A stretch of 64,000 bases of DNA, taken from the NCBI GenBank assembly GCA_038729425.1, contig JAVYSB010000005.1, forward strand, positions 1 through 64,000, in the 5' to 3' direction. Shown here one piece after another: positions 1 to 64,000 of this stretch; positions within the stretch are counted from its first letter, which is position 1, and the number at the start of each line of letters is the position of its first letter. A program made the translations under genes and the position numbers. The stretch is from Thermoplasmataceae archaeon (GTDB lineage: Archaea; Thermoplasmatota; Thermoplasmata; Thermoplasmatales; Thermoplasmataceae). The notes below the pieces were generated by a model. The model saw nothing but the letters and a program-made list of their open reading frames with translations, searched no databases and had not been told where the DNA came from.

Positions 1-860
1 TGAATCGATGGTGGTGATACAAAAAAAGCGCGGATTTCATCAACGTTCTCTATCTCCAACCCTCTCTCCTTCAACACTGCATGGATTGTGCCAAATTTTT
101 TAATGAGATTTAGAGCCGTTTTGGCTCCTACCCTTGGTAACCCCTGGTTAAAGTCAGTCCCGATCAGGATTCCTATATCTATCAGCTGTTGAAGTGAGAT
201 ATGGTTCGTTTCCAGAACTTCGCTAAGATCGATATATTCAGGATTCACGTTGACATAAAGATTTCTTCCAGGTACCTTCCGCCTGCCGTACATGGTGAAG
301 TTTCTGAACACGCGCCTGGCACCAAACAGGAGACAGTCATAATCCTGCGAGACGACGCCTGAGACGAGCCCTAGCCTGGACATGACGGACGCTTGCGCCT
401 CTCCCTCCGAGGGGGCATCTATGTATGGGAGCCCCATATATCCTAGGATCTCCCTTGCCTCATCCGTGATCTCTCTTGTGACATAATTGATCCTAGAGGA
501 TAGTGACCTAGCCCTTTCCTCGTCACCAGCCTCTATGGCTGCTTGAAGCTCAAGATAATTCTTTTCCTTTATGAGTCTCCGTTCCTCCAGAGTTCTGTTC
601 TTCAGATGGGATGGCTTGCCGTCAAACACATAAATGGGTCTAATACCCTGTTCCATCATCGTGATGTTACGGTAGAATATCCCAGAGAGGTGTGAGGTAA
701 TTCTTCCGTGGGAATCTTTAAGCGGATTGCCATCATATTCCCTTATTCCGCTGAGGAACTGGTAAATCACGTTGTAGGCGTCTACAGCGACCACGGCACC
801 TGACTGTTCTTTCAGGTTTGTTGTATGTTTCTGCACAATATCAGAGATGTTCACTCCCAT
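1..860 (-). CDS. fen: Flap endonuclease FEN-1, C-terminus cut by window edge
   Basis: Structure-specific 5' nuclease that removes 5' flaps in Okazaki fragment maturation and base-excision repair, normally working with PCNA. About 286 codons are visible from an ATG at 860, starting MGVNISDIV. The XPG N-domain has the metal-binding aspartate in VAVDAYN (about residue 27), and the XPG-I domain has SEGEAQAS and [10 protein letters not shown]. The helix-hairpin-helix region is present ([17 protein letters not shown]). Archaeal FEN-1 is usually about 335-340 residues, so some 50 residues, including the C-terminal PCNA-binding motif, lie outside the window. The RadB gene ends 2 bases before this start on the same strand, suggesting a radB-fen repair operon. 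Confidence 0.95.
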
Positions 861-861
861 T

Positions 862-1560
862 TTATGCCTCGCAGGTTATTCCATAGCTTACTATTCGGAA
901 ATCAGCGAATACGCCCTCTGCTATTGATCTGTGTTTTATCACCGTGAACCGCCGTTTCCCGTTTCCGATTTTTGTAATTTCGAATATCGCTTTCATTGCG
1001 TGGTTGATAACATACCCACCGAATGGTTGCAACGAACCGCTATCAATATCCTGGTAAACCTGGTTCGTGATCAGCGCGGGTATCTTAAACTTGACCGCAA
1101 TCCGCGAGATATGTGAGAGTTGCTTCTGAAATCCGGCAATCCTTGCTGCGGCATCTGCTGTTTTCTCGAGGCGAAAATACTCTGTGAATGAATCGATGAC
1201 GACCAGGCCGACATTGCCGTATTTCTCAATCAGCCTTTCGCTTCTCATAAGTGCGAGTTCCTGGTCTTCCAGACTGCGGGCCCTGAAGATCATCAGATTT
1301 TCCCTGTACTGATCATTTTCGCCGGAAATCTGGAGAACCCTATCTGGTGATACTCCCTCCGTATCTATGAATATCACACGCTTTCCAAGTTTGGTGCAGG
1401 AAATTGAAAAGAGAAGGGCAAGATTGGTTTTTCCAGAACCCCCCTCGCCATATATCTCTGTTATGACACTATTCTCGATGCCACCTGCAAGGAGTTTGTC
1501 AATGCACCCGACTCCAAGGGGAAGTTTCTGCTGTAGATCACCGATCTCGACCCTGTCCAT
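862..1560 (-). CDS. radB: DNA repair and recombination protein RadB
   Basis: Short RecA/RadA paralogue consisting of the ATPase core only, thought to assist RadA in archaeal homologous recombination. Walker A is GEGGSGKT at residues 38-45 and Walker B is LVVID near 119-123. The 232-residue length fits the family, which lacks the N-terminal helix-hairpin-helix domain of RadA. I chose the ATG at 1560 (MDRVEIGD) over an upstream in-frame TTG at 1581: a TATA-like stretch near 1583-1592 lies about 26 bases before the ATG, as expected for a leaderless transcript. FEN-1 follows 2 bases downstream. Confidence 0.93.
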
Positions 1561-1604
1561 CGTGTTGACATGTGTAAACAATATAAAAAGAAAATCTAGA
1601 TATT

Positions 1605-2261
1605 TTAGAGCCGGCGAACGGCACTGACTACATCCCTGAGATCAGCGGATTTAACCTGGGTATCAGCATAACCGGAGAGATCCTCGTGTCTTGGGTTAAA
1701 GGCTATGGAATACCCGGCCTCCCGAAACATAGACCGGTCATCGAGTGAGTCACCGATGCAGACGGTCCTTTCCCTTGGAACGGAGTACTTTTTCCGCAGT
1801 TCTCTTACGTTGAGGTCCTTCCGCTTGAAATCAACCTCAATCTTTCCGTCTGGTACGAGGAAGCCATTTTTGTCCGTAAAAATGTGGTTGGAATTTACAT
1901 GATCGAACTTCACATTTGACTGAACAATATCCGCCAACCAGGATATGCCACCGGACACTATGGCAACCTTCTTACCCTCTGACTTAAGGCTGCTTATGGC
2001 CTGTACCATTCCTCCGGTCATTGGTATCTCCATAAGGATCGAGATCACTTCTTCCTTAGATACCCTGCCTCTCTTTTCAATCCACAGCTTAACATCTCCT
2101 TTGAGGAAATCCGCATAGGTAATTTTTCCATCCTCAAATCTCTGCCTCAGATTGCTGTTATCCACGGAGAATCTCCTGTGCACATAGTTCCAGCTGCTTG
2201 AATCAAGAGTCAGGACGCCGTCCATATCGAAGACAAACAGATCAAAATCAGAGAGAGCCAT
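1605..2261 (-). CDS. HAD-superfamily phosphatase, phosphoserine phosphatase-like
   Basis: Soluble 218-residue haloacid dehalogenase-fold hydrolase. Motif I is DMDGVLT with the nucleophile aspartate at residue 12 and the acid/base aspartate at 14. Motif II is the serine of VSGG near 103. A lysine in FKRKD near 146-148 supplies motif III, and motif IV is GDSLDD at 170-175. The cap inserted after motif I is the small helical type of the SerB group (HAD-IB), so a phosphoserine phosphatase or small sugar/amino-acid phosphatase is likely, but substrate cannot be told from sequence. It lies upstream of radB on the same strand with a 44-base gap. Confidence 0.85.
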   Translation of the reverse strand: MALSDFDLFVFDMDGVLTLDSSSWNYVHRRFSVDNSNLRQRFEDGKITYADFLKGDVKLWIEKRGRVSKEEVISILMEIPMTGGMVQAISSLKSEGKKVAIVSGGISWLADIVQSNVKFDHVNSNHIFTDKNGFLVPDGKIEVDFKRKDLNVRELRKKYSVPRERTVCIGDSLDDRSMFREAGYSIAFNPRHEDLSGYADTQVKSADLRDVVSAVRRL

Positions 2262-2365
2262 TTTTCCAGTTCACGCCTTCATTTAGCAAATAAGTTGCTG
2301 ATCTTAAGCCACCACAAAATACCACTACCATTTCTGCGCGGTTATATGAAACATTGAATATTTGT

Positions 2366-3823
2366 TCAATAGGAACGCGCAAAATTGACAATGTGCCGTG
2401 CCTCCTTACCACAATATATGCACTTTTTGCCCTGGACATCGCCCTGCGCATCCAGCGGCATATTGGTAGCTTTTGCACCTGTTTCATCCTTTATCTTCGC
2501 CTCGCACTCAGCCGATCCACACCATGGGGATTGGACAAAACCACCTTTTCCGCCAATGATCGTTTTTAATTCGGCATAATCATCTGTTTTAGTGATGTGA
2601 GACTTAAGGTACTCCAGAGCTCTCCTGTAAAGGTTGTTATGAATGCTGTCCATTAGTTCTGACACCCTGTTTCCGGCATTAGCAATCGGGATTATAGACT
2701 TCTCTGAAGTATCTCTTCTCACAACTGTCAGGCTTTCTCCTTTCTGTTCCCTTGCCCCTATTTCAATTCTCAATGGCACTCCCTTAAGTTCGTATTCGTT
2801 ATACTTCCAGCCAGGGGAGTATTCGTCTGAGTCATCGAGATAAATCCTGAATTTATCTGAGAGGGAGTCCCTTACCTTCATGCAGTAATCTAGCACAGCT
2901 TCTCGATTCTGGCGACTGTAAATTGGCACAATGACTACCTGAATTCTAGACAATTTTGGTGGCATCACGAGACCCTTATCATCACCATGGAGTAGGACAA
3001 TAACACCGAGTTCTCTAGTCGTGATAGCGTATGTATTCTGGAATGGATAGCTGTATTCCTCGTTCCTGTTCAGGAACTTAATGTCGAATGCACGGGCGAA
3101 GTTCTGACCATCCTGGTGATGATCCGGACCCTGTATCGCCTTTCCGTCCGGCATAAGATGCTCAATACTGTAGCTTGCCTGTCCCCCGGCAAATTTCTCT
3201 GTATCTGTTTTTCTTCCCACGATACCTGGAATGGCAAGATAGTCCCTGAGCACTTCACTGTAAATTCCAAGGATTCTGTCTCTTTCAGCAATTGCTTCTT
3301 CCTCTGTAGCAAAGACACTGTGCCCCTCGTTCCACAGGAATTCCCTGTTTCTGAGAAGAGGCGTGGGATGCTTAAACTCCCAGCGAATGACGGAGTTCCA
3401 CTGATTTTGCCTTATGGGAAGGTCTCTCCATGACCTCACCCACTTTGAATAGCTCTCGTACATTATGGCCTCTGAGGTTGGTCTTATTGCCAGCCTTTCC
3501 TCCAACTGAGATTTTCCCCCCTGAGTGACCCAGGCAACTTCTGCGGAAAAGCCCTCTATGTGTTCTTTCTCCCTGTCCAGCAATTTCTCGGGAATGAGCA
3601 TAGGAAAATACACGTTCTGAACCCCGTCGGCTCTAAGCCTCTCATCTACGGCCCGCTTTATGGCTTCCCACGCAAAATAAGCATCCGGCCGGAAAACGAT
3701 CATTCCAGATACAGAACTGTAATCAACAAATTCCGATTTTGTTATGACCTGTGTATACCACTCTGAAAAATTCTCAGACTTCTTCACAGTTATACTCTTC
3801 TCGTCAGAATTCGCAGCATCCAA
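2366..3823 (-). CDS. proS: Prolyl-tRNA synthetase, archaeal/eukaryotic type
   Basis: Charges tRNA-Pro with proline. The 485-residue length and layout fit the archaeal/eukaryotic class IIa ProRS: catalytic core with motif 2 in the HPTPLLRNREFLWNEGHS region, motif 3 around GDDKGLVMPPK, an anticodon-binding domain starting near VVIVPIYS, and a C-terminal zinc-binding domain with cysteines in CGSAEC and CIYCG. The bacterial editing insertion is absent. The protein ends in a tyrosine (FARSY), typical of this type, whose C-terminal carboxylate points to the active site. It is followed at about 100 bases by the HAD phosphatase gene. Confidence 0.97.
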   Translation of the reverse strand: MDAANSDEKSITVKKSENFSEWYTQVITKSEFVDYSSVSGMIVFRPDAYFAWEAIKRAVDERLRADGVQNVYFPMLIPEKLLDREKEHIEGFSAEVAWVTQGGKSQLEERLAIRPTSEAIMYESYSKWVRSWRDLPIRQNQWNSVIRWEFKHPTPLLRNREFLWNEGHSVFATEEEAIAERDRILGIYSEVLRDYLAIPGIVGRKTDTEKFAGGQASYSIEHLMPDGKAIQGPDHHQDGQNFARAFDIKFLNRNEEYSYPFQNTYAITTRELGVIVLLHGDDKGLVMPPKLSRIQVVIVPIYSRQNREAVLDYCMKVRDSLSDKFRIYLDDSDEYSPGWKYNEYELKGVPLRIEIGAREQKGESLTVVRRDTSEKSIIPIANAGNRVSELMDSIHNNLYRRALEYLKSHITKTDDYAELKTIIGGKGGFVQSPWCGSAECEAKIKDETGAKATNMPLDAQGDVQGKKCIYCGKEARHIVNFARSY

Positions 3824-4065
3824 TGTTTTTACCTTGCAGTCAATTGCCAGGTTAAATTTAGATATTACGATATTCCCGATGCATTACCCCGGATGGATCT
3901 GATAATTGCTATTTTCTCAAGGCGGTGCTTCTATAATCCCAATCATATGGGCTGCCAGCTGAAGCATACCTGATCCCAAAGTTTTTCCATGCAGCATTTA
4001 AAGCTTCGTTACTGATGCCATAACTCCCTGCTCAAAGAAAATATACATGTAAACGATATATTGCC

Positions 4066-5265
4066 ATGGCTAAGTCTACTGTCGCAAACGGTGATGAGGG
4101 GTTCATAGTTGACATTGCAAAGAGACTAATACCAATTCAGGCAATCTCTCCTGAATCCGGGGGAAAAGGGGAGTCACTCAGGGCTGATGAGATATGTACA
4201 ATGCTTGATGAGATGGGTTATCATGATTACAAGAGATATGATGTGCAGGATGGACACGATGTCAAAAGATCAAGCGTTATACTGAAAGTTGGGAATAAAG
4301 CAAAAACGCTTTGGTTGATATCGCACATCGATACGGTTCCTGATGGGGACCGGGCACTGTGGTCTCATGATCCATTTAAGGCTACGATGGACGGTGACAG
4401 GATTTATGGAAGAGGCACTTCAGATGATGGACAGGCAGTATTCCTATCTTTCCTACTTCTTAAACATCTGAGAGCGAATGACCTTAAGTATAATTTGGGA
4501 CTTGCATTCGCAGCAGACGAGGAAATGGGGAGCAAATACGGCATACAGCACCTTATTGACCAGGACATTTTCAGGAAAGACGACCTCCTGATGGTTCCCG
4601 ACGCTGGTGCTAAGGATGGACTGGACATTGAAATAGCTGAAAAGAGCATACTCTGGATTAAATTCAAAGTCCAGGGAAAACAGTATCATGCCAGCATGCC
4701 AGCTCAAGCGATCAACGCGAACAGAGAGGGCATGAAGTTCATGCTTGAACTTGATGAATTTCTACACAATAATTACAGTAAGCAGAACCCCCTTTTTTCG
4801 CCCAGTTATTCTACCTTTGAACCAACAAAGAGAGAAAAAAACGTGGACAACATCAACACCATACCGGGAACTGAAATAATGTACCTTGATTGCAGGATAC
4901 TTCCAGAATTCGACATAGACCATGTCATTGACAATATAGACAGGATTATCAGGGAATTTGAAAAAAAGAGCCCTGCAAAAATTACTTACTCATTCTCCCA
5001 GAAAGAGCAAGCCCCTGTTCCTACAAGTGAGAATGCCGAGGTAGTCCAGAAACTTAAGGCCGCAATTGCTGCAACCAGAAATGGAACCCCAAGAATAGTT
5101 GGAATTGGCGGAGGAACATGCGCAGCTTTCTTCAGAAAAATTGGGATACCGGCTGTGGTCTGGTCAACTACCATTGACGAAGTGGCACATCAGGCTGACG
5201 AATATTGCTTGATCAGCAACATAAAGAGGGACAGAGAAACCCTTGAGGTAATGCTCTATCAATAA
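4066..5265 (+). CDS. M20-family metallopeptidase (ArgE/DapE/dipeptidase-like)
   Basis: Predicted cytoplasmic di-zinc amidohydrolase of 399 residues. Expected ligands and catalytic residues are visible: SHIDTVP (His 87, catalytic Asp 89), GRGTSDDGQ (bridging Asp about 120), AADEEMGS (catalytic and ligand Glu 152/153), an Asp in VPDAGAKDG, and the final His in EVAHQADE near the C-terminus. Family members are called acetylornithine deacetylase, succinyl-diaminopimelate desuccinylase or dipeptidase; I cannot choose, although peptide or acyl-amino-acid cleavage is safe. A TATA-like AAAATATAC at 4038-4046 about 25 bases before the ATG suggests a leaderless message. It converges on nadM. Confidence 0.88.
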   Translation: MAKSTVANGDEGFIVDIAKRLIPIQAISPESGGKGESLRADEICTMLDEMGYHDYKRYDVQDGHDVKRSSVILKVGNKAKTLWLISHIDTVPDGDRALWSHDPFKATMDGDRIYGRGTSDDGQAVFLSFLLLKHLRANDLKYNLGLAFAADEEMGSKYGIQHLIDQDIFRKDDLLMVPDAGAKDGLDIEIAEKSILWIKFKVQGKQYHASMPAQAINANREGMKFMLELDEFLHNNYSKQNPLFSPSYSTFEPTKREKNVDNINTIPGTEIMYLDCRILPEFDIDHVIDNIDRIIREFEKKSPAKITYSFSQKEQAPVPTSENAEVVQKLKAAIAATRNGTPRIVGIGGGTCAAFFRKIGIPAVVWSTTIDEVAHQADEYCLISNIKRDRETLEVMLYQ

Positions 5266-5278
5266 AAATAAATGAAGT

Positions 5279-6124
<846 letters not shown>

Positions 6125-6499
6125 TTATTGCTGCATTGCTGCTATGACATCTATCTCAACAAGTACTTTATCCGTTACGAAGCCACAAACTATGGTAGTT
6201 CGAGCCGGTGGCGACTTCTTGAACGTTTTTCCAAAAAGATTATTCATATCTCTGAAATATTTAGCTTCGGAGATATACACTGTAGTTTTCACTGTATTCT
6301 CCAGGGAAGCCCCCGCTTCCTTCAGAATCTTTTCTATCTTGTCCATGGCACTTCTGAACTGTTCCACAAAATCTGTTTCTCTGTCCGGAGCATTGCCCGT
6401 TTGACCCGAAACGAAGATAAACCCACCAGAAATCACGGCATGTGAATAGGGGCCACCCTTAGGAAGATCCGGGAGATCTATAGCTTTTGTTTTTAACAT
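6125..6499 (-). CDS. ridA: RidA family reactive enamine/imine deaminase
   Basis: RidA (YjgF/UK114) proteins hydrolyse reactive enamine/imine intermediates released by PLP enzymes such as threonine dehydratase. The 124-residue chain has the family landmarks: GPYSHA near the N-terminus, FVSGQTG, the substrate-binding arginine in PPARTTIVC and the glutamate in VEIDVIA. A strong TTTTTATAAAT box centred about 26 bases before the ATG suggests a leaderless transcript. It is divergent from the glcD-like gene. Some family members have other roles, so the biochemical call is by family. Confidence 0.92.
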   Translation of the reverse strand: MLKTKAIDLPDLPKGGPYSHAVISGGFIFVSGQTGNAPDRETDFVEQFRSAMDKIEKILKEAGASLENTVKTTVYISEAKYFRDMNNLFGKTFKKSPPARTTIVCGFVTDKVLVEIDVIAAMQQ

Positions 6500-6648
6500 A
6501 AATAAATAGTGGATAGATTTATAAAAACGTATAGCCGTAAAATACTAAATGCAGTCACTTTATGTTTCGAAACCACCCATTTCTTTTCACGCGTGCATAA
6601 TGCGTACTGATACATATTTAATCCCCACAGAATTTACATGTGTTCATT

Positions 6649-8040
6649 ATGAAGCTGGTGGAAGAACTTGAGAAAGCTTGTGGTAAAGACGTGCTGACCA
6701 AGAAAGAGGAGCTTTTGCCTTACATGAGGGACGCCTCATATTTCGAAGGTAAACTTCCGGATGCCGTTGTTCTGGCGACCAGTGCTGAAGAAATTTCCAA
6801 GGTTATGAAGATATGCAATGAGCACAAGTCCCATGTAACAATAAGGGGCGGCGGGTCCTCGCTGACCGGTTCATCAGTGCCGGATGGAGGCGGCATTGTA
6901 ATAAGTGTCGCCAGAATGAATCGTATCCTTGAGATCAGGCCATCTGACAATGTTGTGGTTGCAGAATCTGGAGTGAGACTGGACGAGCTTAACGACCGGC
7001 TGAGCAGTATTGGATTCTTCTATCCACCGGATCCGGCCAGTTCCATTTCCGCAACCGTTGGAGGTACAATATGTACAAATGCTGGGGGGCTGAGAGCTGC
7101 TACCTATGGCACGACGAAGGAGTGGGTACTTGGGCTTCAGGTAGTTCTCCCTACAGGGGAGATCATAGAAACCGGAGGATACACTCTCAAAAGGAGCAAG
7201 GGCTATGACCTTACTGGCCTGATGATTGGCAGCGAGGGGACTCTTGGCGTCATAACGAAGGCTATCCTGAAGATCTGGCCCCTGCCGGAGGAGACAGGGA
7301 GAATACTAGCGTACTTCAGGGACATAAGGGCAGCTGGCCGCGCTATTTCTGAACTGAAGTCAAGGGGCATTATCCCTTATGTTGCAGAATTCATGGACAG
7401 AATGTCAATGGATTCTATCACCAGGGCAAAGGGGATGAAGTTTCCAGAAGAGGCAAAGTATCTACTTCTAGTAGATGTTGCTTCAAGCTCAGAATCCATG
7501 GATCGCGTTCTTGATCGGGCAGCTGCTATAATAGGAGAGAGCATGCCGGTCTACATGATCACCACAAGAGATAAGATCGAGATGCAGAAAATGTATGAAG
7601 CACGCAAAGGGCTGTATTCATCCTCTTTGAGCCAACGCGATTCTCCAGAGCAAAGCGTAGTGATTGGCGACGTCGTTGTGCCCGTTTCTCAGCTACCAGA
7701 CGCTTTGGATGAGTTCAGGGAGGCCGCGGACGACCACGGGCTTAAGGTTGTGTTCTTCGGTCACATTGGTGATGGAAATGTGCATGCAAATATATTCGCT
7801 GACATGGGACGCGAGGAGATCCGAAAACGTGTTGACGCTTTTCAGATGTCCCTGGGAAGAATTGCGTTGAATCACGGTGGATCGGTATCTGCGGAACATG
7901 GAATAGGCATCGAGAAGAAAGAACTGCTGAAGATGGAACTCGGTGCCAGGGACTCGGAATTTAGCATAACGCTCATGAGGAGGATGCGTGAAGTCTTCGA
8001 TCCCAATAACATATTGAACCGGGGGAAAATTTTTGACTGA
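6649..8040 (+). CDS. glcD: FAD-linked 2-hydroxyacid dehydrogenase, GlcD/D-lactate dehydrogenase family
   Basis: Flavoprotein subunit that oxidises glycolate or D-lactate. The PCMH-type FAD domain shows IRGGGSSLTGSSVP and a TNAGG stretch. The C-terminal FAD-oxidase domain carries GHIGDGNVHANI and SAEHGIGIEKK, typical of GlcD and archaeal D-lactate dehydrogenases. I take the ATG at 6649; a GTG at 6640 is possible, since the box TACATATTTAA (about 6611-6621) fits either. The stop overlaps the next gene, which encodes the iron-sulfur subunit, so the two are translationally coupled and very probably form one complex feeding electrons to the membrane. Confidence 0.92.
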   Translation: MKLVEELEKACGKDVLTKKEELLPYMRDASYFEGKLPDAVVLATSAEEISKVMKICNEHKSHVTIRGGGSSLTGSSVPDGGGIVISVARMNRILEIRPSDNVVVAESGVRLDELNDRLSSIGFFYPPDPASSISATVGGTICTNAGGLRAATYGTTKEWVLGLQVVLPTGEIIETGGYTLKRSKGYDLTGLMIGSEGTLGVITKAILKIWPLPEETGRILAYFRDIRAAGRAISELKSRGIIPYVAEFMDRMSMDSITRAKGMKFPEEAKYLLLVDVASSSESMDRVLDRAAAIIGESMPVYMITTRDKIEMQKMYEARKGLYSSSLSQRDSPEQSVVIGDVVVPVSQLPDALDEFREAADDHGLKVVFFGHIGDGNVHANIFADMGREEIRKRVDAFQMSLGRIALNHGGSVSAEHGIGIEKKELLKMELGARDSEFSITLMRRMREVFDPNNILNRGKIFD

Positions 8041-9271
8041 CTTCGATCAACTCGTTGCAGAAATGAATGCGGAGGTGCAGAAATGTGTCAATTGTGGTTT
8101 CTGCGAGAGCGTATGCCCGACCCTCCCATCGTCAGGCTTCAATGCTATTATCGGCGCAAGAGGCAGAGTCGATCTTGGTAAGGCTTTTGTGGATGACGTG
8201 AAGAGGAACGGAAGGAGCGAACTGGATATGTCCGAATCATTCTATTCATGCCTGGACTGCTTCGCCTGCTTGCAAGTTTGCCCTGCGGGCGTTAATGCTG
8301 GTATAGTGAGTGAGATCGGCAGGGAGATTGTTGCTGGCTCTGGAGAATTCACCGGTAGCAAGGAGAACAATTTCGCGAAAATGGTTGTTGAAGCTACTAT
8401 GAGGTATGGAAATCCCCTTGGAGTAAGGGAAAAGTGTTCTGACTGGGCTGATGGTCTTGAGTTCAACCACAATTCTGATACCCTGCTTTACACCGGCAAT
8501 ATGTATCAGCTCATGGCATTCAGTGAGTCACTCAGTAGGATGCAGAGATACATGGGTTCACTGGCAGAACTTCTGGCAGGCGTTGTTGCAAATCACACCA
8601 CACTGATAAAAATTACAGGATCTATGGCAAATCGTGAAACACAGTATCGTGTCAATGGTTTCCTTAAAAGCATATACAAGCTATTGCGAATGGCTGGCGT
8701 AGATTTCAATTATCTTGGGAAAGAAGAGCCTTATCCTGGTACATTCATATACGATCTGGGTTATAAGGAAAAGTTTCTGGAATATGGAAAGCGGGTAATC
8801 GAACTCTTCAGGAATCATGGGGTCAGAACCATTATTACTGTTGATCCGCACACATATGATATATTGAATAATCAGTACAGGGAAAACTTCAAGGATTTTG
8901 ATTTCGAAGTCGTTCATTACCTTGATTACCTTAATGATCTTAGGTTTTCGCATAATCGCGGTACCGTTACCTTACATGAACCTTGTCATTTTGTACTGAG
9001 GAATAATACTTATTCGAAGCCAACCGAAATCCTCCGGAGAGTTGCAGACGTGATTTATCCCGAAAGAAGCGGAAAGCATACTTTGTGCTGTGGTGGCCCT
9101 GCAGAACTCATGTTTGGTAATCTAACAAAGAATATTTCTGAAAAGAGGTTTGATCAGCTTAAAGCCGCTGGGGCAGATAATATTGTTACTGCGTGTCCAA
9201 TCTGTTATGTCAACCTCAACAAAGATGGAAGCATCACCGATCTGTCTCAGTACCTGCTGGAAAGTTTATGA
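8033..9271 (+). CDS. glcF: Iron-sulfur subunit of 2-hydroxyacid dehydrogenase, GlcF-like
   Basis: Partner of the preceding flavoprotein. It starts at TTG 8033, overlapping the glcD stop, with a G-rich Shine-Dalgarno run (GGGGGA) about 6 bases upstream. Two 4Fe-4S motifs are complete: Cys 18/21/24/28 and Cys 73/76/79/83. A C-terminal cysteine-rich CCG domain is present (HEPCHF, LCCGGPAE, final CPICY). The first of the two CCG units usual in GlcF/HdrD relatives is degenerate: the positions that normally hold cysteines read YTGN and EEPYPG. It probably relays electrons from the flavin to quinone or another carrier. Confidence 0.9.
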   Translation: MTDFDQLVAEMNAEVQKCVNCGFCESVCPTLPSSGFNAIIGARGRVDLGKAFVDDVKRNGRSELDMSESFYSCLDCFACLQVCPAGVNAGIVSEIGREIVAGSGEFTGSKENNFAKMVVEATMRYGNPLGVREKCSDWADGLEFNHNSDTLLYTGNMYQLMAFSESLSRMQRYMGSLAELLAGVVANHTTLIKITGSMANRETQYRVNGFLKSIYKLLRMAGVDFNYLGKEEPYPGTFIYDLGYKEKFLEYGKRVIELFRNHGVRTIITVDPHTYDILNNQYRENFKDFDFEVVHYLDYLNDLRFSHNRGTVTLHEPCHFVLRNNTYSKPTEILRRVADVIYPERSGKHTLCCGGPAELMFGNLTKNISEKRFDQLKAAGADNIVTACPICYVNLNKDGSITDLSQYLLESL

Positions 9272-9330
9272 AAATGATAATATTCTGGTAATGCTTTTTA
9301 TTTAATAGTCCAATTACTGCATGATTTAAG

Positions 9331-10590
9331 ATGACCCAAAAGGAGACGATTGCGGAAGCATTCTTGACACCAGAACAAAAATCCTCTTACAGATGGGTAA
9401 TGGCTACGATTTCCGGCATTGTCATGACTACCAGTTTCATATCGCTGTCTGCTTTCAGCATTGTAGCTCCGTCAATTGCTCAGAGCATGAGTGTCAACAG
9501 CAACACTCTCACTGTTTACGGTGTAGACGCATTTTCCATTGGCCTTTTCATTGCATTCTTCATCGGTCACGGTGGAATCTTTGACACCAGAATAGGCACT
9601 GGGGTAATAGTTGCCCAGGTTTGCTTGATAGTTCCTGAGTTCCTGATCCCATCCTCTGTCAACATATATATGATAACTGCGCTGCGGTTTTTCCAGGGCT
9701 TCATGATCATGATGCTCGCCCTGTTCTCCATTCAGCTTTCAGGGTGGTTCAGATCGTCTGAACGTGGTAGGTCCCTTTCGTTTACCCTAGGTGCTATAAC
9801 ATTGGGAAGTGCCGCTGGCGGCATACTTTCAGGTGTGTTCAGTTCCATGAGCTGGCAGATAACATACTATATCACGGGTGTGGTGATGATCGCCGGTGCC
9901 GCAGTATATTTTTCTCTTGCAAGGTCTTCAAAGTCACAGTTAGACCTCATAAAGAAGGCTAAATCAGTAAAACATCAAGGTGCGTGGAAGAATCCCATGA
10001 CATGGATCATGGGAATTATACAGGTTCCTGTAACATGGGTACTTTTCAGCCTTGGCGGGTATATGTCAACATTTTCAGAGCACCTCGGGTACACAACTTC
10101 TCAAGCAACGGAGATCGTGATAATCTGGGGACTAGTGGGATTCGCAGCCGCTTTTGCAGGCGGAATTTTAGGTGATCGATGGGCAGGACTTGGGAATTCA
10201 AACAGACAGATTTTCAATTCAAGGTTGAGAATAATGACGATTGCAGATATGTTCATGGGAGCGGGTGCGCTTCTCATGGTAACTGTTGGAGGAATTTCCT
10301 TCTACTGGTTGGTTCTTGCAGTTTCCTTTAGCGCATTACTTATGATGTTCCCGCCAAATTATTGGGCTTCAGCTGGGAATGTGTTCCCTGTTGCCATATT
10401 AGGATCTGGCGCATTCGGTATGGGACTTATTTCTAATTCTGCTGACGCAATAGGACCTCTGGTATCATCATTCCTGGTTCCGGATTTTGGATGGAGCGGA
10501 GTATTTGCCTTAATGTTCATCATATCACTTTTCGGCGTGCTACTGAATCTGGTTATATCCAGAGCGAGATTTGACATTGCACCGGATTAA
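9331..10590 (+). CDS. Major facilitator superfamily transporter, possibly for a carboxylate
   Basis: 419-residue polytopic membrane protein with about 12 hydrophobic segments and the MFS two-half layout. A motif-A-like loop (SERGRS) follows the fourth helix region, and a related GDRWAG loop lies in the second half. Substrate is unknown. Its place directly after the glcD-glcF pair suggests uptake of a hydroxy- or monocarboxylic acid such as lactate or glycolate; that is inference. It has its own box (TTTTTATTTAA, about 9295-9305) about 30 bases before the ATG, so it can be transcribed separately. Confidence 0.88.
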   Translation: MTQKETIAEAFLTPEQKSSYRWVMATISGIVMTTSFISLSAFSIVAPSIAQSMSVNSNTLTVYGVDAFSIGLFIAFFIGHGGIFDTRIGTGVIVAQVCLIVPEFLIPSSVNIYMITALRFFQGFMIMMLALFSIQLSGWFRSSERGRSLSFTLGAITLGSAAGGILSGVFSSMSWQITYYITGVVMIAGAAVYFSLARSSKSQLDLIKKAKSVKHQGAWKNPMTWIMGIIQVPVTWVLFSLGGYMSTFSEHLGYTTSQATEIVIIWGLVGFAAAFAGGILGDRWAGLGNSNRQIFNSRLRIMTIADMFMGAGALLMVTVGGISFYWLVLAVSFSALLMMFPPNYWASAGNVFPVAILGSGAFGMGLISNSADAIGPLVSSFLVPDFGWSGVFALMFIISLFGVLLNLVISRARFDIAPD

Positions 10591-10831
10591 TTCCTCTTCG
10601 TGAATAACATTCTTCATTTTTTTGGGCCTTTCGTAAGAGCTGTGGGATGTTTCAACTGCTGATGCTGAAAAGGCTGGTATTTACTACCAGCGTTACACCG
10701 TTCCACAACGGCTACATGGGAGATATGATTCTTGGATCACATTCAAGTTATAATCTTGCCAGAACCTGAAAAATCTGTAAAAAACCGATTCAAGGGAAAA
10801 ATATAAATTACTCCAAAGCTATATTTATAAA
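10591..10831. other. Intergenic region with uspA promoter
   Basis: Mostly non-coding. A 36-codon reading frame from an ATG at 10662 to 10769 is present but matches nothing I recognise and has no visible ribosome binding site. The right end holds the TATA-like AAAATATAAAT (10797-10807), about 28 bases before the universal stress protein start. Confidence 0.5.
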
Positions 10832-11266
10832 ATGAAAGCGGTTGTTGCGTATGATGATTCAGATGCGGCGAAACAGGCACTCAGGTTTTCAATGAAATTC
10901 AGTGCGGTAATTGACGAGTACATAATTGTATATGTAACGCCGTCTCTGGTTGGTGTTACACCAACTTTTGATACTTATATTCCTGCAAGCGTATACCAGA
11001 GGCAGGAAGAGACATCTGAAAGTATAATTGCCTCTGCTAAAAATGTAATGGGCGAAGGAAGTGTCAACGCATCGTTTGTGAATATGGATTCGAAGGGAGA
11101 GACTGTCCCGAAGTCTATTATGAGAGTTGCGAAGGAAAGAGGTGCTGACCTCATCATAACAGGCACAAGGAAATTATCAGGTTTAAGCAAGGCGATCCTG
11201 GGTTCGGTAAGTTCTGAAATAATAAAGTTGAGCGATATTCCCGTACTTATTGCACCTCCCCTATAA
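10832..11266 (+). CDS. Universal stress protein, UspA family
   Basis: 144-residue single-domain Usp fold protein. The N-terminal VVAYDDSDAA and the ATP-binding pattern GTRKLSGLSKAILGSVS (G-x2-G-x9-G-S type) mark an ATP-binding UspA rather than a non-binding member. Such proteins act as stress-linked nucleotide-binding regulators; the partner is unknown here. Transcription is probably leaderless from the TATA box at 10797-10807. It precedes the S17e gene on the same strand, but S17e has its own box. Confidence 0.92.
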   Translation: MKAVVAYDDSDAAKQALRFSMKFSAVIDEYIIVYVTPSLVGVTPTFDTYIPASVYQRQEETSESIIASAKNVMGEGSVNASFVNMDSKGETVPKSIMRVAKERGADLIITGTRKLSGLSKAILGSVSSEIIKLSDIPVLIAPPL

Positions 11267-11310
11267 TATTGATATATTTTTATATCCATTAACGATGGGG
11301 TTTGGTTAAT

Positions 11311-11541
11311 ATGGGAAGTATCAGGTCTTCAAACGTAAAAAGAGTTGCTAAAGAAATTGTCGAAAAAAATGCGGAAGCATTTACAGAGGACTTCACAAAG
11401 AATAAGGAGTTACTTAAGACTTCAGTAACTGGAATATCAAAGAATACTCTTAATGCCATAGCAGGTTATGCCACCAGAACGGTGGTTAAGAAGAGAATGA
11501 AGTTGCAGCGTGAAATTGAGGAAGGATCTGTCACTGTCTGA
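11311..11541 (+). CDS. rps17e: Small ribosomal subunit protein eS17 (S17e)
   Basis: Archaeal/eukaryotic-specific 30S protein. The start MGSIRSSNVKRVAKEIVEK and the middle NTLNAIAGYATR follow the S17e family closely. At 76 residues it is slightly longer than the usual 60-70 through a charged tail (KRMKLQREIEEGS). I use the ATG at 11311, not the in-frame TTG at 11302, because family members begin at this methionine; the TTTTTATATCC box near 11277-11287 fits a transcript start close to it. Confidence 0.93.
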   Translation: MGSIRSSNVKRVAKEIVEKNAEAFTEDFTKNKELLKTSVTGISKNTLNAIAGYATRTVVKKRMKLQREIEEGSVTV

Positions 11542-11573
11542 TACTTCTATTCGTTTCAATTTATCTGTTATAA

Positions 11574-12671
11574 TTAACGCGCCCAGAAATGCTTTTTATC
11601 TGTTTCTTCCATTAGTTGGGAAATAATTTCCTTCTGTTTTGTTGACAGGTGCTTAGGTACTGCGACATTTACCTGCACAAAAAGGTCCCCTGATCCCTTA
11701 TTACTCATGTGCGGCATTCCAGCATTTCTAATTTTTATGATTTCGCCGGGCTGTGTACCTGCTGGAACTTGTAAACTATGTTTATCACCATATATGTTGA
11801 TCTCGATCTCTGTTCCCAGGGCCGCCTCAGGAAAACTAATCTCCCTTATCATGTACAAATCATCATCCTTTCTTGTGATTCCATTCTCCGGTCTGACTGA
11901 AATTATGATATAGAGATCACCGACATAACCGTTCTGAGACTGCCCCTTCCCCTTAAACCTTATTCTCAATCCATCTCTTGCTCCGGGAGGGACATTTACC
12001 TCGAAGCTCTCATTTTTGACAATCGTACCGGATCCCTTGCAGACTGGGCATGGTTCAACTGGTATTTTCCCTCTCCCATTGCAGGTCCTGCACGTAGTAA
12101 CGGTAACCATCTTGAAGAATCCCTGACCTTGTATAACCCTCTGCTGTCCTGTACCGCCACAGGTCTCACACGTTTTCAGTTTTCCGTCCTTCGCACCTGT
12201 GCCCTTGCAGGTCTCGCATGGGGCGTTTCTCCTGTATCTCACTTCTTTCTTAGACCCATGGTATGCCTCTTCCATACTCACTGTCATCCTGAGGGCCATG
12301 TCGAGTTCCGGTTCCTGCTGGGCAAAATTACCGAAGCCGCCAAAGCCCTGGGATCCACCAAAGCTTCCTCCGAAGATCCTGCTGAATATGTCCTCGAAAT
12401 CATTAAAGTGACTGAAGTTCTCCCACGTGAAATTGGAGGAGCCCCCACCAAAGTCTGCACTGCCGGTCTGATCGTACATCCGTCTTTTGTTCTCGTCTGA
12501 GAGGACCTCATAAGCTTCCCCAATTTCCTTGAACTTTTCTTCTGCTGCTTTCTTATCTGTTGGATTCATATCGGGATGGTACTTTCTTGCGAGTGCCCTG
12601 AATGCTTTTTTTATCTCATCCTGGGTCGCATTGCGATCCACCCCGAGTGTTTGATAATAGTCCTTAGGCAT
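11574..12671 (-). CDS. dnaJ: Chaperone DnaJ (Hsp40)
   Basis: Co-chaperone that delivers unfolded clients to DnaK and stimulates its ATPase. The 365 residues give the full type I layout: J-domain with HPD in RKYHPDMNP, a Gly/Phe-rich linker (about residues 70-115), four CxxCxGxG zinc repeats ([32 protein letters not shown]) and two beta-sandwich C-terminal domains. It is the last gene of grpE-dnaK-dnaJ, 17 bases after dnaK. The system is of bacterial type; its patchy presence in archaea is usually explained by gene transfer. Confidence 0.98.
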
Positions 12672-12688
12672 CTGGATTCACTACAATA

Positions 12689-14551
12689 TTACGCTTTTTT
12701 TGGTTCCTCATCATAAATGTTCTCCTGCTTCGGTTCCTCATTCCCTGAAGTACTTTGGTCCGAAGTTTCCTTTCCCGCCTCTCCTGCAGCCTGTTCTGTC
12801 GGTCCCTGCTTCTGATATAGTTTGGTACCTATATCCTGTATGCTCTTGGTAAGTTTCTCTGAAATCTCCTTAATCTTGTCCATGTCCTTTTCGGCTATTG
12901 CTTTCTTTGCTTCAGCCAGCACATCCTGAACATTCTTGATATCCCCGCTGTCCAATTTCTCTTTGTTCTCGTTTATGGTCTTCTCGACGGTGTAAACCAG
13001 GGTTTCTGCGGAGTTAATTGTTTCAATCTCCTCCCTCTTCTTCTTGTCCTGCTCTGCAAACTCCTCCGCCTGTTTCTTCATTTTTTCTACTTCTTCCTTC
13101 GAAAGTTTGTTTGTGGCTGAAATTGAGATGCTCTGTTTTTTCCCCGATCCCTTATCATGTGCAGAAACGTTGATTATACCATTGGCATCAATATCAAAGG
13201 TAACCTCGATCTGGGGTATTCCCCTTGGCGCGGGTGGGATACCGTTGAGATTGAACATCCCCAGCGATACATTATCCGCTGCCATCGGTCTTTCACCCTG
13301 CACAACGTGGATTGTTACCGCAGTTTGCATGTCTGCGGCTGTTGTGAACGTCTGTGATTTCTTGGTAGGGATCGTTGTATTGGCAGGAATAAGGGGCGTA
13401 ACCACTCCTCCCAGGGTCTCAATTCCAAGGGTAAGTGGCGTAACATCCAGCAGCACAATGTCTTTTATGTCACCCGAAAGAACAGCTCCCTGAAGGGCGG
13501 CGCCAATGGCGACACATTCCATGGGGTCAACCCCTCCTTCAATTTTTCTTCCAAAGTAATCCTCCAGAAACTTCCTCACATAGGGAATCCTCGTAGGTCC
13601 CCCAACGAGTATTATCCTGGTCAGATCATCCTTCGAAAGTTTACCTGAGGAAAGAGCCGTGTCAATCGGTTTTTCTGCCCGTTTGATAATTGGAGCGATT
13701 AACTCTTCGAATTTCGACCTTGAAAGGCTATATGTGAGATGTTTTGGGCCGGTCTGGTTTGCCGTTATATAAGGCAGGTTTATCTCAGAGGTCAACGTGC
13801 TTGATAGTTCTATCTTAGCTTTTTCCGCTGCGTCCTTTAGCCTAATGTATGCAGATTTGTCATTCCTGAGGTCGATGCCCTCCCTAGCCTTAAAATCATC
13901 CGCAAGAAAATTGATAATTGCTTCGTCCATGTCCGTGCCACCGAGCTTGGTATCGCCTGACGTTGAAACAACTTCAAAGACTCCTTCGCCAAAATCCATT
14001 ATGGTTACATCTAGGGTTCCGCCGCCAAGGTCGAATACAAGAATTTTTTCTGATTTCCCCTGTTTGTCTATTCCATAGGCCAGCGAAGCAGCGGTTGGCT
14101 CATTTATAATCCTCTTTACGTTCAAGCCAGCGATGGATCCTGCGTCTTTTGTCGCCTGTCTCTGGTTGTCGTCAAAGTATGCAGGGACAGTTATGACTGC
14201 TTCGCTGACAGTTTCTCCCAGGAAAGCCTCCGCATCCCTCTTGATTTTCTGGAGAATGAATGCCGATATCTGTTGCGGGGTATACTCCTTTCCGAAAACT
14301 TTGAACTTATAATCAGATCCCATTTTCCTCTTTGCAGCATACACCGTACCTTCAGGGTTTAAGAGCGCCTGCCTCTTTGCTGGCTCTCCGACAAGGAGAT
14401 CTCCCTCCTTTGTGAAAGCCACGTAGCTAGGGAAAGATTTTCCGCCAATCGAGACACCTTCTGCGCTCGGGACTATGGTCGCTTTTCCTGAAATGACCAC
14501 AGCCGCTGCTGAGTTGCTTGTTCCTAAATCAATTCCTATTATTTTTGACAT
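12689..14551 (-). CDS. dnaK: Chaperone DnaK (Hsp70)
   Basis: ATP-driven Hsp70 chaperone of 620 residues. Phosphate-binding loop [10 protein letters not shown] at the N-terminus, the second loop [11 protein letters not shown], the interdomain linker [14 protein letters not shown], the substrate-binding domain and a helical lid are all present. The tail is Gln/Glu/Lys-rich and ends EEPKKA, without the cytosolic eukaryotic EEVD. The actin-like insertion of Gram-negative-type DnaK is shortened, as in Gram-positive and archaeal forms. GrpE ends 2 bases before this start. Confidence 0.98.
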
Positions 14552-14553
14552 AT

Positions 14554-15093
14554 TTATTCCCTCTTTGAAACTATTACCTTTGCATAGCGAAGAACTTCTC
14601 CGTTCAGCTTGTATCCTTTCTGCACTTCCACAACCACCCTCCCGTCTTCGCCTTCTTTGGTGGTCGCAACGACCTCATGCAAATAAGGGTTAAAAGGTTC
14701 ACCCACTGACTTTATCGGCTCCAGTCCAGATGAACCAAGAAGGCTAAGAGCTTGATCCCTGATAGGAATCAATCCACTGTTTGCCTCAGACGACTGGATA
14801 GCTGAGTCCATGGAATCAAGAACCGGCAGTATATTCTTCATCAGGTTTGCAGAAGCGGTCTTTTTGGTTGAAGAAATCTCCCTATCCTTGGCCTTGACAA
14901 GATTTTCGGCGTCTGCCCTTTCCCTGATAAACATATCTCTGTACCTTTCGGCCTCTGTTCTAGCTTTCTTCAATTCTTCCCTCACCCTCCTGAGTCTGTT
15001 TTCAGCTGACTTCAGGCGATTCGCGGAACTGGATTCTATATCGTTCTCCAAGGGTTGCAGAATAGAAGAATCGGCTGAATGGGACGTTTGCAT
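14554..15093 (-). CDS. grpE: Nucleotide exchange factor GrpE
   Basis: Homodimeric nucleotide exchange factor for DnaK. The 179 residues start with a charged coiled coil (about 20-100) and end in the conserved beta domain: [10 protein letters not shown], a [13 protein letters not shown] stretch and [10 protein letters not shown]. First gene of the grpE-dnaK-dnaJ operon, so the heat-shock promoter should lie in 15094-15130; a TTTATGTA-like box sits about 26 bases before the ATG. I saw no CIRCE-type inverted repeat. Confidence 0.96.
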
Positions 15094-15427
15094 ATGCGGG
15101 TATATTTGTTCTTCTACATAAACTTAACTGTAATAAATTCTGTCCCGTCAAGCGAGGGATACCTTAGCTGGTAGATAATTTGCTTTTCTGGAATTCTTTT
15201 TTGCTTTCTTCATCTGGAACAAATCGATGATCGATAAAATATGTTGGTTCTTGTAATACTACACTGGTTGTCCATAATTTCAGGCTGTTTACTCCCGACC
15301 TCTTGGTTTGACAGTTTTCACTCAATAGACTTTATCATTCCACGTTGCCATGAAAGAGTTTGTGCACTGTTTGGAACATGGGTACGGTTTGTGGTTACTT
15401 AATATCTGTTTAATCATTTGGCTCAGC
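15094..15427. other. Divergent regulatory region between grpE and an exonuclease gene
   Basis: About 334 bases with no supportable gene. It carries the grpE promoter at its left end. At its right end is the box TTAATATC (centre about 15401), 27 bases before the exonuclease ATG at 15428. No clear heat-shock operator was identified. Confidence 0.5.
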
Positions 15428-16078
15428 ATGGACAGGCCGAACTCGTTTAGATTTCTTAAGCCATTGTTTCAGTCAATGAAAGACCCAAGGGTTATTTCAA
15501 TTGATCTTGAAACCCTGATTGATTCCCAACAGGATTTTCTGAACGATGAGAGGATTATCGCGATATCTCTCAGTTACAGTGTGCCTTCACCCAGAACTGA
15601 GGTTTTCGTTGCCAAGGATGAGTCAGAAATGTCGGAGAGAGACATATTGAACAAAATGGACAACTTTCTGGGAAGTTATCAGCCAAACGTGATCATTGGA
15701 TACAATCAAACAGGTTACGACATACCTCTGATTCAAACCAAGCTGAGGAAGCTGTCTTACGCGGATCAATTATGGAATTTCAAATATTATTCCGGGACGT
15801 CAATCATAATAGATATGATGTATATCATAGCTGAAGACCTTGAGGCGGAGGGGGATTTCAAGCTTCGGAAATTAAGGGATGTCGTTTCACACCCAAGGTA
15901 TGCGCATCTCAATCTAAACCGCAAAAAAGACAACGTGATTATTGAAGGTATGAATGTAGGCCAGGCCATCAGGCACCTCTGGAAGAACGATCCAGTGAAG
16001 TTCCTTGAATACTGCAAAGGAGATACTGAAGATGTTCTGAATATTTTTTATTACCTGTTTTATAGGCAGATCATCTGA
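15428..16078 (+). CDS. DnaQ-like/PolB-like 3'-5' exonuclease
   Basis: 216-residue stand-alone DEDD-family nuclease resembling the proofreading domain of family B polymerases. Exo I is SIDLETLI (Asp/Glu), Exo II is GYNQTGYDIPLI (Asp), and Exo III is EYCKGDTEDV with the Tyr-x3-Asp pattern, so all four catalytic acids appear intact. I start at ATG 15428 (MDRPNSFRF) because a TTAATATC box lies 27 bases upstream; an earlier in-frame ATG at 15350 would add 26 hydrophobic residues and cover that promoter. The type IV secretion-like cluster starts 97 bases downstream on the same strand but has its own promoter. Confidence 0.85.
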   Translation: MDRPNSFRFLKPLFQSMKDPRVISIDLETLIDSQQDFLNDERIIAISLSYSVPSPRTEVFVAKDESEMSERDILNKMDNFLGSYQPNVIIGYNQTGYDIPLIQTKLRKLSYADQLWNFKYYSGTSIIIDMMYIIAEDLEAEGDFKLRKLRDVVSHPRYAHLNLNRKKDNVIIEGMNVGQAIRHLWKNDPVKFLEYCKGDTEDVLNIFYYLFYRQII

Positions 16079-16146
16079 GGTTTTGATTATTGCACATCCC
16101 ACTTTAAAATGGAAACATCAAACTCTGATATGTGGGTAAATATACA

Positions 16147-16155
16147 TTTATATAA
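16147..16155 (+). promoter_or_regulatory. TATA box of the type IV secretion-like cluster
   Basis: TTTATATAA centred about 25 bases before the ATG at 16176. Spacing fits a leaderless archaeal transcript covering the four following genes. Confidence 0.65.
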
Positions 16156-16175
16156 CTCATAAATGTAGTATAATA

Positions 16176-16466
16176 ATGGCATCTTTTACCCATATTGGTA
16201 TGGTTATTCTATCATCAGTTATCAGCGGAACGGCTCAGCTATCAGGGGCGATGTCCAGACTGCTGGATGTAGTAGTATCACTGTCGGCTGTGATCATAGC
16301 ACTCTTATGGATCCCAATAGCACTGAGTTTCTTCAGCACTGACGAGAACAGGAAATTCGAAGCCAGAGGGAGGCTGAGAAATGCCCTTATAGGAACCTTA
16401 ATTTATGTTCTGGCTGTCAGCGGCGTGATTTACGCTATTTTCAACTACATAGCGCTGGGTCAGTAA
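16176..16466 (+). CDS. VirB2/CedA1-like small two-helix membrane protein
   Basis: 96 residues: a weakly hydrophobic N-terminal segment, a strong membrane helix at about 29-53 (SRLLDVVVSLSAVIIALLWI), a short charged loop rich in Arg/Lys/Glu (NRKFEARGRLRNA), and a second helix at about 70-94. This hairpin with a basic loop is the topology of VirB2-type pilins and of CedA1/TedC in crenarchaeal DNA-import systems. The sequence is too short and divergent to prove homology; the call rests on topology plus the VirB6-like and VirB4-like neighbours. First gene of a tight four-gene set; the next start is 1 base after its stop. Confidence 0.6.
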   Translation: MASFTHIGMVILSSVISGTAQLSGAMSRLLDVVVSLSAVIIALLWIPIALSFFSTDENRKFEARGRLRNALIGTLIYVLAVSGVIYAIFNYIALGQ

Positions 16467-16467
16467 C

Positions 16468-17529
16468 ATGATTCCATTTCTGGCGGATATTCCAAAAGTA
16501 CTCTCTGCGGTAATATACCTAGCTGACGAGGCATACGTCGGTCTAATAGGTGTTTTCTGGTACTTCCTGGTGAAATTTGGCCTCCAGCCTTCTTATTCAT
16601 TCCCTGACATGGGGTCTAACATTCCACTTATGGGGTTCTACTCTTTCCTCTTCAACAATCTATATGTCGAGTTCGCATCGATTGCCATTGTGTTTGCGGC
16701 TATGATCCTAATGTTTACCTCTTACGCCAACAGCGGGCGTGCGTATTGGACAATAGTGTCGCGATTTTCAGTGAGTGTAATATTGTTCGTTGGTTCCATG
16801 GAGATAACACAGTTTATTATCGGGTGCACTTCTTATGCCTTTGATTCCGTATGGTCATATGGATCGATCAACTGGTACAGCCTTCTGTCAGTCACTAACA
16901 TATCATCAAACCTCATAACCCCAGTTTCCCAGGTAAGCGCATCAAACTCTTTAGTTGAATTCTTCTTGCTCAGTTGGCTGTTTGTGGCAACATTCTCCCT
17001 TATGAGCATGCTCATTGTTCGACAAGCCATTATGATCTTTCTTTCCTTGATTCTCCCTCTCTTCAGCCTTCTGTTCATGACGGACAGTACTTCTAAACTA
17101 CCCGTGAAGCTCTGGATTTTATACATTGAATCGTCCATACTTCCCTTCTTTGTAATGATAATACTGGTTCTTGTTCATATTTTCTATTATGATTTTCTCT
17201 TGCAGATAGGTTTTCTTTCGCTTGCCGTATTGTTGCCTACCGTACTCATGTCAAACTCCCTTGTCTACAGGTTTTCCTCATTCCAGTCAATGTATGGCGA
17301 AATGTCTGCAGGATCCGTGCTCTCGGGAATCGGCACTCAGGGAGGATACATTCGTGCTATAATGTCAGGGGATTCCAGTGTTTCAAGTGCCGGAAATATG
17401 CTTTCATATCCTTTATGGAATAAAGATAAGGGGAGCTCTGGGCCACTCAAAGTGAAGGATCATTCCAAAGCCGGCATCGACTGGAAAAAAATCGAGGATG
17501 AGAAATTGAAATACAGGCGAGAATGGTGA
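16468..17529 (+). CDS. VirB6/CedA-like polytopic membrane channel protein
   Basis: 353 residues with about six or seven hydrophobic segments. The strongest are near residues 18-38, 65-85, 95-115, 165-205 and 215-260. A soluble polar C-terminal tail (about 270-353) is rich in Gly/Ser and then Lys/Asp/Glu. The segment MLIVRQAIMIFLSLILPLFS resembles the core of VirB6/TrbL-type channel proteins. In Ced/Ted and bacterial type IV systems this protein forms the inner-membrane conduit. Position between a VirB2-like and two VirB4-related genes supports the call; the family cannot be confirmed without profile searches. Confidence 0.6.
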   Translation: MIPFLADIPKVLSAVIYLADEAYVGLIGVFWYFLVKFGLQPSYSFPDMGSNIPLMGFYSFLFNNLYVEFASIAIVFAAMILMFTSYANSGRAYWTIVSRFSVSVILFVGSMEITQFIIGCTSYAFDSVWSYGSINWYSLLSVTNISSNLITPVSQVSASNSLVEFFLLSWLFVATFSLMSMLIVRQAIMIFLSLILPLFSLLFMTDSTSKLPVKLWILYIESSILPFFVMIILVLVHIFYYDFLLQIGFLSLAVLLPTVLMSNSLVYRFSSFQSMYGEMSAGSVLSGIGTQGGYIRAIMSGDSSVSSAGNMLSYPLWNKDKGSSGPLKVKDHSKAGIDWKKIEDEKLKYRREW

Positions 17530-17535
17530 TTTGAC

Positions 17536-18264
17536 TTGACTGGAAGCAGCACCGATAAGATCCCGGCAAATGTGAGGAACATCAGACCGAGAATCGGTGG
17601 GATCGATGCCAGGAAGATTTCCTCGCTCATAGCAACGCTGATGGTATCCCTTTTGATTTTACATTACAATCCCCTTTTGTCCATAATTTTTGCTGTTGGA
17701 GGAGTGATTTTATCTCTTATGCCTTCGGAAGAGGGGTTTTTCCCGGGCACGATCGGACAATATTTGCGAACCGAATTAAAACGAAAATCCGGTACGCTAA
17801 AACTGGAATACCATGTGGACTGCGTGGATGGCATTTGCACAGTCTTAAAAGGGAAGTTAATGTTCGCAATTGCAACGCTTAAAGGTTTACCTGCTCAGAT
17901 GTTGTCATATGAGGAATCCTTTTCTGAAACTGAAATGATATCGTCGATTATTGACAAGCTGTACTCGAGAGTTAGTTTTGTTGCATATAGCGAAATGCTT
18001 GACGTGAGCAGTTATATCATTAAAGAAACAGATGATGATTCTTTGGACTATAATGGCCTGGTTTCTTATATCTTTGAGGATGTAAGATACTATAGATCCT
18101 TTTTACTGTTGAGTGTGGACACCTTAATAGACTTCTCCAGATCTATGAATCTTCTGAGGAAAGACTGTGAAACCTTAAGAGAAGGATTGAAAAGATCTGG
18201 TATAGAAATAGCATTTATGTCGGACATTTCCGAAATAGGAAGGTTACTAGGGAGGTCTCTTTGA
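17536..18264 (+). CDS. PrgI/VirB3-like membrane segment fused to a VirB4 N-domain-like region
   Basis: 242 residues starting at TTG 17536, with GGTGAT 5 bases upstream as ribosome binding site. After a short basic N-terminus come two close hydrophobic segments (about 28-62, ISSLIATLMVSLLIL then a second), the PrgI/VirB3 pattern. The rest is soluble and lacks any Walker motif. It has the alternating strand/helix pattern seen in N-terminal domains of VirB4-type ATPases: a CVDGICTVLKGKLMFAI strand pair, a long helical stretch, then a YYRSFLLLSVDT strand. It would therefore supply the part missing at the front of the following ATPase. The assignment is structural inference. Confidence 0.5.
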   Translation: MTGSSTDKIPANVRNIRPRIGGIDARKISSLIATLMVSLLILHYNPLLSIIFAVGGVILSLMPSEEGFFPGTIGQYLRTELKRKSGTLKLEYHVDCVDGICTVLKGKLMFAIATLKGLPAQMLSYEESFSETEMISSIIDKLYSRVSFVAYSEMLDVSSYIIKETDDDSLDYNGLVSYIFEDVRYYRSFLLLSVDTLIDFSRSMNLLRKDCETLREGLKRSGIEIAFMSDISEIGRLLGRSL

Positions 18265-18312
18265 TAATTTTCGAGGAAGAGTGATAATATATCAAATGAC
18301 AGGTCAGAAAGA

Positions 18313-19899
18313 GTGGAGTTTCGTTACTTACTGGATGGTCCGCAAATCAAGATTGAAAATAACCATGCCATAATTACTCTGGCTGACTCAGATTACGGTT
18401 CGCCTTTTCTTTATTGCACGCTGCTTGAGGCAGCAAATGTTCAGGCTAGTATAGCTGTCGAAACAAAAAAAATAGCGGATAATAACTCTGATAAGTTGCT
18501 CAAGAGGTTGCACGCTTCAAGAAGGTCAGAGATGAGATATGTTGAGAAGAGGGACAGATCAAGATATCTGAAGTTGTCAAGGCATGCAGAAGCCCTTGAG
18601 AAAATGCTAAAAAAATCTGTCAGTGGTCTGAAAATATACGATATCAGGTTTCGACTGGTTGTAACTGCTAATCATCCTGTGAAACTCTCACATATTGTTT
18701 CAAGGATACTGGAGTCAACGAAATATATTGGACTCTTTTTTAAGCTAGAAAAGAATATGTCACGAAATGACGTAGTTGCTCTGTTACCACCATACACGAG
18801 TGAGAAATATGGATATATTATGGATTCACAATCCCTTTCAAGCATGCTGCCAATTCATTTCGAGCAGATCCCGAATAAAACCGGAATAATTTTTGGTGTA
18901 GATGATATTAGTGAAAAGCCCGTTATAATTGATATTTTCAGCGAAAATTCTTACAATGTCCTGCTATTTGGCGAGTCTGGGTCGGGCAAGTCATTTTTGT
19001 CAAAGCTGATCATCCGTCGATCTCTAGTCAGGGGAAACGCGGAACATGTCCTGATTATAGACCCATTAGGGGAATATGGTTCTCTTTCCGCAGCAGCCAA
19101 TCCATCTACGGTGAGTGTCGGTAAGGGAGATTATATTGATCCGCTTAGGTTATCCGGAGGCAGCGTGGATTCTGCTGATGCTGTACTATCCATGTTGATA
19201 CAGTTTGATAATCATATAGAAGAAGACTCTGCACCTTTGAGGAGAGATCTAATCAACTATCTGAAAACCTGTTCTTCCTGCTGTTTTACCGGTTTCGTAG
19301 AATATCTGAAACGTTCTGGAGCGTCATATTATTCTGTGACAGCAATAGAAAGACTCGCAAGCAATGTGTTGATAAGGGAAGTTCCCCTGAATATAAATGG
19401 TTCAATAACCATCATCAGGACTCCGCAATTTGTTGACAGGTCAAACGAGGCATCCGTTGTTTCCGTTCTTGTTTCGTTATTTTCCGCTATATCTTCTCTG
19501 CCAGGCAGGAAAATTGTGGCTATCGACGAAGCACACATATTTCTTGGCAATGAAGCCTGTTCGGTTATAATGGACATGATCGTCCGGCACTCAAGGCACT
19601 ATAACACTTCAGTAATGAGTCTCACGCAGAATCCGGATGACTTTTTTCTCAATCCGCGATCCCATTCTATTCTGCTTAACAGTTCTAAGGTTTTTGGATT
19701 CAGAACCAAATCAGAGAACATTTCAAATTACTCAATTTCTGGAGCAGACAGAGTGCGTGAGGTAGATTTCAAAAACCTCATGGGAGGCAGGAATGATGCA
19801 TATTCACAGTGCCTGCTGTTCTCTGATGGACGCGTAAGAAAATTGAGAATACTCTGTACAGAGAAGGAAAAATCTGTCATTGATGAAAAGAAAGCCTAG
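18313..19899 (+). CDS. VirB4/CedB-like conjugation ATPase
   Basis: 528-residue HerA-VirB4 superfamily motor. Residues 1-150 form the VirB4-type N-domain (a Glu/Arg-rich helix near 67-100 and an RFRLVVTAN strand). The ATPase has Walker A GESGSGKS at 220-227, VLIIDPLGEYG near 246-256, Walker B IVAIDEAH at 401-408 and the sensor SLTQNPDDFF near 434-443. These are hallmarks of VirB4/TraC/CedB ATPases that drive pilus or DNA transfer. Start is a GTG at 18313. Last gene of the cluster; a small membrane protein gene converges from the other strand 2 bases later. No relaxase or coupling protein is visible nearby. Confidence 0.85.
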   Translation: MEFRYLLDGPQIKIENNHAIITLADSDYGSPFLYCTLLEAANVQASIAVETKKIADNNSDKLLKRLHASRRSEMRYVEKRDRSRYLKLSRHAEALEKMLKKSVSGLKIYDIRFRLVVTANHPVKLSHIVSRILESTKYIGLFFKLEKNMSRNDVVALLPPYTSEKYGYIMDSQSLSSMLPIHFEQIPNKTGIIFGVDDISEKPVIIDIFSENSYNVLLFGESGSGKSFLSKLIIRRSLVRGNAEHVLIIDPLGEYGSLSAAANPSTVSVGKGDYIDPLRLSGGSVDSADAVLSMLIQFDNHIEEDSAPLRRDLINYLKTCSSCCFTGFVEYLKRSGASYYSVTAIERLASNVLIREVPLNINGSITIIRTPQFVDRSNEASVVSVLVSLFSAISSLPGRKIVAIDEAHIFLGNEACSVIMDMIVRHSRHYNTSVMSLTQNPDDFFLNPRSHSILLNSSKVFGFRTKSENISNYSISGADRVREVDFKNLMGGRNDAYSQCLLFSDGRVRKLRILCTEKEKSVIDEKKA

Positions 19900-19901
19900 G
19901 T

Positions 19902-20192
19902 TTATTTTGTTCTGGGAAACCTCTCTTGGGCATACATGAGCGTTAGGATACCAAAAACGAAGACGGGAACGACAAACGAGTAAAGTCCAATATCTGTCCA
20001 TGTGCCGTAAACAATCGACCAGCCCACATAAAAAGTCGCCCCTATAACAATCAGGGCAAGACCCACAAATCTGACTACGTTTGGAAGTGTGATCAATCGA
20101 GCAGCGTCCCTGATCCCTTCCGTTATCCTTTTATTATCTGACAATGTCGTTTCCGTTTGCAGAAATACGAGAGAATAATTAATTGTTTCCAT
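19902..20192 (-). CDS. Small two-helix membrane protein, unknown function
   Basis: 96 residues. The first 37 are polar; then two hydrophobic segments (about 38-60, FVGLALIVIGATFYVGWSI, and 67-88, IGLYSFVVPVFVFGILTL) and a short basic C-terminus. No family recognised. It faces the VirB4-like gene tail to tail with a 2-base gap and is divergent from mptD across about 70 bases. It may be an accessory of the secretion-like cluster or simply a neighbour. Confidence 0.6.
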   Translation of the reverse strand: METINYSLVFLQTETTLSDNKRITEGIRDAARLITLPNVVRFVGLALIVIGATFYVGWSIVYGTWTDIGLYSFVVPVFVFGILTLMYAQERFPRTK

Positions 20193-20262
20193 CGGTTAGT
20201 GCATCCTGGATCAAAATTTACATATCAATATATTTATCTATATTCCAGAAATATCGGTATCT

Positions 20263-20625
20263 ATGCACGACCCCGCCGCCAGTTATTTTAAATGTACGGA
20301 ACGGGAGAGAGCCATATTTGAAGCGGGGATAAAACTCGGCACTGTATACCACCAGTATGTTGGTGTTCCGATTAATCTCAGCAATATCAAGTCATTGGAG
20401 AACGCCATCAGGGAAAGTGTGATGGTACAGCCATTCGTGGAAAGCGCCGAAGTTAAAATTGACCTTGAGATGGTAAAAAAAAGGCAGGGAGTGTATAAAT
20501 ACATAACCCTCTCCGGTGAAATGTTGAACGTGGGCCTTGAAATCAAGTATGGGGATTCCTCTATTAGGGCTAGGCTCGAATATATTGAGGAAATGGACTA
20601 TCCGCTCATGCATCTGGATGGTTGA
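20263..20625 (+). CDS. mptD: Dihydroneopterin aldolase, archaeal MptD family
   Basis: MptD releases 6-hydroxymethyl-dihydropterin and glycolaldehyde from dihydroneopterin in archaeal pterin (folate/methanopterin) synthesis. The 120-residue length and the core FEAGIKLGTVYHQYVGVP with later SVMVQPFV match this archaea-specific family as I know it. A TATTTATC box near 20231-20238 lies about 27 bases before the ATG. Translation is probably coupled to the THEP1-like gene, which starts 9 bases after the stop. Confidence 0.82.
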   Translation: MHDPAASYFKCTERERAIFEAGIKLGTVYHQYVGVPINLSNIKSLENAIRESVMVQPFVESAEVKIDLEMVKKRQGVYKYITLSGEMLNVGLEIKYGDSSIRARLEYIEEMDYPLMHLDG

Positions 20626-20633
20626 GATCAAAA

Positions 20634-21176
20634 ATGGCAGTAAAAGTTGGAATAACGGGACCCGTGGGGTCAATAAAGGCGGATGCGCTGAGAAAGATCA
20701 TTGATATGCTGCAGAAAGACGGAATGGAAGTTCAGGGATTGCTTGTCACGGAGATAACTGACAATTCAAAACTTACTGGATACTCAATTTTTGACATATT
20801 CACTAAGAAACGGGCAATTTTCGCTGAAGCTGGTATAACATCAAGAGTGAAGATCGACAAACTTGGCGTCGACACCAGAATTCTTGAGGAAATCCTTGTA
20901 CCGAGCTTGCAGAAAGCTAGAGAAAATGCCGATGTAATTGTGATAGATGAGATAGGCAAGCTTGAAAACGCAACAAAGAATGTTCAGAAAGAAATAGAAG
21001 AAACCCTGAAGTCAACGAAGCCGCTTATAGTTACGCTTCATAAGAAGTCAAGAAATCCTGTTCTGCAGGAGATCAGGAGCCTGGAAAGCATAAGAGTTTT
21101 TGACATCACCCCAATCAATCGAAACATAATGCCTTTTAAGGTGCTACGCGTACTTAAGGGGGAAGAAGGACTCTAG
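20634..21176 (+). CDS. THEP1-family nucleoside-triphosphatase with altered Walker A
   Basis: 180-residue P-loop protein of the THEP1 (NTPase, COG1618) family: N-terminal P-loop, a long middle region, Walker B VIVIDEIGKLE and the late PLIVTLHKK. The P-loop reads GPVGSIKADAL (residues 9-19), so the usual G-K-[ST] is I-K-A: the lysine remains but the glycine before it and the Ser/Thr after it are replaced. Catalysis may be weak, or the fold may bind another ligand. The ATG at 20634 is preferred to a TTG at 20622 that overlaps mptD. Trm1 starts directly after its stop. Confidence 0.82.
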   Translation: MAVKVGITGPVGSIKADALRKIIDMLQKDGMEVQGLLVTEITDNSKLTGYSIFDIFTKKRAIFAEAGITSRVKIDKLGVDTRILEEILVPSLQKARENADVIVIDEIGKLENATKNVQKEIEETLKSTKPLIVTLHKKSRNPVLQEIRSLESIRVFDITPINRNIMPFKVLRVLKGEEGL

Positions 21177-22217
21177 TTGATAATAGACGAGGAATCGGCG
21201 CGTATAAATGTACCAGACAACTTTACGAGAAATGGGCCTGGAAAGAAGATGCCAGGATTCTATAACAGGACTCAGAAACTGAATCGGGATTTGTCCGTAC
21301 TCTTTGTTAAATCTGTGAAGCCAGAGAAATCGCTGGATGCCTTTGGTGGAACAGGCGTTCGTGGGATACGGCTCGCCCTTGAAACACCAACTGAAGTCGT
21401 GATAACGGAACAGAATCCTATTGCTTACAAATACGTGACCGAGAACATAACGCTGAATAACTTAACGGTGAAAGCATATAATTGCGGGTTTCAGGATGCT
21501 TGCAACAACGAAATATTCGATTATATTGACATTGACCCGTATGGAACGGTAGTGCCTTATACTGATTTTGCAGTAAATTCTGTAAGGCCGGGAGGTTATA
21601 TAGGCTTCACTGCAACTGATTTGAGCCCGCTGACAGGTTCTGTAATCATGAAAACAAGAAGAAGATATGGCGCGTTTATTCAGAATGATGTTTTTCGACA
21701 CGAGATGGGGCTGAGACTGCTTATCTCGTATATAATAAAAAGAGCTGCAGTATTTGACAGGGCAGCATACCCTCTGATCTCATTCTGGAACTCCCATTTT
21801 TATCGCCTTTTTTTCCGGATCGAGAAGGGCACAGAGAAGACTGACAGGCTTCTGGACCAGATAGGAACCGTGAACAAGAGCAAACTACTCTGGAACAAAT
21901 ATCGTGATATTGAAGAAGGACCCGTGTGGACGGGACACCTCAATGACGGGGACTTAATCTTTAGCATGACCAGGGATTCAAAGAATATGGAGAACAGGGA
22001 ACTGCGGAAATATCTGGATCTTATGGGAAGCGAGGATAAATCCCTCCTTTTCTGGGACCTCACGCGAATTTCCCAGGATAAGCATGTGGAGACCCCGAAG
22101 GTCAATTCAGTAGTGCAGAAATTGAATGACCTTGGGATTGACGCCGGAAGAACTGAGTTCTCGAGCACTGGTATCAAGGCAAGATGCAAAATTGAAGACA
22201 TTTATTCTGTTTTTTAG
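21177..22217 (+). CDS. trm1: tRNA (guanine26-N2)-dimethyltransferase Trm1
   Basis: Dimethylates G26 of tRNA with S-adenosylmethionine. Signatures: the N-terminal GPGKKMPGFYN stretch, the SAM loop LDAFGGTGVRGIRLA, an ITEQNPIAYK acidic strand end, and the catalytic DIDPYGT motif followed by FTATDLSPL. 346 residues, a little shorter than many family members. The start is a TTG at 21177, immediately after the THEP1-like stop, so translation is coupled. The intron-containing tRNA-Tyr in this window has G at position 26, a possible substrate. Confidence 0.95.
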   Translation: MIIDEESARINVPDNFTRNGPGKKMPGFYNRTQKLNRDLSVLFVKSVKPEKSLDAFGGTGVRGIRLALETPTEVVITEQNPIAYKYVTENITLNNLTVKAYNCGFQDACNNEIFDYIDIDPYGTVVPYTDFAVNSVRPGGYIGFTATDLSPLTGSVIMKTRRRYGAFIQNDVFRHEMGLRLLISYIIKRAAVFDRAAYPLISFWNSHFYRLFFRIEKGTEKTDRLLDQIGTVNKSKLLWNKYRDIEEGPVWTGHLNDGDLIFSMTRDSKNMENRELRKYLDLMGSEDKSLLFWDLTRISQDKHVETPKVNSVVQKLNDLGIDAGRTEFSSTGIKARCKIEDIYSVF

Positions 22218-22290
22218 TGGCTATTATTTTAAGGTGGTTCTCAAGACCATTAAAAACAATAAATAAATCATAAGCTTTCACAGGTGACAG

Positions 22291-23166
22291 ATGAATAGCT
22301 GGATAAGAATACTCAGACCAATAAACGGCGTCATGGGGCTCGTCGCGACGTGGATTTCTGGATTCATTGGCGTTGGGTACAGATTGCCTTACTACTTTAT
22401 TGCTCTACTGATTGCATCGATATCAGTCTTTCTTGTTACCTCTGCTGGGAACGTGCTGAACGATATCCTTGACCAAGATACAGATAAAATAAACCATCCG
22501 AACAGACCGATCCCCTCTGGCGAAATATCAATTAAAAGTGCGAAAATGTATTCTACAGCTCTATTCATAATTCCGTTCGTAATTATCATTCCAGGTACGG
22601 TCACAGGTATCTACTCTGTATTTGTACCTATTATAGTGCTGTTAGCAGAGTTGCTCCTTATTTCCTATGAAACGAGGACAAAAAACATAGGGCTGTGGGG
22701 AAATGCCACGGTTAGCGTCCTTGTCGGCCTTATTTTTATTTATGGAGGAGTTTCCGTGGGAGCGATTGCACCCATGGTAATTCTTTTCGTCCTTGCGGCA
22801 CTTTCCAATTTCTCCCGTGAGGTAATAAAAGACATAGAAGACATGGGAGGTGACTCAGACAGAATTACATTTCCAAAGAAGCATGGCGTTAGGATGGCTT
22901 CCACAGTTGCAACTTCCAGCATTGTCATCGCGGTCGTCATTTCGGTGTTCCCCTTCCTTCTTGGGATTTTCCCATATCCCTATCTTGTGGTTGTTCTGGT
23001 TGCGGATATCATCTTTTTATTTTCAGTGCACAAGATACCAGAAAACCCTAAGAGAAGCCAGACATATAGTAAATATGCAATGATTACAGCTCTTGTTGCG
23101 TATGTGGTTGGTGCCATCGCCCTGGAGTTCATTTCAAGTGTTAGCCTCATTTCCATCAGCTGGTGA
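22291..23166 (+). CDS. UbiA-type digeranylgeranylglyceryl phosphate synthase
   Basis: Membrane prenyltransferase that adds the second geranylgeranyl chain to GGGP in archaeal ether-lipid synthesis. 291 residues with about eight or nine membrane helices. The first Asp-rich motif is NDILDQDTDKINHPNRP and the second KDIEDMGGDSDR, both standard for UbiA enzymes. The preceding-step enzyme, GGGPS, is encoded directly downstream (6-base gap), which makes DGGGPS much more likely than a quinone or heme prenyltransferase. A box about 27 bases before the ATG (AATAAATAA near 22260-22268) suggests a leaderless message. Confidence 0.93.
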   Translation: MNSWIRILRPINGVMGLVATWISGFIGVGYRLPYYFIALLIASISVFLVTSAGNVLNDILDQDTDKINHPNRPIPSGEISIKSAKMYSTALFIIPFVIIIPGTVTGIYSVFVPIIVLLAELLLISYETRTKNIGLWGNATVSVLVGLIFIYGGVSVGAIAPMVILFVLAALSNFSREVIKDIEDMGGDSDRITFPKKHGVRMASTVATSSIVIAVVISVFPFLLGIFPYPYLVVVLVADIIFLFSVHKIPENPKRSQTYSKYAMITALVAYVVGAIALEFISSVSLISISW

Positions 23167-23171
23167 AAAGA

Positions 23172-23909
23172 ATGAAAGTTTATGAAGAGATAAAAAAACG
23201 TATAGCAAAAGGGAAGGTTCACATGACGCTTATCGATCCCGCTTCACAGGATCCCGTAAAATCAGCTGTCATAGCGGAAGAGGCCGAACGGGCTGGCAGC
23301 GACTTCATCATGGTAGGAGGTTCTACCGATATCAATATAGACGCGATGGATCAATGCGTTGATCACATTAAGAAGCATACAAGCCTGAAGACCATTCTAT
23401 TTCCTGGTTCCTCAAGTATGGTCTCAAAACAGGCAGATGCTATATATTTCATGTCTCTGATGAACTCCACAGATCCAGATTTCATCGTGAGGCATCAGAT
23501 GAAAGCATCATGCTTCCTGAAAGAGACAGGACTTGAAGCCATTCCCATGGGTTATCTTATTTTTGAGCCTGGAATGACCGTAGGAAAGGTGGGGAAAGCT
23601 GAGCTTCTGCGTGGAGATGATTACAAACTTGCGCTATCGTATTCACTTGCTGCACAGTTCTTCGGTATGAAACTTATGTATTTTGAAGCTGGAAGCGGTG
23701 CTAATAGCCATGTACCAGCATCTCTCATATCTAAGGTCCGGCCCGGTATTGATTTACCGCTCATCGTGGGAGGCGGCATAAGATCACCAGAAGCTGCAAG
23801 CATTGTTTCTAAAGCCGGAGCAGATATTGTTGTTACTGGTACAGTGACGGAAAAATCAGACAAAGTGTACGATATCCTTGAACCCATTATTTCTGCCATA
23901 AAAGCCTAG
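23172..23909 (+). CDS. Geranylgeranylglyceryl phosphate synthase
   Basis: TIM-barrel prenyltransferase joining sn-glycerol-1-phosphate and geranylgeranyl diphosphate, the first committed step of archaeal membrane lipid synthesis. Landmarks: HMTLIDPAS at strand 1, MVGGSTDI, FPGSSS, YFEAGSGA and the phosphate-binding LIVGGGIRSPE with VTGTV. About 245 residues, normal for the family. The ATG at 23172 is preferred over a GTG that overlaps the ubiA-like stop. The two lipid genes form one operon. Confidence 0.95.
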   Translation: MKVYEEIKKRIAKGKVHMTLIDPASQDPVKSAVIAEEAERAGSDFIMVGGSTDINIDAMDQCVDHIKKHTSLKTILFPGSSSMVSKQADAIYFMSLMNSTDPDFIVRHQMKASCFLKETGLEAIPMGYLIFEPGMTVGKVGKAELLRGDDYKLALSYSLAAQFFGMKLMYFEAGSGANSHVPASLISKVRPGIDLPLIVGGGIRSPEAASIVSKAGADIVVTGTVTEKSDKVYDILEPIISAIKA

Positions 23910-24000
23910 GAAATATTGATCTGATCATGATTTTGCTATCTCTGCACATGAAATTTGTACTCATGGAGCAATGTTTAATTTATCAATGACATTTCCTTCT

Positions 24001-24246
24001 ATGCCCAGGGTCAGAGTGGAAATTGAGTACCTCGAAGGTGTTGAGGATCCGGAATCAGAAACTATTTTGAGAAACCTGAAAATAATAGGTTTCGAAAACC
24101 TGTCCAGTGTCAGGATATCTAAATCATTTGAGTTCAATATCAATGGTAACAGGGATGATGCTCTGCTTTCAGTGAAAGAGATTGCTGACAAACTACTATA
24201 CAATCCAGTTATTCAGAGATTCAAAATTGTAGAGACTAGTGATTGA
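24001..24246 (+). CDS. purS: Phosphoribosylformylglycinamidine synthase subunit PurS
   Basis: Small bridging subunit of the three-part FGAM synthase (PurS-PurQ-PurL). 81 residues in the PurS pattern: VRVEIEYLEGVEDPE, NLKIIGFEN, a strand pair, then a C-terminal EIADKLLYNPVIQ helix and strand. Start at ATG 24001 rather than 23971: a TTTAATTTAT box at about 23973-23982 lies inside the longer frame and about 25 bases before the shorter start. It is coupled to purL, whose ATG lies one base after its stop. PurQ is not in this window. Confidence 0.9.
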   Translation: MPRVRVEIEYLEGVEDPESETILRNLKIIGFENLSSVRISKSFEFNINGNRDDALLSVKEIADKLLYNPVIQRFKIVETSD

Positions 24247-24247
24247 A

Positions 24248-26560
24248 ATGCGGGAACCAGCCACTGTTAATGGAGGGACAGAGATCGTAAAGCTCCTTGA
24301 AACCGGAAACGATTATCTGGAAAGCCTGAGTTCAGGTCTTTCACTTTCACTCAGCAGAGATGAGATGATAATGCTTAGACATTATTTTTCAGATCTGGGT
24401 CGCAACCCGACAATGCTTGAGATTCAGGCAATGGCCCAGGCATGGAGCGAACACTGCTGCTATAAATCCTCAAAACTCTACCTCAAGAAATTTCTTTCTG
24501 GTCTGAAGACTGACTATACTATCCTCGCCATGGAAGACGATGCCGGCGTTGTAGAATTTGACGACGAGCACGCGTACGTTGTCAAGATGGAAAGCCACAA
24601 TCATCCAAGTGCGATCGAACCTTATGGAGGTGCAGCAACAGGGGTCGGAGGCATCATAAGAGATATTCTCTGCATGGGAGCTCAACCCATTGCATTGCTT
24701 GATTCTATTTATCTTGGAGATATCAATGATGCCTCGAAGAATGATCACGGCCTGACTCAGAGATTCACATTTGATGGAATTGTCGGAGGAATCAGAGACT
24801 ACGGAAACAGGGTTGGAATACCTAACGTCGCCGGCTCCGTCGAGTTTCATAAGTCATACAATAACAACCCAATTGTGAATGCTGGCTGCGTTGGAATAGC
24901 TAGAAAGGAGAACATAATCAGAAGCAAAATAGAGAAGGTTGGGGATATACTTATCCTTGCGGGAGGGAGGACAGGAAGAGACGGTATTCATGGGGTTAAT
25001 TTTGCCTCAGTCCAGATTAGTGAGAAAGAATCCAACAAACGAGCTGTCCAATTGGGAAATCCCATAATCAAAGAACCGCTCATACATGCCGTCCTTGAAT
25101 CAGTAGAAGAGGGGCTCGTAGATGGCATGAAGGACCTTGGTGGGGGTGGACTTTCCAGCTCTGTTGGTGAAATGTGCTATGCTGGTGGGACATCAGCCGA
25201 AATTCATCTTGAGAATGTCCTCCTCAAGGAGTCGGACATGAAGCCATGGGAAATCTGGATAAGCGAGAGCCAAGAGAGGATGCTATTGGCTATAGATCCA
25301 AAGAATATAGAAAAAATTTCCAGAATTTTCCGGAAGTGGGACATAGAATTTTCTGAGATCGGTAAAGTAAAGGCGGGCACTAACCTTGTAATATATCATA
25401 ACGGTTCCCTTGAACTTGATCTAAGTCTTCCATTCCTCACGTCAGGACCGATCTATGCCAGACCGTTTAAAACAAGATCGATTGACAAGAAGGAAAGTAC
25501 GATACCAAAAGAACCAATCGAATATGGAGATTTCCTGCTGCATATGATAAAGAACCCAAACGCCTGCGCCCGCTTTCCGGTGGTAAGGCAGTATGATTTT
25601 ACAGTGAGGGGAAATACTATAATGAAGCCTTTTGCTGGAATGCCAAACCATGAAACTCACTCTGATTGTGCTGTAATCAAGCCAGTAGAGGAGAGCATGC
25701 GTGGCCTCGCCCTTTCAGTAGGAACAGGTGGACGAAGCGTCTCTTTAAATCCATATAATGGCACAATGGCAGTGCTCGCCGAGGGATACAGGAACGTACT
25801 TGTATCCGGATCCAGACCGCACTCAATAGTTGACTCCCTGAATTTTGGGAACCCCGAAGACATGGAGGCAATGGGTGAATTTGTTGAATCTGTCCGCGCC
25901 ATCGGTGACTTTTGCAGGAAATTTTCGCTGCCAGTGGTTGCTGGAAACGTCAGTCTCTACAACGGATCGAGCAGCTCGCATATCATTCCGACCCCGACAA
26001 TAATGGTCTCGGGAATTGCGGATGACGTGGGGAAGTTGGTTAGCCCTGAATTTAAGAGCGCGGATCACTTGATAATACTGATTGGAAATAGTCCACCGGA
26101 CCTCTCTGGAAGCCTCTATTTGCACTATCTTGGAGTTAGATCTAATGATTATCCACCTGTTGACCTTGACGAACTTAAGAGTATAGCGGCAGGGTTTCAT
26201 AAAGCGTTTAAGGGCGGGCTGATTAAAGCTGCTCACGACGTTTCTAGCGGCGGCGTAGCGATGGCACTACTTGAGATGGCTTTCGGAAAAGGAATTGGAT
26301 TTTCAGTCGACCTATCGGAAATTTCAAATGGAAGGTTTAGTCAGAAACTTTTCAGCGAAATAGGAAACAGGTTACTGGTAGAAGTGGATCAGAAGGACCT
26401 GAAAAAATTACAGGAATGCTTTGAAGATGTAAGGCTCGCGGTTGTTGGAAAAACTGGCAGTAAGAACGTCAAGTTTGAGGATTCAGGCATCGTCTATATT
26501 GACTACGACCTTGAAACCTTCAGAAATGCCTGGGAACATGGGCTTGATGATTTCATTTAA
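24248..26560 (+). CDS. purL: Phosphoribosylformylglycinamidine synthase subunit PurL
   Basis: Synthetase subunit that turns FGAR, ATP and ammonia into FGAM in purine synthesis. 770 residues, the small archaeal/Gram-positive type. Visible landmarks: SEHCCYKSSK with the active-site His region, the MESHNHPS loop, TGVGGIIRDI, DLGGGGLSS, a second synthetase-like half starting near RNAL-type sequences, and late AHDVSSGGVAMALLEMA. Start is ATG 24248 (a GTG at 24239 overlaps purS). A G-rich ribosome binding site after the stop serves the next small gene. Confidence 0.97.
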   Translation: MREPATVNGGTEIVKLLETGNDYLESLSSGLSLSLSRDEMIMLRHYFSDLGRNPTMLEIQAMAQAWSEHCCYKSSKLYLKKFLSGLKTDYTILAMEDDAGVVEFDDEHAYVVKMESHNHPSAIEPYGGAATGVGGIIRDILCMGAQPIALLDSIYLGDINDASKNDHGLTQRFTFDGIVGGIRDYGNRVGIPNVAGSVEFHKSYNNNPIVNAGCVGIARKENIIRSKIEKVGDILILAGGRTGRDGIHGVNFASVQISEKESNKRAVQLGNPIIKEPLIHAVLESVEEGLVDGMKDLGGGGLSSSVGEMCYAGGTSAEIHLENVLLKESDMKPWEIWISESQERMLLAIDPKNIEKISRIFRKWDIEFSEIGKVKAGTNLVIYHNGSLELDLSLPFLTSGPIYARPFKTRSIDKKESTIPKEPIEYGDFLLHMIKNPNACARFPVVRQYDFTVRGNTIMKPFAGMPNHETHSDCAVIKPVEESMRGLALSVGTGGRSVSLNPYNGTMAVLAEGYRNVLVSGSRPHSIVDSLNFGNPEDMEAMGEFVESVRAIGDFCRKFSLPVVAGNVSLYNGSSSSHIIPTPTIMVSGIADDVGKLVSPEFKSADHLIILIGNSPPDLSGSLYLHYLGVRSNDYPPVDLDELKSIAAGFHKAFKGGLIKAAHDVSSGGVAMALLEMAFGKGIGFSVDLSEISNGRFSQKLFSEIGNRLLVEVDQKDLKKLQECFEDVRLAVVGKTGSKNVKFEDSGIVYIDYDLETFRNAWEHGLDDFI

Positions 26561-26577
26561 TAGAGGGGGATTTGTGC

Positions 26578-26844
26578 TTGACAGAAGAACTTATCAGGAA
26601 AAGAGAAAAAGTAGATGAAAAAAACGTTGTAGTCGAACTTTATTATCGGCTCAATTTCAACGCGGACAAAACTTGCGGCTATACCAAAATTTTTCAGGCG
26701 AGTATAGACGGGTCCGAGGACGAAGAGCGATATGAGATATACATGGAGCTTTATGAGTGTGGACTGAAGCCGGAAGAAGCGAATAGGAGATTTGAAAAAG
26801 TAATAGATGACGTTAAATCCGGAAAAATAGATGTGGAGATTTAG
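26578..26844 (+). CDS. Small acidic protein of unknown function
   Basis: 88 residues with a high Glu/Lys/Asp content and no membrane segment. I choose TTG 26578 because AGAGGGGGA ends 8 bases upstream, whereas the TTG at 26572 is only 3 bases from it. The sequence suggests a strand pair (VVVELYYRLNF) followed by helices (YEIYMELYECGLKPEEANRR). No family recognised. It sits 17 bases after purL and is probably co-transcribed. Its stop overlaps that of the riboflavin kinase gene on the other strand. Confidence 0.65.
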   Translation: MTEELIRKREKVDEKNVVVELYYRLNFNADKTCGYTKIFQASIDGSEDEERYEIYMELYECGLKPEEANRRFEKVIDDVKSGKIDVEI

Positions 26845-27536
26845 CTGGATTTTGATTGAGAACCTATCTCTATCTTGACCGATACCTTGGAATCATCGAC
26901 CAGCTTGAGCATATCGCGTAGGTACTGACTTGATATTATTTCAAGAACATCAGAGTAGACTGTTCTTTCTGGCAATATTGCGGCGCAGTCGATGCTGTCT
27001 ATCTTTGCCTTGAAAGCCTTTACCGGTCCAAAGGTCCTATCCTCTGTCTGGAACCCATCTATGTGTATACCTGAGCTGTTCCTGAGGCGTCTCAATTCGT
27101 TCTCGAATTCCCGTCCAACCTTAATATTAAGTGTCCCCAGGTATGGAATGTATCCCAACTTTTCCTGAAACTGAATAATATATGATTTTCTTGAAATGTA
27201 GTATCTACCTTCACCAAGTCCACTCTTCACTTCCCCTTCAATTGTTATTATGTCAGACATATCCAGTATACGCGAGAGAGAATCTAGTTCCGAGAAAAGA
27301 ATGTCTAAACCATTCTCTGTAAGCGAAATGTCCTGCTTTCTATTTTCCAGTACCCTGTTTATATATTTCTCTGCCCCTAGTTTTATTATGATCCTAGAAG
27401 CGGATTGCTGGCTTATTCCCATTAGCTTTGCGACTTCACCTGAAGATATATTTCTGGACGATTCTCTTCCTATAAGTTTCTTTATGGCTTTAAGTGCCAG
27501 ATAAAGCTGATAATCCTTAGCTATTCCTGATTTCAT
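26841..27536 (-). CDS. ribK: CTP-dependent riboflavin kinase with N-terminal winged helix (RibK/RbkR)
   Basis: Archaeal enzyme that makes FMN from riboflavin using CTP. The C-terminal kinase domain (about 105-225) has GEVKSGLGEGRYYIS, the GYIPYLGTLNIKV motif and a VKAFKAKI strand. The first 90 residues form a MarR-like winged helix (SSGEVAKLMGISQQSASRIII). Proteins with this two-part layout are described as RbkR, which both make FMN and repress riboflavin genes. Upstream on the same strand are a PIN protein and aIF2-beta. A GGAGG lies directly against the ATG. Confidence 0.93.
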   Translation of the reverse strand: MKSGIAKDYQLYLALKAIKKLIGRESSRNISSGEVAKLMGISQQSASRIIIKLGAEKYINRVLENRKQDISLTENGLDILFSELDSLSRILDMSDIITIEGEVKSGLGEGRYYISRKSYIIQFQEKLGYIPYLGTLNIKVGREFENELRRLRNSSGIHIDGFQTEDRTFGPVKAFKAKIDSIDCAAILPERTVYSDVLEIISSQYLRDMLKLVDDSKVSVKIEIGSQSKSS

Positions 27537-27580
27537 CCTCCTTCAGGAATTAAGCCTTCAATCTTAATCCTTATGATCGA

Positions 27581-27940
27581 TTACACGGCATCGATTATTC
27601 GTTTTCTTTTGATCGTAAAAACATGTACTTTACCCGTCTTTGCAGCAGAGATCATCTCGCGGTCATTGGTCAGGATTGAGCACCTGTCGCTCATCGCACG
27701 CCTGACTATGGCTGAGTCGCAAGCCCCCTCTACAATGATTGACCTGAACTTAGAAGCGATTTCGAGCGCGGCTCTAGCTTCCTTCACACTACCTGCCAAC
27801 CCTTCCAGTTCACGAATAACACAATCTGGGACAAGAATATTTTGAAGACCTCTGCCTTGCAGGTTTTTCTTCAGGTCAATTCTCTGTCTGACCGAATATA
27901 TGAGTGCGTTGGAATCTACAATGACAGTATTGCTGTCCAT
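27581..27940 (-). CDS. PIN-domain ribonuclease, Fcf1/archaeal VapC9-like
   Basis: 119-residue PIN domain, essentially the whole protein. Acidic residues of the nuclease site are visible: VDSNALIY (Asp 9), VIRELEG (Glu), a conserved Asp in VEGACDSAIV and LTNDREM (Asp). The VPDCVIRELEGLAG stretch is typical of archaeal PIN proteins related to Fcf1 and encoded beside translation genes, not of the toxin VapC, and no antitoxin gene is next to it. It starts 1 base after the aIF2-beta stop. Likely role: RNA processing. Confidence 0.85.
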   Translation of the reverse strand: MDSNTVIVDSNALIYSVRQRIDLKKNLQGRGLQNILVPDCVIRELEGLAGSVKEARAALEIASKFRSIIVEGACDSAIVRRAMSDRCSILTNDREMISAAKTGKVHVFTIKRKRIIDAV

Positions 27941-27941
27941 T

Positions 27942-28559
27942 TCAGTTTTTTGAGACTATTTCCGCAATCGCTGTACCATTCCTGATTTTTTTAATAAGAA
28001 CCCTGAGATTCTCGCCCTTTTTGCCCCCAGCAACAATTATTGAGTAACCTTTATAATTGGTTCTCCCTTCGCCGGATTTCCCAACTTCGTTAATAGTTAT
28101 ATTATATTGCTTCCCTTCTTCCAGATCGGCTTCGTTAGATTTTGAATCCCTTGTTAACTTGATAGGGTGTTGGGCCCCGCATGCTTTACAAGTAAGCAGA
28201 TCTATTCTGCCGACCCTGTGGATCTCTGTGTCAGGTGATCCGCATTCGTAGCACTTCACGTAAGAGTCCATATATTGTGAGAATTTCTTTGAAATCTGTG
28301 AAGCGGACAGCTTCCTGTTAATTATGAGTCTTCTCCCACTGATGGTCACACCAATGCCAAATTCCTTCATTAGATATTTCGCAATAACCTGCGGTTCCCG
28401 ATTGATGAGATCAGTTATATCGAGAAAATTCCTGATTATGGTAGATTTGCCCTCGGTGATTACGTCAGGTTCCGGTATCTTAAGTCTGCTATCGCTGGTA
28501 TTTGACTTTGCAAGCATCCCCGACGCCTTTTCCAGAAGCTCTTCGTAATCGTTTGTCAT
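27942..28559 (-). CDS. Translation initiation factor aIF2-beta with C-terminal TRAM domain
   Basis: Beta subunit of aIF2, which brings initiator tRNA to the ribosome. The core (about 35-140) has the alpha/beta domain KYLMKEFGIG and the zinc ribbon CYECGSPDTE/CKACGA. A TRAM-like RNA-binding domain follows (about 148-203: YNITINEVGKSGEGRTNYKG and RVLIKKI), making 205 residues instead of about 140. aIF2-beta with a TRAM extension is, to my knowledge, found in several euryarchaeal lineages. A TTTAAATAA box lies 27 bases before the ATG. Confidence 0.93.
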   Translation of the reverse strand: MTNDYEELLEKASGMLAKSNTSDSRLKIPEPDVITEGKSTIIRNFLDITDLINREPQVIAKYLMKEFGIGVTISGRRLIINRKLSASQISKKFSQYMDSYVKCYECGSPDTEIHRVGRIDLLTCKACGAQHPIKLTRDSKSNEADLEEGKQYNITINEVGKSGEGRTNYKGYSIIVAGGKKGENLRVLIKKIRNGTAIAEIVSKN

Positions 28560-28797
28560 ACAATAGACGTATCCTGACGGGTTATTTAAACTAATGATTA
28601 TTAAAATTATGTACGATATATATAATGATACGCAAATTTATAAAATAAATGATATCAACAAAATATAATCATGGTTAAGTAGAGAAAAATTATTATAATA
28701 ACTGTCTCCACGTGTACATAATGTGTGTACTCAGCATCAGGCCAACATTACTTACTTGTATATACAAAAGAAACATTTAAATATATATTGTTACATA
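28560..28797. promoter_or_regulatory. Divergent promoter region, aIF2-beta and RHH gene
   Basis: 238 AT-rich bases between divergent starts. The aIF2-beta box (TTTAAATAA, about 28582-28590) is clear. On the plus strand two candidate boxes, TATATAC near 28759-28765 and ATTTAAATATAT near 28775-28786, precede the RHH start at 28798; neither has ideal spacing. Several short direct AT-rich runs could be RHH operators, but no clean palindrome stands out. Confidence 0.5.
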
Positions 28798-29244
28798 ATG
28801 TTTAGAGGTTATATCTCGTTGGAGAACAAGGACACAAAGATAACCATCAGAATCACTGAAGGCGAAGTTGAGGAGATAGATAATTTCCTCAAATCCACTG
28901 CGAGATTTGCCAGCAGATCTGAATTCATCAGATTTGCTGCTCTTGAATACATCTCTCAAAACAGAATTACAATACTTGGTCCAAATGAAATTTCGCTCAG
29001 GCTGGACAAGATAATGGAGCAGACGTTAGCGCTGGCCATAAGACAGGGCTATTTCAACGACAGGAGTGATGCAATAACAGAAATCCTCAATGTTGCCAGA
29101 TCTAGCGGATTGATCTCAAAAATAATTGATTCAAAGAACAATGAGTTCAGGGCGGTCATGGACAAGTCTACTGGGGCTAGGGTAGAAGACCTTTCCTTGA
29201 GAACCAAGATAGATCGGAGTAATGACGACGAGGAAAAATCATAG
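28798..29244 (+). CDS. Tandem ribbon-helix-helix (CopG/MetJ-type) DNA-binding protein
   Basis: 148 residues beginning MFRGYISLE. The first RHH unit (about 14-54) has a strand DTKITIRITEGEVEEIDNF followed by SRSEFIRFAALEYI. A second, similar unit (about 63-104) has a strand EISLRLDKIMEQT followed by RSDAITEILNVAR. A charged tail ends DDEEKS. Such proteins bind operators as dimers; two units in one chain may act as a pseudo-dimer. It precedes the FtsZ-fold-like gene by 9 bases, with GGTGAT as a likely ribosome site there. I chose ATG 28798 because 25 upstream in-frame codons cover the AT-rich promoter. Confidence 0.82.
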   Translation: MFRGYISLENKDTKITIRITEGEVEEIDNFLKSTARFASRSEFIRFAALEYISQNRITILGPNEISLRLDKIMEQTLALAIRQGYFNDRSDAITEILNVARSSGLISKIIDSKNNEFRAVMDKSTGARVEDLSLRTKIDRSNDDEEKS

Positions 29245-29253
29245 GTGATTAAA

Positions 29254-30045
29254 ATGATGAAAAAGGATGTTGAAACTGAAACTGGATATTTTCGAGAGAG
29301 AATTTGTTCAATTGCTAGGGATTACGCTACTGATAGATATGATTGTGCGCTGATCGCCATAGGCAGCGCGGCGGAAAGGGCATTAAGGAAAGTTATGCCA
29401 TTAGAGGAAGCTAGAGTTTTCTACCACGCTGTGAATCATTCAAGACATACTTTAGCTGCGCAGAAAAACATAAGCAATGATGTTGCTCACATAGAGATTT
29501 ACTCTCATAAACCTATGGAAGTGAGAGTTGTAAACGCAGGTGATGACTCGCTGGATGACGACAGCATGAGAGGCGACGATTACGCGATGGCCAAATTCGA
29601 AACAACTACTGCGGACATTTCAAATAATGAATCTGACATCACAAGAACTGCATTACGTGTCTTTACCGAGTTTCAGAGAAGTGATTCATATATCCTGCTC
29701 AGTGCGTTTGGGAACAGATATGCTCAGGCTATGCATTCATCTATTTCCCGAATTATGTCAAGCAGAAATATTCCGCATCTGAATGTCATAATAAAACCTT
29801 CCAGGCTATATCCGAGTGAGAGATCAATCGCTGAGGGGGCTATAAACCGCCTTGTATCAGCAGGCGAAAGAGTTAGAGTAATTGACAATCAGGACCTGGA
29901 AGAGAATTTAACAAGACATACCACTGGATACAGCGTTGATGGTCAGTGGGGTTCGATCAATACAAAAATTGCAAGGGAAATTGAGGTTTATCTTATGAAG
30001 CTGTCAAATGCATCTATAAATGCAAAGAAGATTGTGGCGTTTTGA
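29254..30045 (+). CDS. Reduced FtsZ/tubulin-fold-like protein, unknown function
   Basis: 263 residues, no membrane segment. By eye the order of elements follows the FtsZ GTPase domain: a first strand and turn ALIAIGSAAERAL (33-45), VFYHAVNHSRHTL (55-67) where FtsZ has its IAxNTD strand, SYILLSAFGNRYAQ (145-158) at the G-box place, LNVIIKPSRLYPSER (176-190) like the IVTLPF strand, and RVIDNQDLEE (208-217) like IPNDKLLE. The GGGTGTG loop is absent, replaced by AFGNRYAQ, and the chain ends where the second tubulin domain would start. It should not bind GTP normally. Start ATG 29254 has GGTGAT 4 bases upstream. Alternative: an unrelated Rossmann-like fold. Confidence 0.5.
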   Translation: MMKKDVETETGYFRERICSIARDYATDRYDCALIAIGSAAERALRKVMPLEEARVFYHAVNHSRHTLAAQKNISNDVAHIEIYSHKPMEVRVVNAGDDSLDDDSMRGDDYAMAKFETTTADISNNESDITRTALRVFTEFQRSDSYILLSAFGNRYAQAMHSSISRIMSSRNIPHLNVIIKPSRLYPSERSIAEGAINRLVSAGERVRVIDNQDLEENLTRHTTGYSVDGQWGSINTKIAREIEVYLMKLSNASINAKKIVAF

Positions 30046-30077
30046 ACACACCACATAATTAATTTTTATGCCCTGTT

Positions 30078-30548
30078 TTACAACTGGGTTATTATATCTT
30101 TTTCCACCATATTCCTTTCGCAGTAAAGGCACCTCAGCACCAGTGGATTCTCTGATACAACGGAAAATTCACTATTTACGGGTTCTTTCTGGTTAGTAAT
30201 ACAAATCTGATTCTGGCACTTAACAATGCCAACAACGTTTCCGGTGAGTTTCACCGTGAATTTATCGGTTATCTCATAGTTTTTGACTATGCTAATAGTT
30301 GCTGCAGGTGCTACCAGAGATATTCTATCAAGATCGTCTCTACTCAGGAATTTGTTCTCCACTTTTATGACGTCTTTCTTTCCAAGTTTGTTGCTTGGGA
30401 CCCTCATAGCTATGGTGGTGGATACGTCAGGGTTGTTTTCTATCTTCAAAATGGAGACAACCCTCAGTGCTTTTCCAGCCGGAACATGGTCTATTACAGT
30501 CCCGTCTTTTATTTTTGATACTTTTAGTGTCTGTTCCATGTTCATCAC
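30078..30548 (-). CDS. pyrI: Aspartate carbamoyltransferase regulatory subunit
   Basis: Allosteric subunit of ATCase. 156 residues with the N-terminal allosteric domain ([17 protein letters not shown] and [10 protein letters not shown]) and the C-terminal zinc domain, whose four cysteines appear as CQNQIC and CLYC. The start overlaps the pyrB stop by 4 bases (ATGA), so the pair is coupled and made in stoichiometric amounts. CTP and ATP control is expected from the family. A second in-frame ATG lies two codons later (MEQTLK). Confidence 0.97.
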
Positions 30549-31462
30549 TCCAGGATCATGGAAAGCAATGCCATTCTGACCGGCACGCCGTAGTAAGCTT
30601 GTTTGAAATACATTGCATTCGGCAGAAAATCCACTTCCGCCTTTATTTCATCTATCCTTGGTAAGGGGTGCATTATTATTGAGTTCTGCTTCATTTTTTT
30701 CACAGTTTCACTATCTATCGAGTATAACCCTATAACACTGTTGTACTCGTTCTGATCAGTGAATCTTTCTTTCTGAATCCTTGTTACATAGAAAACGTCG
30801 TGTTCATCTATCCCCTTTTCAAGGTTCTCTTCTGTTGTGATTTTGACCTTTTTACTGAGTCTTTCTCTAATATGATCGGGCATTTTAAGAACAGCGGGAG
30901 AAATAAGGGTAACCTCAACATCAAAGTTTGAAAGTGCCAGAAGAAGTGAGTGCACCGTCCTCCCATAGCGGAGATCTCCAACCATTGCTATATTCAGTCC
31001 GTCGATCTTGCCGAAGTGCCTCTTAATTGTATACAGATCGAGAAGAGTCTGTGTAGGATGCTGCCCTGACCCGTCACCGGCATTGATAACCGGTTTGGAC
31101 GAAAATTTTGAGGCAAGTCTCGCAGCCCCTTCAAGAGGATGCCTTATGACAATTACATCAGAGTATGATTCGGCCATTCTTATGGTGTCTGCAAGGGTCT
31201 CCCCCTTAGCTACCGAAGATGATTTGACGTCTGAAACGCTAATTACAGAACCACCAAGTCTGTGCATGGACGATTCAAACGATAAGCGCGTTCTAGTGCT
31301 GGGTTCATAAAAAAGGGTCGCCATAATCTTTCCCGTCAGTATTTCGAGCTTTTTTCTTGATTCCAACGCAGCCAGCATTCTGTCGGCTACTGAAAAAACC
31401 TCGCTCAAATCAGATGAGTCAACATCATCAATGGAAACTATGCTTCTATTTTTCAACATCAA
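30545..31462 (-). CDS. pyrB: Aspartate carbamoyltransferase catalytic subunit
   Basis: Second step of pyrimidine synthesis: carbamoyl phosphate plus aspartate gives carbamoyl aspartate. 305 residues with the carbamoyl-phosphate motif [11 protein letters not shown], the mobile loop [15 protein letters not shown], the aspartate-binding RIQKERF and a late MHPLPR. CTTTTAATTC lies about 26 bases before the start, so leaderless transcription is likely. The first two codons are both ATG. Followed by pyrI. Confidence 0.98.
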
Positions 31463-31516
31463 AATAGATAAATGATTGTAGAATTAAAAGACTTTAGGTT
31501 AAAAAAAGAGGATGGA

Positions 31517-32098
31517 TTACGGAGGGCTTCCTACGTGCTGGTTAAATGCTCCATATCCAATAATTAGTGCGAATACAGTACCTATACCCAGTATAATCCA
31601 CTCGATATAGTAGAGAATCTTTCCAGTGGATGTCGTAGGCTTAATGTAAAGCACTGGAGCAAGGAGAGCACCGATTCCATCAAAAATGTACAGTCCCATT
31701 GAAGTAATCAGGTCGTTTCCACTTTCCATACTATAATCAAGTATGTTATAAGCTCCAACCAGAACATAGATGCCAACCAGCATGATCAGCAAGGGCATAA
31801 GACCAAGATGCATGTCCTTATATATCATCACTGCAGAGACAAGCAATACAATACCAAAGAGAAGAAGTGGATCTCCGAATTCCATGTTGTATTTTGTTGC
31901 GAATCCCGTCATTACCCATGAGAAGGACATGTAAAATCCGCTCACAATATTGAACAGACCCACACCGATTGCTGGTATTACCAAACTCTTAATCTGCTCC
32001 TTGTCTCCCCTAGCTGAGAAGAAGAAATAAAATGCACCTAGGAGCGTACCCATTGCTAAGCCGATCAACATCACGGCCAAAGGATCAACAAATGTCAT
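31517..32098 (-). CDS. Six-helix membrane protein, unknown (possibly DUF981-like)
   Basis: 193 residues with six hydrophobic helices (about 7-30, 38-60, 78-97, 101-124, 135-152 and 163-186) and few charged residues. It recalls the archaeal family I know as DUF981, and is close in size and helix count to AmiS/UreI channels, but I cannot confirm either. The start at 32098 has GAGGTC about 7 bases upstream, and a TTTTTATTAATATTC box about 40 bases upstream, so this gene, unlike most here, seems to have a short leader. A perfect 15-base palindrome lies about 120 bases upstream. Confidence 0.65.
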   Translation of the reverse strand: MTFVDPLAVMLIGLAMGTLLGAFYFFFSARGDKEQIKSLVIPAIGVGLFNIVSGFYMSFSWVMTGFATKYNMEFGDPLLLFGIVLLVSAVMIYKDMHLGLMPLLIMLVGIYVLVGAYNILDYSMESGNDLITSMGLYIFDGIGALLAPVLYIKPTTSTGKILYYIEWIILGIGTVFALIIGYGAFNQHVGSPP

Positions 32099-32218
32099 TT
32101 TCTAGACCTCTAATTTGTTATTTTCAGAATATTAATAAAAAGGGCACTTGAGATGTTAGAGATTATGTTTATAAACTTTTTGTAAACGGCATTCATACAG
32201 AATCTTGAAACTAGGCTA

Positions 32219-32233
32219 ACAAACAGTGTTTGT
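32219..32233. repeat. Perfect 7-base-arm palindrome
   Basis: ACAAACA-G-TGTTTGT. It lies about 120 bases upstream of the membrane protein start at 32098 (minus strand) in otherwise gene-less sequence. Candidate operator for a dimeric regulator. A GTTTATAAAC palindrome lies about 40 bases to its left. Confidence 0.7.
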
Positions 32234-32730
32234 AAGAATTGCTAATTTAATGAATATAGCGGAAAATACATAATAATAGGATTATCATTTCGCTTGAAAT
32301 ATGGGAGATGAATTTGGCTCAATTTGAACGATGACTAATTTTAAAATGGGTCCTACAACTTTTCCAGTAGATGCGGATAAAACGAAGTTAACAAAACTAT
32401 TTTTCTTGCTTAGATGCGAGTAATAGGGATTTGCGGATAGGAAAAGCAATTCACATCAAGAAGAGAAGGAATTATCAAGCGGATGAAAAGAATGAATAGG
32501 ATTGATCAATTTTGCTCGAATTTTGACTGAAGATTTAATTGTTGGATCTCTTATCAAATGGTATTGTTTGACCTAACGGAGTTTTTCATCTTAAGGCACG
32601 CCTAAAAAATTTTGCATGGAAGTATGACCAGACTCCAGCGAATATCAAAAGTTAGAACCCAGGAAAAGTTACCGCAAAGCTTTGCCAATTAAGTTGCTAT
32701 TAAATTTCAGCCGAAGTTAAATAAAATGAA

Positions 32731-32778
32731 ATAAGAAGCGATATAATAGCGCCAGGCGCTACTTCTAATATTATTTTC
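32731..32778. repeat. Long imperfect inverted repeat with GC-rich core
   Basis: Core TAGCGCC-A-GGCGCTA at 32747-32761, flanked by outer arms AGAAG (left) and CTTCT (right), then further complementary A/T-rich stretches around ATGAAAT and ATTTTCAT. The left side carries an 8-base bulge. As RNA this would form a stable hairpin; as DNA a cruciform or operator. It is about 190 bases upstream of hmgA. Confidence 0.7.
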
Positions 32779-32948
32779 ATTCTTCTATTGACCAAGCTTC
32801 ACCGATGGCAAGAGGATTCCACGTTTTTAAATAACTCTCGGCTCAGCTTAATAAAATATTATTAAATTTTATTTTTGGTGTACCCATATTTTCAATAAAA
32901 GTAAAATGCCCAAAGATAGTAATTTAATCATGGAAATCATGGCTCCTC

Positions 32949-34217
32949 ATGGGTGGCAAGAGTTCCTCTATACCCGGTCTGCACAAATTATCCATACAAG
33001 ACAGAGTGAAGCTCGTAGCTGACTTCTCAGATCTCGGGGATGATGACGTTTCACTCCTTTCTAATTTTGGTTCCCTTCCAGTGGATATAGCTGACAGAAT
33101 GATTGAAAATGTAATCTCTACCATTGATGTCCCGCTTGGTGTAGCCACCAACTTCAAAATCAACGGCAAAGATTATTTGATACCAATGGCAGTAGAAGAA
33201 GCCTCGATCATAGCTGCGTGTTCCAACGCTGCAAAGATAGCCAGAGCTTCCGGGGGATTCACTGCCCGTGCGAGTGACCCAATAATGATTGGCCAGATCC
33301 AGATCATGAATCTGAGATCTCAGGATGATGCAAAGGAAAAAATCCTGCGGTCAGAACAAAAAATTCTGCAGTTGGCAAACACAAAGAGCAAGACCCTGAG
33401 AGAAGCAGGTGCTGGTGCTCAGCACATAGAGCTGCTGGAATACCATGTCCCGGAGGATATGCTTGTGGTGCACCTCTTTGTCGATGTGCTCGATGCGATG
33501 GGGGCCAACATTGTAAATTCAATGTGCGAGTTTATAGCACCTTATATTGAAGAGATTACAGGAGGTCATGTTAATCTAAGGATTTTATCGAATCTCTCTG
33601 ACAGGAGAATGGCATATGCATCTGCAATTTTTAAAAAAGACTTGATTGGTGGAGAACAGGTTGTAAAAAATATTATGAATTCCTTCAATTTATCTATGGT
33701 AGACCCCTATAGGGCAGCAACCCACAACAAAGGAATCATGAACGGTATAGATGCAGTTCTTCTGGCAACAATGAATGATTGGCGTGCAATTGAGGCTGGA
33801 GCTCATGCCTTCGCTTCTCTTACTGGATACAAGTCACTTACCAGATATGACATCACACCGGGTGGCGATCTCAATGTCAGCATAGCCATACCTATAGCTA
33901 CCGGGACGGTGGGAGGTTCTACCAATACTGTTCCAAAGGCCAGGGTAGCGAGAAAGATACTAAATGTGGAGAATTCAAGGGAATTTGCATGTGTTCTGGC
34001 ATCTGTTGGACTCGCCCAGAATTTTGCTGCAGTACGTGCACTAAGTGCGGAAGGCATCCAGAGGGGGCACATGAGTCTGCACGCCAGAAGCATAGCTATC
34101 ACGGCAGGAGCACTAGGTGGAGAGATCGATCAGGTCGCAAAAATCATGAGGGAGGAAAATACTATATCGCCATCACGTGCGAGGGAAATATTAGCCCTAT
34201 TACGCAAGAATTCATAA
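32949..34217 (+). CDS. hmgA: Hydroxymethylglutaryl-CoA reductase, class II (bacterial-like)
   Basis: Makes mevalonate from HMG-CoA for isoprenoid ether lipids. 422 residues. Class II features: VEEASIIAACSNAAK with the catalytic Glu, YRAATHNKGIMNGIDAV with the catalytic Lys, NDWRAIEAGAHA with the catalytic Asp, and a late GHMSLHAR with the catalytic His. Class I enzymes, used by most archaea, have an ENVIG-type motif instead. Class II reductase in Thermoplasmatales and Archaeoglobales is accepted as a transfer from bacteria. Leaderless start supported by the TAATTTAAT box 25 bases upstream. Confidence 0.97.
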   Translation: MGGKSSSIPGLHKLSIQDRVKLVADFSDLGDDDVSLLSNFGSLPVDIADRMIENVISTIDVPLGVATNFKINGKDYLIPMAVEEASIIAACSNAAKIARASGGFTARASDPIMIGQIQIMNLRSQDDAKEKILRSEQKILQLANTKSKTLREAGAGAQHIELLEYHVPEDMLVVHLFVDVLDAMGANIVNSMCEFIAPYIEEITGGHVNLRILSNLSDRRMAYASAIFKKDLIGGEQVVKNIMNSFNLSMVDPYRAATHNKGIMNGIDAVLLATMNDWRAIEAGAHAFASLTGYKSLTRYDITPGGDLNVSIAIPIATGTVGGSTNTVPKARVARKILNVENSREFACVLASVGLAQNFAAVRALSAEGIQRGHMSLHARSIAITAGALGGEIDQVAKIMREENTISPSRAREILALLRKNS

Positions 34218-34257
34218 ATACAGCTAAATATAGCTTTACGATGATTGGGTGAATCCA

Positions 34258-34995
34258 ATGGATGAATTAGGGGCACTGCTAAAGTCTGCTGATAACTCGC
34301 TTCAGAGAGAGAAGTACATTGACGCAATCAGAGACTACGTGAGAGCGACAGAACTAATCAAGGATAGTGATCTTTCAACACTAGGAGAAATCTATTACAA
34401 GATATCACAGGCGTATTCAGCCTTGGAGCCGAAGAATATTGAAAATTCCATGAAATACGCTAATATGGCTCTAGATATTCATAATAAATCAGGCGAGAGA
34501 GATCTCGAGATCGTTGACAGACTTAACATGTTTTATATTCTGATGGACGCCGGTAAACTGAATGAATCAGGCGAGGAACTGGAAAGGGCCCTTTTAATTG
34601 CCAGAGAGACTGAAGACGAAGGTCTTGTAAACATGGTACTTTTGGCGAAAGCAGAACTTATTGGTACCCGTAAAGGGAACGAAGAAGAATTGTTGAATAT
34701 CTTTAATGGCGTAATGGAATCTTCGCGTAAAAACGGTGATTGGGATAGTTACTTTGAAGCAAAGAAGGGAATAATAGAGAATATCAGAAAACATGGAAAC
34801 GCTGAAGACGCACTTGAAAAGTCGATAGAGTCTCTGAACGAGATAGACAGCATATCAGCTAGTATAAAGAACAAAAAAGAAAGAAAGGAGTTTAGAAGCT
34901 CCCTCTCCTATATATACGATATAGCCTCAGATATAGCCATGGAGATGGGTAATGTGGACGACGCGATTAAAATAGCACAAAGGCTATCTGAGTAA
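34258..34995 (+). CDS. TPR-like helical repeat protein, unknown function
   Basis: 245 residues, predicted all-helical and acidic. Repeating helix pairs such as REKYIDAIRDYVRATELI, IYYKISQAYSAL, SMKYANMALDIHN and ESGEELERALLIARE have the tetratricopeptide pattern (roughly five or six repeats). No catalytic domain or membrane anchor. Starts at ATG 34258 with GGTGA 5 bases upstream and a CTAAATATAG box about 27 bases upstream. It follows hmgA by 40 bases. TPR proteins mediate protein-protein contacts; the partner is unknown. Confidence 0.75.
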   Translation: MDELGALLKSADNSLQREKYIDAIRDYVRATELIKDSDLSTLGEIYYKISQAYSALEPKNIENSMKYANMALDIHNKSGERDLEIVDRLNMFYILMDAGKLNESGEELERALLIARETEDEGLVNMVLLAKAELIGTRKGNEEELLNIFNGVMESSRKNGDWDSYFEAKKGIIENIRKHGNAEDALEKSIESLNEIDSISASIKNKKERKEFRSSLSYIYDIASDIAMEMGNVDDAIKIAQRLSE

Positions 34996-35009
34996 GCCGA
35001 TCAAATCTT

Positions 35010-35495
35010 CTAATTCTTCAGTTTAAGGTATGTTTCCAGCATTTCCTTTGTGAATGGCCTTAGATCAATATCCTCATCAGACATAACTGCCATTAATGCC
35101 AGGTCGAAGTTAATCAGCTTTATCTTGTCTGTGACTTCCTTGCTTCTGGCTATTGCTTCCTTCTTGGTCAGCTTCCCTGAAGCTGCAATGGCGTCCAGAA
35201 GCCTATCCACAATAGGCTTGTCTCTGGACGAGGAAAAAAGTTCATCCACATTCACAGAGAAGTCGAGAGGTACTATGATTCCGGCGGGACTAAAGGCTGG
35301 TGTGTATTCCTTGTCGCTTTCATAAAGCAGTCCTTCATTCACGGCTTCAACGATGAATTTCTCTACGACGTCTGGTTTCAAAAGGGAGCGCTTAAATGAT
35401 AGGAATGTAACGAAATCCTGTTTTGTGCACCTTTCCGAATTTTTTTTGTTTGAGAAGACAATAGCTATCAATTTTCTTGCAGTATCTTTATCCAC
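35010..35495 (-). CDS. DUF2240-family archaeal protein
   Basis: 161 residues. The layout matches what I know of DUF2240, an archaeal family without established function: an N-terminal helical region (FVTFLSFKRSLLKPDVVEKF), a GLLYESDKEYTPAF strand segment, a FSPAGIIVPLDF turn, and C-terminal helices (RLLDAIAASGKLTKKEAIARS). It may bind nucleic acid, given its winged-helix-like N-terminus, but that is speculation. Convergent with the TPR-like gene, 14 bases apart. Confidence 0.7.
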   Translation of the reverse strand: MDKDTARKLIAIVFSNKKNSERCTKQDFVTFLSFKRSLLKPDVVEKFIVEAVNEGLLYESDKEYTPAFSPAGIIVPLDFSVNVDELFSSSRDKPIVDRLLDAIAASGKLTKKEAIARSKEVTDKIKLINFDLALMAVMSDEDIDLRPFTKEMLETYLKLKN

Positions 35496-35597
35496 GGTGT
35501 TTGATACTCAACATTTGAATAAACTTTTTCAATTATCGTCCAAGGATACAACGGTCCAGATAAAAGAATTGATTGGAGCAATTGAAGATTTCCGGGA

Positions 35598-36071
35598 TCA
35601 GTTGATCCCAGAGAGTACTTCTTGTATCTTTTTATAGTCAGGTTCTTTCCCAGGGTCCTCGCTTATCCACACATACCTTATGACCCCGTCCCCTCCCAGA
35701 ACAAAAATACTTCTTTTTGACACGGAAAGCCCTTTCAGTGAAACGAAATCCTCGTGTACTCCACCATACTGTTTTGAAACCGTTCTTGTTGAATCACTGA
35801 GAAGGTCGAAGTTCAAATTATTCCGCTTGTCAAACTCTGCGAGCGTGAAGGGTGTATCGACGCTAACTCCTACAACTTTTGCACTGAGCTTCTTCAAGTT
35901 TGCCATAGAATCCCTGAAAGTACACATTTCCTTTGTACAGACGCTGGTAAATGCTCCGGGGAAAAACGCTAAAACAACTTTTTCCCCGCTATATTCAGAT
36001 AGCGATCTCATTTTCAGTTTAGAATCTGGCAAAGCAAAATTCGGAGCCTTATCTCCAACTTTCAGTGTCAT
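35598..36071 (-). CDS. Peroxiredoxin, AhpC/TSA family
   Basis: Thiol peroxidase of 157 residues that reduces hydrogen peroxide and organic peroxides. The peroxidatic cysteine is Cys 45 in FFPGAFTSVCTKEMC; Cys 50 in the same motif may be the resolving cysteine, as in BCP/PrxQ enzymes. An active-site Arg lies in SDSTRTVSKQYGG. N-terminal VGDKAPNFALPDS and late GVIRYVWISEDPG are typical of the Bcp/AhpE groups. The electron donor is unknown. Confidence 0.94.
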   Translation of the reverse strand: MTLKVGDKAPNFALPDSKLKMRSLSEYSGEKVVLAFFPGAFTSVCTKEMCTFRDSMANLKKLSAKVVGVSVDTPFTLAEFDKRNNLNFDLLSDSTRTVSKQYGGVHEDFVSLKGLSVSKRSIFVLGGDGVIRYVWISEDPGKEPDYKKIQEVLSGIN

Positions 36072-36294
36072 ATATTTCCTGCTGCTTTTATCGCCGCGAA
36101 ATATTTAATGATACCTGATCAAAAAATGTTACAGAAGTGCCAGATCGCATGTGAGCGAGAGTGGTTTAGCACTATGAACAATGTCTTTGATTAAATAGGT
36201 TAACAGATTCAGTGTTATGACATACATCGTTACGCGACCCTAAGTTATGTGCTATATATTATAATAGAATTCCACATCCAAGTCGAGTAACAAA

Positions 36295-36930
36295 ATGACA
36301 AAGGCAGTTGCTCTTTTTTCAGGGGGGAAAGACTCCTTTCTTTCAATGCAGATAGCGCAAGAAAGTGGTTATGAAATTATTTCCGCAGTGACCGTTTTGC
36401 CGGACGAATACTCTCCCATGTTTCATTTTCCCAATGCGTCTAAATCGGCGTTGCCGGCCAGGTTTCTTGAAGTGCCTGTGGCATTCTGCATGGAAGAAAA
36501 GCTGAGAGAAACCGTAGAATCCTACTATGCAAAGGGAGCCAGGGCTATTATTTCTGGAGCCATCGCCTCAGATTATCAGAAGACAAGGATCGAACAAATG
36601 TGCACCGAACTTGGAATGATCTCATTTACGCCATTATGGCGGAAGAGCCAGGGGAAGGTTTTACTTGAGTTATTGGAGAGGGGCATCAGGGCAGTGATTG
36701 TTTCAGTGTCTGCCGAGGGTCTCACAGAGGAAGACCTAGGTAAAACAATTGATTCACAGTACATACAGCATCTTAATAACATCTCTCGGAAGAGGAGAAT
36801 AAATATCGCGGGTGAAGGTGGCGAATATGAGACATTCGTGTACGGTGTCCCTGGGAAACCAGAGATTGACTACAGAAACTCCAAAAAAGTGTGGGAGGGT
36901 TCCTGCGGTTATCTCCTACTTAGTGAGTGA
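36295..36930 (+). CDS. dph6: Diphthine-ammonia ligase, Dph6 family
   Basis: ATP pyrophosphatase that adds the final amide of diphthamide on elongation factor 2. 211 residues. PP-loop FSGGKDSFLS at 8-17, the conserved ISGAIASDYQKTRIE region and the family signature GEGGEYETF near the C-terminus. A TATATTATAAT box about 35-45 bases upstream (36251-36261) may drive it. Convergent with a radical SAM gene, 2 bases apart. Confidence 0.92.
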   Translation: MTKAVALFSGGKDSFLSMQIAQESGYEIISAVTVLPDEYSPMFHFPNASKSALPARFLEVPVAFCMEEKLRETVESYYAKGARAIISGAIASDYQKTRIEQMCTELGMISFTPLWRKSQGKVLLELLERGIRAVIVSVSAEGLTEEDLGKTIDSQYIQHLNNISRKRRINIAGEGGEYETFVYGVPGKPEIDYRNSKKVWEGSCGYLLLSE

Positions 36931-36932
36931 GT

Positions 36933-37991
36933 TCAGATTTTGACCCTTTCAACTTCCAGAGCATCCCACGTAGGGTATTCCTCAATCTCGTATATATCAT
37001 ACTCAACCGAGTTTCTAATATCCTGCAGTATCCATGGCGGAACTTCCAACCTATTTTTTGTCGGATTGACGTGAATCTCTTCGGGATCCATGCCAAGAGA
37101 GATAAGTTTGTTACGCATTTCTGTCGTGTCGGCGCCCTCCACTATACCTCTTATTATTGTACCATCCTTTGTGACAACGTCAATATCCCTTGCAACATTC
37201 TTTGCCCTTCTCTTTAGTCTATTCTTAAGCTGGACACCGTCCTTAAAAGCCGCGGAACAGTAATGTACGGTAAAATCAGGAAACTTTTTGACCATATCTA
37301 TAGCGAGAGACTGGCTACCATTGGCCCCAGATTCATAATCGCTCTTTACCTGATATCCTCTTCCCAATAGATTTTCGTAATTGGTCTCCGAGAACTCCAG
37401 TTCGTTAAGGTTTATGAAATCAAGATCCATCTTTCTGGCGAACTCTATTAGATCTTGAGTCTCCTTCATCCTGTAAGGAAGACTGGGTACCTCTATACCT
37501 ACGCTCATGCCATTGTCTCTCGACCATTTTATTCTATCCTTGAAAATGGACCTATCCATAAAAGACCATATTTCTTCCGGAGGATGAAACCTTATTTCGT
37601 CCAATCCAGCTTTTGCTACTGTATCGATCGCAGTTTTAGTTCCGCTTATGGTATACAGATGGATGTGATGTGTCTTGCCGAATTCTTCTTTTAGAATTGT
37701 GATGTACTCAGATGTACGTTGATAATATTTGAGAGGATCCCCACCGGTGATTCCGGTGCCGGTAGCGCTGATCATCTTCGCCTCGTAAATTGCGTCCTTC
37801 ATATTTCTGAGTGGCATTTCATCGGCATACATTACATCCTTCATTTTTTTGGGTTCTGAGAGGGGACAATAAAAACACTTAGCGTCACATATACCGGAAA
37901 CAAAGAGCACCATCTTTCCTCCCTTTGCACAAAGTTGGCACCCGAGAGGTAAACTCCCTGTGTAAGCCGACCCCCCACTCATCCTTCTCAT
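36933..37991 (-). CDS. Radical SAM protein, COG2108-like (PflA-related)
   Basis: Archaeal radical SAM enzyme of unknown substrate. The cluster motif is CDAKCFYC (Cys 35/39/42), preceded by an unusual extra pair CQLC (Cys 18/21) that may bind a second metal site. GTGITGGDPL is the SAM-binding GGE-like motif. The C-terminal third (after about 265) looks like an added beta domain. I use the ATG at 37991 because a TTATATAT box (38013-38020) lies 25 bases before it; in-frame ATGs at 37997 and 38003 would lie too near the box. Confidence 0.85.
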   Translation of the reverse strand: MRRMSGGSAYTGSLPLGCQLCAKGGKMVLFVSGICDAKCFYCPLSEPKKMKDVMYADEMPLRNMKDAIYEAKMISATGTGITGGDPLKYYQRTSEYITILKEEFGKTHHIHLYTISGTKTAIDTVAKAGLDEIRFHPPEEIWSFMDRSIFKDRIKWSRDNGMSVGIEVPSLPYRMKETQDLIEFARKMDLDFINLNELEFSETNYENLLGRGYQVKSDYESGANGSQSLAIDMVKKFPDFTVHYCSAAFKDGVQLKNRLKRRAKNVARDIDVVTKDGTIIRGIVEGADTTEMRNKLISLGMDPEEIHVNPTKNRLEVPPWILQDIRNSVEYDIYEIEEYPTWDALEVERVKI

Positions 37992-38012
37992 GATCATCGT
38001 CATTTAGACCTC

Positions 38013-38020
38013 ATATATAA
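38013..38020 (-). promoter_or_regulatory. TATA box of the radical SAM gene
   Basis: TTATATAT on the minus strand, centred about 25 bases before the ATG at 37991, which decides between three close in-frame ATG codons. Confidence 0.6.
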
Positions 38021-38120
38021 TATCACTGAAACCCTTTGTAACATACCTTTACTTTCACACAAAAAAGATAGGTTATGAATCTCATAAATTTTAAGTATAA
38101 CTAACTAGCATAACTTACAC

Positions 38121-38397
38121 ATGGTTGACGACAATTTCGGATTAGATTACGAAAACTGACGGAAAAGCGCTGATTGACTCACTGTCATACCTGGGCCTAG
38201 ATTCCGTTTTTGTATGCGCAGGACTAAGTTGGTATGGATTCAAACTCTCACCGGCCTATGGAAAAATTGTATCTGAAATGGTCACGGATCAAGATCCTGA
38301 AAGTGCAGAGTTCGATTGGCGGGCTTTTTCTTTGGATCGGTTTAAGAGAGGAAAACCTATAGTGACACGATATTCCGAGATAGGCACTATTTATTGA
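38121..38397 (+). pseudogene. Remnant of a FAD-dependent amino-acid/sarcosine oxidase-like gene
   Basis: An ATG at 38121 opens a 12-codon frame (MVDDNFGLDYEN) closed by TGA. One base later another frame begins and runs about 80 codons to a TGA at 38395-38397. This second part reads like the C-terminal end of DadA/glycine-oxidase flavoproteins: VFVCAGLSWYGFKLSPAYGK (the conserved G-H-G-x-x-L-A/S-P helix region, with one histidine lost), then FDWRAFSLDRFKRG. The FAD-binding N-terminus and most of the enzyme are gone, so this is an internally deleted, frameshifted gene. Confidence 0.7.
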
Positions 38398-39104
38398 GGG
38401 ATTATAAGAGGCTATAATAAAAGAGAAAACATTCTTCTATTCTCGAGGAATCCAAATAACAAAAATAACTACCTGAATAAACGAGATCAGGACTGGAAGT
38501 CATATGCCCAGAAGTGCAAAAATTGTCAACAAATGATATTCTAATAATATTCTCTCCATACAGGTTGGAGATCCTCTTGGAAATGAAACCATTCTGACTT
38601 GAAATTCTCTTTTGATCAGATTTAATGAAGCGCATGCACATAACAGGCTGACAGGCAATTTGCATTGACCATTCAGGTGTTCAGGAAAATTAAAGTGCCA
38701 AGAACCTCCGGTCATATATTTGAACTCATTAAAGTATTCTAATATACCGGAATCAGCAAAGGACCCCCAGTTGATCTAATCATTGATTATCCAAAAAGTA
38801 CAAAAGACCATTTTTGGGTGTTGGTGCTACCTAGAACATCTCAAATTTTATGAAATCTAATTACGAAACCTTTTGTCTCTAAACCGGAATTGTATTCCAA
38901 AATTCATACCCACCTTACTTCGATATTATAGATTTAGTGGTTTGAGCATAACTTCAACACGGGTGTCGATTTTCAGAACTGCAACTTATTTAAAGAACGA
39001 CGTTTCCAATGTTGATCGATGCGTGCGGTTGCACAAATATGGTCAAGAAATTAGCCTAACATGTAAGGTATAGCAATTATATCTTAATTCTAATTATTAA
39101 TGTT
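38398..39104. other. About 700 bases of decayed or non-coding sequence
   Basis: No intact gene. A probable membrane-protein remnant lies at 38437-38600 on the minus strand (listed separately). The remainder shows many stops in all frames. The right end contains the AATTATATC box (39075-39083) of the next radical SAM gene. Confidence 0.5.
38437..38600 (-). pseudogene. Possible C-terminal remnant of a membrane protein with in-frame stop
   Basis: Reading leftwards, one frame gives ERILLEYHLLTIFALLGI, a TGA at 38500-38502, then LPVLISFIQVVIFVIWIPRE and a stop near 38437. The two hydrophobic stretches on either side of the TGA look like consecutive membrane helices, as if a TGG had mutated. No start or upstream body can be traced, so it is most likely the tail of a dead gene. 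The evidence is only hydrophobicity and frame continuity. Confidence 0.35.
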
Positions 39105-40268
39105 ATGTATTCATCTGAAACCGTAGCCCGCAACGCTTCTAATAAGACCGACTACGTCAGTCAAGAAAATTGGGGGCGATATCTTTCAGCAGTAGGTTCA
39201 ATGTTAAAATCTAGATTGTTCACACATACCCCATTTTTTCTCGCACATGCGATGACCTTTGGATGCAATTCCAGGTGCAAGAGCTGCACTTACTGGAAAA
39301 ATACTCCGAGAATGAAGGAGGATCTTACAACCGAGGAAGTTTTTAATCTTCTGGATGAGGCTTATGATGCGGGGATCCGGGGGTATTACATGTTTGGGGG
39401 AGAGCCATTAATCAGGAGAGATATAGGTAAAATAACAGATTATGCAAAGAACAAAGGGTTTATCACAGTGATGAATACAAACGGTTCGCTAATGGAAAAG
39501 AAAGCAGAAGAGCTGAAAAATCTTGATTTTGCTTTCGTATCAGTGGACTACTATAATGATTATGATGATGTCATCAGGGGCAGGCCTGGAACTTTTAAAG
39601 AGGTCATGAATGGAATACGCGCTCTCAAGAAAATTGGCAGGACAAAAATCTCGCTAGTTACAACCATAAGCACACTGAATTGGGGGTCGATGAGGAAAAT
39701 GGCGGAATTTGCAAAATCGCTCGGAATAGGTATTTCGTTCAATTCGATAGAGCAGTCGCTTGATTTTGGTCAGACAGATGTAAATTCAACACCTAATTTC
39801 GGGATCGGCCTGAGTAAGCAACAACTTCATGAGTTCTATGATACTCTGCTCAAAATCAAGAGGGAGGGTTATCCGCTTATGGAAACCGAGAATGTTCTGG
39901 AAGACTATGTTGAGGGCAAACCTTGGAAATGCCATTTCCCTAAGATGTTTGTATATGTCACCCCAAACAAGGAAATATACAACTGTGACTACACCTTTGC
40001 ATATGACCTGAAAAAAGGCTCGCTCAAGGACTATTTTGCCAGCCAGGAATTCCGTGCTTACGCCAAGAAATCCGAAACGTGTAACCTGTGTGTGAGAACA
40101 TGTGTGCGCGGTTATTCGTACACATACAACATGTTGCCGAGACAAATTAAAGGGCTTGTCGGAGAAGCTAGGAACTTGTTCAACACAGAAGTGAACGAGA
40201 CTGATCAATACGAGAATGCTGCTGTTGAAATAGGAAGCAAATCGCGACCTAATCAGAACCTGCACTGA
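39105..40268 (+). CDS. Radical SAM/SPASM-type enzyme of unknown substrate
   Basis: 387 residues. The first cluster motif is CNSRCKSC (Cys 54/58/61); FGGEPLIRRD is the SAM-contacting GGE motif. The C-terminal part holds CHFPKM, YNCDYTFAY and CNLCVRTC, a cysteine pattern of a SPASM/twitch auxiliary cluster. N-terminal residues 1-50 are basic and helical, with an amphipathic stretch before the barrel. Related archaeal enzymes modify lipids, peptides or cofactors; the substrate cannot be told here. The AATTATATC box is about 26 bases before the ATG. The neighbouring sequence on its 5' side is decayed. Confidence 0.85.
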   Translation: MYSSETVARNASNKTDYVSQENWGRYLSAVGSMLKSRLFTHTPFFLAHAMTFGCNSRCKSCTYWKNTPRMKEDLTTEEVFNLLDEAYDAGIRGYYMFGGEPLIRRDIGKITDYAKNKGFITVMNTNGSLMEKKAEELKNLDFAFVSVDYYNDYDDVIRGRPGTFKEVMNGIRALKKIGRTKISLVTTISTLNWGSMRKMAEFAKSLGIGISFNSIEQSLDFGQTDVNSTPNFGIGLSKQQLHEFYDTLLKIKREGYPLMETENVLEDYVEGKPWKCHFPKMFVYVTPNKEIYNCDYTFAYDLKKGSLKDYFASQEFRAYAKKSETCNLCVRTCVRGYSYTYNMLPRQIKGLVGEARNLFNTEVNETDQYENAAVEIGSKSRPNQNLH

Positions 40269-40283
40269 ATCTGGTACCCGCTG

Positions 40284-40874
40284 TCATTCATCCAGTCTTT
40301 TCTGAATTCCCTCTGATTCCTCTGGTGAATAAGTATCAAGGTTTGTGTTGCTCTTTATGAGCTGGATCAGCATCGATATGGCAAAATTCTTGTCATGCAC
40401 GGTCGGTTCAAGCATGGCGTTGTTCTCAGGGATTTTCAGGCCAAGTTTTGTCAATTTTTCTATGTATTCAGCACGCTTAGCAGAATTTGCTTTCTTGTAT
40501 TGATTTGGGATATCGACATTGCATCTCTCGATTTCTCTCAGGAATATGGGCCTGTTAAAGAGGAGGTTTAGGGTATCCAACACCCTGTCAGCAGCATTTT
40601 CTGGGTCTTTCTCCCGGCATAGTTTCCCTACCTTCTCATAAATGTCAAATTGCTTTTCCTGGTTCACAGAGTATACCTTAGACGGCTTTATCTCCCTGAC
40701 TGCAAGAACGCCAACTCTCACCATAGCCTCGAGATAACCTGTCAGGAAAAGCCTGTTCAGCTTTATCCCCTCCTTAGACAATTCCTGGGCTATCCCCGAA
40801 ATGGATTTACTTTCGAGCAACAGATGATCCAGAATTCTATTCCACAGGGAACTGGACTCATTTTCAATTTGCAA
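40284..40874 (-). CDS. Winged-helix-like protein coupled to purB, unknown function
   Basis: About 196 residues. I start at TTG 40874, with GGGGGGA 5 bases upstream, inside the end of purB; a TTG at 40889 is less well placed. The N-terminal 75 residues look like a winged helix (SISGIAQELSKEGIKLNRLFLTGYL region, then VYSVN), followed by a helical domain (LNLLFNRPIFLREIERCNVD). No known family recognised. The 11-base overlap with purB implies translational coupling, so a link to purine metabolism or its regulation is possible but unproven. Confidence 0.65.
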   Translation of the reverse strand: MQIENESSSLWNRILDHLLLESKSISGIAQELSKEGIKLNRLFLTGYLEAMVRVGVLAVREIKPSKVYSVNQEKQFDIYEKVGKLCREKDPENAADRVLDTLNLLFNRPIFLREIERCNVDIPNQYKKANSAKRAEYIEKLTKLGLKIPENNAMLEPTVHDKNFAISMLIQLIKSNTNLDTYSPEESEGIQKRLDE

Positions 40875-42228
40875 ATCGTTTCCCCCCAAGTGATTCTCTC
40901 AGTTTCTTTGAATTATTGACAGACATTTCACATATCTTCTCGGAAACACCGATGAATCTGGAAGGATCCATGGCATCCCGCAGTTCATCTGCAGTTACTT
41001 TGCCAGTTTTATCGAGTATTACTTTGGACAGCTTTTTTTTGTCAGTTATGGATTCCATAGCTGATTTTCTAACAAACTCATGGGCTTCCTGCCGGGGCAT
41101 CCCCTTGGATACGAGGAGCTTCACAACATTTTCTGACATGGAGAGTTCGTTGGACACCGCAGTCATTTTCATTCTTTCGACATGGACATTCAGGCGTGAG
41201 AATATGTTAACAGTTTTCACAAGTATATGATCGATAAGGATGCTTGCATATGGAATTGTGAATCTTTCAAGTGCGCTGTTCGTAAGGTCCCTTTCATGCC
41301 AGGTAATTGCTGCTTCGTACTCTGGGTTAACCAGCGATCTTATAATACGCGCTAAGCTTCCGACGTTTTCGGAGTCTATTGGGTTCCTCTTACTTGGCAT
41401 GGCACTGGATCCTACTTGTCTGCTGATATCAAAATATTCGGAAACTTCATCAATCTCTGTTCTTTGAAGGTTACGAACCTCTGTAGTAAATTTTTCGAGC
41501 GACGTGGCGACATTAGACAATATTTGCAGGTACTCTACATATCGGTCCCTGTCTACTACCTGTGTAGCGCTGTCCTCCACTCCTATTCCCAGTTTCTCCA
41601 TAACATCATTCTGAACCTGAAGGGCATTCTCTCCAATGGATGCTCCCGTTCCCACCGGTCCAAGCATTTTTCCAACCAGAACGCGCTTCTTAGACTCCAC
41701 GACTCTTTCTGCGTGTCTGCCAATCTCGTTCAGAAACACGGCCATTTTCAAGCCGAATGTGATTGGGCTGGCGTGCTGGCCATGAGTCCTGCCAACCATA
41801 ATTGTGAGCGAATGCTTCTGGACAAGCTTTTCGAGCGCCGTTTGAAGATCAAATAGATCATTTAGCAGTATACTGTAGAAATCCTTCAGCTGAAGGGCTG
41901 TTGCCGTATCTACAATATCGCTTGAGGTGACACCATAATGGACGTAGGGGGCGCCCGGACCGCATTTCTCGGTCAGAGCCCTAACAAGAGACATTAAATC
42001 ATGCTTAGTTTCGGCTTCTATCTCCTTTACCCTGTCCAGATTTACGATTCTGGCTGAGACCACACCAGAAATGTCTTCATATGCCTCTTTCGGAATTATA
42101 CCATTCTTCCATTCTGAATATGCAAGTGCAGCTTCTGCTTCGAGCATATATCTGAAGCGTGACTCTTCTGAGAAAATGTTTTTCACTTCATTTCTTCCGT
42201 ACCTGTACTCAATGGGAGAAACGGGCAT
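40864..42228 (-). CDS. purB: Adenylosuccinate lyase
   Basis: Acts twice in purine synthesis, cleaving SAICAR and adenylosuccinate. 454 residues of the fumarase/aspartase superfamily. Landmarks: the catalytic His in GRTHGQHASPITFG, the HYGVTSSDI region, and the signature loop GSSAMPSKRNP. An AGTTTTAAGC box about 27 bases before the ATG suggests leaderless transcription. The wHTH-like gene overlaps its 3' end. Confidence 0.98.
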   Translation of the reverse strand: MPVSPIEYRYGRNEVKNIFSEESRFRYMLEAEAALAYSEWKNGIIPKEAYEDISGVVSARIVNLDRVKEIEAETKHDLMSLVRALTEKCGPGAPYVHYGVTSSDIVDTATALQLKDFYSILLNDLFDLQTALEKLVQKHSLTIMVGRTHGQHASPITFGLKMAVFLNEIGRHAERVVESKKRVLVGKMLGPVGTGASIGENALQVQNDVMEKLGIGVEDSATQVVDRDRYVEYLQILSNVATSLEKFTTEVRNLQRTEIDEVSEYFDISRQVGSSAMPSKRNPIDSENVGSLARIIRSLVNPEYEAAITWHERDLTNSALERFTIPYASILIDHILVKTVNIFSRLNVHVERMKMTAVSNELSMSENVVKLLVSKGMPRQEAHEFVRKSAMESITDKKKLSKVILDKTGKVTADELRDAMDPSRFIGVSEKICEMSVNNSKKLRESLGGKRFAN

Positions 42229-42386
42229 AGTTGTTGATTGCTGGGTTAGCTTAAAACTTTTTCATTTCAGGGGATTCGACTATTCACACTCAACTCTGCT
42301 CTGCCAAATATGTTGATCTTTCAATATCCAACATAGCAAATGGGCAAAAATTATAATCTTCCTATTGCATTTATTATGTGAGCATT

Positions 42387-43367
42387 ATGGAAATAAACGA
42401 TGTGGATGAGGTTTTTGACTCACAGTTGATTATGAAGGGCGTTTTCAAGGATGTGGCCAGCGAGATGAGCCGTAAATACGGGCTTAATATGATTGTTGTG
42501 CCCTTTGCCACCCCGGAGGGTAGCATATCAGTAAGGGTTTTCCTTCCAGATTTGAGAATACCTGAGGCAAAACGGACAGAGATAACCGCTGAACTTAATA
42601 GAAATGGGGCTAAACTCAATAACAATATATGGGAAGTTTCCAATGTCAATAACCTTGGTGAGTTGTCACAATACGCCTTGCTTCTTAAGGAGGTTGAGAG
42701 TATCATCTTCGATCCAGGCGTCATTGAAAATGGCATATATATTCAACCATTCAGATTCATAAGTACACAGAGAAAGATGATATCTGACATCTTGCTTTCA
42801 AAAGTAGAGGGGCAGGGAAACCCTGACATATACGCAGAATACCTTGGAAAATCCAATGGCTTCTTATCAATTCTGCAGGCTTTGCATGTGAACCAATCAG
42901 TATATGAGATTGTCTTCGAGGTCAAACATGCAGAATCCATGGGAGGAATACTTGCATACAGCGATACTTCCACGAACTGGAAGAGAGAATCTAAACTTCC
43001 TCACGTGAACAGCATTGAGGATTATGTCTATGCAATCTACAGTGGCAGCAAAACTCCTGAAATAATAACAGACACCACTTTCATTGGCCAGTCGGAAAGC
43101 AAGTACATATCTACTGTGAAGAACTACAAGATTTATAGGGCGTTCTTTGGGGACAAGCTGTCAAACCACATAAGCCAGGTAATGATGGGAGAGAACCTCT
43201 TTTATCTTCGAAGGTGGTCAGAATGGTCAGCGGGTACACTGGGCATACACTTCTTTGCAGGAGAACTTTTTGTAATGAAGCTGACAAAGATAATGAGAGA
43301 AGTCAAGCAGAGTTTCCCAAATATTGATTTCGCAGTAAAAGAAGTGAAAATGGTATATAAACCATAA
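42387..43367 (+). CDS. Conserved-looking protein of unknown function
   Basis: About 326 residues, soluble, mixed alpha/beta, no membrane segment and no catalytic motif that I recognise. Notable stretches: NGIYIQPFRFISTQRKMISDILL (about 120), a middle region with a VYEIVFEVKHAESMGGILAY strand pair, and a C-terminal WSEWSAGTLGIHFFAGELF. The start is either GTG 42378 or ATG 42387; an ATTATAATC box near 42350-42358 fits both. Divergent from purB, convergent with the glycosyltransferase. It may be specific to this order. Confidence 0.7.
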   Translation: MEINDVDEVFDSQLIMKGVFKDVASEMSRKYGLNMIVVPFATPEGSISVRVFLPDLRIPEAKRTEITAELNRNGAKLNNNIWEVSNVNNLGELSQYALLLKEVESIIFDPGVIENGIYIQPFRFISTQRKMISDILLSKVEGQGNPDIYAEYLGKSNGFLSILQALHVNQSVYEIVFEVKHAESMGGILAYSDTSTNWKRESKLPHVNSIEDYVYAIYSGSKTPEIITDTTFIGQSESKYISTVKNYKIYRAFFGDKLSNHISQVMMGENLFYLRRWSEWSAGTLGIHFFAGELFVMKLTKIMREVKQSFPNIDFAVKEVKMVYKP

Positions 43368-43384
43368 TCCCATTTTTTGATAAG

Positions 43385-44641
43385 TTATCTAGTCATCCAG
43401 CCGTTTTGCTTCCATATCGTTATGAGGCCATATATTGATGTCCCGAGCATAACCAGCATTGCTATAGCACCAAATGCGAATGTCTTAAGGCGATCCTTGC
43501 TAATTCTAAACGCAATAGCCAAGCTAAATACCATTGTCGCCATGTAATTTGCAACCGTTGTGAGAGCTCGAATTAAAAACACTGGACTTACGTGAGCAAA
43601 GCGTGTGAAAATCACATTAACTGAAATGCCATGAAAATAACGGAAATGCCCGTTTGCCAGATATCTGACATCAATGAAGTGAATAGCAAAATATGCCTGA
43701 ACACCGACCGTCGCAATAAATAGTAATGGCAGCAGATACGTATAGAGCAGATCAAATGTGTAGAATTTCCCAGCCTTCTTTGCAGTCCCATTGAATAATT
43801 CCCTGAAAAAATTAACCCAGTTTGATCTCATCCACCTTACATTCTGCTTTATAAATTTCTTCACGCTCACTGGAGCCGGAACCTCAACGTTCACGCTATA
43901 GTCTTTGACAGCTTTGTAATTTGACCTGATGATATATCCTGTTAATTGTCTGTCATCGCCCAGTGGGTTTCTCTTCCCAAATACTCTGTGGTCGGTGTAC
44001 TCATCGGAAAGGATGAAAGGCTTGACAAGTGAAGTCCGATACATCACACAGGCACCATCCAGGAGCATGACACTTCCATGCGACGAGAGCGATCTGAAAA
44101 GTACCTCCCTAGATCTTTCTACAAATTCAGCACTGTATGATATCCAGTTACTGTCTCTCCTTACTGAAAGATTAGCCCCTACACCGCCAACGCGGTCGCT
44201 AAATTTTGACAGCATGCTAATAACGGTATTATCCGGAATCACGGTGTCACTGTCTATGAGTAAAACGAAGTCTGAGTCTATCCTTTTGATTCCCTCAGAT
44301 ACCGCCATCCTCTTTCCTCCGTGATCTCTGACGTACAGGAAGTGACCTCCGTTGTCTTCTGTAATTGAGCGGTAGGGTTCATTGCAGGCATCACCTACAA
44401 CCAAGAATTCAATATTCTGATTCCTTACAGCTTGAACGACCTGTGTGAAACGTTCCCTGTCTTCATTGTAAACAGGAATCAGGGCTGTGACCCTCTTTTT
44501 ATCCACAGGGTTGTTCCCTATTTCCTGTTTATATTTTATGGAAAAATAGCTATTTACAAGGTAATAAACTACTGAAATGATGGCAAGGAGGATGAATGTA
44601 ACATCAACATCGATATACAGAGACACACTCCAGTCATACAT
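43385..44641 (-). CDS. Membrane glycosyltransferase family 2 (hyaluronan/cellulose synthase-like)
   Basis: Processive-type GT-2 enzyme of 418 residues. One N-terminal helix (about 10-32), a cytoplasmic GT-A domain, then about four C-terminal helices. Catalytic features: ALIPVYNE, VVGDACNE, LLIDSDTV (DxD), NPLGDDRQL (acceptor Asp) and QNVRWMRSNW (QxxRW). These residues fit enzymes that build and extrude polysaccharide from UDP-sugars. In this order a cell-surface glycan or glycolipid head group is plausible. TAAATAAA about 24 bases before the ATG is a likely TATA box. Confidence 0.88.
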   Translation of the reverse strand: MYDWSVSLYIDVDVTFILLAIISVVYYLVNSYFSIKYKQEIGNNPVDKKRVTALIPVYNEDRERFTQVVQAVRNQNIEFLVVGDACNEPYRSITEDNGGHFLYVRDHGGKRMAVSEGIKRIDSDFVLLIDSDTVIPDNTVISMLSKFSDRVGGVGANLSVRRDSNWISYSAEFVERSREVLFRSLSSHGSVMLLDGACVMYRTSLVKPFILSDEYTDHRVFGKRNPLGDDRQLTGYIIRSNYKAVKDYSVNVEVPAPVSVKKFIKQNVRWMRSNWVNFFRELFNGTAKKAGKFYTFDLLYTYLLPLLFIATVGVQAYFAIHFIDVRYLANGHFRYFHGISVNVIFTRFAHVSPVFLIRALTTVANYMATMVFSLAIAFRISKDRLKTFAFGAIAMLVMLGTSIYGLITIWKQNGWMTR

Positions 44642-44698
44642 TATAAATATAAATGTTTTTATTTAGTATGTTTATAATAATTATTGTTTCCAAATAGA

Positions 44699-46306
44699 TT
44701 AATTTTGAGTTTGAAGCATCTCCCTGAGAACCTTCTTGTCAACCTTGCCTGTGCTAGTCTTTGCAAACTCGTTGACAAAAATAAATTCATCCGGAATCCA
44801 GAATTTCGCTATTTTACCGGCTTCTACGAGAATCTCGAGATGCTTTCTTATATCAGAACCCTTAAGCCCGGGATCTGAGGAAACAAATGCTACCGGCCTC
44901 TCGCCCCACTGCTCATGTGGTTTGGCGACAACCGCCACCTCTTTCACCCCTTTACACGTGCTTATCCCATCTTCGATTATCAGTGTCGGGATAAATTCGC
45001 CGCCAGATTTTACCGCATCCTTTTCCCTATCGACTATACTGAGGTAACCATTGTCATCAATGGTCCCGAGATCGCCTGTATGCATCCATCCATTCTTCCA
45101 GAGCTTCTTTGTGCTTTCCTCATCTTTCACGTACGCGTACGTGAGCCAGGGCGCTTTGGCCACAACTTCGCCTATAGTCTTCCCGTCCCTAAGTACTTCC
45201 TTACCCTTATTGTCAACCACTTTCAGATCCACCAGTCCCAGGGGGACACCAGCCTTGAGCCTGTATTCAAATTTCTTTTCATCTGTCATCTTTTTGACTT
45301 CTGAAGTAAAGGTGGAAATTGTTAGAATAGGGCAGGTCTCCGACATGCCATAGCCTGATGTCACTTGGACCCCCATTTGTTCTGCTTTCTCCGCAAGGCC
45401 ACGAGGTAGTGCTGACCCGCCAATGACAACCCTTAGTCCTGAGCCCTCGAGATATTTTTTTGCCTCAGGATGGGTGATGACCATGTAAAGCACGGTTGGT
45501 ACCATCAGGCTGACATTGACCTTTTCTGCCTTTATAGTTTTGAGAATCTCAAGAAAATCGTATTTGCCAGGTAGCACGTATTTCATGCCCTTCATTAGCG
45601 CTATATATGGAACTCCCCATGAATGAACGTGAAACATGGGAACAAGTGGCATCATCACATCAGTATTGACAAGATTCACGGGGTCGTTTGAAAGAGATCC
45701 ATTGGCAGAGAGAGTGTGCAGAACAAGCTGTCTGTGTGTGAAAGTTACACCTTTAGGTAATCCCGTTGTTCCGGAAGTATAGAACGTTGTCGCTATATCG
45801 TCCTCAGTGACATCAGGGATTTGCGCTTTATGATCGCCGTTAACTAGGTCATCATAGTTATAGCTGTTTGGAAGTATGGTCTTGTAGCTTCCGGTTTCAG
45901 AATAAACAACCCATTTCTCGACAAAGTCAAACGCCTCTACGGCTCTCTCAAGGACTGGAAGGAATTCATCCCTTACAAACACAATCTTATCTTCCGCATG
46001 CTGCATCGTGTAAAATATTAGCTCTGGGGTATATCTTATGTTTACAGTATGAAGTGTAGCTCCAGCTATGGGAACGGCATAGTAAGCTTCCATGAACCTG
46101 TTTGTGTCCCAGTCTATGAACGCAACCCTGTCTCCCTTTCTTACGCCCAGCCCAACAAGCCCCTTTGCTAGGTTGTAAACCCTTTCCTGGAACTTCCTGT
46201 AAGTATATTTTTCCTTGCTTCTATAGGCGATCTCCTGGTTAGGGTTGCTATCGGCGGCCGTATCTAACAGATTACCAATGGTCAGTTTGAATTCATTCAC
46301 ATTCAT
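44699..46306 (-). CDS. AMP-forming acyl-CoA synthetase
   Basis: Activates a carboxylic acid with ATP and CoA. About 535 residues with all adenylate-forming motifs: YTSGTTGLPKGV (P-loop), GYGMSETCP (A5), WMHTGDLG (A7), DREKDAVKSGGEF (hinge) and TSTGKVDKK (catalytic Lys). The sequence most resembles medium/long-chain fatty-acyl-CoA ligases. The ATG at 46306 (MNVNEFKL) is preferred to the ATG at 46330, whose extra eight residues are a short hydrophobic run. The donor acid may come from lipid or amino-acid breakdown. Confidence 0.92.
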   Translation of the reverse strand: MNVNEFKLTIGNLLDTAADSNPNQEIAYRSKEKYTYRKFQERVYNLAKGLVGLGVRKGDRVAFIDWDTNRFMEAYYAVPIAGATLHTVNIRYTPELIFYTMQHAEDKIVFVRDEFLPVLERAVEAFDFVEKWVVYSETGSYKTILPNSYNYDDLVNGDHKAQIPDVTEDDIATTFYTSGTTGLPKGVTFTHRQLVLHTLSANGSLSNDPVNLVNTDVMMPLVPMFHVHSWGVPYIALMKGMKYVLPGKYDFLEILKTIKAEKVNVSLMVPTVLYMVITHPEAKKYLEGSGLRVVIGGSALPRGLAEKAEQMGVQVTSGYGMSETCPILTISTFTSEVKKMTDEKKFEYRLKAGVPLGLVDLKVVDNKGKEVLRDGKTIGEVVAKAPWLTYAYVKDEESTKKLWKNGWMHTGDLGTIDDNGYLSIVDREKDAVKSGGEFIPTLIIEDGISTCKGVKEVAVVAKPHEQWGERPVAFVSSDPGLKGSDIRKHLEILVEAGKIAKFWIPDEFIFVNEFAKTSTGKVDKKVLREMLQTQN

Positions 46307-46364
46307 CAAAACCAAAATTATAAGCGACAAGAATTGAAATACTTTTTCCTAAGAACACGTATTT

Positions 46365-47345
46365 TCAGGAACTGATAACTTTTATTACATAAGAAGTGAA
46401 CTGAATTGAAGAGAGTTTTACAGAACCTTTGGAAGTTATACTAATATATCCTGCCCCGACTGATACTGTAAAATTGCCTGAATTCCAAGAAGTCCCCGCG
46501 GGGTTTGGGTTGTATATTGAAAGGCTGTTGTTGAGTTCACTGTATAGAGAATAGTTCCATTGCCTGTAGAATGGCGTGTTGATGTAATATTCATAATTTT
46601 TTAGTGTTATATTATCTATGGAGGATGTATTACCATTGATAAGGTAGCTGTGACCGGTAGTGTACTGGATTAATGAATAATTGGAAACGGCCAAGCTCAT
46701 CACCAATGACCCGATCTTTGAAATTGCAATTGGATATCCGCCGATGGAGATTGATCGTGTTTCCAGGGCCACGTTGCTATTGTTTCCGGTAATGTAAACT
46801 GGCATGGGACCGAGAGAGGTGGAGCTTGATGGCGATCCATAGCTGGATACCAGATTTCCGTCCTCAATAATAAAATACTCCGGTGTGACAAAATTTGTGG
46901 ACCCATACTCCTGAAGGGAACCTGAACCATTCACAGTGACAGGGAAATTGATGTTTGATTTCGTATTTACATTCTGAGTATAGTTCACCAGTAGCTGAAA
47001 TCTCAGGCTGAAGTTCATCCCAGAAGATGACGGCAAAGAGGTTAACTGTGTTGCATAGGGCTGTTCAAAGGGCTCAACCCCGTTTACTCCAAGCGGTATG
47101 GACTGAACTATCATGCTGCCGTTTTGCAGGGACTGAGATGACAATTTAGAGGAGAGTTCTGAAAATGCCGTCAAGGCTGCCTGTTGATACGATTGCTCAT
47201 TTGAGGCACCCTCGGTTGGGACATACCACGCGACAAAGGCAGTCAGAATGCTGATAACAATGGCGAAAACAAGGATCGTGCCTATGATTTCAGCCACGGC
47301 TTTGTCTTCACGATTTCTGTCCATAATACCACTGTTTCTCCTCAT
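46365..47345 (-). CDS. Secreted pilin-like surface protein (archaeal pilin N-terminal domain)
   Basis: About 326 residues. The N-terminus has a charged stretch RNREDKAV followed by an AEIIGTILVFAIVISILTAF hydrophobic segment, the pattern of archaeal type IV pilin N-terminal domains (D-K/R-A-V-S/A-E-x-I-G-T). Processing by a class III signal peptidase or anchoring by this helix is expected. The exported part is rich in Ser, Asn, Thr and Gly with many N-x-S/T sites, so glycosylation is likely. I start at ATG 47345. Its promoter region is shared with ftsZ, which diverges from it 99 bases away. Confidence 0.8.
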   Translation of the reverse strand: MRRNSGIMDRNREDKAVAEIIGTILVFAIVISILTAFVAWYVPTEGASNEQSYQQAALTAFSELSSKLSSQSLQNGSMIVQSIPLGVNGVEPFEQPYATQLTSLPSSSGMNFSLRFQLLVNYTQNVNTKSNINFPVTVNGSGSLQEYGSTNFVTPEYFIIEDGNLVSSYGSPSSSTSLGPMPVYITGNNSNVALETRSISIGGYPIAISKIGSLVMSLAVSNYSLIQYTTGHSYLINGNTSSIDNITLKNYEYYINTPFYRQWNYSLYSELNNSLSIYNPNPAGTSWNSGNFTVSVGAGYISITSKGSVKLSSIQFTSYVIKVISS

Positions 47346-47412
47346 GGTATGCCTAGAGTCAAATGTTACTTGTCGATAAATCTTTATGCGTAGGTACCCA
47401 CGTAAATGAAAG

Positions 47413-47419
47413 TTTAATA
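47413..47419 (+). promoter_or_regulatory. TATA box of ftsZ
   Basis: TTTAATA centred 28 bases before the GTG at 47444. It supports GTG as a leaderless start codon. Confidence 0.6.
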
Positions 47420-47443
47420 GAGTAAGATGCCTTAACACACTTC

Positions 47444-48535
47444 GTGGTCTATCCAACGGACAATAATGGCCAGCTCGAGTCAGATGACTCAGAAAATTCG
47501 CTTACCTCTGATGATGAACTTAGGCAGATAATCGAAAGGAGAGCACCAAAGATCAGAGTCTTTGGTACTGGTGGTGCTGGTTCTAACACCATCACACGGC
47601 TTGCAAGGGAAAAACTACAGGGTATTGAACTAATTGCGTGTAATACTGATGCCCCACACCTTCTTAGGACAAAAGCAAATGGGAAGATACTTCTTGGCGA
47701 AAACCTGACCCGTGGGCTGGGGAGCGGAGCAAACCCCCTTGTAGGTGAAGAAGCTTCGAAAGAATCAGAGGGTGAAGTGATACGCCGTATTAAGGGATCA
47801 GATCTCGTGTTCATAACTGCCGGGATGGGCGGTGGAACTGGCACTGGATCTGCTCCTCATATCGCAAAGGTTGCGAAAAGCCTGGGTGCCGTTTCAGTAT
47901 CAATCGTAACGCTTCCCTTCAAGTCCGAGGGGGAGTCGAGGATGCAGAGCGCGCGCTGGGGGCTAAGGAAAGTGCTCAATTATTCTGATACCACAATTGT
48001 AATCCCCAATGACAAGTTGCTTGAACTTGTGCCAAAACTTTCAGTTCAGCGGGCATTTCGGTATGCAGATGAAATAATAGTCAGGGCAATAAAAGGCATA
48101 ACTGAACTTATCACCAAACCGGGGCTGATAAATCTTGATTTCAACGACCTCAAATCAGTGATAAAGAATTCAGGGTTGGCGGTCATAGGAATAGGTATCG
48201 GCAAGGGCGATGCCGGGTCTCGCGTTAGAAATGCCGTTGAGGACGCATTGAATTTTCCATTCATATCAGCTGATCTTTCCACCGCTACGGGCGTGATTAT
48301 GAATCTTACCGGGGGCAAAGATCTAAAGATCGAGGAAGCAAGTGAAATATCCCAGATAATGAAGTCGGTTTGCAACAAATCCACAAAGATGCTTCTAGGC
48401 ATAAATATTGACAAGGACACTGAGTCCAAGGTGCAGGTAATGCTGGTTGTGACCGGGGTTAAGTCTAAACTGATTGATGAACTCCTTGGCAGTGGAACAG
48501 ACCAAGGTGGCACTGGCATAGATGTTGTCAGATGA
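47444..48535 (+). CDS. ftsZ: Cell division GTPase FtsZ
   Basis: Tubulin-like GTPase that assembles the division ring. 363 residues from GTG 47444. An acidic, Ser/Asp-rich N-terminal extension of about 33 residues precedes the GTPase domain, with FGTGGAGSN, ACNTDAP, GMGGGTGTGSAP (G-box), VIPNDKLLE and the T7 catalytic loop NLDFNDLK. The C-terminal domain follows, and the tail is short (GTDQGGTGIDVV). Because a reduced FtsZ-fold protein seems to be encoded at 29254-30045, this is the only canonical FtsZ in the window. Confidence 0.97.
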   Translation: MVYPTDNNGQLESDDSENSLTSDDELRQIIERRAPKIRVFGTGGAGSNTITRLAREKLQGIELIACNTDAPHLLRTKANGKILLGENLTRGLGSGANPLVGEEASKESEGEVIRRIKGSDLVFITAGMGGGTGTGSAPHIAKVAKSLGAVSVSIVTLPFKSEGESRMQSARWGLRKVLNYSDTTIVIPNDKLLELVPKLSVQRAFRYADEIIVRAIKGITELITKPGLINLDFNDLKSVIKNSGLAVIGIGIGKGDAGSRVRNAVEDALNFPFISADLSTATGVIMNLTGGKDLKIEEASEISQIMKSVCNKSTKMLLGINIDKDTESKVQVMLVVTGVKSKLIDELLGSGTDQGGTGIDVVR

Positions 48536-48684
48536 CCTTACACACCTATAAAATGAGTCTGCAATTCATCGATCCAGCCATTTGTTTCACGGCCAGCAAA
48601 AAAAGGTTTTTAACTACTCGTATATTACGAGACCGGTAATGGTTAATTTTCAGTTCTTGGATGTTACCAGAAGAGGAATATCTT

Positions 48685-49515
48685 ATGGAGTATAGTATTG
48701 TTGACCTTAAAAAAATAGCAAATAGGATTCGCCACGATATCATAGATATGGTGTATAATGCGGGCAGTGGCCATCCAGGTGGTTCTTTAAGTATAACAGA
48801 TGTACTCACAGTTCTTTATTTCAAGGAAATGTCCGTGGATCCGCAAAATCCTGAGGATCCTTCCAGGGACAGACTAATACTGAGCAAGGGCCACGCCTCT
48901 CCTGGTCTCTATGCAGTTCTTGCAGAAAGGGGTTATTTCCCCCATTCACTGCTGTCAGGTTTCCGGAAGTTGAATTCAAAACTTGAAGGTCACGTTCACA
49001 AGGGAGTTCCAGGCGTTGAAACTTCCACGGGATCTCTTGGACAGGGCCTTGGAATCGGGGTAGGCCTTTCACTTGCCGGGAAGCTTGACAAGAGGGATTA
49101 TCATGTATTTGTTATACTCGGAGATGGGGAAATAGAGGAGGGAAACATATGGGAGTCCATGATGGCAGCATCAAAGTACAGGCTGGATAATCTCATTGCT
49201 ATCCTTGACAGGAACCGTGTTCAGCTTGATGGGCGCACGGACGATATAATGCCAATGGGGAACATCCGTGCCAAGGCTGAGAGCTTTGGATGGAACGTAA
49301 TAGAGATCAATGGCCACAATTATGACGAGATCGTATCCGCCATAGAAAGCGCGAAAAAACACGAAGGAACTCCCACATTTATAATTGCCAACACCATAAA
49401 GGGGAAGGGCGTCAGCTATATGGAAGGCACAGCCAAATATCATGGTTCCCCTCCTGCGTCAAAGGAAGAATATGACCTTGCTATTAAAGAACTGGATGCG
49501 GAGGTAATTAATTGA
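48685..49515 (+). CDS. Transketolase, N-terminal subunit
   Basis: Thiamine-diphosphate-binding half of a split transketolase, which moves two-carbon units between sugar phosphates. About 276 residues. Landmarks: GSGHPGGSLS, SKGHASPGLYA, GSLGQGLGIGVG and the ThDP motif GDGEIEEGNIWE...N. I prefer ATG 48685 (AGAGGA 6-9 bases upstream) to ATG 48661. It overlaps the C-terminal subunit gene by 4 bases (TTGA). In archaea lacking the oxidative pathway this supplies ribose and erythrose phosphates. Confidence 0.95.
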   Translation: MEYSIVDLKKIANRIRHDIIDMVYNAGSGHPGGSLSITDVLTVLYFKEMSVDPQNPEDPSRDRLILSKGHASPGLYAVLAERGYFPHSLLSGFRKLNSKLEGHVHKGVPGVETSTGSLGQGLGIGVGLSLAGKLDKRDYHVFVILGDGEIEEGNIWESMMAASKYRLDNLIAILDRNRVQLDGRTDDIMPMGNIRAKAESFGWNVIEINGHNYDEIVSAIESAKKHEGTPTFIIANTIKGKGVSYMEGTAKYHGSPPASKEEYDLAIKELDAEVIN

Positions 49516-50465
49516 CGTCAGAAAGCCTCAGAGATGCTTACGGAAACACGCTCGCCGAGCTTGGAAGATTGCACAATGAACTAGTTGTGCTTGACGCCGA
49601 CCTTTCATCTTCCACTAGAACCGGAATTTTTGGCAAGGCTTTTCCAGAAAGATTTTTCAACATGGGCATTTCGGAGCAATCAATGGTCACCGCTGCTGCT
49701 GGGCTAGCCCTCGCAGGGAAGAAGGTATTTGCTTCAACATTCGCGGTTTTCCTCACACGCACTTATGAGCAGATAAGACAATCCATTTGCTACAATAATC
49801 TTGATGTAAAGCTAGTTGTAACCCACGCCGGATTAACCGTCGGTGAGGATGGGGCAACACATCAGATAGTTGAGGATGTGGGAATTATGTCGGGTCTACC
49901 AAACATGCATGTGGTTGTCCCGGCGGATTCCGTTGAGACATCAGCAGTAATAAGATGCCTGTACGAAAAATCTAAGACCCCTTTTTATGTGAGGCTATCC
50001 AGAGAGAAATTCCAAGTTGTGACAGAGAAAAACTACGAATTTAAATTGGGTAAGGGAGTTGTTCTCAGGGATGGTAGTGACCTTACTATAGTGACCTACG
50101 GGGCAATGATAGATTTCTCCTTGAAGGCAGCTCTTCAGTTGAAGGCAAAGGGAATAGATGCAAGAGTTATCAACATGTCATCTATCAAACCTATTGACAG
50201 GAATTTAATTATAAAAGCAGCCAGGGAAACAGGAAGAATTGTGACAGCAGAGGAGCATTCTATCTATAATGGCCTAGGGAGCCGTGTTGCTGAGATCATT
50301 TCAGAGGAATATCCAATCCCTATGAGAAGAATAGGCATGAAAGATAACTTCGGAAAATCTGGGAAATCTTGGGAATTGTTTGATTACTTTCATATGTCAG
50401 CAGAGGATATAGCAAAAACCTCTGAAGAGTGTTTCAGGGTGGAAAGATATGAAAATATTCCTTGA
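49512..50465 (+). CDS. Transketolase, C-terminal subunit
   Basis: Pyrimidine-binding and C-terminal domains of the split transketolase, 317 residues from TTG 49512. It includes [13 protein letters not shown] with the Glu that activates thiamine, [15 protein letters not shown], and a C-terminal [15 protein letters not shown]. The start overlaps the N-subunit stop and its own stop overlaps the transaldolase start by 17 bases, so all three are coupled. Confidence 0.95.
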
Positions 50466-51120
50466 TACTGCAAACGTTGAAGAAATAAAACAGGCGATCA
50501 GTTATGGCCTTCTCGATGGTGTGACAACGAACCCTTCTCTCGTTGCTAAGAGTGCGACCAAGGACAGGGGGTTCGTCGATATTGTTAAGGAAATCCTTAA
50601 GATTACACCTGGACCAGTGAGTATAGAAGTTGTTGCGACAGATTATGAGAATATGGTAAAACAGGGCTTGAAAATAGCTTCCCTTGGAGAAAATGCGGTA
50701 GTTAAAATACCAATGACACTTGATGGCCTAAGGGCAGTCAAGGCACTTAGTGACAAGGGGATCAAGGTGAATTGCACCCTTATTTTCAATCCCATTCAGG
50801 CGATACTTGCAGCCAAGAGTGGTGCAGAATACGTTTCACCCTTTGTTGGCAGGCTCGACGATATAGGTGAGGATGGAATGGCCATAATACAGGAGATAAA
50901 GACTATTTTTGTGAACTACGACCTTTCAACCAACATCCTTGTTGCATCTATAAGGAATCCTGTGCATGTCCTCAGGTCAGCCCTGCTTGGAGCTGATGTA
51001 GTTACTCTGCCATTTGATGTTCTTCAAAAGCTGCCCTCTCATCCCAAAACCGACGAGGGGCTAAGGAGATTTCTAGATGACTGGAAAAAGGTATCGCCAA
51101 ATGGTGATTTCCCCCTATAA
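50449..51120 (+). CDS. tal: Transaldolase, short TAL/FSA type
   Basis: Schiff-base aldolase of 223 residues. Motifs: [22 protein letters not shown], the catalytic lysine in [11 protein letters not shown], and [12 protein letters not shown]. Short subunits of this kind act either as transaldolase or as fructose-6-phosphate aldolase; being in one operon with transketolase makes transaldolase likely. RpiA in this window completes the non-oxidative pentose phosphate pathway except for ribulose-phosphate epimerase. Confidence 0.93.
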
Positions 51121-51382
51121 AATTCCAAAAATGAACTTTCTAAAAATGTTTTCTCTCACACCTATCTTGTGCGTAGGAATTTTTCCCCAGAATTTCTAAT
51201 GGTGCTTATGGGTAAAAAGTAATTTAGGTTAAGATTACGCCATCCGCGTAATAGGATCAGTCTTTGAACCGATACACGCCATCAGTGTTAGTTCACTAAC
51301 AAAGAAATTTAAGGAACATTCCAAGTTCGTCGCCTTGAGGATCCTTGACGATTAAATAAATAAAAAAAATAAATTGTTTAAT
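51121..51382. other. Intergenic region with a short palindrome
   Basis: Lies between the converging transaldolase and surface-protein genes, so no promoter is needed here. It contains GTTAGT-TC-ACTAAC at 51287-51300 and a T-rich minus-strand run just after the surface gene. No gene seen. Confidence 0.5.
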
Positions 51383-53146
51383 TCAGTTCCTCTTCCTCCT
51401 GACAGCCATTATGGATGCCACTGCGGCTATTGCTGCTACCACAGCGCCAATGGCCAAGTAATCATATAATCCAAGGCTGGAGAAACTGCTGCCAGAATTG
51501 CTTATCGGCGTTGAACTGATTACCAGTGTATGGTTGGAGAAGTGGGGAACATGAACCACCAGCAATGTGCCGGTGCTCTCCTGTATGACTGCGTAATAAG
51601 CGTTTGTACTGCTGGTGGAGTTTATCACGTTATCATAGGAAGACAGTGTTATCCCAGTTCCGTCTAGATATACGTACATCTTTCCTGCCGAGTTGATCAC
51701 CTGATCTGATATGAACACCGCTATATTCGTTCCAGTGTGCACGGCAGACGAAAGATGCAGTGCTACCTTACCGTTTGTGGTTGAGGAAACCGATAGATTC
51801 ACTGAGGAGTTCAGAGACATAGTGATGTTAGAAAACACCGTGTTTGTCAAGCTAACAGAGACAAGACCAGCAAGTTGCCTGTGAGCGAACGCGTATGAAA
51901 GCCTGTGCTGGTATTCATAACCCATTCTTTGAAGTCCCTCAGGGGCAACAAAGGAAACACCTGCTATCTGACCCGTTGAAGACGAGACTGTCAGTGTTTT
52001 CCCGTTAATAGTGAGATTTCCGTTGTTGATGAGGAGGAACCCGTAAAACTGCGAATTGTTAATCAGTACACCCATATGGCCGGCCTCGAATCTATGGTTG
52101 TATCCGAAGCTCACATTTGCTAGGTAAGATAGGTTTGAATTCAGGTCAGAGGTATTGTAATAAGTTTCTTCGTTAGGTGTCGAGAATTGTGAAGCAGTGA
52201 GGTTACTAGAGAGGGTGAAGCTTATTGTCCCGTTATACACAAGGAATTTGGATTCAAGAGCCGGGTTGTTGTGTATGGCGTAAATTATTGATCCGTTATT
52301 GTAAACAAATAGCCCCCCTACAGTCAAAACTGGGGTCCGTATTGCGGGCAGGTATTCATTTGAGGTGAAATTGCCGATGCCTGCACCTGTTATGCTTGAG
52401 AACACCTGTTGCCCTGTCTGGTTAGCAGTGAAATTAGAGATAAGGCCGGTTGTCCTGTTGAAATTGAAGTTTACGAATCTGCCAGTTACATTTCCAGTTG
52501 TCTGATTGTATGTGAAGGCATTTTCATGATCTTCGTGCGAATATTTCTGGATTAGGGTTTGAACATCTCCTCTCATTATAAATCCAACCATTAGGGTACT
52601 GAATGTTGTTAACTGGTTGCTGTAGAAAGTGACATTTTTTCCTGACTGGGTGTAAACCTTACCGTTCGTCAACAGGTATGCACTGTAATTTCCTGTAGAC
52701 AGGCTGTAGACATTCCATCCATAGGTTGCCTTAATGTCCATCGGTAACTCCACACTATCAGTGTTGATCAAGTTGTTCCCAAGGAATACGGGATCTGTAG
52801 CAAGGGCTAGGGCCATGGTCACGTTTTCTCTCGTTGATAGGGGCTGCATTGACTGATGTGCTGTCCCGAACCAAAGATCCTTTGAGTCCTGACCACCAAA
52901 GAGTGTCATTGTCTTTGTAGATACTATACCTCCATTTTGAGATACTGGAAATCCCGTGGCATTCACATTACTCGCGAGAGACAGGTTTCCGTAGGCAACA
53001 TCCGAGACGTTACCATTGGAAAGCAGGGTATATGTAAAATGCAACCCCGTGCCCCCGTCTCCGGTGTTCGAATCCGCAAGAGCGATGGATGATCCCCCCA
53101 ATAATAGCAGGGTAATTACCGCACCTACGGCTATGTGTTTAAACAT
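51383..53146 (-). CDS. Large secreted, membrane-anchored surface protein
   Basis: 587 residues: a clear signal peptide at the N-terminus (HIAVGAVITLLLLGGSSIALA), a long exported region rich in Asn, Ser, Thr and Gly with very many N-x-S/T sequons, and a C-terminal anchor (YLAIGAVVAAIAAVASIMAV) ending in RRKRN. This layout fits a type I exported surface glycoprotein. No catalytic motif was seen. It may be a component of the envelope of this wall-less archaeon. A box AAAATATC about 27 bases before the ATG supports a leaderless start. Confidence 0.8.
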   Translation of the reverse strand: MFKHIAVGAVITLLLLGGSSIALADSNTGDGGTGLHFTYTLLSNGNVSDVAYGNLSLASNVNATGFPVSQNGGIVSTKTMTLFGGQDSKDLWFGTAHQSMQPLSTRENVTMALALATDPVFLGNNLINTDSVELPMDIKATYGWNVYSLSTGNYSAYLLTNGKVYTQSGKNVTFYSNQLTTFSTLMVGFIMRGDVQTLIQKYSHEDHENAFTYNQTTGNVTGRFVNFNFNRTTGLISNFTANQTGQQVFSSITGAGIGNFTSNEYLPAIRTPVLTVGGLFVYNNGSIIYAIHNNPALESKFLVYNGTISFTLSSNLTASQFSTPNEETYYNTSDLNSNLSYLANVSFGYNHRFEAGHMGVLINNSQFYGFLLINNGNLTINGKTLTVSSSTGQIAGVSFVAPEGLQRMGYEYQHRLSYAFAHRQLAGLVSVSLTNTVFSNITMSLNSSVNLSVSSTTNGKVALHLSSAVHTGTNIAVFISDQVINSAGKMYVYLDGTGITLSSYDNVINSTSSTNAYYAVIQESTGTLLVVHVPHFSNHTLVISSTPISNSGSSFSSLGLYDYLAIGAVVAAIAAVASIMAVRRKRN

Positions 53147-53207
53147 ATTATATAATCGGGAATTACAGATATTTTCTTATTGGTACAAAATTGTACCAGA
53201 TCAACCT

Positions 53208-55130
53208 CTAATATACCCTGACGGTCTCAAGGTTCTTCATGGCGATGCTTTCGATGCCGTACTTGTTCCTAATAAGTTTTGCGAACTCATAGCATTTATC
53301 GCCATCTCCATGGTTAACCAATATTCTGTGCGGTTTTGGCTGCATAGTGGCAATATACGCAAGTAGTTGTTTCTTATCTGAATGACCTGAAAATCCCTCA
53401 GCAACCTCAACCGCCATGTTTATCTGAAATTTTTGCAGTTTCCCCGCATCATTAAGCGAAATCTCCTTTGCCCCCCTCTGGATTTTTCTCCCTAGTGTTC
53501 CGTCTGCCTGATACCCGACAAAGACAAGTGAGTGTTTTGGGTTTTCGCACCAGGACTTGAGATATTCCATCACAGGTCCGCCGTTCATCATCCCAGATGT
53601 GGCCAGTACAACCTGCGGTTCGACAGAGTCACATATATTTTGTCTCTGTTCCCGGGTTTCAACCCTCTTGAAGATTGGGCTCAGAAAAGGATTCTCCCCC
53701 CTGATCATAATACTTTCTCTAAGATTCTTGTTGAGATACTCTGGGTAGGCAGCATGAATGGCAGTAGCCTCCATAATCATCCCATCGAGATACACTGGAA
53801 CGTTCTTGATCAAACCTTCACGAACTGCCTGTTCAAGGACCAGCATTACTTCCTGACTCCTTCCCACGGCAAATACGGGCACTACAACGGATCCTCCGCG
53901 ATCGAAAGTCCTGTTTATTATGTCAATAAGGGTGTTTGAAGCTTCCGCCCTGGTATAGAAATAATCGTCTCTACCAGCATAGGTGGACTCAGTCATGAAT
54001 GTTTCCACGCGCGGAAACTTATTGTTAGCTTGGTTAAAAAGCCATGTTTTCTCAAACTTTACGTCACCGCTCAACACGATGTTGTAAAGCCCGTCGCCGA
54101 TGTGAAGATGTACTGAGGATGATCCCAGTATGTGACCGGCGTTGTATAGCGTCAGTCTCATATCCCTTGTTATATCCGTCGTCTCGTTGTATCTCAGGAC
54201 AAGGGTACGCTTTAGCATCTCTCTAATGTGCTTTGATTCATAAGGTGCCTTATGGCCTTCAGCATGGGCGACCTTGATATAATCATTTTGCAACAATGCG
54301 GCAAGATCCCTGGTAGGTTGTGTCATGTATACTGGCCCATCGTATCCATATTTGAAAAGGATGGGGAGCAATCCTGAATGATCCAAATGTGCATGCGTCA
54401 GGACAACGGCATCAATTGAACTGAAAGGTTGCACTTCCGGAAGATACAGGTAGGGTGCTCCCTCCCATGGCTGTTCATCAGCATCGTTAGTATTGAGCAT
54501 GCCGACATCCACCAGAACCTTTGAGTTGTTGGTGCTGACAAGTGTGGCACTTCTACCAACCTCCCGATGACCTCCAAGTGCAGTGATCCTTATCCACGTC
54601 TCTCCCGGCATAGTCGGGATGTTAAGCTTTTCTCCTAGTTTATGGAGAAACTCCTTCCTCTCCTGTTTTACCTCACGGAGAAACTCCCTCATTTCCTTTA
54701 CAGTTCGTGAGTTGATAGGTGGAGCCCTTACTACTCTTGGAGACCATCTCGTTTCAGATTTTATCTGCACGATCATCCCGGAATTTCTGGAAGTCACGAT
54801 CGAGGGTTCATCCGCTTCGATTACGACCTCACCAGTATCCGGCTCAAAGTAAATATCCTGAAGTCCGGCTTTATCAGGTATAATCGCCTTTATCTTCTCT
54901 TCCGCTTCCGTTTCAGGCATCATAATCGATGGGTCAGGTCGGATTGCAATCCTTCTTCTCATCTCCTGAGCTATCTGTTTGGCAAGGTCTTCCCTTTTGG
55001 AAAAAAGGTTTTCATCCTTTGTGTAAACAACAATAGTAGGGCCTTCGTAGTCGATCTCGGTGATCTGATTGTTTGGATACAATCTATCAAAGATCTGTCT
55101 GGCTTCCGCGAGGTAATCTCTAAAAGACAT
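53208..55130 (-). CDS. aCPSF1, beta-CASP metallo-nuclease with KH domains
   Basis: Archaeal homologue of the cleavage and polyadenylation specificity factor CPSF73. It works as an endo/5'-3' exoribonuclease and is linked to transcription termination in archaea. 640 residues: two N-terminal KH domains (about 1-145), a metallo-beta-lactamase core starting TALGGHREVGRSA with the zinc motif HAHLDHSG, a beta-CASP insert with MTESTYAGRD and ATSGMMNGGP, and the closing FSGHSDKKQLL and RILVNHGD motifs. A TTATATTCG-type box about 27 bases upstream fits a leaderless start. Confidence 0.97.
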   Translation of the reverse strand: MSFRDYLAEARQIFDRLYPNNQITEIDYEGPTIVVYTKDENLFSKREDLAKQIAQEMRRRIAIRPDPSIMMPETEAEEKIKAIIPDKAGLQDIYFEPDTGEVVIEADEPSIVTSRNSGMIVQIKSETRWSPRVVRAPPINSRTVKEMREFLREVKQERKEFLHKLGEKLNIPTMPGETWIRITALGGHREVGRSATLVSTNNSKVLVDVGMLNTNDADEQPWEGAPYLYLPEVQPFSSIDAVVLTHAHLDHSGLLPILFKYGYDGPVYMTQPTRDLAALLQNDYIKVAHAEGHKAPYESKHIREMLKRTLVLRYNETTDITRDMRLTLYNAGHILGSSSVHLHIGDGLYNIVLSGDVKFEKTWLFNQANNKFPRVETFMTESTYAGRDDYFYTRAEASNTLIDIINRTFDRGGSVVVPVFAVGRSQEVMLVLEQAVREGLIKNVPVYLDGMIMEATAIHAAYPEYLNKNLRESIMIRGENPFLSPIFKRVETREQRQNICDSVEPQVVLATSGMMNGGPVMEYLKSWCENPKHSLVFVGYQADGTLGRKIQRGAKEISLNDAGKLQKFQINMAVEVAEGFSGHSDKKQLLAYIATMQPKPHRILVNHGDGDKCYEFAKLIRNKYGIESIAMKNLETVRVY

Positions 55131-55189
55131 TATTTTAAACTCTCCGTACTGCGAATATAATTTAAATGTTATCTGGTTATAAAATAAAT

Positions 55190-55825
55190 TTATTGTGGGA
55201 TTTTAAGTTTTTTGATCCTTTCGGCTATCTCTTCCTCTGTAAGATCAACATAACCATTTTTCTTATCCATAACAGCTATGTCTATCTTACCGCCAGAGGC
55301 AGAATCCCTCTGCTTTGCGGCAGAAATTGCTCTTATGATAAGATCTATTCCCTCATCCACTTTCATATCCCTGCTGTATCCGGTCTCCAGCACACCATAT
55401 ACAAATGGCGATCCGGATCCAGTGCTTGCATAGATATCCTCAACCGATCCCCCTGCTGCGTCAACGGAGAATATGTGAGGTGACTTGTCCACACCACCGA
55501 TCAAGATCTGCACCATGTATGGATAATACTTTGATTGATTGAGAATGTTTGACAGCAAGGTGGCTACAGCCTCTATTGGCATGTTAAACTTTCTCTGCAG
55601 CCTGTAAATCTCAAGTTCTGCCTTCATGTATCTTACAAGAACCTGAGCATCCCCTACAAGACCAGCTATGGTCATTCCGGCGTAAGTGTCTATTTGATGA
55701 AGTTTCCTCCCATCCTTATGCATGATAAAATGATCCATGGTGACCCTTCTCTCAGTCCCCATTATCACGGCGTCTTTCAGGGTTATACCGACGGTCGTCG
55801 TTCCAGTTTGTAATGTCTGATTCAT
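55190..55825 (-). CDS. psmB: Proteasome beta subunit
   Basis: Catalytic subunit of the 20S proteasome. From ATG 55825 it begins with the short propeptide MNQTLQTG followed by TTTVG, so the mature N-terminal nucleophile is Thr 9; the T. acidophilum subunit has the same propeptide length. A lysine in ERRVTMDHF's strand region and [12 protein letters not shown] are conserved. An earlier in-frame start at 55900 would add 25 residues not found in the family. A TTTGTACTTTT box about 23 bases upstream is a plausible promoter. Confidence 0.97.
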
Positions 55826-55936
55826 GTTTTCACGTCCAGAAAAGTACAAAGGTTGATTTGACAATCCTATTAAACGTTTTCTGAACGTTTCCGACTTCAA
55901 AAATAGGCTTATCGAACAACACTCCAGGATTGAAGT

Positions 55937-56428
55937 TTACGAATCGCCTATTTCCTTCCTGATCCGGCTGAGTCCTTCAAGACGTATTTTTCTCCTTGCT
56001 TCAGCCTCTTCAAAACGCTTTTTCTCATCTTCGGTCTCGACGATCAAACCGGGGATATCAGTGGGTCTCCCATCTTGATCCACCGCAACATATGTGAGAT
56101 ATGCCTTGGTTGCGAAGTGTTCAGCTCCCGTGAGCCCTTCCTGAGAAATAACATCAACTTCAATCTCCATCGTCGTCCTAGTAACGTAATTAACCCTCCC
56201 CTGCATCTTAACGATATCCGCAAGATGAATTGGCGAAAGGAAGTAAAGGCTGTCAATACTGCCCGTAACTGCTCTCCTCCTGCCATGTTTTATCGCAACA
56301 ATTGATGCCACATTATCTATCCACTCCACGAGTCTTCCACCATAAAGAGCATTGAAAATATTAGTATCTGCGGGTAGGACAAGGCGTTCCATGGTTGAGA
56401 ATGACTCCTCGCATTTCTTTGAATCCAT
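55937..56428 (-). CDS. Hotdog-fold acyl-CoA thioesterase
   Basis: 163 residues, YciA/BACH-like acyl-CoA hydrolase family. The conserved stretch VLPADTNIFNALYGGRLVEWID carries the active-site Asn/Asp region (the N-x-x-G-x-x-x-G-G pattern). Then VTGSIDSLYFLSPI and the strand MEIEVDV follow. A charged C-terminal helix (EDEKKRFEEAEARRKIRLE) extends beyond the domain. Physiological acyl chain is unknown. Confidence 0.88.
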   Translation of the reverse strand: MDSKKCEESFSTMERLVLPADTNIFNALYGGRLVEWIDNVASIVAIKHGRRRAVTGSIDSLYFLSPIHLADIVKMQGRVNYVTRTTMEIEVDVISQEGLTGAEHFATKAYLTYVAVDQDGRPTDIPGLIVETEDEKKRFEEAEARRKIRLEGLSRIRKEIGDS

Positions 56429-56508
56429 GGAAGAATATTTACACCAATCTTTTATTATTTTGGTATTCTTTCCAGATAATTTAATTATTCAATCCTAGCT
56501 TCACATCC

Positions 56509-57174
56509 ATGGATTCTGTGCTTGAAAAGGAAAAGCGATCTGCAGCTGTTGAAGCTGCAAAATACGTAAAGAGCGGCTCCATTATAGGTTTGGGAACAGG
56601 CTCCACAACACATTACTTCATACTTGAACTTGCTAGTCTTGTCAAGAATGGATATGACGTGAAGTGCATGGCAAGCTCCGTGGATACTGAAAAGAAAGCT
56701 AGGAATCTTGGAATTGAGATCATTAGTACGAGTAATGAGTTGTTGGATGCCTATTTTGACGGAGCAGATGAAATTGAACCTGGAGGAAGCATGATCAAGG
56801 GAGGGGGAGGCGCACTCACAAAAGAAAAGATTCTGGCCAAAAACAGCAAAGAATTCAACGTGATGATCGATAGCTCGAAAATGAAATTGAAGCTAGGAAA
56901 ATTTGGAGTTCCAGTAGAGGTCCTAGAATTTGGTCTTGAATTTACCAAGAAAAACATTGAACAGCTTGGATGTGTTTGCAGAATCAGGAAGGATTTTACC
57001 ACCGACAGCGGAAATCTTATACTGGATTGTGATTTTGGCTTGATTCAGAACACTGTCGGGCTTGAATCATTGATCAAGTCTATTCCGGGTGTCGTCGAGG
57101 TTGGTATCTTTAACGGGATGGCAAAACGGATATTTCAGGGAAAAGGAAATCAATGTCTGACAATTGAACTTTAA
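56509..57174 (+). CDS. rpiA: Ribose-5-phosphate isomerase A
   Basis: Interconverts ribose 5-phosphate and ribulose 5-phosphate. 221 residues with GLGTGSTTHYF (phosphate loop), DGADEIEPGGSMIKGGGGALTKE (catalytic region with Asp, Glu and Lys) and a late FGLIQNTVGLE strand. ATAATTTAATTA about 27 bases upstream is a likely TATA box for leaderless expression. It supports the pentose pathway of the tkt-tal operon. Confidence 0.96.
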   Translation: MDSVLEKEKRSAAVEAAKYVKSGSIIGLGTGSTTHYFILELASLVKNGYDVKCMASSVDTEKKARNLGIEIISTSNELLDAYFDGADEIEPGGSMIKGGGGALTKEKILAKNSKEFNVMIDSSKMKLKLGKFGVPVEVLEFGLEFTKKNIEQLGCVCRIRKDFTTDSGNLILDCDFGLIQNTVGLESLIKSIPGVVEVGIFNGMAKRIFQGKGNQCLTIEL

Positions 57175-57184
57175 AATGAAAATA

Positions 57185-57541
57185 TCATTTCTGGAATGCC
57201 TTCAGGCTGTTGATGTTATTGTTAATCTCATCAATCTTGTTAGACAGTTCCTGTATAATCTCGTCTAGAATTTCATTAAAACTTTTTGAAAGCTTGTAGC
57301 CATGGATTGGCCTGCCCTTGCCTTCCTTTTTCATGTTACGCTTGTTTATCCAGCCCTTCCTTCGCAGCCACTGCATCGCAATGGACACTTCGGGTTGCCT
57401 GAGGCTGGTCTCCCTTTCAATTTCCACGCTCGTAATTTCCCCTTTGTTCCGGATATATACAAGCGTATACGCAACGCTTCTTGGGATGTCTGATATTATC
57501 AGAAATCGTGCTAGTTTTTCGCTTTCTTCTGAGAGTGGCAC
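57185..57541 (-). CDS. Winged-helix transcriptional regulator
   Basis: 118 residues from GTG 57541. The winged helix (about 15-75) contains GEITSVEIERETSLRQPEVS as the recognition half and a basic wing (KRNMKKEGKGRPIHGYKL). A coiled coil at the C-terminus (EIIQELSNKIDEINNNINSL) probably makes it a dimer. It belongs to the archaeal MarR/TrmB-like predicted regulators; targets unknown. The TATAATATT box about 25 bases upstream supports a leaderless GTG start. Confidence 0.82.
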   Translation of the reverse strand: MPLSEESEKLARFLIISDIPRSVAYTLVYIRNKGEITSVEIERETSLRQPEVSIAMQWLRRKGWINKRNMKKEGKGRPIHGYKLSKSFNEILDEIIQELSNKIDEINNNINSLKAFQK

Positions 57542-57626
57542 ACCGATCAGCAGTTAATATTATAATCGTATATATATTTAACTAAACATAATTATTTATA
57601 ACCTATATTTATTGAATTGAGTATCT

Positions 57627-57893
57627 TCACGTTTTTGCAAGAGCTTCCAATTTGCTTATCAACGTATATAGAGAAGCCCTGGCATGGGATGGAACGTTCG
57701 GGTCGTTTGAAATTTCATCCAGCATGGAAACGGCAGTAGCACATCGAAGGTCGAGACTATTCTTTTGGACCCCCATTTTATCTTTTGCGTCAGCCGCACT
57801 TTTCCTCACATTTTTTGGGACAGAGGTATCCTGCGAGAGCTCGTCGAGCAGGTACATTATTTCATCATACAGATTTTTGTCCATAGGGATCAT
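57627..57893 (-). CDS. UPF0147-family small helical protein
   Basis: 88 residues, all-helical. ELSQDTSVPKNVRKSAADAK and EISNDPNVPSHARASLYTL are two copies of one helical unit, as in the archaeal UPF0147 family of unknown function. The ATG overlaps the upstream gene's stop as ATGA, so the two are coupled. A second in-frame ATG occurs three codons later (MDKNLY). Confidence 0.85.
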   Translation of the reverse strand: MIPMDKNLYDEIMYLLDELSQDTSVPKNVRKSAADAKDKMGVQKNSLDLRCATAVSMLDEISNDPNVPSHARASLYTLISKLEALAKT

Positions 57894-58204
57894 TCCATCA
57901 TTTTTTTGCCGGCCTCTTTCACCACGGACAGGGCCATCATTGTCTTTGTCTTCTTCACTCCAGGTATCTTCCCAAGGTTATCTACCAAAAACTTCTGGAG
58001 ACCTGAATAATCGGGATATCTTACTTTCAAGATTATGTCGTACTCTCCTGTAACAACATATTCATCCTCAACATTGTTGAAATTTGAGACCTCCTTCATA
58101 ATTCTGTCAACTGAATTTATGTCTGCCTCGATCCCAATAATCGCGGTAACAATCTTTTGCTTGTAATATTCTCCCAATTCTCCAGATATTCCTGTTGGTG
58201 TCAT
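57890..58204 (-). CDS. Stand-alone Lrp/AsnC ligand-binding (RAM) domain protein
   Basis: 104 residues covering only the AsnC-type alpha/beta ligand-binding domain: TAIIGIEADINSVDRIM, EYVVTGEYDIILKVRYPD, LQKFLVDNLGKIPGV and TKTMMALSVV. The DNA-binding winged helix normally before it is absent and no start upstream could encode it. Such short forms can assemble with full-length Lrp proteins or bind amino acids. GGTGAT lies 4 bases before the ATG. Coupled to the UPF0147 gene. Confidence 0.88.
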   Translation of the reverse strand: MTPTGISGELGEYYKQKIVTAIIGIEADINSVDRIMKEVSNFNNVEDEYVVTGEYDIILKVRYPDYSGLQKFLVDNLGKIPGVKKTKTMMALSVVKEAGKKMME

Positions 58205-58357
58205 TTCATCACCACTAACTTTTGGCAGTGAACTGCATAAGGCCCCTGAGCGTGCCGATCGTACACTAGCCTTTTAGGTTTTAACTGATAACAGGAATGA
58301 AGATAAGGATTTCGACGACTCTCAAGCTTTTGCGTAAAAGCCTTATTTCGAGGAAAT

Positions 58358-58364
58358 CTTTATA
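58358..58364 (+). promoter_or_regulatory. TATA box of tRNA-Tyr
   Basis: CTTTATA ending about 26 bases before the first base of the tRNA at 58390; typical spacing for an archaeal stable RNA gene. Confidence 0.6.
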
Positions 58365-58389
58365 CGCTCATGATAATTTCCTCATACTG

Positions 58390-58489
58390 CCCGGCTTAGC
58401 TCAGTTGGTAGAGCGGCGGACTGTAGAGGGAAAGACTGGCAAAAACCGCCGTTATCCGCAGGTCTCTGGTTCGAATCCGGAAGCCGGGA
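58390..58489 (+). tRNA. tRNA-Tyr (anticodon GTA) with a 27-base intron
   Basis: Acceptor stem CCCGGCT pairs with AGCCGGG, followed by discriminator A. The D arm is GCTC-AGTTGGTA-GAGC, the anticodon stem GCGGA/TCCGC and the T arm TCTGG-TTCGAAT-CCGGA. The loop is CTGTAG then A, with anticodon GTA at 58423-58425. An intron at 58427-58453 sits at the canonical position between bases 37 and 38 (the junction is ambiguous by one base because both sides carry A). C1-G72 is the identity pair of archaeal tRNA-Tyr. CCA is not encoded. It converges on the tRNA methyltransferase gene trmI. Confidence 0.95.
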
Positions 58490-58517
58490 TATATATCCCT
58501 GCGTTGTGGACTTGATA

Positions 58518-59273
58518 TTACCCCAAGGGAATGATTGCGTTCCCGCTTTTCAATATGAATGTCATGAATCCCGTGTGAAGCAAACCGTTACTATCGGGTC
58601 GAGTCGATCCCTCTCGAACTATGATCCTTCTGAGCTGAATTTCAACGGTTTCAAGGACTGGGAACCCCGATTTTGTGGCTTCAATTACTGTCTTTTCCGA
58701 CTGGTTGAAGTTGGGGGAATAAGCAGCGATCATACCGCCTTTCCTGATGTACTTTCCAACCGTTTCAAGGGCATTCCATGGTTCGGGTACATCGAGTATG
58801 CATGCGTCAAAATCTCTCAGATACCTGTTTTCCTCCACCTTCCCAAGCAATGAAACCCAGTTTTTGAGACTGAAGAATCGCGAAAGGCTTGATCTTGCGG
58901 ACTCCATCCTTTCCTCGTCATGATCTATGGAGACAAGTTTACCTGATGATCCAACTGCCCATAATATGTAAGCACTGAGAGCTCCGCTTCCCACACCTGA
59001 TTCTATCACCGAGGAACCTGGACCAATACCACACCGTGAAATGATATATGAAGCGTCATGTGGCTGTATCAACTGGGCTTTTCGATCTGCAATTAGAGGA
59101 AATAATGAAGGGTTGAAATCGAGTATCTCGCAAACATCCCCTTCAATCTTGATCTTGTCACCGCCTTCCAGGATAAGGTTGCGAGGAATACTGAGAGTTT
59201 TTCCTCTTATATTGAGAGTGAAATTGTGTTCATCTAGAGTTCCAGACTTACCAGGGCAACGAACAATCTTCAT
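58518..59273 (-). CDS. trmI: tRNA (adenine-N1)-methyltransferase TrmI
   Basis: Archaeal TrmI makes m1A at positions 57/58 of the T loop. 251 residues: a small N-terminal beta domain, then a class I methyltransferase fold with IESGVGSGALSAYI (SAM loop), SIDHDEERMESAR (acidic strand end) and ACILDVPEPWNAL (motif IV, DxPxPW). A perfect-looking TTTATATAAATT box about 26 bases before the ATG indicates strong leaderless expression. Confidence 0.94.
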   Translation of the reverse strand: MKIVRCPGKSGTLDEHNFTLNIRGKTLSIPRNLILEGGDKIKIEGDVCEILDFNPSLFPLIADRKAQLIQPHDASYIISRCGIGPGSSVIESGVGSGALSAYILWAVGSSGKLVSIDHDEERMESARSSLSRFFSLKNWVSLLGKVEENRYLRDFDACILDVPEPWNALETVGKYIRKGGMIAAYSPNFNQSEKTVIEATKSGFPVLETVEIQLRRIIVREGSTRPDSNGLLHTGFMTFILKSGNAIIPLG

Positions 59274-59305
59274 GTCTTGGTATTAGGAATTTATATAAAA
59301 AAACG

Positions 59306-60604
59306 TCAACTCCTTTCATAATACCCCACAATAATGTCAGAGACGTTTGTGCCGGTGAATCCGGTTATTATTGCTGAACCGTTAGAGTTCAGGAATGTAT
59401 AGCTGTCGCTGCTGTCCAGCGCATTAATTGCGTTATCTATTTTTTCTAGTGAAATCGAGTTGTTATCGAGAATAGCGCCCATTGCTGGGCTCTTACCGTC
59501 TATACCGTCTGTCCCAATTGTCATTATGGTGAATTTTTCTTCCTTGCCCATTTTCAGAGCGAACCTGAGGGCAAGTTCCTGGTTACGGCCTCCACTACCT
59601 TGCCCACGTACGACGACGGTAGTTTCTCCACCAAATACGAACCAGAACCCCCGATGTTTCATTGAATATAGTGACCGACAGATCTCGGAAAGTGAAGATG
59701 CAATCTCTTCAACCTTGCCGCTGACACCGTTTCCCATCACAACGACCTCGGCTCCAGCGCCCTTTAATTTTTTGTAGAATGCGTCCACAAAGTCTGAATT
59801 GCGCAGTATAATTTCATTGTTTACTGCCGAAAAGAATTTCTTATCGATTGCGGTTACAGAGCCCGGAAGCAGTCTGGTTGGGTCAAAGCCGCATATATCT
59901 GAAAATTTACGCACTGTTTTTTTTACGAACGTTGATTCCCAGGAGACAGGACTCAGAGGGCCGGAGGCTATTACACCAATATCATCCCCAATAACGTCTG
60001 AGACGATGAATGAATGAACAGTTGCCGGGAACAGAATTCTAGCGAATTTTCCTCCCTTGACCTTGGAAACAACTGCCCTTACAGCATTCATTTCGAAAAT
60101 GTCTGCACCGGCAGCCATCATGCACTTTGCGATTTCAGATATTTCTTCGATGGTGAAATTATCCTCCGGGAGTTCAAACAGAGCAGATCCTCCTCCAGAT
60201 ATGAGGACCAGTACGAGATCACCGATTCTAAGGGTTCCAAGATCCTCGATCAAGACCCTTGTGGACTCCTCGCTCTCATGACCAGTATCTGGATGCGTCC
60301 CCCTGAGAATCTTTAATTCTGGAAATTCCGCTGGCAATTCCATTAATTCCGGAACAATTATATCCGAAACAACAGGTTGTACGGCGAGATACGGACGAAT
60401 CCCGGCATACATGGAGTACGAAGCCTTGCCGAATCCGATTATAAACAAGCGGTCACAAGAATGGGATAGGCGCGATAGAAAATCTACCTTTTTGCCGAAT
60501 GCGTTTCTCAGGTCCAGTTCCTCGAAGACCTCAGGTAACATATCCAAGAGGAAATTTCCAATATTGCCGATCCTTATTTCATACCGGTTGATGATCTGAA
60601 CCAA
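59306..60604 (-). CDS. Glycerate 2-kinase, MOFRL/DUF4147 type
   Basis: Phosphorylates glycerate to 2-phosphoglycerate, the last special step of the non-phosphorylative Entner-Doudoroff pathway known from Thermoplasma and Picrophilus. 432 residues: an N-terminal DUF4147 domain with IIGFGKASYSM, LISGGGSALFELP and SDVIGDD, and the C-terminal MOFRL domain with a GGETTVVVRGQGSGGRNQEL region and IGTDGIDG. Starts at TTG 60604, with AGGAG 7 bases upstream. Confidence 0.94.
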   Translation of the reverse strand: MVQIINRYEIRIGNIGNFLLDMLPEVFEELDLRNAFGKKVDFLSRLSHSCDRLFIIGFGKASYSMYAGIRPYLAVQPVVSDIIVPELMELPAEFPELKILRGTHPDTGHESEESTRVLIEDLGTLRIGDLVLVLISGGGSALFELPEDNFTIEEISEIAKCMMAAGADIFEMNAVRAVVSKVKGGKFARILFPATVHSFIVSDVIGDDIGVIASGPLSPVSWESTFVKKTVRKFSDICGFDPTRLLPGSVTAIDKKFFSAVNNEIILRNSDFVDAFYKKLKGAGAEVVVMGNGVSGKVEEIASSLSEICRSLYSMKHRGFWFVFGGETTVVVRGQGSGGRNQELALRFALKMGKEEKFTIMTIGTDGIDGKSPAMGAILDNNSISLEKIDNAINALDSSDSYTFLNSNGSAIITGFTGTNVSDIIVGYYERS

Positions 60605-60743
60605 GACTTCTCTCCTTCACAGCTTTCACAGCTATAATTCCATAGTTAAGGGAGATTATGAACATTTTCAAAATGTATCGTGAAGTCTTCAAGCAATGGA
60701 AGACGGAGCAGAATACCTTATAGTGAAAACTTAAGGGGTAAAA

Positions 60744-61106
60744 TCACTCGCCAAATTCCACATCAAGACCTGCCATGTGCCACTTTATTATTCCGCCATC
60801 GGCATTGAAAACGTTGCTGACAGAGTTGTCCATTAAGTATCTTGCAGTATAGTAGCTTCGTTCCCCACTGTTGCACATCAAGATAATTTTCTTGTCTTTG
60901 CTGGATTTCAGCTTTTCCAGATTGTCCGGTATTTCTGACATAGGCATAAGAAGCGAGCCTCTGACGTGACCCATGTCGCCGTAGAATTCCCAGGGTTCCC
61001 TAACGTCGATTATCAGCGTGGACTCCGGTTCGCTTTCCATTATTTCGCTGATCTCATATGGGGAAAGTTCTTCTACCTTTCTTGATGGAAATGCAGCTGA
61101 AGACAT
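60744..61106 (-). CDS. Single-domain rhodanese-like sulfurtransferase
   Basis: 120 residues forming one rhodanese domain. LIIDVREPWEF, GHVRGSLLMPMSE and the active-site loop CNSGERSYYTA with the persulfide cysteine; the six-residue loop length fits sulfur, not phosphate, chemistry. C-terminal GGIIKWHMAGL is typical. AGGAGA lies 8 bases before the ATG. The biological sulfur acceptor is unknown. Confidence 0.92.
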   Translation of the reverse strand: MSSAAFPSRKVEELSPYEISEIMESEPESTLIIDVREPWEFYGDMGHVRGSLLMPMSEIPDNLEKLKSSKDKKIILMCNSGERSYYTARYLMDNSVSNVFNADGGIIKWHMAGLDVEFGE

Positions 61107-61242
61107 GTTTGTTTCTCCTGTCTGATGGCAAATATCATTTGATATTAAAACAATATTGTAGTGTTTACGCTACATTACGTCTGCTAACAATCATGAGATC
61201 AGAACGTCATACTTTTATGCCTGTGATCCCATATTGGTGAGC

Positions 61243-61833
61243 ATGCTGAAATTGGGAAAGGGATTCATTGAAGTTTATACCGGGTCGGGGAAAGGCAAGA
61301 CAACTGCTGCTTTCGGCCTTGCTTTTCGAGCATTGGGTTGGGGATACAGGGTGTATATAATGCAGTTCATGAAAACGGGGACCTATGGGGAGAACCGGTC
61401 ATCCCGGATGTTCTCAGATAACCTGAAGGTTGAGTATGTCGGAAAGCCATATTTTATCGCTTGGGAGGAGGATATTAAACCTGAGGACAGGAAGCGTATA
61501 GGAAATATCAGAATATTTCCAAAGGGGAAACCTCCCCAGGACTACGTGGATATGGTTCAGAAGAGCTTCGAAAAACTGAAGAATGAAATGAATTCCGGTT
61601 TGTGGAACATCATTATTATGGATGAAATAAATGTCGCACTGTATTACAATTTACTTGATCTTGACCAGATTCTGGAGTTTATTTCCACGAAACCTGAGGA
61701 TGTGGAACTTGTATTCACTGGAAGAAAGGTACCTGATGAGATTATAGATCGCGCTGACCTCGTCACGGAGATGCGGGAAATCAAGCACCCATACTCAGCC
61801 GGGTATAATGCGAGAAGAGGGGTAGACTTCTGA
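61243..61833 (+). CDS. cobA: Corrinoid adenosyltransferase, CobA/BtuR/CobO family
   Basis: Transfers the adenosyl group of ATP to cob(I)alamin to make coenzyme B12. About 196 residues with the inverted P-loop TGSGKGKTTAAFGLA, QFMKTG, the MDEINVALYYNLL acidic strand and VFTGRKVPDEIIDRADLVTEM. ATG 61243 is used; ACTTTTATGCC about 27 bases upstream is the likely promoter. No other cobalamin gene lies nearby, so this may serve salvage of imported corrinoid. Confidence 0.94.
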   Translation: MLKLGKGFIEVYTGSGKGKTTAAFGLAFRALGWGYRVYIMQFMKTGTYGENRSSRMFSDNLKVEYVGKPYFIAWEEDIKPEDRKRIGNIRIFPKGKPPQDYVDMVQKSFEKLKNEMNSGLWNIIIMDEINVALYYNLLDLDQILEFISTKPEDVELVFTGRKVPDEIIDRADLVTEMREIKHPYSAGYNARRGVDF

Positions 61834-61836
61834 ATT

Positions 61837-62430
61837 CTAGGTAATCTTAATAATTTCATCGGTTGTCAACACTGTTGCGAATTCTCCGTCAATAGTAGCC
61901 AGCGAGACTGAATGAACAACTTCAGGATCGTAGATCACGCGATCTTTTCCCTTGATCTCAAAGGCAACGGTAGCATCTGAAACTACATATGTAATGAAAC
62001 CCAGATTACCGGCCATTCTGGCAGTTGTCGAAACGCAATGCTGGGTTGTTATACCGGTGATTACTAGTGTTGTATATCCTCTCCCCCTTAACCATTCCTC
62101 GAAACCGGTTCCAATGAAACCGCTATTTACAGACTTATGAAATACCTTTTCACTGACCAGTGGCTTAACAATATCCTTTATCTCGTTTCCTGATTGCCCT
62201 GGATACAACGGCGATTTTGCGTTTTTAGACATGTGCTGGAAGAATACCACCGGACGCTTTGATTTTCTCCAGATCGCCAGCAGGCTCGCAATATTGTCTT
62301 CGGCTTCAGGATTATTTCTCCGCCCCCAGATGTCCCTATCCCAACCATTCTGAACATCTACAACAACAAGCACCGCGTCGCTGCTCAATGAATCCATGTA
62401 AGCCGGAGCGAGCCCCTTGTTATTAAACAT
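61837..62430 (-). CDS. Isochorismatase-fold cysteine hydrolase (nicotinamidase-like)
   Basis: About 197 residues. Catalytic triad of the family is visible: Asp in VVVDVQNGW, Lys in VFHKSVNSGF and Cys in GITTQHCVSTTAR, with the cis-peptide region before it. Family members hydrolyse nicotinamide, isochorismate, ureidoacrylate or N-carbamoyl compounds; I cannot assign the substrate. ATG 62430 is chosen, though in-frame TTG codons up to 62472 are possible. Convergent with cobA and divergent from the GNAT gene. Confidence 0.88.
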   Translation of the reverse strand: MFNNKGLAPAYMDSLSSDAVLVVVDVQNGWDRDIWGRRNNPEAEDNIASLLAIWRKSKRPVVFFQHMSKNAKSPLYPGQSGNEIKDIVKPLVSEKVFHKSVNSGFIGTGFEEWLRGRGYTTLVITGITTQHCVSTTARMAGNLGFITYVVSDATVAFEIKGKDRVIYDPEVVHSVSLATIDGEFATVLTTDEIIKIT

Positions 62431-62515
62431 TGTCAATGACTCTTGATCAGGGTGAGTCTGTCTCGCCAACAACCCAAAAAGAAAAAAATATCTCTTTCCG
62501 GGAGCTACCCATCAG

Positions 62516-63178
62516 ATGTCCGAAGATAACCTTGGACCTTGCACCCTTGAGGGGCACTTTATACGCTTGGTACCATTGAAAATGAATCATGAGGAAGATC
62601 TGCTTCTTGCTGCCAAGGATTCTGATTTTAGCTGGATGTTGTCTGACGTGAGCAACAGGGAATCAATGGAATCATGGCTGATGGAAGTAACGGTTAACGA
62701 AATCGAAGGCGTTACCTTTCCGTTCGCTGTGCAGGTCAAATCCAACAACCAGATCATAGGAACAACGAGATATATGGACATTTCAGAAAGACACAAAAGG
62801 GTAGAAATCGGCGGAACGTGGTATACAAAGGAACATTGGGGGACGGTCGTGAACCCTGAATCAAAGTATCTCCTTATGAAGCATGCTTTTGAGGATTGGA
62901 ATGCGAACAGGGTCCAGATAAAGACAGATGGAAACAATGTCCACTCCCAACGGGCGATACTCAAACTTGGAGCAACCTTCGAAGGACGGCTTAGAAACCA
63001 CATGGTCAGAAGGGACGGGACGCTGAGGGACACGATGATGTATTCTATCCTTAGGGACGAATGGCCAAGTGTCTCTGAAAATCTCGAAAAAAGGATCTCG
63101 TCGTTCAGGGACGCGCATGAGAAAATTGACTCTAATAATTTCACAAATGGCACGGTAGATTACAGAATACTGAAGTGA
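62516..63178 (+). CDS. GNAT N-acetyltransferase, RimJ/RimL-like
   Basis: 220 residues. N-terminal GHFIRLVPLKMNHEEDLL, a middle VEIGGTWYTKEHWGTVVNPESK, and NVHSQRAILKLGATFEGRLRNH, which is the acetyl-CoA-binding and C-terminal pattern of the RimJ/RimL group. Its target may be a ribosomal protein N-terminus or a small molecule. A short C-terminal extension (about 190-220) is polar. AAAAATATC about 26 bases upstream is a likely TATA box, shared in position with that of the divergent hydrolase gene. Confidence 0.88.
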   Translation: MSEDNLGPCTLEGHFIRLVPLKMNHEEDLLLAAKDSDFSWMLSDVSNRESMESWLMEVTVNEIEGVTFPFAVQVKSNNQIIGTTRYMDISERHKRVEIGGTWYTKEHWGTVVNPESKYLLMKHAFEDWNANRVQIKTDGNNVHSQRAILKLGATFEGRLRNHMVRRDGTLRDTMMYSILRDEWPSVSENLEKRISSFRDAHEKIDSNNFTNGTVDYRILK

Positions 63179-63367
63179 TGTATCCTGCATTTCCACGTTA
63201 ACTATTGATCTTTCTATCATTGAAAAACAGCGGAGAGACAGGCAAAACTCATGCTGAATTTAAGGCCGCTCTTGAAGCATTTCTGTCACAGTAATAACAA
63301 TAAAATATAGTGTTCTAATGTACGCAGGTTGCTAAACTTACCCTGGATTGTTCTGGTTGAACTGACG

Positions 63368-64000
63368 ATGACTCCATTGATAATCTGGGTAATATGGTTT
63401 ATCAGAAAAATGAGCTCCAGGATTACCCTGAAGTCATTTGCGTTTTCTGTTTTCTTTATATCAATGATGGGTAGCATGCTAGACTCGCTCGTTTATTATG
63501 TGGTTACACAGAAGAACTTCTTGAATGGTGTCGTTGCCGTAAACATAAACATGTTTTCAATGTCGTTGGTAATAATATATCTCCTTTGGGTTGCCTCCGC
63601 CAGGCGTTCTGTCTCCACGACGAAGACAATGTCCGTTTCTTTCTCTATCCTGCTCGTATGGAATGAAGTTTCAATGGCTTTGCTCCTGAGAGTGCTGGGT
63701 TATCATACGGGAAACCTCGGTACATTAGCCGGTTATCTTAACCTCTTTGGCCTTGCAGTCACGAATTACCTTTTCCTGATTCCAATGATCGTCGAAATGG
63801 CTTTTTTTATAATCAGTTCAATGAAGCCGGGCATATTGAAACGCACTGCTTTTGCTCTCCTTCTAATGCAGGTCGCAGACCCTGCGGTCGTCGGAGATTC
63901 ATCCTTAGTATTTCCACTCCTAGTCGCATATTCGGTTATTATGATTCTTGCTGTTTATTACGTGTTCAGCTATGTTTACAGAAATATTGGTGATATCAGA
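63368..64000 (+). CDS. Polytopic membrane protein, cut by right window edge
   Basis: 211 codons are open to the window end. Six or seven hydrophobic segments are visible, e.g. SFAFSVFFISMMGSML, NMFSMSLVIIYLLWVAS, LNLFGLAVTNYLFLIPMIVE and VFPLLVAYSVIMILAVYY, with short Arg/Lys-rich loops. The start is uncertain: ATG 63368, or a leaderless TTG at 63329 that would fit the AAAATATAG box at about 63302-63310. No family recognised; possibly specific to this order. Confidence 0.65.
   Translation, partial: MTPLIIWVIWFIRKMSSRITLKSFAFSVFFISMMGSMLDSLVYYVVTQKNFLNGVVAVNINMFSMSLVIIYLLWVASARRSVSTTKTMSVSFSILLVWNEVSMALLLRVLGYHTGNLGTLAGYLNLFGLAVTNYLFLIPMIVEMAFFIISSMKPGILKRTAFALLLMQVADPAVVGDSSLVFPLLVAYSVIMILAVYYVFSYVYRNIGDIR

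Follow-up and report, generated by a model that had tools for sequence, protein, structure and literature searches.

The window, a 64,000-nucleotide stretch of contig JAVYSB010000005.1 from the Thermoplasmataceae archaeon assembly GCA_038729425.1, encodes a fixed, vertically inherited type IV secretion system (T4SS) of four genes, which is probably a minimal, domesticated apparatus and the euryarchaeal counterpart of the Ced and Ted systems in cell-to-cell DNA exchange. To our knowledge, Ced and Ted are known only from Thermoproteota ('Crenarchaea'), which is also the only main archaeal branch with experimental descriptions of such fixed machines. A family-wide, vertically inherited euryarchaeal counterpart would, if true, imply that archaea domesticated conjugation machinery to exchange chromosomal DNA either at an earlier date or on more than one occasion, and would provide a concrete gene set for the unexplained recombination of acid-mine-drainage Ferroplasma. 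With four parts (three genes if B3 and B4 are fused) in one operon of one-membrane, wall-less, acidophilic cells, it would also lie near the smallest possible T4SS.

Organisation of the operon

Four open reading frames, all on the plus strand and coding in turn for a VirB2-like pilin (16176-16466), a VirB6-like polytopic membrane protein (16468-17529), a VirB3-like hairpin joined to the initial portion of the VirB4 N-terminal domain (17536-18264), and a VirB4 ATPase (18313-19899), are separated by gaps of only 1, 6 and 48 bp respectively, and so correspond to the four nearly abutting genes described in a prior sequence-only reading. A TATA-type promoter element, TTTATATAA (16147-16155, plus strand), is located 29 bp upstream of the pilin start codon, a position which implies a leaderless transcript beginning the operon. 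In 40 of 79 loci a TATA-like element starts 20–36 bp ahead of the putative start codon of the pilin gene, and in every member of the window's genus examined TTTATA begins at -29.

Identity of the four gene products

The 528 aa product of gene 4, which has a GTG start, comprises the remainder of the VirB4 N-terminal domain plus the RecA-like motor. Its identity as a VirB4 ATPase was confirmed by NCBIfam models (NF045975, E = 2.8e-31; NF045971, 1.7e-23; TIGR02746, 4e-18), by a profile match to the VirB4 structure 4ag5 in the PDB (E = 3.1e-14), and by a tree in which the VirB4 clade of the window's family received 100/100 support. The Walker A (GESGSGKS) and Walker B (IVAIDEAH) motifs, both previously judged intact, proved to be so: 14 relatives show no variation at the lysine and glycines of the P-loop or at E406, the glutamate of Walker B. 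When VirB4 alone served as the query of the genome contigs no relative was found, and relatives there were gathered with the pilin alignment.

The product of gene 3 (242 aa, TTG start) had been described as bearing a PrgI/VirB3-like hairpin, a description which may hold for its N-terminus and omits the VirB4 N-terminal domain portion that the protein also contains. Alignment with the N-terminus of fused B3-B4 proteins was strong (hhalign probability 98.2, E = 3.5e-14), and the AlphaFold model matched VirB4/TrwK 8rtd_V (probability 0.99, TMq 0.41). Position and hairpin topology are as for VirB3, with PF05101 detected in two of 18 relatives (best 7.7e-4), while alignment with PrgI was in register but weak (E = 0.002-0.005). 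In many relatives the counterpart of gene 3 is fused to VirB4. Fusion by readthrough in the window was considered and rejected: although the two genes share a frame, a TGA TAA pair of stops and the 48 bp spacer lie between them, and in the close relatives L105 and L106 the frames differ.

Gene 2 codes for a protein of 353 aa with seven hydrophobic segments. Neither a HMMER profile search of the PDB with the alignment of the VirB6-like proteins nor an NCBIfam scan of 14 of them gave a T4SS match or a useful match, respectively. When the AlphaFold model (pLDDT 70) was compared with 350,542 PDB chains, the top three matches were all R388 VirB6/TrwI, albeit with weak scores (probability 0.93-0.98, E = 0.04-0.07, TM ~0.3), and the earlier assignment as a VirB6-like polytopic protein is thereby upheld with moderate confidence, the predicted role being that of a channel. 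CedA reportedly contains pilin-like sequence; no such sequence was found within the VirB6-like protein (hhalign probability 0.7).

The 96 aa product of gene 1, with two TM helices, was likewise correctly anticipated to be VirB2-like, since all 14 aligned relatives match PF18895 T4SS_pilin (best E = 6.8e-7), the window's own copy scoring below the cut-off (E = 0.004). A HMMER profile search of the PDB with the pilin alignment matched no solved conjugative pilus. Inspection of the alignment indicated that pilins of the window's family start at or just before TM1 with no evident N-terminal signal peptide, a signal-like N-terminus being seen only in relatives of the I-plasma type. In genome L052 and family f12 the pilin hairpin terminates large proteins, as many as four in tandem, that carry sizeable N-terminal domains. 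This suggests the display of surface domains, and the apparatus might accordingly build a pilus, or display proteins anchored by the pilin, for adhesion between cells without transporting DNA. That explanation is nevertheless unlikely: in the window's family the pilin consists of the hairpin alone, the translocation components VirB6 and VirB4 are retained in every family genome sampled, and adhesion in Cuniculiplasma is already served by type IV pili (PMC12448462). Taken together, these comparisons place the membrane proteins in T4SS families and not in unrelated ones.

Distribution and descent

The pilin was detected in 71 of 77 family genomes, including 34 of the 35 good ones, represented all 19 genera, and was single copy in all genomes but one. 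The VirB6-like gene adjoined it in 18/18 family genomes sampled, and all 76 loci, a set in which certain genomes are represented twice, preserve the order pilin-VirB6-VirB4. Given this breadth, copy number and constancy of order, recurrence of the gene set is far beyond chance.

In most genera the operon occupies a conserved core-chromosome locus outside mobile islands, the usual flanks being housekeeping genes (rpiA-thioesterase and DHNA-NTPase-trm1-ubiA-GGGPS), and its divergence follows that of the neighbouring genes (Mantel r 0.93, 0/2000 permutations). The prior proposal of a fixed chromosomal system was thus substantiated, as was the claimed lack of a relaxase or integrase nearby: nowhere in the genome does a PF03432 relaxase occur, and integrases are confined to other contigs. 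An integrated conjugative element surviving as a remnant, for which the VirB4 family, typical of conjugative plasmids, could be cited, is highly improbable in view of the family-wide synteny, vertical descent, intact reading frames, conserved promoter, and absence of both a relaxase and an adjacent integrase. A mobile-element origin was ruled out on the same grounds of synteny, descent and missing relaxase or adjacent integrase. No pilin relatives were found in viral contigs.

B3 and B4 diverge faster than their neighbours (36% and 46% identity versus a median of 72.5%). Such rapid evolution, considered with the fact that proteins are the cargo of many bacterial T4SSs, might point to an effector system directed against competitors or hosts. 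This seems improbable, however, because no effector or immunity genes adjoin the operon, whose flanks are housekeeping genes, and no defence-system parts were recognised other than generic HerA/VirB4-like ATPase matches.

The unlinked VirD4-type ATPase

Neither ComEC nor a T4SS-DNA_transf coupling protein above the cut-off was found across the genome. The previously noted absence of a coupling protein is correct for the locus itself, but a VirD4/TrwB-type ATPase (659 aa; PF10412 TrwB_AAD_bind, E = 2.5e-15) is present on another contig, at the tail of the archaellum operon. The T4SS differs from a conjugative element of the MPF_FATA type, having neither a relaxase or integrase with it nor a linked T4CP/VirD4.

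Relatives of this ATPase occur in 16 of 19 genera, and Golyshina et al. listed a Cuniculiplasma TraG/TraD/VirD4 ATPase beside the T4SS cluster (PMC5155288). Both observations would accord with a fixed T4SS that exports donor DNA by chromosomal conjugation, with the unlinked ATPase as coupling protein. The probability of such export is nonetheless low, though it exceeds that of a purely adhesive apparatus, for there is no relaxase, the gene lies with the archaellum operon in the window's genome, and the ATPase is missing from each of the ten Ferroplasma-genus genomes, the two of genus g2 and the three of g64, nearly all of which still have the T4SS pilin. Retention of the T4SS in Ferroplasma in the absence of this ATPase favours instead a Ced-like mode, and import would fit an apparatus lacking a donor-side coupling protein, a consideration that falls short of proving direction.

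Comparison with known systems

The system resembles Ced and Ted in composition, and Ted in gene order, a likeness that does not amount to membership of either. Of the parallel drawn in the sequence-only reading, the component set was sustained, whereas the CedB model NF041017 was matched by VirB4 at only 32 bits (E = 5.3e-8) against a cut-off of 700.

Ted (Thermoproteales; TedA, TedB and TedC) is likewise chromosomal, has a VirB4 ATPase and no relaxase, and places a pilin gene before that of a 7-TM VirB6-like pore, just as B2 precedes B6 in all 76 loci. The window system differs in being euryarchaeal, in having all genes contiguous and an extra VirB3/VirB4 N-terminal domain gene, in lacking HerA, Rad50 and ParA neighbours, and in that the cleavable signal peptide of TedC is not evident in the pilins of the window's family.

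Ced (Sulfolobales; CedA, A1, A2, B, D and E) similarly combines a two-helix pilin, a VirB6-like pore and a VirB4-type ATPase. Its pilin is unprocessed, and the window pilin agrees with CedA1 in topology, with no sequence match to solved PDB pilins; CedA is a 6-7 TM channel, with which the seven hydrophobic segments and VirB6-like model of gene 2 may be comparable. The VirB4 N-terminal domain has been proposed to be divided over CedB and CedD (PMC11868833), and is likewise shared between two proteins in the window, although here the front half accompanies the VirB3 hairpin and the remainder the motor, a sequential split that does not involve two paralogous ATPases.

The MPF_FATA (PrgI/PrgJ type) and Patescibacteria T4SSs also have VirB4, a VirB3/PrgI-like protein, VirB6 and T4SS_pilin (PF18895), but the window locus lacks a relaxase and linked VirB1, VirB8 and coupling protein.

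The window T4SS extends a known kind, a cluster in Cuniculiplasma having been named 'type IV secretion components' in 2016 (Golyshina et al., PMC5155288). That cluster in C. divulgatum (CSP5_1185-1189 / CPM_1190-93), containing VirB4 (arCOG04034), a membrane protein (arCOG05340), a multipass protein (arCOG05369) and a Thermoplasmatales-only membrane protein, is almost certainly orthologous to the window locus, as judged from content and order and not from locus tags. The 2016 listing assigned it no function, did not connect it with Ced and Ted, and covered neither its distribution across the family nor the splitting and fusion of its genes.

Proposed function

The four-gene machine probably moves DNA between cells, a reading favoured because all four proteins are homologous to T4SS parts, the composition is that of Ced and Ted, and the set is near-universal in the family. 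Expressed from a single leaderless promoter, the pilin would polymerise out of the membrane into a lipid-containing tube linking two wall-less cells, VirB6 would form the membrane pore, and a VirB4 hexamer, docked to VirB6 by the VirB3-like hairpin, would hydrolyse ATP to power both the movement of DNA and the assembly of the pilus. Chromosomal DNA of a sister cell would be the most likely cargo, probably imported single-stranded to serve recombination and repair, the role put forward for Ced and Ted. The sub-threshold pilin profile, the weak structural scores of VirB6 and the 32-bit CedB match count against this explanation, as does the lack of recombination genes beside the operon, which many Ted loci have. 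Protein could instead be the cargo, or adhesion could be the sole function of the pilus.

Ferroplasma populations undergo heavy recombination (PMC2704941), and type IV pilus genes are missing in Fer1 and Fer2 (PMC3750248), a combination which supports the T4SS as a DNA-exchange route. A broader proposal, that this is a third archaeal Ced/Ted-type machine, ancestral to the Thermoplasmatales, with relatives across the Thermoplasmata, and underlying natural Ferroplasma recombination with no relaxase and, in that genus, no VirD4-type ATPase, is advanced tentatively, at slightly under an even chance.

The adjoining small protein

A small 2-TM protein is coded for on the minus strand (19902-20192), convergent with virB4 such that the two stop codons are 2 bp apart. 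It adjoined virB4 in 46 of 76 loci overall (ten loci plus the window in the first family sample) and is tied to the operon in most genera; in Thermoplasma it remains beside virB4 although the surroundings differ.

Operon organisation and gene products

The four same-strand open reading frames proposed by the sequence-only reading were all present at exactly the positions it gave (16176-16466, 16468-17529, 17536-18264 and 18313-19899, plus strand), with intergenic gaps of 1, 6 and 48 bp and predicted products of 96, 353, 242 and 528 aa, in a host assembly of 1.45 Mb (15 contigs, completeness 96.5%). Of 79 loci, 40 have a TATA-like element 20-36 bp ahead of the presumed start codon of the first gene; in all examined members of the window's genus, TTTATA starts at -29. 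This gene is therefore probably the first of a leaderless operon.

The motifs GESGSGKS and IVAIDEAH were both found in gene 4, whose assignment as a VirB4 ATPase was borne out by models NF045975 (E 2.8e-31), NF045971 (1.7e-23), TraC-F (4e-18) and CedB (5.3e-8), and by a profile match to VirB4 4ag5 in the PDB (3.1e-14); in a VirB4 tree the proteins of the Thermoplasmataceae formed a single clade (support 100/100). For gene 1, with two transmembrane (TM) helices, the suggested VirB2-like identity was supported, PF18895 (T4SS_pilin) being matched by 14/14 aligned relatives (best 6.8e-7). Gene 2, with seven hydrophobic segments, yielded no match with HMMER. The proposed VirB6-like character was supported by its AlphaFold model (pLDDT 70), whose three best matches among 350,542 PDB chains were R388 VirB6/TrwI chains (prob 0.93-0.98), but at a weak E of 0.04-0.07 and a TM-score of about 0.3.

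The gene 3 alignment matched the N-terminus of relatives' longer VirB4 proteins (hhalign prob 98.2, E 3.5e-14), and two relatives matched PF05101 (VirB3; best 7.7e-4). In its model (pLDDT 79) an N-terminal membrane hairpin leads into an alpha/beta domain, the best query-normalised TM-score among the matches listed being to VirB4/TrwK 8rtd_V (prob 0.99, TMq 0.41), and the best match ranked on E-value an ESX-3 chain (TMq 0.35).

Genes 3 and 4 (B3 and B4) are separate in the window's genus and several other genera; elsewhere, as in Ferroplasma, Thermoplasma and Cuniculiplasma, a single protein of about 540-700 aa takes the place of both. In four other families (f2, f3, f11 and f12), VirB4 is preceded by a separate gene of 216-262 aa that shares the layout of gene 3 and aligns with it (hhalign prob 95.8, E 6.8e-9). 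The fusion is therefore probably a derived state, and separate genes the ancestral one. The VirB4 N-terminal domain is here split along the chain, which differs from Ced, in which it is thought to be shared out between CedB and CedD (PMC11868833). B3 (36%) and B4 (46%) had the lowest identities in the 16.1-55.9 kb segment (median of the other genes 72.5%); the pilin is well conserved (79%), whereas B3 and B4 (17536-19899) evolve fastest.

Distribution and chromosomal setting

The pilin was found in 71 of 77 family genomes (34/35 good ones) and 19/19 genera, as a single copy in every genome bar one, and VirB6 in all 18 of the family genomes sampled, as well as in other families of the Thermoplasmata. 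Public loci, including those of Ferroplasma acidarmanus Fer1, Thermogymnomonas acidicola, Acidiplasma aeolicum, Thermoplasma sp., Cuniculiplasma sp., E-plasma and I-plasma, were without exception (61/61) Thermoplasmatota or filed as Euryarchaeota. The synteny check called for by the sequence-only reading revealed the order pilin-VirB6-VirB4 in 76/76 loci, a set in which some genomes are counted twice. Upstream, the operon is recurrently flanked by rpiA and a thioesterase gene, and downstream by genes for DHNA aldolase, NTPase, trm1, ubiA and GGGPS. VirB6 and VirB4 diverge in step with three of these neighbours, DHNA, NTPase and Trm1 (Mantel r 0.93, 0/2000 permutations, 27 loci).

The window operon lacks its usual upstream neighbours because of a 40-kb inversion (16.1-55.9 kb) relative to G110, a complete genome from the window's genus. 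One breakpoint falls within the 97 bp (16079-16175) that separate the pilin from a PolB-exonuclease-like gene, immediately ahead of the T4SS promoter, and the other (55901-55936) in front of the thioesterase at 55937, a member of the thioesterase/rpiA pair normally flanking the T4SS. All genes between the breakpoints are inverted with their order kept, and flanking genes with matches in G110 are not, a pattern that may alternatively reflect an assembly error. The comparison shows that the operon sits in the core chromosome.

Relaxase, coupling ATPase and probable function

The claimed lack of a relaxase held for the whole genome, in which neither ComEC nor an above-cut-off T4SS-DNA_transf match was detected. 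The claim that no coupling protein lay nearby was correct in that none is linked; the genome does, however, encode an unlinked VirD4/TrwB-type ATPase (659 aa; PF10412, 2.5e-15) on another contig (L184:561-2540), at the tail of an archaellum operon whose genes were identified by inspection. Relatives occur in 16/19 family genera, but were found in 0/10 Ferroplasma-genus genomes (F. acidarmanus belonging to this genus), 0/2 in genus g2 and 0/3 in g64, nearly all of which retain the T4SS pilin. The T4SS therefore persists without such a coupling ATPase, as do Ced and import T4SSs.

The operon is best read as serving chromosomal DNA exchange, with a putative DNA cargo and pilus, import being a more likely direction of transfer than export. 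This reading is supported by the heavy recombination of Ferroplasma type I and II populations (PMC2704941) and by the lack of type IV pilus genes in Fer1 and Fer2 (PMC3750248). Ced and Ted have been described from Sulfolobales/Desulfurococcales and Thermoproteales (PMC9905601), and the literature search found no paper connecting Thermoplasmatales with either. A search of the open literature with the arCOG numbers of the Cuniculiplasma cluster returned PMC5155288 alone, in which Golyshina et al. devote one sentence to these 'type IV secretion components'.

Additional small membrane proteins and pilin variants

A small two-TM protein with the motif FYxxWSIxYxTWxDIGLYSF is encoded at 19902-20192 (minus strand). 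Its gene adjoins virB4 even in Thermoplasma, whose surroundings differ, and was not found in the Ferroplasma group; it is possibly a fifth T4SS subunit.

In I-plasma-type loci (L148-L159) the N-terminus of the pilin resembles a signal peptide and its gene has a ribosome site of the GGGAGG type; the pilins of the window's family, by contrast, are leaderless and signal-less. At three further loci, L052 (13826-18703, minus strand), L168 and L170, larger proteins of 320-405 aa, of which L052 has four in tandem, end in a T4SS-pilin hairpin at the C-terminus, which suggests that these are pilins or anchors bearing large outer domains.
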